From a virus, in the IMG/VR virus record IMGVR_UViG_3300048029_000390, positions 1 to 26,338 of that record: a DNA stretch of 26,338 bases. One strand, written 5' to 3'. The notes under the pieces were generated by a model. It ran no database searches and was not told the origin of the DNA. It was given only the letters and a program-made list of their open reading frames with translations. Below, piece after piece: positions 1 through 26,338 of the stretch. How positions within the stretch are numbered: position 1 is the first letter of the stretch; each line of letters starts with the position of its first letter. Made by a program: the position numbers and the translations under genes.

Positions 1-2
1 TT

Positions 3-395
3 GCTGATTACAACGCCCAAGTCGAAGAAAACAACCTTGTTATTCTCCAACGCGCCCGTAGGGACCAAGAGCTTCAAGTCAGACAGCAGGGTGAGCGACT
101 GATTGGGGCGCAGCGCGTTGCTGTAGGTGCAAGCGGCATACAAGAGCGCGGCACACCACTGGACATTTACGCCAACGCTTACTTTGGCATAGAGCGCGAT
201 GCCGCCCGCATCCAGTATGCTTCAAGTGTTGACGAAGTTCGGGCTGTTGCTGCCTCTCGCAAGGAAATCATGGAGGGCGGAGCCCGCGCCGCAACTTACC
301 AATATGCAGCTATGGGCTCCTTGCTTGGCGGCACAACGCAAGCAATCGGCACTTACGGCCAACTCGGTGGGTTTGACACGACAGGAACAGGTTAA
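3..395 (+). CDS. Internal virion protein, T7 gp14-like (3' part)
   Basis: This is an open frame without a start; the gene begins upstream of the window and 130 C-terminal residues are visible. The text is Ala/Arg/Gln-rich and helical, with the segment GAQRVAVGASGIQERGTPLD followed by a run like YANAYFGIERDAARIQYAS. That pattern recurs in small internal core or ejection proteins of podoviruses in the T7 gp14 position. It is followed with a TAATG overlap by a gp15-sized gene, which fits the gp14-gp15-gp16 order. In T7 the protein is ejected with the DNA and helps build the channel through the envelope. The family call rests on motif recall and gene order only. Confidence 0.62.
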   Translation, partial: ADYNAQVEENNLVILQRARRDQELQVRQQGERLIGAQRVAVGASGIQERGTPLDIYANAYFGIERDAARIQYASSVDEVRAVAASRKEIMEGGARAATYQYAAMGSLLGGTTQAIGTYGQLGGFDTTGTG

Positions 396-2641
396 TGCCA
401 CAAATCCCTATTTATAACCGTGGGCAAGGCCCGACAGTGCAGATGACAACCGGCACTCTCGGCCCAAAACTGTCATCTCAAGTATTTGAAAGAGCCGCCG
501 CAGCGCCTGGTGAGGTTGCCGCAAAGGCTCTTGGGGATATTGCCAAAGTGGCCGCTGACTTTGAGGTCAGGGAACAAAAAGCGGAGCTTGAGGCTGCTGA
601 ACGAGACCTGATGAACAAGGCGGATGAGGCCGCAGACAGGTTTGTTTTTGAAAACAACGACGACAACTACCGCGCCTACGGCATCAATGCTGGCAATTTT
701 AAGACCGACTGGCTGCAATCAAATGTGGACACATATGAAGGACTGAACAACCGCCAACGTGCAGCGCTGTCAAACAACATCGACCGCCGCATGCAGCTTA
801 AATTGCAGCCCGGCAAGGTAAATGCTTTTGGTCGCGGTCAGGCCCGCAAGACCGATGTCTTTAACAAGGCCGCAGAGATTCTTGTCAAGGAAATGGCTAA
901 CAGCCAAGACTCTCCCGACATGCTTGTTAAATACAACGAAGAGCTTGATGGCCTGTTTGAGTCTGCGCGGGAGCAGGGGCTGCAAGTCTCTTGGACCCCA
1001 GAGGGTGTCCGCTTTGAGGTGCAGCGTGAGGTTATAAATGGCTTCATGCAGGACGAGACCAAACCGCTTTCGTTCTTTGAAGACCTAGAGGACGAGGTCT
1101 TGAACGGCGCAGGCGCATACGCCGAGAATACGCTTGACGAGCGCCAACGCCTTGCTGGCATGTTGTCCGGCCATGTTAATGAGCTTGAAACAGTGGCTGT
1201 AGCTGACGCAACAGCAGCAGGCGAAAATGCTTTGGCGGGCATGACTATAACTTCCGATGAAACTACAAGAAGGGAGGCCCGGAACGAAGGCCTGGCGGCA
1301 GCAGAAGAGTTGCGCAGGCTGGGTAGGGCTGCGGCGGCGACAAAACTTGAGCAAAGTGTTGTGGCGCAGGGGGCGGCTCTTGCTGCTGCTGACAGGCTCA
1401 CCTTTTCTACTGAGGATGAAGTCACTCAATTTATGTCTGCGCAAAGGGAGGCAATGCAGTCTGTGCTTCCTGAGGAAAGGGCAAACGCGCTTATAAAATA
1501 CAACGCCATGCAAACTGCCATGGCCAAGAGAAAAGAGCTTATACAGGAAGACGCGGCCGGCTACGTCTATGACTCCTATTTCAGAAAATACAACCAAGCG
1601 CCTACACCTTCGCAAATAGTGGAGCATCAGCGACAGCTTGGTGTTCAAGAGTCAATCATCCGACCATTTACCAAGCGTCAGTTTACCGAGCTTTCCACGG
1701 GCATGGCTCAGGCCGATGCCTCTGGCAAGATGGATTTGATGGCGCAGTTTTTTGGTCAGTTTGAGGAGGGTGAGCAACGCAGTCTGGCTATGCGCGGAGC
1801 CCGCAATCTCGGACTTACAGCATCACAGAACATCGCTATGTCTAGGCCGGGCGACCCTCGTGCGCTCGACCTTCTTAATGCAGAAGGCGTTGAGGAAAAA
1901 ATACTGAAAGCCAGTCTAAAAGAAAAAGACATAGAGCTTGGCGACATAACCAGCGCTGTAGATGACGAGTTGGAAGAGTACCAGAAGAGCATTGTTGGTG
2001 ATGCTGCCTCGGGCTACCTAGACCAGACCAGCACGTCTGGCCGTCTTAACAGTGTCTTTGAGCAGAAACAAGCAATTTACAAACTGGCTCAAACCTATGT
2101 CGCGGCTGGAGATGATGTGAGCCAGGCGGCCAAGAAAGCCGCCGGTGTCATCACAGAACAGTTTGTTTTTGAAGAGTCTGGTGATGGCGCTGTTCGTATT
2201 CCTGCTGCGCAGTCTGCGGCTAGTCCGTTCATCATGTCTTTCCTGGACAGGAAGTTGCGCCAGCCGGGCTTTCTTGAAAACGAGTCTATTATTCCGGGCG
2301 ATGCTGGCATTGCAGCAGGCACCACCGATGAGGTCAGGGCCGCACTATTTGCATCACAAGTCAGGCAAAACGGTCGCTGGCACACAACGGACGACAACAA
2401 AGGTGTAGTCTTGCTTGATGATTTCGGAAACGCGGTCATGAAGAAGGTCAACATGTTCGGTGAGCGTGGCGAGTTCCCGGTGTACTATGACTTTGCTGAC
2501 ATCGAAGAGCGCATCAAATACGAGGCTGAGTTTATAGCTGAGTTTGGGCAACTGGCTACAATGCTTCCCGAAGAGGAGGACCGTATTGTCGAGCCGAAAA
2601 AAGCCGCCACGGCTCAACGTGCTGAGACAGGGCGGTTTTAA
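395..2641 (+). CDS. Internal virion protein, T7 gp15-like
   Basis: The product is 748 residues, almost the size of T7 gp15 (747), and sits between a gp14-like and two gp16-like genes. The sequence is soluble, acidic and strongly helical throughout, with long Ala/Glu/Gln/Arg stretches (residues about 35-75 and 270-320) and no membrane segment or enzymatic motif that I recognise. The ATG overlaps the stop of the preceding gene (TAATG) and follows a purine-rich acaggaacagg, so translation is probably coupled. By analogy it would be a core protein stored in the capsid and ejected into the periplasm with the genome. The assignment is from size, composition and synteny, not from a specific motif. 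Confidence 0.6.
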   Translation: MPQIPIYNRGQGPTVQMTTGTLGPKLSSQVFERAAAAPGEVAAKALGDIAKVAADFEVREQKAELEAAERDLMNKADEAADRFVFENNDDNYRAYGINAGNFKTDWLQSNVDTYEGLNNRQRAALSNNIDRRMQLKLQPGKVNAFGRGQARKTDVFNKAAEILVKEMANSQDSPDMLVKYNEELDGLFESAREQGLQVSWTPEGVRFEVQREVINGFMQDETKPLSFFEDLEDEVLNGAGAYAENTLDERQRLAGMLSGHVNELETVAVADATAAGENALAGMTITSDETTRREARNEGLAAAEELRRLGRAAAATKLEQSVVAQGAALAAADRLTFSTEDEVTQFMSAQREAMQSVLPEERANALIKYNAMQTAMAKRKELIQEDAAGYVYDSYFRKYNQAPTPSQIVEHQRQLGVQESIIRPFTKRQFTELSTGMAQADASGKMDLMAQFFGQFEEGEQRSLAMRGARNLGLTASQNIAMSRPGDPRALDLLNAEGVEEKILKASLKEKDIELGDITSAVDDELEEYQKSIVGDAASGYLDQTSTSGRLNSVFEQKQAIYKLAQTYVAAGDDVSQAAKKAAGVITEQFVFEESGDGAVRIPAAQSAASPFIMSFLDRKLRQPGFLENESIIPGDAGIAAGTTDEVRAALFASQVRQNGRWHTTDDNKGVVLLDDFGNAVMKKVNMFGERGEFPVYYDFADIEERIKYEAEFIAEFGQLATMLPEEEDRIVEPKKAATAQRAETGRF

Positions 2642-4281
2642 TGCTGGAAATCTATATTCCGCCACAGCAGGATAACCCCACACTGCGCCAGAATTACTTT
2701 GACTATTCAAAGTCAGGCACGATGGATGTGTTGGGGGCTACCTTCCAGCAGGCTTTCTATGAAAACCCTATGAACGCCGCACTGCGCTCAACGCAGCTTT
2801 TCTTTGGTGGTGACACGGGCCGAAAGCTGACCCCGCAAGAGTATCAAGAGAGTGAGTTCTTTCGGGAGGGCATCACAGTAGGAGAGGACGGCATCTACGA
2901 GGGTGCCGCTTCTATATTGGCTGAACGCTATGACGTGCGCTCGAAGCGGAAACTTATCCTGTCACGCTCCCGTGGCGGTGTCGGCCTCGGCACAGCACAG
3001 CTTGGTGTGGGCTTGGTCGCAAGCATGCTTGACCCGTTAGCTGTTGGGGCTGCTTTTATACCCGGTGTAGCCGCTGCGCGTTTGGGCATGGCTGTTGCCC
3101 GCCCAGTCACTGCCAGCGGTAGGTTTGCCAGGGGCGCTGTAGAGGGTGCCGTAGGAACGGCTGCGCTTGAGCCCATTGTCTATGGTGCGGCGCGGTATGA
3201 ACAGGACGCAGACTACACGCTGGCTGACAGTATGCTTAACGTAGCTTTTGGCACCGTCCTTGGTGGCGGACTCCATGCTGTTGGCGGTGCAATCGGTGAC
3301 GCAGTGTCACGTTCACGACTCAAAACAAAAAAGGCTCTTTTGCAGACAGCGGTGGCTCAACTTGCCGATGGCAGAAAAGTAGAGGTTACTCCACTTCTTA
3401 GGGCTGACCCGCAGTTGCGCAACGAACCGGCTTTCCGTGGCGCGAATGTTGTGGACGAGAGCATTGGCGAGACGCCTGAGTTAGACATGCGCCCGAAAGG
3501 CAAGCGCATACCAGACTCCCTGCGCCCCTTGCTTGTGCCTGGTGAGCGCCCGAAGAGCATCAGAGAGTTTATCAGAGGCATTGGTGGCATTAAGGGCGAC
3601 GACCCTCTGGCTACAGACTTGCTTGAGCGTAGCGGCGGTGACAGGAGCCTGTTCCGCGCTAAGAGGGGCAAGGACAAGCAGGCTCTGGACAGGGCCAGAG
3701 AAGCGGCAGAGGAGGCTGGATACTTGCCGGAGGGCTCAACTGTCGATGACTTGCTGGAGCTTGTAGCGCGGGACACAAAGGAAACGCCAGTATACTCGCA
3801 GCGTGACGCAGACTTTGATGCGCGTCTGGAGCAAGCCAGAGCAATCAACGACGAGCTTGAGAAGTACCGCATTGACCCCAAGGGCTACACAGACAAGCAA
3901 ATTGGGCAACTTTTGCAGCAGCGGTCACGTCTTGATGAAGTGCCGGAAGATGTGCCAGACGGGCTAACAGAAGAAGAGTTCTACAGGCTGCGCAAGGAGC
4001 AGCAAGAGGACACGGGCCGCAACCCTGACGTTGATGATTTTGTGGAGCGTATGCGCGAGGCCCAGGAGATTGAGGCCCGGTTCGATGACGAGCCACTTAA
4101 AAAGCTACAAGAAGAAAACGAGTTGCTTGAGGAGGACATACGCTACCTCATAGACGATGAGTTGCTGGACGAGGCAGCGCAGGAACAAATCCAAGTCTTC
4201 AACCGCCTCACCGAAAAGGCCGAGGCTGGCTATGAGAAGGGGCTGCAAGCAGCGCAAATCTGTTTGACAGGGAAAGTATAA
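2641..4281 (+). CDS. Internal core/DNA-ejection protein, first of two gp16-like parts
   Basis: A 546-residue protein starting at a TAATG overlap with the gp15-like gene. It contains a Gly/Ala-rich hydrophobic zone (residues about 113-155, 165-182 and 198-219) able to enter membranes, followed by a charged, helical, Glu/Asp/Arg-rich C-terminal half. This amphipathic make-up is typical of large ejected podovirus core proteins. Together with the next gene (838 residues) the total is 1384, close to T7 gp16 (1318), so the two may be a split gp16 equivalent. No lytic transglycosylase motif was recognised in it. The reading frame ends just before another TAATG junction. Confidence 0.55.
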   Translation: MLEIYIPPQQDNPTLRQNYFDYSKSGTMDVLGATFQQAFYENPMNAALRSTQLFFGGDTGRKLTPQEYQESEFFREGITVGEDGIYEGAASILAERYDVRSKRKLILSRSRGGVGLGTAQLGVGLVASMLDPLAVGAAFIPGVAAARLGMAVARPVTASGRFARGAVEGAVGTAALEPIVYGAARYEQDADYTLADSMLNVAFGTVLGGGLHAVGGAIGDAVSRSRLKTKKALLQTAVAQLADGRKVEVTPLLRADPQLRNEPAFRGANVVDESIGETPELDMRPKGKRIPDSLRPLLVPGERPKSIREFIRGIGGIKGDDPLATDLLERSGGDRSLFRAKRGKDKQALDRAREAAEEAGYLPEGSTVDDLLELVARDTKETPVYSQRDADFDARLEQARAINDELEKYRIDPKGYTDKQIGQLLQQRSRLDEVPEDVPDGLTEEEFYRLRKEQQEDTGRNPDVDDFVERMREAQEIEARFDDEPLKKLQEENELLEEDIRYLIDDELLDEAAQEQIQVFNRLTEKAEAGYEKGLQAAQICLTGKV

Positions 4282-6797
4282 TGCAAGCGTGTACCCAAGA
4301 CATCATTGACGCAATGCGCCAGGCTGGCTTTGAGATTGACGAGGAAGAAGCAGCGGACATCCTTGATGCTTTTGTAGATGACCTTGAGAAGCAGCAGGGC
4401 AAGATTTATTCGCAATCCCAAGAAAATCAACTACTTGAGCGCAGGCTGAAAATACACCAGCAGGCCAAGATTAGCGCTGCCATTCAGAAGCGTAACTTTC
4501 TGATTAACCAGAAACGTGCTGCTTTGCTCAAGCAGGCCATTGACAACTACGAAGGTTCTGCCGACGACGCTTTGCTCGACATCCTTGTTGGCTCGGTAAA
4601 GAACTACAAGGGTGGCCGGATGAGTGTTGACGCAAGGCGGCAGGGCATCCAGAACGACGGCGCGGGCCTGCTGCTTGCCGAGTTGCAGAAGAACGACCTT
4701 GTTGGCTTGTTCCAGTCTTCGCAGCTTGATGAGATGATTTACAAAGAACTGTTTGACGGGTTTGGCACGTCAGGCAACGCAGAGGCGCGGCAGATTGCGG
4801 AAGCCATCCAACGTGTTCAGAAGAACCTCCTCGACCGCAAGAACAGGAACGGCGCGAATATTGGCGAGTTGGCAAGCTATGTTGTTCGCCAGCGCCATGA
4901 CCCGAACCGGCTGCGCGATGCAGGGTTCGACCAATGGTACAACGACATCGTTCCTTTGCTGGATGTAGAAAAGACTTTTGATGGGGTGCGGGGTGGCGCA
5001 GCGGGGCGTAAGGCTTTCTTGCGTGAGGCTTATAACCATCTCGAAAGCGGCAACTTCCAGAAAACATCGTCTGTGACTGGCGAAGACGGCAAGGTTGACC
5101 CACTGACCGCGTTCAAAGGCCCGGCTAACCTGGCCAAGAAACTTAGCGGCTCTCGTGTGCTGCACTTTAGGGACGGCAAGTCCAGCTACCAGTACGCCAA
5201 CAAGTATTCCGGCAAGAACCTTATAAACTCTGTCCTCGACGGCATATCCAATGACGCCGAATCCATCGCGCTGATGGAGGTTTTAGGCACAAACCCGGAA
5301 GCCATGCTTGAGACGATTATCCGTGGCCGTGACGACATCACTGACCGTGGGGCGCGGCGTCTGCGCAACGCGCTCAAGGAGTTGGATGGCACAACAAGGG
5401 CTGTTGGCGCTGCACAGAAGAAGGTGCTTGGCCTTGACATGACGGCGACTGCCGCGTCAGTCAGGGCGTTGCAGAATATGTCCAAACTGGGGTTTGCCAC
5501 AATCTCTTCATTCTCGGACATCGCGTCTAAAGCCACCTTGTTACAGCGCGAGACTGGTCGCAGCTTTTTTGAGTCCTATAACGAAGCCATCCTTGATGTG
5601 ATGCGTGGGTTCACAGACACGCAAAAGCGCGAGTTCTCGTATTACCTTGGCACGGGTGTTGACACGTTCCTTGGCAGCGTACATTCGAGATTCGCGGCTG
5701 ATGACCAGTTGCCCGGTATGATGACGAAGGCACAACAAACCTATTTTAAGCTGAACGGCATGCAGTTTTGGAACAGCGCCCAGAAAGATGGCGTTGCCAA
5801 AATACTTGCGGCGGACCTGGCCAAGAACGTAGGCAAAAGGTTTGATGACTTGCCTGTTGAGTTGCGCACGACGCTTGAACTGTACGACATAAACGCGCAG
5901 GAACTGGCATTGTTCCGTGGTGTGGACCGCCAAGGCCCGGACGGGCGCGAGTATGTGTTCCCATCAATGGTGGATGAGATTGACGACGCTGCCCTAGATG
6001 CTGCGGCATCGGTCAGGTTCCAGCGGACAAACATAACACCAGAGATGCGCCAGCAGTTTCGGGATGATTTGCGCACAAGGATTGCAGCTTACTACGCAGA
6101 CAGCGCGGATGCGGCCGTGCCTACACCCGGCGCACGGGAACGCGCTATCATGAATCAAGGCACAAAGCGCGGCACACCTATCGGTGAGGCCATACGCATG
6201 ATTGCGCAGTTCAAATCATTCCCAATCACTTTTGTGACCAAAGGCTTGCAGCGTCAATATTACGGCCAGAAGGCCGTTGGCCGTTCCGGGGCAATAGGCA
6301 TCGCTCAGCTTATGGTTGGCACTACGGCTATGGGTTATATAGCCAACGCCACAAAGGACATATTGAAGGGCAGGGAGCCAAGAGAGGTTCTGACACGGGA
6401 ACGCGCACTCAAGAGCTTTACAGAGGCGTTTGTCGCAGGGGGTGGCGCTGGTATTTATGGCGACTTCTTGTTTGGTGAGTACAACCGTTATGGCCAATCT
6501 CTCACGCAAACGCTGGCCGGGCCGACATTCGGTACTCTGGACGATGTGGCTCGTATTTACGGCAGCATGATGTCGGGCGACATAGACAAAGCGGGCGAAA
6601 GGGCAGTCAATTTTGCTTTCAGGAACTTACCTGGCGCAAACCTGTTTTACCTCAAGATGGGCATAGACTATCTGTTCCTGCATGGCATCTCAGAGATGAT
6701 GAACCCTGGCTACATGCGTCGCTTGGAAAGGCGTATTGAGCGAGAGACCGGCAGTGAGTTTTACCTTCCGCCAAGCGAGTTTGCCGTAGGCAGCTAG
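4281..6797 (+). CDS. Internal core/DNA-ejection protein, second gp16-like part
   Basis: An 838-residue protein starting at a TAATG overlap after the weak SD acaggga. It begins with an acidic helical segment, then a long mixed region; a moderately hydrophobic stretch (SKLGFATISSFSDIASKATL) lies near the middle and Gly/Ala-rich apolar segments lie near residues 670-720. Such sequences are typical of the C-terminal part of big podoviral ejection proteins. The frame is open upstream of the ATG back to a stop at 4233-4235, and that extension reads like coding sequence, so this gene could once have been continuous with the preceding one. Function is inferred from size and position. Confidence 0.55.
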   Translation: MQACTQDIIDAMRQAGFEIDEEEAADILDAFVDDLEKQQGKIYSQSQENQLLERRLKIHQQAKISAAIQKRNFLINQKRAALLKQAIDNYEGSADDALLDILVGSVKNYKGGRMSVDARRQGIQNDGAGLLLAELQKNDLVGLFQSSQLDEMIYKELFDGFGTSGNAEARQIAEAIQRVQKNLLDRKNRNGANIGELASYVVRQRHDPNRLRDAGFDQWYNDIVPLLDVEKTFDGVRGGAAGRKAFLREAYNHLESGNFQKTSSVTGEDGKVDPLTAFKGPANLAKKLSGSRVLHFRDGKSSYQYANKYSGKNLINSVLDGISNDAESIALMEVLGTNPEAMLETIIRGRDDITDRGARRLRNALKELDGTTRAVGAAQKKVLGLDMTATAASVRALQNMSKLGFATISSFSDIASKATLLQRETGRSFFESYNEAILDVMRGFTDTQKREFSYYLGTGVDTFLGSVHSRFAADDQLPGMMTKAQQTYFKLNGMQFWNSAQKDGVAKILAADLAKNVGKRFDDLPVELRTTLELYDINAQELALFRGVDRQGPDGREYVFPSMVDEIDDAALDAAASVRFQRTNITPEMRQQFRDDLRTRIAAYYADSADAAVPTPGARERAIMNQGTKRGTPIGEAIRMIAQFKSFPITFVTKGLQRQYYGQKAVGRSGAIGIAQLMVGTTAMGYIANATKDILKGREPREVLTRERALKSFTEAFVAGGGAGIYGDFLFGEYNRYGQSLTQTLAGPTFGTLDDVARIYGSMMSGDIDKAGERAVNFAFRNLPGANLFYLKMGIDYLFLHGISEMMNPGYMRRLERRIERETGSEFYLPPSEFAVGS

Positions 6798-6809
6798 TTA
6801 AGGTATAAG
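6781..6809 (+). promoter_or_regulatory. Candidate sigma70-type promoter for the tail fibre gene
   Basis: TTGCCG at 6781-6786 and TATAAG at 6804-6809 are separated by exactly 17 bp. The -10 box lies in a small dyad (GGTAT-AAG-ATACC). The predicted start near 6816 gives a very short leader that begins at the AAGGAG ribosome-binding site of the fibre gene. It overlaps the end of the core-protein gene. Confidence 0.45.
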
Positions 6810-6827
6810 ATACCGAAGGAGTGACGC

Positions 6828-9800
6828 ATGACAATCAGCAGCACCAACACAAAGAATAGTTATTCCGGCGACGGCTCCACCGTAGCTTTTAGCTATACTT
6901 TCAAAATCTTAGACGACGATGACATCACAGTCATCCTGCGTACTAATGCGACTGGCACCGAAACAGTCAAGACCAAGACGACACACTACAGTGTCTCTGG
7001 GGTTGGTAACGCTGGCGGTGGCACGATTACGTTTGTCTCTGCCCCTGCTGCGACTGAAACTGTTGTCCTGATTCGTGCGATTCCACTGACACAGACCACT
7101 GACTACACTCCTAACGACCCGTTCCCAGCCGTTACCCACGAGGACGCGCTGGACAAGCTGACACTGATGGCGCAGGACACCCAAGAAGAGGTTGACCGTT
7201 CCATCAAGCTGTCGCGCACCAATACAATGACATCGACCGAGTTCACGGTTGGTGCCACTGACCGTGCCAACAAGGTCTTTGCCTTCGACAGCAGCGGTGA
7301 GCTTGCTGTCACGCAGGAGATTGGCACGTTCCAGGGTGACTGGGCCGCTTCGACTGCCTATGCAGAGCGTGATTTGGTGAAGGACACCAGCACCAATAAC
7401 ATCTTTATTGTTAATTCTGCGCATACAAGCTCAGGCTCTCAGCCGCTGACAACTAATGCCAATGCTTCCAAGTATGACCTGATTGTGGATGCGGCCTCGG
7501 CCACCACAAGTGCAACAAACGCAGCCTCCAGCGCGACTGCGGCAGCTACCAGCGCCACAGCAGCGGCTAACTCTGCAACAGCGGCGGCAACATCCGAGTC
7601 AAATGCCGCTAGCAGTGAGTCCGGGGTGGCTGCAAACGCCACAGCAGCGGCTGCAAGCGCGGCTTCTGCATCAACGAGCGCTACAAATGCCAGCACGTCC
7701 GAGACCAATGCGTCCAACAGCGCCTCGGCAGCGGCAACGTCGGCCACCAATGCTGCTACAAGCGCAACCAGTGCGTCTAACTCAGCGTCGGCTGCTGGCA
7801 CATCCGAGACAAATGCGGCGACCAGCGCCACCAATGCTGCTAACAGCGCGGCTGCTGCCTCGACATCTGCCAGCAACGCGGCCACCAGCGAGTCAAATGC
7901 CTCTACAAGCGAGTCTAACGCCTCTACAAGCGCCTCTAGTGCATCCACCAGCGCTTCTAACGCTGCCGCATCTGCTGCGGCTGCTGCGGCCTCCTTCGAT
8001 GCCTTCGACGACATTTACCTAGGTGCCAAAGCCTCGGCTCCGACTGTGGACAATGACGGGGACGCGCTGACGACTGGTGACCTGTATTTCGACACAGGCG
8101 ACAACGAGCTTTACATCTGGAACGGCTCGGCCTGGCAGGCGGCATCACCGAACATTGTTGCTGACACCACCCCGCAACTGGGCGGCAACCTCGACACCAA
8201 CGGCAACGACATCAACTTCGGCGACAACGACAAGGCCGTGTTTGGTGCTGGCTCTGACTTGCAGATTTATCATGATGGGTCGAGTAGCAGAGTTGTAAAC
8301 GCAACAGGCAATCTGAAGTTGCAGGCTGACATTCTAGAGCTTCTAAATGAGTCTGGAACTGAGCAGTATCTCAACGCCACATACAATGGGGCAGTTAATC
8401 TTTATCATAACAACGCCCCTAAACTAGCCACCACCGCCACCGGCATCGACGTGACCGGCACGGCAGTCACAGACGGCCTCACCGTCGCTGGCAACGTCAG
8501 CGTGGACGGCGGCACGATTAAACTTGACGGTAACTATCCTGTAGGCACCGCCAACGTGGCGTTGGGTGACCAAGCACTAGATGACGGTTCTCTCAGCGGC
8601 ACATATAACACAGCTATTGGTCATCGTAGTCTTACCGCAAACACTTCTGGCGCAACCAATGTGTCTGTTGGCGGTGACTCTATGTTGGCGAACACCACCG
8701 GAAGCAACAACGTGTCGATGGGCGTTGGTGCTATGGTTGCGAACACCACAGGCGGTAACAACGTCGCTATCGGTAGACAGGCACTTGATGCCAACACCAC
8801 TGCAAACAATGGAACAGCAGTTGGTCATCAGGCGCTTTCAAGCAACACTACGGCAAGCGGAAACACAGCGGTCGGATATGCTGCTGGCTTCACCAACACT
8901 ACCGGAGGGAGCAACACCTTTGTCGGACAGCAAGCTGGCTACACAAATAACGCAGACAACAACACGGCAGTGGGTAAGGATGCACTTGCCCTAAACACCA
9001 CCGGCGCAAACAATGTCGCTGTCGGTTCAACAGCACTAGATGCAAACACCACAGCATCTAACAACACTGCAATCGGACACAATGCGCTGACGGATAACAC
9101 AACCGGCGCACAAAATGTGGCCGTTGGCACCACCGCTTTGGGTGATAACACAGAGGGGAATAATAACACTGGTGTTGGTTGGAATGCCCTGCGCCTCAAC
9201 ACCACCGCAAACTCCAACTCTGCGTTTGGCTATGCGGCACTTGATGCAAATACCACTGGCACATTGAATGTTGCGGTAGGTGTAAATGCGCTTGGGGCTA
9301 ACGTTACTGGGGGCGATAACACCGCTGTTGGCACAAATGCCTTGTTTGATAATACGGCGTCCGCCAACACCGCTGTCGGTAAAGATGCGCTTGCTAACAA
9401 CACATCCGGCGCAGGGAACACCGCCGTTGGCGCAAACGCCCTTGATGCAAACACCACTGGTATTCGCAATGCGGCACTTGGCAATGGCGCATTAGGCGCA
9501 AGCACTACCGGACAATATAATGCTGCCTTTGGTTGGGGTGCGCTGAACGTCAACACCACCGCATCCAATAACACTGCCGCTGGATACTTTGCACTTGGCG
9601 CAAACACCACCGGCACAAACAACACCGCTGTAGGTCAAATTTCCCTAGATGCTTGTACGACGGGTAATGGCAACACCGCTTTAGGCCGTGCTTCTGCCAG
9701 TTCTTTAACCTCTTCGGATGACAACACTTATATTGGCTATCAGTCTAATTCTGTAGGAGTCTCAGGTGATGACAATACGGGAGTAGGGGCGAATACTCTG

Positions 9801-11465
9801 TACAACAACGCTGCAGCGAACAACACCGCTGTCGGTTCAAATGCGTTATATGCAAACACCACCGGCACAAAAAATGTAGCTGTAGGTGCCTTTGCCCTAG
9901 ACGCAAACACCACTCAAGCGTCTAACACCGCAGTTGGATATAACGTCTTGGGTGTAGCCACATCCAATAACAACACAGGAGTTGGTTCAGACGCACTTGC
10001 CGCAAACACCACTGGAAATGGTCAGACTGCGATTGGCGCACAGACATTGTTGGTAAGCACAACTGGTTCTGGAAACACTGCTATTGGTGGCCCTGTTTCC
10101 GCTGTCACTAATGCCTCTATGTCCGCCAACACTACAGGTTATTGGAACACAGCAGTAGGTTCAGGTTCGCTAACCGCAAACACGACTGGCGCACAAAATG
10201 TTGCAGTCGGACTAAAGGCACTTGCGGCCAACACCACCGCAAACAACAACACGGCATTGGGCTATCAGTCTCTGACTGCAAACACCACCGGCGCATACAA
10301 CACAGCCGTTGGAGACACTTCACTCAGCGCAAACACCACCGGAAATTATAACTCTGCGTTTGGTCGTAGGGCGTTGTTTGACCACACTACGGGCAGTTTC
10401 AATACAGCCGTAGGACATGAAGCCCTACAAAACAACACCACCGCAAACAACAACACAGGTGTTGGGTATCAGGCACTAAACGCAAACACCACCGGCACCG
10501 CCAACACTGCGCTTGGCACTCAAGCGATGACAGCGAATACTACAGCTAGCAACAATGTGGCGTTGGGCCGGAGTGCTATGGTCGTAAACACCACCGGCAC
10601 ACAGAACACTGCTGTTGGTGCGTATGCTCTTGATGCCAACACCACAGCAAACTCAAACGTGGCGATGGGCTATGCTGCTCTTGGCGCAAACACGACTGGT
10701 GCAGAGAACACTGCTATCGGCACCGCTGCACTAGATGCGAACACTACTGCATCTGTCAATACGGCTGTTGGGCGTAGCGCACTTGGGGCAAACACCACTG
10801 GCGCAGAAAACACTGCTGTTGGTTATGTTGCGGCCGACGCAATCACAACCGGACAGAAGAACGTGGCACTGGGGGTTGGTGCGCTTGGCAATGCCACCAC
10901 AGGCGAACTCAACACGATGCTAGGTTATGCCGCTGGCAACGCCATTACCACAGGCCAAAAGAACACTGTCATTGGTGGCTACAACGGCAATCAGGGTGGC
11001 CTCGACATCCGCACAGCCAGCAACCGCATCGTGCTGTCAGATGGCGATGGCAACCCTAGACTATACATGAACGAAAACGGAATACTGTTTTCTCCCCCGA
11101 CCCAAGACAACACCACCGCCGCTGGCGCTAACGTGTTTATCTCAGCCGGACAGTTTTATCGTTCAACATCATCTCAGCGTTACAAAAACACCATCACTGA
11201 TGCCACACACGGCCTGACGGAACTGCTTGCACTGCGTCCTGTTACCTACAAAGGCAACAATGATGGCGACACAATCTTCGGTGGCTTGATTGCTGAAGAA
11301 GTACACGACGCTGGCCTGACAGAGTTTGTTTCTTACGATGACCAAGACAGGCCAGACTCTCTTGCATACGGGAATATGGTGTCGCTGTGCATCAAAGCTA
11401 TCCAAGAACAGCAAGCAACAATCACAGCACTTGAGGCACGTATTGCCACACTTGAGTCCAACTAG
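6828..11465 (+). CDS. Tail fibre: T7 gp17-type anchor, Hep_Hag-like repeats, S74 chaperone
   Basis: A 1545-residue host-recognition fibre. Residues 1-130 match the T7 gp17 N-terminal anchor pattern (NSYSGDGSTVAFSYTFKI; later THEDALDKLTLMAQDTQEEV), which attaches the fibre to the tail. Residues about 220-391 are a low-complexity Ala/Ser/Thr/Asn rod. Residues about 393-570 contain fibre modules such as GDLYFDTGDNELYIWNGSAW and DLQIYHDGSS. Residues 573-1389 hold about 47 copies of a 17-residue repeat, roughly NTAVGxxALxANTTGxx, like YadA/Hep_Hag beta-rolls. Residues 1445-1545 are a peptidase S74 intramolecular chaperone: S1448-S-Q-R-Y-K1453 fits the family S-D-x-R-x-K autocleavage motif with Asp replaced by Ser. 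The ATG follows AAGGAG. Self-cleavage after trimerisation is family knowledge, not shown here. Confidence 0.92.
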   Translation: MTISSTNTKNSYSGDGSTVAFSYTFKILDDDDITVILRTNATGTETVKTKTTHYSVSGVGNAGGGTITFVSAPAATETVVLIRAIPLTQTTDYTPNDPFPAVTHEDALDKLTLMAQDTQEEVDRSIKLSRTNTMTSTEFTVGATDRANKVFAFDSSGELAVTQEIGTFQGDWAASTAYAERDLVKDTSTNNIFIVNSAHTSSGSQPLTTNANASKYDLIVDAASATTSATNAASSATAAATSATAAANSATAAATSESNAASSESGVAANATAAAASAASASTSATNASTSETNASNSASAAATSATNAATSATSASNSASAAGTSETNAATSATNAANSAAAASTSASNAATSESNASTSESNASTSASSASTSASNAAASAAAAAASFDAFDDIYLGAKASAPTVDNDGDALTTGDLYFDTGDNELYIWNGSAWQAASPNIVADTTPQLGGNLDTNGNDINFGDNDKAVFGAGSDLQIYHDGSSSRVVNATGNLKLQADILELLNESGTEQYLNATYNGAVNLYHNNAPKLATTATGIDVTGTAVTDGLTVAGNVSVDGGTIKLDGNYPVGTANVALGDQALDDGSLSGTYNTAIGHRSLTANTSGATNVSVGGDSMLANTTGSNNVSMGVGAMVANTTGGNNVAIGRQALDANTTANNGTAVGHQALSSNTTASGNTAVGYAAGFTNTTGGSNTFVGQQAGYTNNADNNTAVGKDALALNTTGANNVAVGSTALDANTTASNNTAIGHNALTDNTTGAQNVAVGTTALGDNTEGNNNTGVGWNALRLNTTANSNSAFGYAALDANTTGTLNVAVGVNALGANVTGGDNTAVGTNALFDNTASANTAVGKDALANNTSGAGNTAVGANALDANTTGIRNAALGNGALGASTTGQYNAAFGWGALNVNTTASNNTAAGYFALGANTTGTNNTAVGQISLDACTTGNGNTALGRASASSLTSSDDNTYIGYQSNSVGVSGDDNTGVGANTLYNNAAANNTAVGSNALYANTTGTKNVAVGAFALDANTTQASNTAVGYNVLGVATSNNNTGVGSDALAANTTGNGQTAIGAQTLLVSTTGSGNTAIGGPVSAVTNASMSANTTGYWNTAVGSGSLTANTTGAQNVAVGLKALAANTTANNNTALGYQSLTANTTGAYNTAVGDTSLSANTTGNYNSAFGRRALFDHTTGSFNTAVGHEALQNNTTANNNTGVGYQALNANTTGTANTALGTQAMTANTTASNNVALGRSAMVVNTTGTQNTAVGAYALDANTTANSNVAMGYAALGANTTGAENTAIGTAALDANTTASVNTAVGRSALGANTTGAENTAVGYVAADAITTGQKNVALGVGALGNATTGELNTMLGYAAGNAITTGQKNTVIGGYNGNQGGLDIRTASNRIVLSDGDGNPRLYMNENGILFSPPTQDNTTAAGANVFISAGQFYRSTSSQRYKNTITDATHGLTELLALRPVTYKGNNDGDTIFGGLIAEEVHDAGLTEFVSYDDQDRPDSLAYGNMVSLCIKAIQEQQATITALEARIATLESN
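7487..8000 (+). repeat. Ala/Ser/Thr low-complexity rod repeats in the fibre gene
   Basis: Degenerate short repeats encode units such as SATNAAS, SATAAAT and SESNAST with Ala at regular spacing for about 170 residues. This is a common linker or shaft type in marine phage fibres. The skew produces spurious long antisense frames. Confidence 0.8.
8544..10995 (+). repeat. About 47 tandem 51-bp units encoding 17-residue beta-roll repeats
   Basis: The units share NxAVGxxALxANTT-type codons; most are 17 residues, a few are 16, and one (at about 10075-10135) is expanded to 24. Nucleotide identity between units is partial (recurrent aacaccac and gctgt-ggt blocks), so recombination between units is possible, but many units have diverged. 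The repeats make up over half of the fibre. Confidence 0.85.
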
Positions 11466-11476
11466 AGGAGTTACCA

Positions 11477-11722
11477 ATGGACGAAATCACTACCGAACAA
11501 ATCGCACAGAACTACACCGCAATGGGCCACAGCGTTGACCTTATCAATGCCATCATCGCTGGCGACACTATGGCTGATGACGACGCAGCCGACAGGCAAG
11601 ACTGTGTTGACCGCAACGTCGAGCATCTGGAACTGATGGTCGCAAAGGACTACTGGACCGGCGAAGACATGACAGCGGTCAACGCTGCCATCACTGCTGG
11701 TCAGGGTTACACTGCAAGCTAA
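11477..11722 (+). CDS. Small acidic protein downstream of the fibre, function unknown
   Basis: An 81-residue protein rich in Asp, Glu and Ala, beginning MDEITTEQIAQNYTAMGHSV, with a good ribosome-binding site (AGAGGAG) 12 nt after the fibre stop. It has no membrane segment or enzyme motif. It sits between the fibre and the holin-like gene and its stop overlaps the next start (TAATG). I recall similar short ORFs after fibre genes in marine phages but know no function; a fibre accessory or lysis-associated role would be a guess. Confidence 0.75.
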   Translation: MDEITTEQIAQNYTAMGHSVDLINAIIAGDTMADDDAADRQDCVDRNVEHLELMVAKDYWTGEDMTAVNAAITAGQGYTAS

Positions 11723-11889
11723 TGCCAGAGGAACAGAAAGTCCTGCTCGACGTAGCTGCTGGCAGCGGGACTTTCGCTGCGTGGATAGGTATGGCACCGG
11801 ATGCTGTGGCGGTGATTACCGGCATCTGGGTCATTATCCGTATATGGGAGACCGAGACCGTCCGCAAGTGGACCGGGCGCGGCAAGTGA
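11722..11889 (+). CDS. Holin-like small membrane protein
   Basis: A 55-residue protein read from the TAATG overlap at 11722. It has a polar N-terminus (MPEEQKVLLD), an apolar region at residues 11-41 (Ala/Gly-rich, then AVAVITGIWVIIRIW) and a charged end (ETETVRKWTGRGK). Small size, one long or two short membrane passes and a basic C-terminus fit class II/III phage holins; the closing IWETETVRKW type is frequent in holins of marine and T7-like phages. T7 has its holin gene (17.5) just after the fibre gene 17, the same place. The next gene is a lipoprotein, consistent with a lysis cassette. No endolysin was seen nearby. Confidence 0.68.
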   Translation: MPEEQKVLLDVAAGSGTFAAWIGMAPDAVAVITGIWVIIRIWETETVRKWTGRGK

Positions 11890-12344
11890 GGGTGGTACGT
11901 TTTGTTTTCGCAGTGTCTCTTTTGGCTATCGCGGCCTGTGACCGCATCGACTTATCCGACGTGGCTACAACGTCTACTGCATCGGGAGCGGCGCTCGGCA
12001 CCGCCGTGCTAACAACAAACCCTATGGCTATTGGTGCTGTGGCGGCGGCGGGGGGATTGACTGGAGCCGCCCTGGTCAAGGACGACAAGAGCCTTAGCAC
12101 CGAGCAAATCAAAGAAGTAGAGAACCCGTGGCAAGCCCTGCTGGTGGCATTTGACCAGCTACTTGCCCATGCGTTTGAGATTGTTATTGGGATAGGTGTG
12201 GCCATCTTCGCCATTCCTATGCTCATCACTTATCTGCTTGGGAGGTTTAAGCAGCGCCCGGAGGATGCTAAAGCTATTAGTAACCTTGTACAGAAGATAG
12301 GTGAGATGGATGACCCGAAAAACCAAGGCAAAGCCAAAAAGTAA
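11886..12344 (+). CDS. Lipoprotein with C-terminal membrane segment, possible u-spanin
   Basis: The start is taken as GTG 11886 in a GTGA overlap with the holin-like gene, because it gives a clean signal: MRVVRF, apolar stretch, lipobox LAIAAC with Cys18. An upstream ATG in this frame (11781) lies over the holin gene and gives no signal. The product is 152 residues: lipid-anchored Cys, a Gly/Ala-rich zipper-like stretch (residues 34-63), a charged segment (64-80), a strong membrane helix at 99-118 (IVIGIGVAIFAIPMLITYLL) and a basic tail. An outer-membrane lipid anchor plus a C-terminal inner-membrane helix is the topology of unimolecular spanins such as T1 gp11 (131 residues). Function is inferred from topology and neighbours. 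Confidence 0.6.
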   Translation: MRVVRFVFAVSLLAIAACDRIDLSDVATTSTASGAALGTAVLTTNPMAIGAVAAAGGLTGAALVKDDKSLSTEQIKEVENPWQALLVAFDQLLAHAFEIVIGIGVAIFAIPMLITYLLGRFKQRPEDAKAISNLVQKIGEMDDPKNQGKAKK

Positions 12345-12513
12345 GTCGCGCGTAAACGAGGCCGGTAACTACACTAAGCCTACTATGCGCAAAAGACTTT
12401 TCTCCAAAATCAAAGCTGGCGGCAAGGGCGGCAAGCCTGGCCAATGGTCTGCCCGCAAGGCGCAGATGCTGGCCAAGCAGTACAAGGCAGCGGGCGGTGG
12501 ATACCGCAACTGA
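12310..12513 (+). CDS. Small basic conserved phage protein (NEAGNYTKP type)
   Basis: A 67-residue, strongly basic protein, here started at ATG 12310, 5 nt after AGGTGAG; an in-frame GTG at 12301 would add three residues. The text contains KSRVNEAGNYTKPTMRKRLF and GGKPGQWSARKAQMLAKQYK, a pattern I recall in many cyanophage and marine virus genomes with no known role. It overlaps the lipoprotein gene by 35 nt and the next gene by 17 nt. Its charge suggests nucleic-acid contact, which is only an inference. Confidence 0.8.
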   Translation: MTRKTKAKPKSKSRVNEAGNYTKPTMRKRLFSKIKAGGKGGKPGQWSARKAQMLAKQYKAAGGGYRN

Positions 12514-12706
12514 GTTGCAGCATGTCTTTGTTTTGTTTGTCTATTTAGGAGTGGGGGCGGACAAGAAGCTGGCAAGTGGTGACATGATGTTCGCTGACCT
12601 CAACGACTGTTTGTGGTATTCACAGAAGTTGCACAAGCAGGGCGGCAGCGTGACATCCTACTGCCTGCCAAAACTCGTAACCAAGGGACTGACAAAGGTG
12701 TACTGA
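12497..12706 (+). CDS. Small conserved phage protein with N-terminal apolar stretch
   Basis: A 69-residue product from GTG 12497, overlapping the preceding gene. The conserved-looking core is QHVFVLFVYLGVGADKKLAS followed by SYCLPKLV near the C-terminus; short ORFs like this occur in cyanophages beside the neighbouring basic genes. TTG 12515 is an alternative start that would place the apolar stretch at the very N-terminus. It could be membrane-associated or secreted. The stop overlaps the next ATG (TGATG). Function unknown. Confidence 0.7.
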   Translation: MDTATELQHVFVLFVYLGVGADKKLASGDMMFADLNDCLWYSQKLHKQGGSVTSYCLPKLVTKGLTKVY

Positions 12707-13137
12707 TGCTTGCCGAACTCGCCGCAGCCAATGCCGCCTTTGGCGTCCTGAAGGCCACCATTCAGAACGGCAAGGAGATTGCCGATGCTGCTAGTGCTGT
12801 TGCTCAGTTTGTTGGTGCCAAGGAGAAGCTGCAAGCCAAGGCGCAGAAGAAGGGCGGCGGGTCGGACCTTGAAGAGTTTATGGCGCTGGAGAAAATCAAG
12901 CAGCAGGAAGACCAGTTAAAAACCATCATGATTTACGCTGGCAGGCCCGGCCTCTGGTCCGACTGGCAGAGGTTTCAGGCCAAGGCAAGAGTGGCACGGC
13001 GCGATGCAGAGATTGCAGCAGCGCGTAAGCGCAAGAAGTACCTAGAGGTGGCAATAATAGCGTTTTTCTTTATACTGGGACTGTTCATCTTGGGCTCAAT
13101 ACTGGCTTTGGCGTTGCATGCGGCGGGTAAATTATAA
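12706..13137 (+). CDS. Conserved phage protein with C-terminal membrane segment
   Basis: A 143-residue protein starting at the TGATG overlap; the longer frame from 12613 runs over the preceding gene and is rejected. The N-terminus is helical (MLAELAAANAAFGVLKATIQ), the middle has a Lys-rich linker then DLEEFMALEKIKQQEDQLK, followed by SGRPGLW-like text (AGRPGLWSDWQRFQ), and one strong membrane helix occupies about residues 113-138. Proteins of this plan are widespread in cyanophages and other marine phages without assigned function. Its place beside holin and lipoprotein genes hints at an envelope role during lysis or infection, but nothing more can be said. Confidence 0.78.
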   Translation: MLAELAAANAAFGVLKATIQNGKEIADAASAVAQFVGAKEKLQAKAQKKGGGSDLEEFMALEKIKQQEDQLKTIMIYAGRPGLWSDWQRFQAKARVARRDAEIAAARKRKKYLEVAIIAFFFILGLFILGSILALALHAAGKL

Positions 13138-13148
13138 CGGTTATTATA

Positions 13149-13409
13149 ATGGCTATGAAGAAATCACAACGCAGCCTCAAGGCTTGGACAAAGCAGAAAT
13201 GGAGGACTAAGAGTGGCAAACCGTCCACGCAGGGTCCGAAGGCAACCGGGGAGCGCTATCTACCGTCTAGAGCCATTAAAGCCCTCTCTGCGCAAGAATA
13301 TGCGGCGACCACGAGAGCAAAAAGGAAGGCTACTAGAGCCGGAAAACAAGTTAGCAAGCAACCAAAACGAATCGCTTCTAAGACCAGAAAGTACAGAAAG
13401 GTAAAGTAA
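13149..13409 (+). CDS. Very basic small phage protein (SLKAWTKQKW type)
   Basis: An 86-residue protein, Lys/Arg-rich throughout, with QRSLKAWTKQKWRTKSGKPS near the start and EYAATTRAKRKATRAGKQ later. I recall this sequence type in many phages and large algal viruses as a domain of unknown function. There is no clear Shine-Dalgarno before ATG 13149; a second ATG lies two codons downstream. The upstream 11 nt are AT-rich (ttataacggttattataa). It could bind DNA or RNA; this is inferred from charge alone. Confidence 0.78.
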   Translation: MAMKKSQRSLKAWTKQKWRTKSGKPSTQGPKATGERYLPSRAIKALSAQEYAATTRAKRKATRAGKQVSKQPKRIASKTRKYRKVK

Positions 13410-13528
13410 TGCCAGGCACAAAGTATTCCCCGAAGCAAAAGAAGCTGGCGGCTATGGCCCCACCTCGCAAGAAGATTACTGGCGCTGACCTCAAGAAGGC
13501 CAGCAAGATGCGCAAGAAGAAAAAGTAA
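13409..13528 (+). CDS. 39-residue Lys-rich protein
   Basis: An ORF starting in a TAATG overlap and ending in another: MPGTKYSPKQKKLAAMAPPR, then KKITGADLKKASKMRKKKK. Fifteen of 39 residues are Lys or Arg and only one is acidic. Coupling on both sides and the same composition as its neighbours support a real gene despite its size. Function unknown; nucleic-acid binding is possible. Confidence 0.68.
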   Translation: MPGTKYSPKQKKLAAMAPPRKKITGADLKKASKMRKKKK

Positions 13529-13839
13529 TGGCCAAGACTCCGGCATGGCAGCGCAAGGCAGGCAAGAACCCGAAGGGTGGCCTGAACGCCAAAGGTAGGG
13601 CATCTGCCAAGAAGCAGGGCATGAACCTCAAGGCACCTGTGAAGAAGGGCGACAACCCGCGCCGTGCCAGTTTCCTTGCGCGTATGGGTGGCATGAGGGG
13701 GCCGGAACGAGATGCGAAGGGCAAGCCCACCAGGCTCCTGCTGTCTTTACGGGCATGGGGTGCAAGCAGCAAGGCTGACGCAAAGAAGAAGGCAGCAGCT
13801 ATCTCCAAGCGGAACAAGGCCAAGAAGTCCAAGAAGTGA
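13528..13839 (+). CDS. Small basic conserved phage protein (PAWQRKxGKNPKGGLN type)
   Basis: A 103-residue protein with the recognisable opening KTPAWQRKAGKNPKGGLNAK followed by GRASAKKQG and the block NPRRASFLARMGGMRGPE. This family is common in marine phages and algal viruses and has no established role that I know of. The second half is GKPTRLLLSLRAWG and a Lys/Ala tail. It begins in the TAATG overlap and ends in a TGATG overlap. Strongly basic; a structural nucleic-acid-binding role is conceivable. Confidence 0.82.
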   Translation: MAKTPAWQRKAGKNPKGGLNAKGRASAKKQGMNLKAPVKKGDNPRRASFLARMGGMRGPERDAKGKPTRLLLSLRAWGASSKADAKKKAAAISKRNKAKKSKK

Positions 13840-13958
13840 TGTCACGCAACCCGCAAGCCAAGAGCCTGATGAGCAAGCTGTTCAAGCCGCGCGTCGTCAA
13901 GCCCAAGAAGGGCAAGGGTAGTTACTCCAGAAAAAAGAGCCCCGCCGGGAAACCGTAA
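13839..13958 (+). CDS. 39-residue basic protein ending at the terminator
   Basis: Read from the TGATG overlap: MSRNPQAKSLMSKLFKPRVV, then KPKKGKGSYSRKKSPAGKP. Thirteen basic and no acidic residues. Its last codons overlap the hairpin at 13937-13972, so the end of the rightward operon and the terminator of the leftward operon share sequence. It is last in the coupled series. Function unknown. Confidence 0.62.
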   Translation: MSRNPQAKSLMSKLFKPRVVKPKKGKGSYSRKKSPAGKP

Positions 13959-13972
13959 ACCCGACGAGGCTC
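13931..13972 (-). terminator. Rho-independent terminator of the leftward recombination operon
   Basis: Arms 13937-13949 (gagccccgccggg) and 13960-13972 (cccgacgaggctc) pair at 11 of 13 positions around a 10-nt loop. On the - strand the hairpin is followed directly by six T residues (complement of 13931-13936). On the + strand no T run follows, so it mainly stops leftward transcription. Confidence 0.8.
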
Positions 13973-13986
13973 AGTGGCTAGGCGGT

Positions 13987-14002
13987 GATGCCCCCCGGCA
14001 TC
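13987..14002 (+). terminator. GC-rich hairpin, possible terminator of the rightward operon
   Basis: GATGCC (13987-13992) and GGCATC (13997-14002) form a perfect 6-bp stem with a CCCC loop, followed by gtttgg, a poor T tract. It lies between convergent operons. Weak as an intrinsic terminator by itself. Confidence 0.35.
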
Positions 14003-14027
14003 GTTTGGCCGCTTCGCTAGGGAGGAA

Positions 14028-14261
14028 CTACTCTATTCTCCAGATTCTGTAACCTGTACCGTTTGGCTCCTTGCGGGACCGGTACCTCATACCTCTGTGA
14101 TACATTGCGCCACGCACCTTCTCATAGTCTGCTTCTGTGGTCGCAGCCAGGCAGTCCCCGACCTCCATCTGGTCGAGGATGTTCCATTTGTCCCGCTTTG
14201 CGCCGGGGACTGGGATGCCCTTCTCAAGTATCACTTGCCCGCACTCTCCACATTTTTTCAC
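14028..14261 (-). CDS. Small CxxC protein with a GYRIWRIE C-terminal module
   Basis: The start is taken as GTG 14261 because GGAGG precedes it at a spacing of 5 nt; a longer frame to 14357 has no comparable signal. The 77-residue product begins VKKCGECGQVI (zinc-knuckle-like CxxC), then has a segment DQMEVGDCLA and ends TGYRIWRIE. The second half resembles that of the protein at 15787-16110. This short module is common in phages and of unknown function. Last gene of the leftward recombination operon, just before its terminator. Confidence 0.68.
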   Translation of the reverse strand: MKKCGECGQVILEKGIPVPGAKRDKWNILDQMEVGDCLAATTEADYEKVRGAMYHRGMRYRSRKEPNGTGYRIWRIE

Positions 14262-14409
14262 TACACCCTCCTTGCATGTCATAGCATAGGATATGGCCGT
14301 TCCCATTCGCAATCCACGTTCCATCCATGACATAATGGTCCTTGCCGCAGAAAACACAACTAACCTTTCTCGTGTCTTTCTTCTTGGTTCGCGGCCCTTT
14401 TCTCTTCAC
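14224..14409 (-). CDS. Small Cys-rich, zinc-finger-like protein
   Basis: A 61-residue product from GTG 14409, preceded by GGAGG at 6 nt. A basic N-terminus (MKRKGPRTKKKDTRK) is followed by VSCVFCGKDHYVMDG and then CYDMQGGCSEKMW, giving Cys pairs that could bind one zinc ion. It overlaps both neighbours (38 and 50 nt), which is unusual, but the ribosome-binding site and Cys pattern favour a real gene. Function unknown. Confidence 0.55.
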   Translation of the reverse strand: MKRKGPRTKKKDTRKVSCVFCGKDHYVMDGTWIANGNGHILCYDMQGGCSEKMWRVRASDT

Positions 14410-14563
14410 GTTGGGCCTCCAGTCCGGCTGTGAGGAAGCGCTCAGCCATCCAGAGAAGCTGTGTTGAGTCCATGTCCCTGTAGTAGGACACGCCCTCTAT
14501 GCTAACCAGCAACCCGTCTGACCGAGGCACCACCAAGATTAAGTTAGAACGGGATGTCATCAT
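14360..14563 (-). CDS. Small hypothetical protein
   Basis: A 67-residue frame overlapping the end of the SSB-tip gene by 20 nt. The N-terminal half reads as a folded beta-type segment (SNLILVVPRSDGLLVSIEGV) and the C-terminal half as a charged helix (LEAQREEKRAANQEERHEKG). There is no recognisable domain. Position in the operon suggests a minor early or recombination function. Confidence 0.55.
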   Translation of the reverse strand: MMTSRSNLILVVPRSDGLLVSIEGVSYYRDMDSTQLLWMAERFLTAGLEAQREEKRAANQEERHEKG

Positions 14564-14876
14564 CCAGATTCAGCTTTGACTTACGCGCAGTCTCCTGCAC
14601 ACCAGCCGCCTCTGCGACTTGCTTGAAGCCGCCTTGAGACACGTCAGCGGCTACGCTATCAGTGCCGGTATATTCGACAGGTTGCTCGACTTTCAGCGTG
14701 ATACTGCCGTCGTCGTTCTCGTACACGCGCACAGAGTACTGCACGTCATGCCTGAGATGCACGTCAGCAGGCGCACCCTCCTTGTACGGCGTCCACTTGC
14801 TGTTGCCGTACTTAGCCGCGCCCTTGTCGTTTGGCCAGGCCCGAAACTGGGTAATTGGTTTCCATTGTCTTGCCAT
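14544..14876 (-). CDS. Small protein with an SSB-type acidic tip
   Basis: A 110-residue protein preceded by TTAGGAGG. The final residues LNLDDDIPF reproduce the conserved C-terminal tip of bacterial SSB (DDDIPF), which recruits replication and repair proteins. The rest (residues 1-75, with Trp/Tyr/Phe and alternating beta-type text such as VQYSVRVYENDDGSITLKVE) is shorter than a classical OB fold and has no family motif I recognise; residues 76-100 would be the linker. It lies directly downstream of the ERF-like gene, separated by 2 nt. A divergent SSB, or a protein carrying the tip to hijack SSB partners, are both possible. Confidence 0.65.
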   Translation of the reverse strand: MARQWKPITQFRAWPNDKGAAKYGNSKWTPYKEGAPADVHLRHDVQYSVRVYENDDGSITLKVEQPVEYTGTDSVAADVSQGGFKQVAEAAGVQETARKSKLNLDDDIPF

Positions 14877-14878
14877 TG

Positions 14879-15535
14879 TTAGCCTCCTAAGCTCTTCTGG
14901 CGTTGCTTGAACAGGTTAAGGATGGTCTCCGCACGTTCAGGGTTGCGTTTCTTGAGGTCCATAATCTGATGCCGGTTCTCGACAAACAGGTTATCAACAC
15001 CACCGGCCACCTTAATCTTCTCCAGCCTACTCTTCATCTGAACGTATAGCTGACGGTCAGCGTCGGCATAGGCATCGGACGGCGTCTCAACAGGGGATGG
15101 AGGGTTCCCACCGGAGTCGCCGCCCGAACTCGATGTCTGCAAGTTCTGCTGCTTTCTCGGCACAGCCTCCATTTCATTGGCACTGGCGTATTCACCACCG
15201 GACAGACCGATGCTTGCCAGCGCCCTGCCAACAGCAGAGGTTTCACAGTTCTCCAAGGCGCTAGTCTGGTTGACGTGTCCCTGGCCTCTGATTTCCTCTG
15301 CCATTCCTGAGCCGACGATGTGACCATTATGGTCTGTCACCACGGCTTTGACAACAACACGTTGCCCGTCATCCACAAGAATGTCAGTGTCAACGCCACA
15401 CTCAAGACCAAACACCGTCCTGAACGCCTCCATGCGATGCACAACTTGGGTATACTTCTTGCCCCCTCGCTGTGCGATGCCATGGCTTTTATGCAATTCA
15501 GAGACCAGCCCCATTGCATCAATTATCTTGCTCAT
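14879..15535 (-). CDS. ERF/Sak-like single-strand annealing protein
   Basis: A 218-residue protein with the hallmark block NCETSAVGRALASIGLSGGE followed by YASANEME (residues 96-123), characteristic of phage ERF/Sak-type annealing proteins (Rad52-like superfamily). Residues 1-90 form the predicted alpha/beta core; residues 124-155 are a Ser/Gly/Pro-rich linker; the C-terminal 60 residues are a charged helix-rich tail. The start follows AAAGGAAAGG. It would anneal complementary single strands made by the exonuclease encoded upstream in the same operon (16113-17003), with the SSB-tip protein next to it. Residue-level evidence is good for the motif; the exact subfamily is uncertain. Confidence 0.78.
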   Translation of the reverse strand: MSKIIDAMGLVSELHKSHGIAQRGGKKYTQVVHRMEAFRTVFGLECGVDTDILVDDGQRVVVKAVVTDHNGHIVGSGMAEEIRGQGHVNQTSALENCETSAVGRALASIGLSGGEYASANEMEAVPRKQQNLQTSSSGGDSGGNPPSPVETPSDAYADADRQLYVQMKSRLEKIKVAGGVDNLFVENRHQIMDLKKRNPERAETILNLFKQRQKSLGG

Positions 15536-15683
15536 CTAATACCTTTCCTTTGTGCAAATGGTCTGCCATTAGGTGCATGAAGACAGTCCAGGCCGCCTTC
15601 ATGTCTAGAAAGTCTTGCTCGAGCGCCGTGACACAGCGCTCAAGCTCATCCAGCCTCTGCTGGCGTTCTTCCTCCTCCGACAT
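15519..15683 (-). CDS. Small acidic coiled-coil protein
   Basis: A 54-residue product from ATG 15683, whose A is shared with the stop of the upstream 29-codon ORF (TAATG). The text MSEEEERQQRLDELERCVTA followed by LEQDFLDMKAAWTVFMHLMA has heptad-like spacing. Longer in-frame starts (15734, 15806) lack a ribosome-binding site. It overlaps the annealing-protein gene by 17 nt. Function unknown. Confidence 0.6.
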   Translation of the reverse strand: MSEEEERQQRLDELERCVTALEQDFLDMKAAWTVFMHLMADHLHKGKVLDEQDN

Positions 15684-15772
15684 TACTTCATGCCACTGGC
15701 CGTCGCTGCGGCGTCTATGGCTGCGATGCCCCATGTTGCTTTCAGCAAAAACGGTACGACAAATGCAAACAT
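15683..15772 (-). CDS. 29-residue apolar peptide, translationally coupled
   Basis: A very short ORF, MFAFVVPFLLKATWGIAAID followed by AAATASGMK, preceded by a strong AGAGGAG with 5-6 nt spacing and ending in TAATG with the next gene. The ribosome-binding site is better than that of any competing start here. It may be a small membrane peptide, or only a device that brings ribosomes to the next gene. Confidence 0.5.
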   Translation of the reverse strand: MFAFVVPFLLKATWGIAAIDAAATASGMK

Positions 15773-15786
15773 AACAGTCTCCTCTC

Positions 15787-16110
15787 TTACAGGGTTGGGG
15801 CCACACGGCCGTTTGAAAGCTGTTCCGCTTTGCGCCTGACCTCTGCGGCGTAGTGGTTTACAAATGCACTCTTAGGCTTGCGCCCATCTACACGCCACAC
15901 ACGGTAGCCATCGTCTGTCCGACGCGAGACATACGAAAGCTTATGGCTCGACAAAGCCTTAATAATGCGCTTGTAAATGACCTCGTTAGGACAAAGGATG
16001 CTGTCACCGGGCTTCATCTTTAGTGCCAGCTTTGTTTCCTCACTGGTTTGACGGCCCGGCCCTCCTCTGGGGCTGGGGATGGGGATATTCTGTTCAATTT
16101 TAAGTGTCAT
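15787..16110 (-). CDS. Small protein with a GYRVWRVD module
   Basis: A 107-residue protein starting at an ATG preceded by GGAGGG, 2 nt after the nuclease stop. It opens IEQNIPIPSPRGGPG, then has the module MKPGDSILCP ... RRTDDGYRVWRVD (residues about 31-75), a phage-typical small fold of unknown role, followed by a basic helical tail. The same module closes the protein at 14028-14261. Between nuclease and annealing genes, it may belong to DNA metabolism or gene control. Confidence 0.7.
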   Translation of the reverse strand: MTLKIEQNIPIPSPRGGPGRQTSEETKLALKMKPGDSILCPNEVIYKRIIKALSSHKLSYVSRRTDDGYRVWRVDGRKPKSAFVNHYAAEVRRKAEQLSNGRVAPTL

Positions 16111-16112
16111 AG

Positions 16113-17003
16113 CTAAACCCTCCAGGTTTCTCTTGCTATTTTGAGGATGTCAGGGCCGTGTCGGCCCGCGATTTGGCCAAAGTCCGGCTGGACTAGACCA
16201 AACAGGGTTGCCCAATTCTGGTTCGCAGCTTTGAGCAAGTTCTGTTGCACCACCCAGCGCTGCACTACGTCTTGGTAGGTGGCTTCGAGAGCCTCCGGCT
16301 TTAGTGCATCACAGTTCTCGGCGGTGACGATGTTGTAGCCCGCAGGCGTCACAAACAGCAGGCCGGGCTCGTCGCCAGTGGCCTTGTTATAGACCGCCTG
16401 CTGCATGATTTGCTGGGGAGTGGGTTCTGTCTTGGGCTTCGGGTTGCGCCATGTGCGGGTGCCGTCCTTCTTTGGCGGGTTCCGCAGCGGCAGGCTGCAC
16501 TTCAAGTCAATCTGTCTACCAGCGCCCGTAAAGTCTTGGAACAGGATGACAGGGACGTCCAGCTTTTCCTCGTTGTAGAGACGCTGGTATTCGCCCTCGA
16601 AAGCGACTCCTTTATAGAACTCGCGTATGCCCTCAACAGCGTATCGCGCCATTGTTGGGATGACTTCTTTGAAGTGGTGGTATTCCTCTGCATCCTTGCC
16701 TCCGTCCCAGTCTCTAGGCTTGTAAAACTCAAACTCAGTCAAGCCCCGGCTGATTGCCTCGTCAATATCCATGGGCTCCTTGGGGCCATAGATGGGGCTG
16801 TAGTCGTGGACGCCCAGCGCCATGTCGGTTATGCTTTGTACTATCTGGCCAGCCCGGGGCCGCGCAGCAAAGGGGAAGTTCATCTTGTGTTCTTTGCGTA
16901 GGTACAGCTTCAACACATGCTCATCAATCGGCTGCGTTGCGCCGGATGCACTGACATGCTGGCGACCAAAGAACAAGCTGTAATCAGGAATTTCTCTTTG
17001 CAT
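16113..17003 (-). CDS. PD-(D/E)XK exonuclease, RecB/Cas4-like
   Basis: A 296-residue protein with the nuclease core in its middle: E138, D157 in LFQDFTG, and D166-L-K168 in RQIDLKCSLP fit the PD-(D/E)XK motifs II-III, followed by QQIMQQAVYNKATG (residues 197-210), a QxxxY-like element of RecB/Cas4/YqaJ nucleases. Its role would be to resect DNA ends for the annealing protein in the same operon. The ATG follows GGAGGG at 4 nt and lies about 12 nt from the predicted transcription start. First gene of the leftward operon. Superfamily assignment is fairly firm; whether it is a 5'-3' exonuclease is inference. Confidence 0.75.
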   Translation of the reverse strand: MQREIPDYSLFFGRQHVSASGATQPIDEHVLKLYLRKEHKMNFPFAARPRAGQIVQSITDMALGVHDYSPIYGPKEPMDIDEAISRGLTEFEFYKPRDWDGGKDAEEYHHFKEVIPTMARYAVEGIREFYKGVAFEGEYQRLYNEEKLDVPVILFQDFTGAGRQIDLKCSLPLRNPPKKDGTRTWRNPKPKTEPTPQQIMQQAVYNKATGDEPGLLFVTPAGYNIVTAENCDALKPEALEATYQDVVQRWVVQQNLLKAANQNWATLFGLVQPDFGQIAGRHGPDILKIARETWRV

Positions 17004-17021
17004 TTAACCCTCCATATCCCC

Positions 17022-17050
17022 GGTATAACCATCTTCAACACAGGTGTCAA
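17022..17050 (-). promoter_or_regulatory. Strong sigma70-type promoter for the recombination operon
   Basis: Reading leftward: TTGACA (complement of 17045-17050), exactly 17 bp, then TATACC (complement of 17022-17027). The predicted start near 17015 gives a 12-nt leader carrying GGAGGG before ATG 17003. The -35 box nearly touches the start codon of the divergent gene at 17053. Confidence 0.72.
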
Positions 17051-17052
17051 CT

Positions 17053-17250
17053 ATGTTTATTGTTTTTGATTCGGATGAAATGCTCGACTGTTCAAAGTGT
17101 GAGGGGAATGGCGTAATCCCTATTGACTTGTATGAGCATAGCGAAATAGGGTTTGACATCACCCGCAGCTACTCATGGGAGTGCGGCGTTTGTGGAGGCG
17201 AGGGCAAGCTGATGCCCTATTTTGAAATCGAGTACGATGCCGAGGCATGA
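17053..17250 (+). CDS. Small zinc-finger protein (DnaJ-type CxxCxGxG)
   Basis: A 65-residue product from ATG 17053; an in-frame GTG at 17044 is the alternative. Two Cys pairs, CSKCEGNG and CGVCGGEGK, match the CxxCxGxG pattern of DnaJ-like zinc fingers, so one zinc site is likely. It is transcribed divergently from the nuclease operon and overlaps the resolvase gene by 14 nt. Small finger proteins of this kind are frequent in phages; the partner is unknown. Confidence 0.72.
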   Translation: MFIVFDSDEMLDCSKCEGNGVIPIDLYEHSEIGFDITRSYSWECGVCGGEGKLMPYFEIEYDAEA

Positions 17251-17815
17251 GCAGATTCGCTGCCGCTATGCACATTGTGATGACGATGTGCCTGACGGCT
17301 GGGAGGTTCATCCGCTGGATGGATGGCACGGTGCCAAGGGCTATGTTCTGTGGAGCGAATACATGACCAATGGACGTGCAAAGGGCGCTCAGTTTGAGCG
17401 TGACGTGGCCCGCATGTGCCACAGTTCTCTTGGCTTCGATGCGAAACGAGACCTCGAACAATACAGAAGCGGTGACCGGGGTGACCTGATTGGGGTGCCT
17501 GGCTGGGTCATAGAGTGCAAACGCTACGCCTCGGGCTCGACGTACAGGGATGAGTGGTGGGCGCAAGTAACCAAGGCGGCGGATGCTGCCATGTGTGAGC
17601 CCGTTCTAATTTACAAGTTCGACCGCCAGCCTGTCCGCTGCGTGGTGTTTCTGTCGGCCATCAACCCGGACTATTGGGGCAAGGACGACGTAGCCACGGT
17701 TAGCTTTGATACATGGTGCATGATTGTCAGGGAGGGATTGACAGATGAAAACCGCAGCACAAATGACCCTAGAGGAGTTTCGCAACCTGTTGGCAGAGGT
17801 AACGGCTCCGCCTAA
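17237..17815 (+). CDS. Holliday-junction-resolvase-like PD-(D/E)XK nuclease
   Basis: The start is taken as ATG 17237 (192 residues); an earlier in-frame start lies further inside the zinc-finger gene. The core runs from about residue 48: KGAQFERDVAR with E54, then YRSGDRGDLIGVPGWVIECK with D83, E93 and K95, and Q110 in WWAQVTKAAD. This E-GD-ExK-Q layout is that of archaeal Hjc-like resolvases and related phage endonucleases. It would cut recombination or replication junctions before packaging and complements the annealing system encoded in the opposite direction. The N-terminal 45 residues hold Cys10/Cys14-type residues of uncertain meaning. Good confidence in the fold, moderate in the substrate. 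Confidence 0.75.
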   Translation: MPRHEQIRCRYAHCDDDVPDGWEVHPLDGWHGAKGYVLWSEYMTNGRAKGAQFERDVARMCHSSLGFDAKRDLEQYRSGDRGDLIGVPGWVIECKRYASGSTYRDEWWAQVTKAADAAMCEPVLIYKFDRQPVRCVVFLSAINPDYWGKDDVATVSFDTWCMIVREGLTDENRSTNDPRGVSQPVGRGNGSA

Positions 17816-17945
17816 AGCAACGCCGCCACCAAAGGGTTACTACCAGCGCAAGACAAAGCCAACGGCAGCGCAGCAACCGTTTTGGAATAAGCGTAAGAAG
17901 GGTGTGAACAAGCGTCCTAAACGCCGTTCTGCTTCTCGCACTTAA
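17745..17945 (+). CDS. Small basic protein overlapping the resolvase gene
   Basis: A 66-residue frame with GGAGGG about 8 nt before ATG 17745, inside the last 71 nt of the resolvase gene. It reads MKTAAQMTLEEFRNLLAEVT, a Pro-rich linker (TAPPKATPPPKGYYQRK) and a Lys/Arg-rich end. ATG 17763 (MTLEEFRNLL) is an alternative start. Its end overlaps the convergent gene at 17917. The linker and basic tail suggest binding to nucleic acid; no family recognised. Confidence 0.6.
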   Translation: MKTAAQMTLEEFRNLLAEVTAPPKATPPPKGYYQRKTKPTAAQQPFWNKRKKGVNKRPKRRSASRT

Positions 17946-18111
17946 ACTGAGCCTGCATCGGCACAGGGAACAAAGGGATGACCGAGTTGGCCATCTCTAT
18001 GCCCCGTGCAAAGCACTCCGCCTCTGTCTTTTTTAAGCCTGTGGTGTCTTCAAAGAGGACGCACTCATTGGGCTGTCCTATTACGCACACCAGCATGAGC
18101 GTCTTGAACAT
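17917..18111 (-). CDS. Small four-Cys protein, paralogue of the one at 21755
   Basis: A 64-residue product preceded by AAGGAG at 7 nt. It begins MFKTLMLVCVIGQPNECVLF and has Cys at 9, 17, 33 and 58. The spacing and text resemble the protein at 21755-21955. The short apolar start may be an uncleaved export or membrane signal. Similar short genes occur widely in marine phages, function unknown. Convergent with, and overlapping by 29 nt, the gene at 17745. Confidence 0.68.
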   Translation of the reverse strand: MFKTLMLVCVIGQPNECVLFEDTTGLKKTEAECFARGIEMANSVIPLFPVPMQAQFKCEKQNGV

Positions 18112-18130
18112 GACAACGCTCCTTTCGCTG

Positions 18131-18667
18131 TCAGCCTATCACAGTGGTGGGCAAATCCCTAATCGCCCCCTCCCATTTGTTGTTCTTCGACATATTTTCA
18201 AAAGCCGTGATGACTTGTAGGTTCCATGGCACATGCAAGCCGCAGACGTTCTCTGCCTGTAGCGGCACGATGTGGTCAACATGGTGCTGTATGCCGGTGG
18301 CCTCGGTCATCCGGTCTCGTTCTTTGTAGATGTGCTCAAAGTCTTTGGGCATGAAACCCTTTAGCGTGGCTTGACGCTTGCGGGCTTGGTAGAACCGTGT
18401 CCGGCTAGCCATCTTCTCAGGACGTCGTTCACGGTATTTTTTGCCACGCCTTCTCTGGTGCTCTATTGTCCTCCAATAGTAGTCGCGGTTGATTTCCGCC
18501 CGCCGTTCAGGGTTCCGCTTTGCGGACTCTCTGGCTCGTTTTTTGACACACTCGACGCAACCGCCAGCGACGTACCGTGTCGATACATGCCCATGACCAC
18601 ACGGTTGCCCCGTGAAGTAGTGGCGCAGTCCCTGCGCTATGGCTTCCTGTCTAGTGATGATTTCCAT
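18131..18667 (-). CDS. Free-standing HNH endonuclease
   Basis: The start is set at ATG 18667 (178 residues) because AGAGGAGG lies 8 nt upstream; the longer frame to 18793 runs through the operator array. The N-terminal segment [19 protein letters not shown] with a further ECVKK gives Cys/His ligands (C23, H25, H27, C37, C40) for a zinc ribbon. The HNH core is [20 protein letters not shown] (residues 128-147) then [16 protein letters not shown]. Proteins of this family are mobile, site-specific nickases or nucleases scattered in phage genomes, often selfish; a packaging role is less likely because it is far from the terminase genes. No intron or intein was seen around it. Confidence 0.82.
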
Positions 18668-18744
18668 GTCCGTGTCCTCCTCTTTACAGACGGTTTGAAA
18701 TGTGATATTTGAGTTCCTCATTGTCACGCGGCAGACATGTAACT

Positions 18745-18878
18745 GCCGTGTCATTGTTGCCGCAGTGTCATTGCTGATACAGAAGCAAAACAAACCTTTT
18801 CTAATAAAACAAGCATTGTCCAGTCATTGCTGTTGCAGTACTGCTCCAGCAATGACATTGCTTAAGCAATGACATTGC
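18745..18878. promoter_or_regulatory. Operator-like array of 13-bp dyads
   Basis: Two perfect 13-bp dyads, GCAATGACATTGC, lie at 18849-18861 and 18866-18878, separated by TTAA (17-bp period). Two degenerate copies lie at 18745-18757 (gccgtgtcattgt) and 18762-18774 (gcagtgtcattgc), again with a 17-bp period. Half-sites occur at 18813-18820 and 18823-18830. An imperfect 34-bp palindrome spans 18823-18856 with an inner GCAGTACTGC. The array fills the space between the HTH gene and the HNH gene. Confidence 0.7.
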
Positions 18879-18895
18879 CAGAGATTTTTTAGATT

Positions 18896-19069
18896 TTATT
18901 TTTGTTCCAGCTCCAACGCTTGCAACGCCAGTTCCACAGTACGCGGGATGTCATGCTCTCCGCTTTCGTAATACTGGACGGTACGCCTGGCCAACCCTAG
19001 TCGTTCAGCAAAGCTCTGTTGCGTATAGCCAAGCATTTCTCGGCGGTGTTTCAAGTCATTAGCGGTCAC
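18896..19069 (-). CDS. Xre-family HTH transcription regulator, 57 residues
   Basis: A short gene from GTG 19069, with GGAGG about 9 nt upstream, overlapping the preceding gene by 11 nt. The product is almost only a helix-turn-helix: LKHRREMLGYTQQSFAERLG then LARRTVQYYESGEHDIPRTV, the classic Cro/CI/Xre pattern (TQQSFAERLGLARRTVQYYE as helices 2-3). There is no oligomerisation or protease domain, so it is Cro-sized. The array of dyads begins 18 nt downstream of its stop, suggesting it controls the downstream HNH gene or itself. TTG within the frame is a less likely start. The HTH call is strong; the target is inferred. Confidence 0.82.
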   Translation of the reverse strand: MTANDLKHRREMLGYTQQSFAERLGLARRTVQYYESGEHDIPRTVELALQALELEQK

Positions 19070-19295
19070 TGCCCCATACCTCCTTTTTCTCTATCCAGTG
19101 TGGCTCTGATGCGTCCACCACCTCGCTGATGGCCCAGCAATACAGGCTGTATTCACCCGGCACGTAGTCTTGACGCTTGCGCTTCTCGATGATGGTCTGC
19201 GCCTCCTCCAGCGTGTCGGCTAGCTCGTAGTTGTCCTTGTAGCTGGGCCCGCCCTGTGTGCGGTTAAACTCCAGCGTTGTCACGATGATGTACAT
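19059..19295 (-). CDS. Small hypothetical early protein
   Basis: A 78-residue protein, SD GGAGGACTAGAC then ATG, just after the stop of the upstream gene. It reads MYIIVTTLEFNRTQGGPSYK and EEAQTIIEKRKRQDYVPGEY, a compact alpha/beta-type small domain without a family I can name. It overlaps the HTH gene by 11 nt, so the two are probably co-translated. Confidence 0.68.
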   Translation of the reverse strand: MYIIVTTLEFNRTQGGPSYKDNYELADTLEEAQTIIEKRKRQDYVPGEYSLYCWAISEVVDASEPHWIEKKEVWGSDR

Positions 19296-19297
19296 GT

Positions 19298-19510
19298 CTA
19301 GTCCTCCTTCCAGTTTGATATGTCATTGGTTGACAGGGCAATGTGCGCATTACATTCCCCGCCTTGCTCGTCAGCGCATTGCAGCATCACGTCTTGCACC
19401 TCAATGACTCCTGAGACAAACTTCTCCCAGTCTTGAAGCCCCCATGACATAGTCGCCATTGCCACAACCTTATCGCTGCGGTTTTTTATCCTGATTATTG
19501 CGTTTACCAT
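19298..19510 (-). CDS. Small hypothetical early protein
   Basis: A 70-residue protein with GGAGGG 7 nt before its ATG. The beta-like start MVNAIIRIKNRSDKVVAMAT is followed by a Trp-containing helix and two Cys (QCADEQGGEC). No recognised domain. Member of the tightly packed leftward operon. Confidence 0.66.
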   Translation of the reverse strand: MVNAIIRIKNRSDKVVAMATMSWGLQDWEKFVSGVIEVQDVMLQCADEQGGECNAHIALSTNDISNWKED

Positions 19511-19513
19511 TTC

Positions 19514-19714
19514 TCAGCCCTCCTTCTTGCTTGTGACATAGATGTGATGGCTTTTGATGAGCCAGCCCACCCGGTCGATGCTTTCCCTGATTGCGTCACG
19601 CCATTCCTCGTCCCACACGTCAGGCGGTGCCTCGTCCATCAGGTCAAGCATGTCGCTGGCCGCGCATAAAACCTCGGTGAGGGCTCGTTTCTGGCTTTCG
19701 TTTATCATGTGCAT
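19514..19714 (-). CDS. Small acidic helical early protein
   Basis: A 66-residue protein (ATG 19714, or ATG 19708 two codons later, after GGAG). Acidic middle DLMDEAPPDVWDEEWRDAIR and a helical plan; ends KKEG. It overlaps the upstream gene by 10 nt. Small acidic early phage proteins sometimes mimic DNA or inhibit host enzymes, but nothing here proves that. Confidence 0.64.
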   Translation of the reverse strand: MHMINESQKRALTEVLCAASDMLDLMDEAPPDVWDEEWRDAIRESIDRVGWLIKSHHIYVTSKKEG

Positions 19715-19902
19715 GTTTCTGACTCCTTGTTTCTGATGCGTTCCAAGCCTTCTAGGACAGACCGTTCCTTGCCTAGCTCCATGTCTAGTCGCTCGACCTC
19801 TGACAGTAGGTCGTGCTTGCGCCCGGCTAGGCTTTCAATGATTTGCAGTTGCCGGTCTACCTCGTTCGACCAGTAAGCTACGGCGCGTGTTAGTTCCTGC
19901 AT
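19705..19902 (-). CDS. Small coiled-coil early protein
   Basis: A 65-residue protein predicted to be one long coiled coil: VDRQLQIIESLAGRKHDLLS then EVERLDMELGKERSVLEGLE show regular heptad leucines. The SD is G-rich (GGGGG 8 nt upstream). It overlaps the next gene by 10 nt. Function unknown; probably a dimer or a partner-binding helix. Confidence 0.66.
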   Translation of the reverse strand: MQELTRAVAYWSNEVDRQLQIIESLAGRKHDLLSEVERLDMELGKERSVLEGLERIRNKESETCT

Positions 19903-19915
19903 GTCTCTGTCCCCC

Positions 19916-20194
19916 TCAATGTTGCGTCTCGTCTTCGTCTTCCATGTCCTCGGCTATCAACTGCTTGATGGCGTCGGTCTTGGCTTCGTCTATGATGCAA
20001 GTGAGCATGACCATGCCTGCATCCCTGCCATCGGTGCAACTGTGGGCCATGCGTAGCACTGCATGATGGAACATCAGCGACAGGTTATAGGCTGTCTCTA
20101 AGCTGCCATCGTGCGGGTGATTCGTTACCGCATCCATGCAGGCCTTCAGGAAGTTTGCATCATGTTCGGTCAGTGGGTTGTCTTTGCTGTTCAT
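19916..20194 (-). CDS. Small helical early protein with acidic tail
   Basis: A 92-residue protein in an ATGA overlap with the upstream gene, preceded by AGGAGG. All-helical look, with NYLS-type text (ETAYNLSLMFHHAVLRMAHS) and a very acidic end (EDMEDEDETQH). No domain recognised. Confidence 0.66.
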   Translation of the reverse strand: MNSKDNPLTEHDANFLKACMDAVTNHPHDGSLETAYNLSLMFHHAVLRMAHSCTDGRDAGMVMLTCIIDEAKTDAIKQLIAEDMEDEDETQH

Positions 20195-20481
20195 TTCTCT
20201 GCCTCCTTTGTTGCTATTGCCGCCAGCTTTGCCGCCAGTTTTTCTGGCAGTTCTTGCGGCTTTGAAAAGTCTGCTACGTCGAGCCCCATGCCCGCCGGCA
20301 AGTCGTCACCGGAAACGCTACGCACCCGCAACACGCCGAACCATCGGCCTGTCCGCATGTTCTGTGAAAGCGTTATGTCGTGATACTCATGGCGGTGCAA
20401 AACAAGCTCCCGCCATTCCTCACCCGTGGCCTCGTTGGCTTCCGTGTTGGTCACGTCGTAGGCTTGCCATTGTCTAGTCAT
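20191..20481 (-). CDS. Small hypothetical early protein
   Basis: A 96-residue protein coupled by ATGA to the genes on both sides, with GGGAGG upstream. The first 60 residues look like a small beta-rich fold (EEWRELVLHRHEYHDITLSQ, TGRWFGVLRVRSVSGDD), and the end is a helical Ala/Lys/Glu tail. No recognised family. Confidence 0.66.
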   Translation of the reverse strand: MTRQWQAYDVTNTEANEATGEEWRELVLHRHEYHDITLSQNMRTGRWFGVLRVRSVSGDDLPAGMGLDVADFSKPQELPEKLAAKLAAIATKEAEK

Positions 20482-20696
20482 TGGTTTGCCTCCCTCATGT
20501 AAAGCTGACAGCGCCGCATGGATTCATGTATGTCCCGCATGGCCCAGTCTAGGATGTCCGAGTCTACGCGCCCGGTCTCATGCAATTCTGCTTCAGCATG
20601 AGCCAGTGATTTCAGAGCCCGGTAAACCCGGCGCGTTGCGTCTGCCTCCGGCGTTGTGGTCTCGGTGCGTTTAGCTTTGTGTCTGGTATTGTCCAT
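20478..20696 (-). CDS. Small basic helical early protein
   Basis: A 72-residue protein with GGAGGG 7 nt before ATG 20696. Basic, Thr-rich N-terminus (MDNTRHKAKRTETTTPEADA) and a helical remainder (RVYRALKSLAHAEAELHE). It ends in an ATGA overlap. Function unknown. Confidence 0.65.
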   Translation of the reverse strand: MDNTRHKAKRTETTTPEADATRRVYRALKSLAHAEAELHETGRVDSDILDWAMRDIHESMRRCQLYMREANQ

Positions 20697-20708
20697 GTCT
20701 ATGCCCTC

Positions 20709-20987
20709 CTATGCGTTAAGGTCTGCGAGGCGGTAGGTGCCGGCCTTGATGCGGCGCTTGACCTCGGCAGTGTCGCAGCCAAGAAACTGGTTCCGATACT
20801 TGCTAGTGGTTACGCTGTAGTCCCATGCGTCCCGGTCGAGGTACACAACCCGGTAACCGTTTTCGTAACAGGTCTTTACAATGACCGTGTCGTAGCTTTG
20901 AAAGTAGGTTGCTTCGCTGTCAAAGATGATGAATTGATTTGCGACAGGCTTGCCGGTGCGACCGGTCATCTGTGTTACTTTTGCCAT
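20709..20987 (-). CDS. Small conserved phage protein (SYDTVIVK ... TTSKYRNQFL type)
   Basis: The start is moved to ATG 20987 (92 residues) because GGAGGG lies 7 nt before it. The sequence contains TGRTGKPVANQFIIFDSEAT then FQSYDTVIVKTCYENGYRVV and WDYSVTTSKYRNQFLG. The pattern 'YxTxI ... WDYSxTTSKYxxxFL' recurs in small proteins of many unrelated phages as a domain of unknown function; I recall it but cannot name it. Likely a small alpha/beta protein of early expression. Confidence 0.75.
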   Translation of the reverse strand: MAKVTQMTGRTGKPVANQFIIFDSEATYFQSYDTVIVKTCYENGYRVVYLDRDAWDYSVTTSKYRNQFLGCDTAEVKRRIKAGTYRLADLNA

Positions 20988-21028
20988 TGTTAAACCCTCC
21001 AAGGTTGGCAGTTGGTGATGGTGTAGCG

Positions 21029-21058
21029 TTGCCCGACAATGTGACCAGAATCGGGCAA
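21029..21058 (-). other. Intercistronic hairpin
   Basis: TTGCCCGA (21029-21036) and TCGGGCAA (21051-21058) form a perfect 8-bp stem with a 14-nt loop in the gap between two early genes. No T run follows, so it is not an ordinary intrinsic terminator; RNA processing or partial attenuation is possible. Confidence 0.5.
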
Positions 21059-21066
21059 GGCTGTGA

Positions 21067-21276
21067 TTATTTGGTGGCGTATAGCTTGCGGAAAGTCTGG
21101 CAAGCCCGGTCGAGGCCGTAACCTTTCACAGCGTCGTTAAACTGCTTCCGGGTTATGTTGCGGCCTGTCTCTGTGTCGCGCATCTGTACCGGGTAGGTTT
21201 GGCGCGTTTCGTTGTCGGTGATGATAAGCCAGCCGGAATAAAACTCGGCTGTGTGGTTGTCGGATTCCATGAACAT
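21067..21276 (-). CDS. Small hypothetical early protein
   Basis: A 69-residue protein with GGAGGG 6 nt before ATG 21276. The first half is beta-like (SDNHTAEFYSGWLIITDNET) and the second helical (TRKQFNDAVKGYGLDRACQT). It is flanked on both sides by intercistronic hairpins. No recognised family. Confidence 0.68.
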   Translation of the reverse strand: MFMESDNHTAEFYSGWLIITDNETRQTYPVQMRDTETGRNITRKQFNDAVKGYGLDRACQTFRKLYATK

Positions 21277-21294
21277 GTTGAGCCCTCCAAGGAT

Positions 21295-21315
21295 GGGCGA
21301 CGCATTGCGCCGCCC
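21295..21315 (-). other. Intercistronic hairpin
   Basis: GGGCG (21295-21299) pairs with CGCCC (21311-21315), and inside it CGC pairs with GCG around ATT, leaving one mismatch. It lies between the stop of the first early gene and the ribosome-binding site of the next. Confidence 0.5.
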
Positions 21316-21323
21316 GGTTGTTG

Positions 21324-21605
21324 TTACGCTGCGCGTTCTGCTTCGACCGCTTTCATAATCTGCCGGTCATATTCGTTGGCATCTTGGCAGGCAGGCGTCC
21401 CGATGATGTCAACCGGGTTCAGGCCAAGATTGACGCAGCTGCGATGAGCAAGAGAAGCATAAAATTGCTTTTCCTCGGTTGCCTTTTCCTCCGCATAACT
21501 GCCGACTGGCGACGCCAGCCATGCGTTTTGATGACGTGACCATGTCATCATAAACGTAACAATCTTGGACAGGTGGTCCTGCTGGTCTTGGGTAAATGTA
21601 GTCAT
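21324..21605 (-). CDS. First gene of the leftward early operon, hypothetical
   Basis: The start is moved to ATG 21605 (93 residues), 7 nt after GGAGGG. Sequence: MTTFTQDQQDHLSKIVTFMM, then a helical remainder ending KAVEAERAA; a Trp-containing stretch (TWSRHQNAWLASPVGSY) lies in the middle. No recognised domain. As the promoter-proximal gene of the operon it should be among the first proteins made. Confidence 0.68.
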   Translation of the reverse strand: MTTFTQDQQDHLSKIVTFMMTWSRHQNAWLASPVGSYAEEKATEEKQFYASLAHRSCVNLGLNPVDIIGTPACQDANEYDRQIMKAVEAERAA

Positions 21606-21754
21606 TGTCTTGCCCTCCATTGGCGTTGCGATGATTAAGAGATAGGCGCAATGGTTGCGCTATGCAAGAGACAAAATGCAAAAACAGCGAATAAAAAGTA
21701 TACAGGGCTGTAATTAATGGGTATTTTGTAGGCTCAACATCGGAGGGAAAAGCA
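21606..21754. promoter_or_regulatory. Divergent AT-rich control region with a 15-bp dyad
   Basis: The gap separates the leftward early operon from the rightward gene at 21755. It is AT-rich and holds a perfect dyad GCGCAA-TGG-TTGCGC at 21646-21660. Leftward, TTGCAT then a 17-bp spacer that includes the dyad and TATCTC is a weak promoter match. Around 21700 a TATACT (- strand) or TATACA (+ strand) box lacks a convincing -35. A control region is likely; the exact promoters are not resolved. Confidence 0.45.
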
Positions 21755-21955
21755 ATGATAAAGCTATTGGTAACGGTGTGCCTGCTATCGGCTGGCAATG
21801 ATGCGGCATGCTTCGAGCTTGCCAGCACTGACAGGTTTAAGACGATGGGACAGTGCCAAGACATGCGCGAAAGGATGGTGCGCGAAACATGGCAGTTGAG
21901 ACGCGATGGTAATGTGATGGGCAATGCGCGCTGTGTTGCCGAGCTCGAGGGATGA
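21755..21955 (+). CDS. Small four-Cys protein, paralogue of the one at 17917
   Basis: A 66-residue product with GGAGGG 7 nt before its ATG. It begins MIKLLVTVCLLSAGNDAACF and has Cys at 9, 19, 34 and 60, nearly the same spacing as the protein at 17917-18111. The apolar first 15 residues may be a signal or membrane segment. It is read rightward, opposite to the early operon, and isolated from the terminase genes by 250 bp. Function unknown. Confidence 0.7.
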   Translation: MIKLLVTVCLLSAGNDAACFELASTDRFKTMGQCQDMRERMVRETWQLRRDGNVMGNARCVAELEG

Positions 21956-21989
21956 TGGTTGCTGCGATGGTTGCTGTGATGGTGTGTTG
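21954..21989 (+). repeat. 12-bp tandem repeat, about three units
   Basis: gatggttgctgc (21954-21965), gatggttgctgt (21966-21977) and a diverged gatggtgtgttg (21978-21989). It starts at the stop of the small Cys gene. Confidence 0.75.
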
Positions 21990-22123
21990 AGTGTGTCAGT
22001 ACACACTGCGAAGACACATCCACACGCGGCAATGTATATATGTGACATATCTGCAACAGTGTGACAGTCAGGCCACAGTGACATAACGGCAACAGTGTTG
22101 CAGAAACGCAACAGGAGGGGGGG
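21990..22123. promoter_or_regulatory. Dyads and TGACA-type sites upstream of the terminase genes
   Basis: Non-coding DNA. A perfect inverted repeat AGTGTGT-CAGT-ACACACT occupies 21990-22007. GTGACA occurs at 22042, 22061 and 22078, and a perfect 13-bp dyad GCAACAGTGTTGC at 22089-22101, all at 17-19 bp steps. A TATATA box lies at 22036-22041 without a clear -35 element. This may be the late promoter/operator, a pac or cos region, or both. Confidence 0.45.
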
Positions 22124-22177
22124 ATGCTCACAGGCCGGCACACCCCAGCAGTCGGGGCCGTCGTCTATGTGTGTTAA
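22124..22177 (+). CDS. Possible 17-codon leader ORF
   Basis: A mini-ORF, MLTGRHTPAVGAVVYVC, lies directly behind a strong AGGAGGGGGGG and 29 nt before the small-terminase ATG. A CCCC-agcagtc-GGGG hairpin (22143-22157) lies inside it. The ribosome-binding site is its main support; it may be fortuitous. Confidence 0.25.
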   Translation: MLTGRHTPAVGAVVYVC

Positions 22178-22205
22178 TTGTCCCCTACACACTCACGGAG
22201 AAAGC

Positions 22206-22586
22206 ATGGGCAAGATTACAAAGGCAAACACAACCAAGGTCATTGAGCTACTGAGCGAAGGCCACAGCTTAGTGAAGGCTTGCGAGGCCGCTGGCATATC
22301 CCGTGCTGGCGCTTACAAGCGCATGAGGGCCGATGAGGAGTTTCGGGCCGCTGTGTACACGGCAAGGGCTGAAAGCGCTGAGAAGGCTCTGGAGGAGCTT
22401 GACGGCATGTATTTGAACGCACTGGAGGGAAAGAGGCGGTATGACCCAAACATATTACGGGACTATGCGCAACACGTGCGCTGGCGGGCTAAGACCTCTA
22501 TGCCAGAACAATACGGTGAGCAGAAGAACCGGGCTGGTGTTGAGGTGAGTGACGGCACGGTGCGTATCCTGTGGGAGACTGACTGA
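22206..22586 (+). CDS. terS: Terminase small subunit
   Basis: The start is ATG 22206 behind GGAG; longer frames have no support. 126 residues: an N-terminal helix-turn-helix (VIELLSEGHSLVKACEAAGI then SRAGAYKRMRADEEF, about residues 12-46), a helical oligomerisation region (TARAESAEKALEELD) and a C-terminal beta-like tail (GVEVSDGTVRILWETD). This is the usual plan of small terminase subunits, which recognise the packaging site and load the large subunit. The stop overlaps the large-subunit start (TGATGG), confirming the pair. Confidence 0.85.
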   Translation: MGKITKANTTKVIELLSEGHSLVKACEAAGISRAGAYKRMRADEEFRAAVYTARAESAEKALEELDGMYLNALEGKRRYDPNILRDYAQHVRWRAKTSMPEQYGEQKNRAGVEVSDGTVRILWETD

Positions 22587-23872
22587 TGGACGTCAAGATT
22601 CCCTACAAGCCTCGTCCTTTGCAGAAGGACATGCACAAGGAGTTGAAGAGATGGAATGTGTTGGTGATGCACCGCCGATTTGGCAAAACGGTGTGGGCAG
22701 TGAACCAACTAATCAAGACGACTTTGACTTGCCCGTTGCCACGACCGAGGACGGCTTTTGTAGCTCCTACCTTTGCCCAGGCGAAGCGAATAGCGTGGGA
22801 TTACGTCAAGTTCTACGCGGGCGTCATCCCTGGCGTTCAGTTCAACGAGACAGAACTCCGCGCTGACTTTCCGAATGGCGGCAGGATTATGCTGCTGTCG
22901 GCTGAGAACCCGGACGCCCTTCGGGGCATCTACCTTGATGAGTGTGTCTTTGACGAGTTTGGCATGCAGAACCCAAGGGTATGGGGGGAGGTTGTGAGAC
23001 CGGCACTGTCTGACAGGCAGGGGTCGGCTTGTTTTTTGGGAACCCCGGCGGGCCACAATCATTTTTTTGATTTGCTGGAGACCGCTAAGGGCCAGTTGGC
23101 GGAGGGCAGCAGCGACTGGTACTACAAGATTTGCAAAGCCAGTGACACAGGGATTGTGCGGCCAGAGGAGCTGGAGGCGGCTCAGGCGCAGATGACGCCG
23201 GAGCAATACGAGCAGGAATACGAGTGTTCATTCACCGCAGCGATTATTGGAGCGTATTATGGTAAGTTGTTGTCAGATGCTGACGATGCTGGCCGCGTAA
23301 CGCGGGTGCCGTATGACCCGGCCTATCCTGTGCATACGGCTTGGGACTTGGGCATTAACGACTCGACAGCCATCTGGTTTGCGCAAGTGTTTCGCGGGGG
23401 TGCGGTAAATGTTATTGATTATTACGAGAGTTCTGGGGTTGGTCTCGACCATTATGCAGATATACTCTCAAAGAAAGACTATACGTATGGCGACCACCTC
23501 GCTCCTCACGACATTGAGGTCCGTGAGTTGGGCTCGGGTAAAAGCCGCTGGGAAACGGCTTATACGCTGGGAATCAAATTCAGGGTCATCCCAAAAATGA
23601 AGGTGGCAGATGGCATTAACGCAGCGCGTATGTTAATACCTAAATGTTACTTTGACCGCGACAACTGCGGCGAAGGTCTTGAGATGCTGAGACAATACCG
23701 GCAGGAATGGGATGAGAAGCGTAAATCTTTCAGAGACCATCCGCGCCATGACTACACAAGTCACGCAGCCGATGCCTTTCGCTACCTTGCCGTTGGTTTG
23801 GAGAATAGAGAAGTTATGCGCAAGCCCCCGCAGCAGACTGCGCAAATGGATTACAACCCGTTTACGCTATAG
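22586..23872 (+). CDS. terL: Terminase large subunit (packaging ATPase-nuclease)
   Basis: 428 residues with both terminase domains. ATPase: Walker A HRRFGKT (29-35), adenine or Q-motif-like PRPLQKDMH, Walker B with the catalytic pair D123-E124 (YLDECVFDEF), and coupling motif FLGTPAGHNHF (150-160). RNase-H-like nuclease: D254 in AWDLGINDST, D309 in HLAPHDIEVRE, and D396 in SHAADAFRYLAVG. It cuts concatemeric DNA and pumps it through the portal. The compact size and motif spelling resemble the Terminase_6-type subunits of podoviruses without a T7-type gp19. Starts in an overlap with terS. Confidence 0.94.
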   Translation: MDVKIPYKPRPLQKDMHKELKRWNVLVMHRRFGKTVWAVNQLIKTTLTCPLPRPRTAFVAPTFAQAKRIAWDYVKFYAGVIPGVQFNETELRADFPNGGRIMLLSAENPDALRGIYLDECVFDEFGMQNPRVWGEVVRPALSDRQGSACFLGTPAGHNHFFDLLETAKGQLAEGSSDWYYKICKASDTGIVRPEELEAAQAQMTPEQYEQEYECSFTAAIIGAYYGKLLSDADDAGRVTRVPYDPAYPVHTAWDLGINDSTAIWFAQVFRGGAVNVIDYYESSGVGLDHYADILSKKDYTYGDHLAPHDIEVRELGSGKSRWETAYTLGIKFRVIPKMKVADGINAARMLIPKCYFDRDNCGEGLEMLRQYRQEWDEKRKSFRDHPRHDYTSHAADAFRYLAVGLENREVMRKPPQQTAQMDYNPFTL

Positions 23873-23881
23873 GAGAGACTG

Positions 23882-25210
23882 ATGGGTGGTTCAACAGGTG
23901 GTGGTGGTGCAGGCGGTTCTGGCAGACAGCCAAGTGCAGGCGCAGCTATTGGCATAGCGCAAGACCCGCGCGGAGAGTACCAGTTTGGTGGTGGTTATTC
24001 TGCGGCATTGCAAGACGCACCATCTACCGGCACTTACTTCTCGGGCGCTGATGATGAGACAAGGCAACGAGCGCAAGACCTTTTGAGGGACATTGATGCT
24101 GGCGGCGGCGAGGTCACGTTTGGCGGGCAAAAAGTCGAAAGGATGCAGCAATACGAGTCCGACAGTGGCAACCCACGCTACATTGTGCAAACTGGGGGCC
24201 AGAAAAGGGAAGTTGGCGCGGATACATTCCGTTCACTGCAAGGCGCGTTCCGTGAGGTTGATGAAAAACAGAAGCGGGCCGAGGAAGCTCAGAAAGAGCT
24301 GCAAGCCCTGGAGAGGGCAGAGGGTGAGCGTGTTCAGCGCGAGACTGCCGCAGCAGCAGAAGCTGAGCGCGAGGCAGAAATCCGTCGCCAAGATGCGACA
24401 AGGCGTGAAGCGGAAGCTGCTGAGCAACGCAAAGCACAAGCTGAACTTGAAGCAAACCGACAAAAAGAGCTAGACGAGATAGCTAAACGCAACGCCGCAG
24501 AAAATGCGGACCTGATGCCTAAGGGCGACCCATACACTGACCCACAAAAAGCGTCAGGTGTGCGCACAGATGCCAAAAGTTTGCGCAATTACGAAGAGAG
24601 AAAAAACGAAGCGCTCCGGCAAAACAGTAAGGCTAATATTGTTCAGTCAAACCAAGGTGAGGTTACTGACACACAAGGCAATCCTGTACTGACAAGGCAA
24701 GGCGTGGAACAAAAAACCGCCTTTGAGCAACAGGAGCTTGAGCGTCTTGTTTCTATGCGTCAGGGTGGAGAAGGCGACCCGGAGCAGGGTAAGCGCGACC
24801 TTGCCAAACAAATCATCGAAGAAAAGCTGGCAGCAGACCCGACGCTACCGGCTGGCCTCAAGGCTATTCGTGAGATTAACCTTAAAAGTCAATTAGATGC
24901 CCTGGAAAAGGGCGGCACCCCAACATTCCGCATAGGTGAGGGTGGCCAGTTTACCACCAGCGGGGTGCTACAGCCTGGAGAAGAAGGCACTGGTATTGCG
25001 CCGAATATTACCAGCGACCTAGAGGCCATGATGGATGAGCCGCAGCAGGAAGAACAACCAACAATCTTGCAAGCTGAGCCAGAGCCAGACGATGTTACTG
25101 CTGGAGCCCTTGGTGTTGCGCCTACCCCTCGTGGCCGTCGCGGCACTCGTGCTAAACGTCCTGGTGCTGGCGGCACCCTACTCGAAGGCGGAGGCGTACT
25201 CTATGACTGA
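23882..25210 (+). CDS. Coiled-coil structural-type protein between terL and portal
   Basis: 442 residues from ATG 23882 after AGGAGAG. A Gly-rich start (MGGSTGGGGAGGSGRQPSAG), a globular part to about residue 115, then a long coiled coil (about residues 120-215, rich in Glu, Arg, Ala and Gln, e.g. EEAQKELQALERAEGERVQR), a polar middle and a C-terminus RGRRGTRAKRPGAGGTLLEG ending GGVLYD. The ending resembles the tail of the small protein at 26016-26222. I do not recognise a family; place and composition suggest a virion or assembly protein acting near the portal. It overlaps the next gene by 8 nt. Confidence 0.65.
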   Translation: MGGSTGGGGAGGSGRQPSAGAAIGIAQDPRGEYQFGGGYSAALQDAPSTGTYFSGADDETRQRAQDLLRDIDAGGGEVTFGGQKVERMQQYESDSGNPRYIVQTGGQKREVGADTFRSLQGAFREVDEKQKRAEEAQKELQALERAEGERVQRETAAAAEAEREAEIRRQDATRREAEAAEQRKAQAELEANRQKELDEIAKRNAAENADLMPKGDPYTDPQKASGVRTDAKSLRNYEERKNEALRQNSKANIVQSNQGEVTDTQGNPVLTRQGVEQKTAFEQQELERLVSMRQGGEGDPEQGKRDLAKQIIEEKLAADPTLPAGLKAIREINLKSQLDALEKGGTPTFRIGEGGQFTTSGVLQPGEEGTGIAPNITSDLEAMMDEPQQEEQPTILQAEPEPDDVTAGALGVAPTPRGRRGTRAKRPGAGGTLLEGGGVLYD

Positions 25211-26006
25211 AGCCATGCCAACAGTATTGCCTGAAGCACCGCCTGTGGGCGTGAAAGAAGAGCTTGAGACGTTTGATGAGAGCTTGGCTCAGATTGAACG
25301 ATTTGAAAGCCAAGGCGAGCGTGAGAAATTTAGCACAGACGGTGAGTTTACTGCTGGCACTTATCACATCAGCCTGGCCAAGGCTCGTGACCTATACAGA
25401 GGAGACAAGGATAGATTTTCCTTTTTGGCTAGTTTTGCTGGAGAGGGTGCTGGCACAACACAGCAAAAGCAGTCGTTTAGTCAATTTATGATTGATAACC
25501 CCGGTTACGAACAAGACCTGGCCAACGGGATTGTGGCCGTGAACCGCAACTTCTTAAAAAGAAAGGGCGTTGATTTTAACAATTTACGGGCTAACGAAAT
25601 AAAAGCGCTAGACTCTAGCCTGTGGAATACAGGCACTAATCAGCCAAAGCTAATTAGAAATGTGATTGGTCTAAACACGGCAAGGCGCGAGAGGTATAGC
25701 TTTGATATTATTGAGGATTTTAGGGTTGCTTCTGCGAGAATGATGAATACCCATTTGCAAAACAATGTTGTTAGCCCAGGTCTTGTAAAACGCAGACTAC
25801 AAGAGCAAGACCTCTTTTTGTTGGGCGAGATAGATTACAGCAAACATAATTACAGTCAGGAAACAGCCGCCAAAGCAAAGCAAGCCATCCGAAACAATAC
25901 CGAGCAGGGTGAGTTTACTGGCAGCAGGGCGCGGGATTTTTTAAGGGTTGGGCAATCTGTGCCTGAGATTTTGTACGACCGTCCGATGACACCAGCGTTC
26001 CCGTAG
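25203..26006 (+). CDS. Unknown, possible structural protein upstream of portal
   Basis: The start is ATG 25203 (267 residues), behind GGCGGAGGCG and overlapping the preceding gene by 8 nt; an earlier start at 25035 would read the previous gene out of frame. The N-terminus is Pro/Glu-rich (MTEAMPTVLPEAPPVGVKEE), the remainder mixed helical with text such as GTYHISLAKARDLYRGDKDR and RNVIGLNTARRERYSF. The segment around residues 80-160 is faintly like muramidase- or structural-type helical domains, but no catalytic motif is evident. Function unknown. Confidence 0.6.
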   Translation: MTEAMPTVLPEAPPVGVKEELETFDESLAQIERFESQGEREKFSTDGEFTAGTYHISLAKARDLYRGDKDRFSFLASFAGEGAGTTQQKQSFSQFMIDNPGYEQDLANGIVAVNRNFLKRKGVDFNNLRANEIKALDSSLWNTGTNQPKLIRNVIGLNTARRERYSFDIIEDFRVASARMMNTHLQNNVVSPGLVKRRLQEQDLFLLGEIDYSKHNYSQETAAKAKQAIRNNTEQGEFTGSRARDFLRVGQSVPEILYDRPMTPAFP

Positions 26007-26015
26007 GAGATAAAG

Positions 26016-26222
26016 ATGAGCTTCTTAACACCATCTATGCCAACACCACCGCCTCCTCCGCCACCCCCGCCAGAGCCTGACCTCGGCCGCGCCCGTGCTA
26101 TGGCAGAAGAGGCAGAACTTGAGGCCCGTGGCCGTCGCAAGGGGCGCGGCTCAACTATTGTCGCTGGTGCGCTTGGGCAAACTGTCCAACCTACTGACGG
26201 CAAACCAACACTGATGGGTTAA
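26016..26222 (+). CDS. Small Pro-rich protein preceding the portal gene
   Basis: 68 residues behind AGGAG. A run of Pro (MPTPPPPPPPPPEPD) leads to a helix (GRARAMAEEAELEARGRRKG) and the end GRGSTIVAGALGQTVQP then GKPTLMG. Small proteins ending 'GRxSTIxxG ... GKxTLLG' are common just before portal genes in podoviruses and are thought to be minor head proteins. The stop is 2 nt from the portal ATG. Confidence 0.75.
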   Translation: MSFLTPSMPTPPPPPPPPPEPDLGRARAMAEEAELEARGRRKGRGSTIVAGALGQTVQPTDGKPTLMG

Positions 26223-26224
26223 GC

Positions 26225-26338
26225 ATGGCACAGGAAGCAGCACCGTTACTCAAGAGATTTGATTCTCTTAAAAGCCGCCGGGATAACTGGGACACCCATT
26301 ATCAGGAACTGGCTGACTATATGCTGCCGCGCAAAGCG
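26225..26338 (+). CDS. Portal / head-to-tail connector protein (5' part)
   Basis: The first 38 codons only: MAQEAAPLLKRFDSLKSRRD followed by NWDTHYQELADYMLPRKA. The pattern 'LKxxRxxWxxxWQExxDYxLP' is the start of T7-like head-to-tail connector (portal) proteins. The ring at the capsid vertex through which terminase packages DNA. The gene runs off the window. Confidence 0.82.
   Translation, partial: MAQEAAPLLKRFDSLKSRRDNWDTHYQELADYMLPRKA

Follow-up and report, generated by a model that had tools for sequence, protein, structure and literature searches.

A leftward operon of ten small genes with a promoter-embedded inverted repeat and a predicted self-repressor in a relative of HTVC010P-type podoviruses

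A block of ten tiny leftward genes in IMG/VR virus record IMGVR_UViG_3300048029_000390 raises the question of whether such genes are real, how they might be controlled, and whether they serve host takeover or anti-defence, as the original prediction proposed. Throughout, the window means the whole stretch of 26,338 nucleotides that was analysed. By its TerL, the phage is related to HTVC010P-type podoviruses, since the best 20 matches among 924 phage records all come from Pelagibacter phages, with 49–52% identity over 99% of TerL; it would be of podovirus type and probably lytic. A scan of genome contigs for TerL gave a single match (51%), in an Acidimicrobiaceae metagenome-assembled genome, and this lineage was set aside as the host.

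The block (19059–21605) comprises ten consecutive ATG ORFs of 65–96 aa, here called g1 to g10. On the coding strand, the ten ATG ORFs of at least 60 aa cover 94% of the block, compared with two ORFs and 13% cover on the antisense strand, and 300 dinucleotide-preserving shuffles of the block gave a mean of 3.6 ORFs (maximum 9) and a mean cover of 33% (maximum 72%), which bears out the predicted set of ten leftward genes of this size. Furthermore, the nine genes with relatives show dN/dS values of at most 0.35 against close relatives, except for a distant pair of g1 (0.63) and two pairs at saturation. The tiling, together with selection on nine of them, establishes the ten small genes of the block as real genes. 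A GGAGG core is located 7–8 nt upstream of eight of the ten, as in the near-identical GGAGG-type sites at 5–8 nt described before, but GAGG alone precedes g7 and AAGGAG precedes g8. Similarly, the 4-nt ATGA-type overlaps that had been proposed are present at two of the nine junctions (g4/g5 and g5/g6), whereas the others differ: g7 and g8 overlap by 10 nt, and larger gaps separate g1 from g2 (47 nt) and g2 from g3 (79 nt). The neighbouring gene, annotated as HNH in the original prediction, instead matched a PHROG endonuclease VII, and its product matched no Pfam family at E ≤ 0.1.

Same-position blocks were found in 39 contigs, with the window counted here and in every count out of 39 below. 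Their 409 called genes form 145 clusters, revealing an extensive turnover, and 229 gene families were counted in 84 blocks. Only g10 (34 of 39 by clustering, 28 of 39 when the window copy was the tblastn query) and the 57-aa HTH gene that follows it (34 of 39) are widespread in the slot. The first-gene calls and cluster counts are approximate, because in the window, and probably also elsewhere, the simple gene caller swapped g1 for a 240-aa frame that overlaps it (cluster c9). Family scans of the 39 blocks covered one representative per cluster (145 of the 409 genes), with g1 scanned separately; the PHROG results for these blocks list 25 of 38 families, with the matching cluster member unspecified. 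In the 45 new blocks, gene calling ran outward from 600 nt and ended at the HTH gene, and the longest 60 of their 89 new-only clusters were scanned, against PHROGs only. The ten genes had been considered orphans. This stands for g5 (20191–20481, 96 aa), which has no relatives in 174 loci, the viral-contig scan, the phages collection or the called genes of the 84 blocks, and which is judged to be probably coding solely from its good SD sequence, its ATGA junctions on both sides and its length. However, the other nine have relatives in uncultured sister phages, and g3 is a DUF8033 protein. In the phages collection, a DNA-level search with 18500–22500 gave no match, and tblastn gave none for g1, g4, g5, g6, g8, g9 or g10, and four weak matches for the HTH gene.

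The slot occupants of the relatives provide the best view of what the payload may do. In one operator-tagged operon (L327), an ArdC gene (ArdcN, 5.4e-26; PHROG anti-restriction, 4e-84) directly precedes a DUF8033 gene with 49% identity to g3, placing this unexplained family, present in 55 phage records, beside ArdC in one operon. A DNA methyltransferase (phrog_757) is encoded in the L010 block, with a same-cluster member in L083. ArdC or methyltransferases of these kinds were found in at least three of the 84 blocks by the scans of cluster representatives, and most occupants are unassigned. The ten window proteins gave no match to a known inhibitor, anti-CRISPR or anti-restriction protein in the family libraries; matches to virion or metabolic proteins, which would not suit a takeover block, were also sought, and no significant one was found for any window product. 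The idea of a takeover or anti-defence block is therefore partly supported, by the interchangeable payload, by ArdC and DNA methyltransferase in the slot of relatives and by the g3 family lying upstream of RNA polymerase, but not by any anti-CRISPR or anti-restriction match among the window proteins themselves.

The operon thus resembles an exchangeable toolkit with which the phage overcomes its host. We consider it probable that the operon is accessory, acts early and restricts its own expression. On entry, the host sigma-70 RNA polymerase would transcribe leftward from 21639–21667, the ten small proteins would prepare the cell, some products of such kits would counter host defence, mainly restriction, and the 57-aa Cro-like HTH protein encoded by the last cistron would dimerise on a 15-bp repeat between −35 and −10 to shut the operon off. 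More tentatively, the slot may be a swappable counter-defence kit, with up to about a dozen small genes per phage between a fixed operator and the HTH gene, marked by the self-repressed promoter, with an HTH/operator pair that drifts in specificity; most of the 229 families would then be immunity inhibitors, with DUF8033 widely shared.

T7 early proteins redirect host transcription, replication or metabolism, and the payload of an equally early and self-repressed operon could mainly do the same, countering defence only incidentally. Indeed, homologues of g3 lie in T7-type early regions, since DUF8033 is encoded upstream of the phage RNA polymerase in the T7-type genomes HTVC201P, HTVC021P, PM 93 and WCT72P1, and most slot occupants have no defence-related match among the matches listed. 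Passages of PMC12753301 point in the same direction, describing an early cluster in the RNA-seq of HTVC022P, where RNAP and MarR reach high expression early, and early-expressed HTVC027P genes that are all of unknown function. On the other hand, the nameable occupants, ArdC and DNA methyltransferase, are of anti-restriction types, GP88, present in 7 of 39 blocks, is a family with a name but no assigned role, and the fast turnover and exchange suit arms-race genes more than fixed host targets, so that a mainly redirecting payload seems rather unlikely to us.

The accessory early operon that we favour ends with the HTH gene (18896–19069, leftward), which overlaps g10 by 11 nt and carries AAGGAGGT 8 nt ahead of its GTG start. 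Its 57-aa product, a predicted self-repressor, matched Pfam HTH_3 (Cro/C1-type) at 6.4e-9 and 36.2 bits, above the gathering score (cut-off 23). In a profile search of the PDB, the designed protein DBP48 (1.4e-9), 434 Cro (6.8e-8) and HipB (6.5e-5) were matched, with the 434 repressor also among the better matches, and the Aca proteins followed (Aca1, 2.8e-4; Aca2, 4.6e-3; Aca7, 8.4e-3). On profile scores, the window HTH lies nearer to 434 Cro than to the Aca proteins of the PDB, but a single-sequence search does not separate them. The overlap with g10, the most widespread payload gene, the adjacency of the two genes in 19 of the 23 blocks with calls for both, and HipB among the HTH relatives would all fit a toxin (g10)–antitoxin (HTH) pair with the other genes as hitch-hikers. 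However, three blocks without a detectable HTH gene (L037, L049 and L051) keep two g10-cluster genes each, so that the two are not inseparable, and in L045, L070, L077 and L119 the g10 homologue is separated from the HTH gene by another called gene, making such a pair very improbable.

The predicted operator of the operon is a 15-bp inverted repeat, GCGCAA-CCA-TTGCGC (21646–21660), the sole copy without mismatch within the window. It is embedded in the 17-nt spacer of a leftward promoter region (21639–21667), between a −35-like TTGCAT (21662–21667) and a −10-like TATCTC (21639–21644). Each hexamer has only three of six consensus matches, and the region was not among the predictions of a general sigma-70 scan; its position is homologous to the TTGACA/T promoters of the sister phages. 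TTGAC/TTGCA, a 15-bp dyad (≤1 mismatch) and a −10-like element were found together in 31 of the 39 blocks, compared with a mean of 1.62 (maximum 5) in shuffles, and exact dyads in 10 blocks, compared with 0.06. The promoter-embedded dyad occurs in 31 of the 34 blocks with the HTH gene and in none of the five without it, but when relaxed to two mismatches it also scores in two of these five. Of the 79 loci that bear the HTH gene, 29 lack a site by the strict criterion, among them five of the six with the helix LSRRTIQAYEL. An operator-like site was also present in ten of the 23 new regions in which no HTH gene was detected; all 23 are short (1.7–3.6 kb), with neither an exo nor a PD-(D/E)XK gene by tblastn, and may end before the HTH gene, and were therefore not counted as HTH-less. 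The single leftward early-type operon of the original prediction has thus gained a promoter, an operator and a likely self-repressor, its timing being presumably early. Downstream of the HTH gene, repeated GCAATG(A/T)CATTGC sites mark a second regulatory region (18738–18883, leftward): AGCAATGACA (≤1 mismatch) has 13 copies in the window against 2.25 expected, six of them at 18749–18874, and similar sites are also present in close sister phages.

The operator also varies together with the recognition helix. The operator distance tracks the helix distance with r 0.75 (49 loci), and the partial Mantel correlation is 0.68 after removal of the TerL distance and 0.54 after removal of TerL and the rest of the HTH (both p 0.0005); once the helix is known, the TerL distance adds nothing (−0.12). 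Among 50 loci, HTH residue 32 pairs with half-site base 2 as R–GG (12/12), Q–CC (22/23), T–AA (6/6), Y–TT (3/3), K–TG (2/2) and S–TT (3) or S–AA (1), and the R state occupies two separate clades of the TerL tree. This analysis is not a blind test, because the TTGAC preference was introduced after spurious picks were seen; under the first criteria, 19 of the 45 new loci had a site, with AG scored at one R locus and TT at one Q locus. The scan also picked AT-rich GTAAAC..TTTTAC sites in L079 and L274 and a doubtful site in L089; those in L079 and L089 stayed in the counts for the 39 blocks, and that in L274 in the count under the first criteria. Because the operator co-varies with the recognition helix, we infer that the last gene represses, rather than activates, its own operon, as in acr-aca operons. 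The promoter-embedded dyad and its link to the HTH helix are new here, and a literature search limited to open-licence PMC papers gave no earlier report of this operator or operon among the papers listed, and no paper on DUF8033.

An operator inside a promoter, an HTH_3 domain, and 434 Cro and the 434 repressor among the better PDB matches would also be expected of a lysogeny-type repressor with the block as prophage cargo, silent in the lysogen. This is very improbable, since the scanned window proteins (part of the ORFs, in a record that may be a fragment) include no recognisable integrase or partner repressor, the 57-aa product has roughly the length of a lone DNA-binding domain and is encoded by the last gene of the operon to be controlled, and TerL has just one relative in the genome contigs.

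The self-repressed accessory operon instead resembles acr-aca operons, in which Aca proteins act via inverted repeats in the core promoter, according to parts of PMC9410906 and PMC9410881. Both have small genes, here presumably early, followed by a small 3′ HTH gene (here overlapping g10), and an inverted repeat inside the core promoter, here an exact dyad between weak −35 and −10 elements. Furthermore, the Aca2 contacts R30, Q33 and Y34, given in a portion of PMC9410881, would correspond by spacing, in an approximate register, to R29, Q32 and Y33 of the window HTH, and the Aca2 repeat shown there contains CGCAATTGCG, comparable with the half-sites CGCAA and TTGCG of the window repeat. In contrast to acr-aca operons, there are up to ten payload genes here with only candidate acr content, half-sites 3 bp apart, and many operator/helix specificities inside one phage group. 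In archaeal viruses, fast-evolving small early anti-defence genes share a conserved strong promoter, with a co-expressed HTH protein, Aca8, as their proposed off switch, as described in sections of PMC11065993; those genes are mostly single, each with its own promoter, whereas here one promoter serves one operon in a bacterial-type podovirus. The HTVC010P-type Skadi phages share 49–52% TerL identity with the window, and Skadi-7 has a matching but divergent run of small genes with DUF8033 as the third, but their G+C content is about 32% compared with 54% here, the matches that tblastn gave for the Skadi-7 stretch L178 did not include the window HTH, and the Skadi hypervariable region, as far as portions of PMC10504331 describe it, sits at virion genes, unlike the present block. 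The T7-type (Autographiviridae) early regions likewise have DUF8033 among small genes upstream of RNA polymerase, but here the operon ends in an HTH gene, and the scanned window proteins include no recognisable phage RNA polymerase. If the proposed control is correct, the operator and HTH gene would offer a sequence handle for candidate early counter-defence genes, with no known anti-CRISPR bait needed, across a large group of uncultured phages (one scan matched 459 TerL relatives), and the natural helix–operator pairs (R, Q, T, K, Y and S at residue 32) would form a test set for specificity change in small HTH repressors.

Although most of the ORFs have no match in curated libraries, it is scarcely conceivable that they are spurious or decaying, a notion that the tiling against shuffles, the SD sequences and the dN/dS values, with the exceptions given above, largely refute for nine of the ten. 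All are leftward. No function is assigned to g1 (21324–21605, 93 aa), which matched five other loci, counted before duplicate contigs were removed, with dN/dS of 0.16–0.20 for three of four relatives and the higher value for the most distant, or to g2 (21067–21276, 69 aa), which has one relative contig (94% identity; dN/dS 0.13 from this single pair). The g3 product (20709–20987, 92 aa) matched phrog_21575 (PHROG E 4.5e-19), and its model (pLDDT 93) matched two BFVD entries named DUF8033 best (TM 0.89 and 0.86 by query; best E 3.7e-10); the name is taken from these rows, and the Pfam scan gave no DUF8033 match. Structure comparison, as had been suggested for the block, covered g3 and g10, and neither model had a PDB match at E ≤ 0.001. 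VIA-align gave Z values of at most 5.1 for g3 (metallo-beta-lactamases) and 5.5 for g10 (PurS and PII at the top; p56 uracil-DNA-glycosylase inhibitor, 4.9), and no function was drawn from them because such values are common levels for the tool; AcrIF9 and p56, in Foldseek rows at E 0.5–1.5 only, were also set aside as g10 relatives. Profiles of g3, g10, g8, g4 and g6 against PDB sequences gave nothing convincing, with no match at E ≤ 1 for g4 (20478–20696, 72 aa; 10 of 39 blocks; dN/dS 0.05–0.17), whose Csm6/CARF matches (Pfam 0.12, NCBIfam 0.045) were too weak and were set aside. Acidic products had been noted for g6 and g8: g6 (19916–20194, 92 aa; 5 of 39 blocks; dN/dS 0.06–0.25) is the most acidic, with pI 4.6 and a charge of about −12, and g8 is at about −6. 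The g7 product (19705–19902, 65 aa; 5 of 39 blocks) is coiled-coil-like by eye only, with dN/dS of 0.24–0.29 for three of four pairs, the fourth being saturated. g8 (19514–19714, 66 aa) is conserved within the close clade, present in 13 of 39 blocks including all ten others with TerL of at least 92%, with dN/dS of 0.08–0.30 for five of its six nearest relatives, the sixth being saturated. For g10 (19059–19295, 78 aa), dN/dS is 0.13–0.21 and the model pLDDT is 87. Finally, g9 (19298–19510, 70 aa; dN/dS 0.35 and 0.29), whose weak Pfam match to DUF1496 (0.012) was set aside, has recently been exchanged: in contig 3300017909_002634, it is 96% identical (pS 0.058), yet g8 and g10 on either side are 65% and 71% identical.

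All ten open reading frames of the original prediction (g1 to g10, read leftward from 21605 to 19059) are present, covering 94% of the coding strand of this segment. In 300 shuffles of it, the mean cover was 33% and the maximum 72%, and the cover on the antisense strand is 13%. The predicted GGAGG-type ribosome-binding sites were confirmed for eight of the genes, with GGAGG at 7-8 nt from the start, but not for the other two. When each window gene was compared with its nearest relatives (up to six pairs shown per gene), dN/dS was 0.05-0.24 for g3, 0.05-0.17 for g4, 0.06-0.25 for g6 and 0.13-0.21 for g10; 0.16-0.20 for g1, apart from a distant relative at 0.63; 0.13 for the single g2 pair; 0.24-0.29 for g7 and 0.08-0.30 for g8, each with one further saturated pair; and 0.29 and 0.35 for g9. 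No relative of g5 was found in the 174 loci, the viral_contigs scan, the phages collection or the 84 blocks described below. The gene block at 19059-21605 is real. The g4 product (20478-20696) weakly matched the same CRISPR Csm6/CARF family in Pfam (0.12) and NCBIfam (0.045), probably by chance.

The window, an IMG/VR virus record of 26,338 bases, has a G+C content of 54%, and its TerL (22586-23872) is closest to those of Pelagibacter HTVC010P-type podoviruses, with 49-52% identity among the 20 best of 924 records. A TerL scan of viral_contigs matched 459 relatives, of which the best 80 were retained, while a TerL scan of genome contigs found no host. The terminase genes begin in the opposite direction, upstream of the block across about 600 bases. 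Next downstream of g10 lies an HTH_3 gene (18896-19069, minus strand; hereafter HTH), the last cistron of the operon, followed by an endonuclease VII-like gene and a PD-(D/E)XK gene identified by family scans. The open reading frames beyond them, which we take to encode an exonuclease, an ERF-type protein and an SSB-like protein, received no name from the family scans. Elsewhere in the window, 6828-11465 encodes a tail fibre or spike of 1545 aa, which matched tail spike and virion structural proteins among the PHROGs and has, by eye, a long stretch of NTAxG-type repeats. Two small proteins at 21755-21955 (66 aa) and 17917-18111 (64 aa) also look similar by eye, each having a hydrophobic N-terminal part and spaced cysteines; they gave no PHROG match at E <= 0.001 and are possibly exported paralogues.

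A 15-bp inverted repeat, GCGCAA-CCA-TTGCGC (21646..21660), is the predicted operator of the operon. This dyad of 6+3+6 bases lies between the -35 and -10 elements upstream of the first gene; it is perfect and occurs once in the window, where the -35 and -10 each match the consensus at just 3/6 positions, and many relatives carry TTGACA or TTGACT as the -35. For comparison, we delimited the matching small-gene blocks by terS on one side and the HTH/exonuclease side on the other, which gave 39 distinct blocks, including that of the window, from 174 loci (54 before duplicate removal). HTH was found in 34 of the 39 by tblastn and in 24 by stricter clustering. Under fixed criteria, the dyad was present in 31/39 blocks, versus a mean of 1.62 and a maximum of 5 in shuffles, and exact dyads in 10 blocks versus 0.06. 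By presence of HTH, the dyad was found in 31/34 blocks having the gene and in 0/5 lacking it. Allowing two mismatches raised the count to 36/39 (shuffles 9.4), a level that carries little information since two of the five HTH-less blocks score too. The arms also show compensated changes, including GCGCAA..TTGCGC, CGGCAA..TTGCCT, AGGAAA..TTTCCT, GTGCAA..TTGCCC and ATGCAC..GTGCAT.

The HTH recognition helix varies together with the operator arms. In the first set, arginine at residue 32 of the helix was paired with G at the second base of each half-site in 10/10 cases, and glutamine with C/C in 18/21, where at least one exception (L079) is a wrong site pick; the arginine state is found in two distinct clades of a TerL tree of 37 rows. 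Three more scans yielded 68 independent new regions, 45 of them with HTH, and a site was found under the first criteria in 19 of these 45. New helix classes come with new operators, as in the case of TIRMITY with TAGAAC..GTTCTA. Among the new arginine loci, a strict site, chosen with a TTGAC-type -35 preference, was found in 4/8, all GG, with CGG.. sites of two mismatches in 3/8 and no site in 1/8; the new glutamine loci gave a site in 3/8, all CC, and none in 5/8. In the pooled set, 79 of 107 sequences have HTH, and a strict site was found in 50 of the 79 and not in the other 29. A partial Mantel test on 49 loci, which is not blind because the TTGAC preference was adopted after inspecting the new-region results, gave a correlation between operator and helix of 0.75, or 0.68 given TerL and 0.54 given TerL and the rest of HTH (both p 0.0005). 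Operator and TerL given helix gave -0.12, not significant, and operator and the rest of HTH given TerL and helix gave 0.36 (p 0.0005).

An HTH dimer bound to the repeat between the -35 and -10 would keep RNA polymerase out, so that the operon would start out open when the cell is naive and shut as its last product builds up. This proposed self-shut-off mode agrees with that of Aca1, Aca2 and Aca10, as described in PMC9410881, PMC9410906 and PMC8434428. The HTH profile matched, among PDB sequences, a designed DNA-binding protein (1.4e-9) and 434 Cro (6.8e-8), and further 434 repressor, HipB, Aca1, Aca2 and Aca7. We infer, with good support, that the block is an early, self-limiting operon and that HTH resembles the Aca proteins in function.

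The content of the block turns over rapidly by comparison of relatives: a simple gene caller found 409 genes of median 68 aa in the 39 blocks, falling into 145 clusters, 80 of them single, and 45 further blocks brought the totals to 707 genes and 229 clusters in 84 blocks. The g10 cluster was found in 34/39 blocks. Ten other blocks have a TerL with 92% or more identity to that of the window; among them, g8, g10 and HTH were each present in all ten, g4 in six, g7 in four, g6 in three, g1 and g3 in two, g2 and g9 in one, and g5 in none. The contig with a 96% identical g9 has g8 at 65% and g10 at 71%; L085 has g3 at 87%, though terS is at 54% and g10 at 34%; and L005 has TerL at 98%, yet g3 at just 56%. 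The block genes move one at a time. In three relatives (L007, L009 and L016), a different protein begins behind the HTH gene after a similar leader sequence, as judged by eye; the endonuclease slot there thus looks variable as well, which suggests a second exchange site. One contig, IMGVR_UViG_3300025889_000115 (L098, L107), has 64,029 bases, about twice the relatives' genomes, and carries two distinct ERF-type genes with 91% and 84% identity to the window copy; the assembly may be a chimera in which two related phages were joined.

One relative locus, L327, gives the strongest clue to the function of the payload. Its predicted promoter, TTGACA-ct-ATGCAATCCTTGCAT-TATGTC, stands ahead of an ArdC-type gene (ArdcN 5.4e-26, zincin 1.5e-46, PHROG anti-restriction 4e-84), followed by a g3 homologue (L327:4427-4720; 49% identity, profile probability 99.8%), more small genes and HTH. 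In L010, a DNA methyltransferase (phrog_757, 7.5e-58) lies between the g4 and g8 homologues, in the place of g5-g7 in the window, and L083 has one gene of the same cluster. GP88 is found in 7/39 blocks. The family scans also matched a cytosine methylase among the cluster representatives. It is probably encoded by a 366-aa gene of L037, located past g10 in a block that lacks an HTH end, and was left out of the payload count. Taken singly, counter-defence is the interpretation that best fits the payload, as a candidate role for the ten genes.

The g3 product is a DUF8033 protein, a family present in 55 phage records. Its gene lies upstream of that for RNA polymerase in HTVC201P, HTVC021P, Proteus PM 93 and Edwardsiella WCT72P1, within small-gene runs in an Acinetobacter Saclayvirus and Rheinheimera Barba19A, and as gene 3 of a matching divergent block in Skadi-7. 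To our knowledge, DUF8033 has no measured function, and a search of the open-licence PMC literature found no paper naming it.

Other repeats flank the operon. A second array, GCAATG(A/T)CATTGC, at 18738-18883 between the HTH and endonuclease VII-like genes, may serve as operator for a further regulator; in the sister phages L023 and L025, a perfect palindrome of greater length stands between these genes. In the divergent region before terS, two tandem 36-nt units (22042-22113; 78% identical) carry GCAACA/TGTTGC and GTGACATA motifs, and GCAACACTGTTGC is found again in several relatives.
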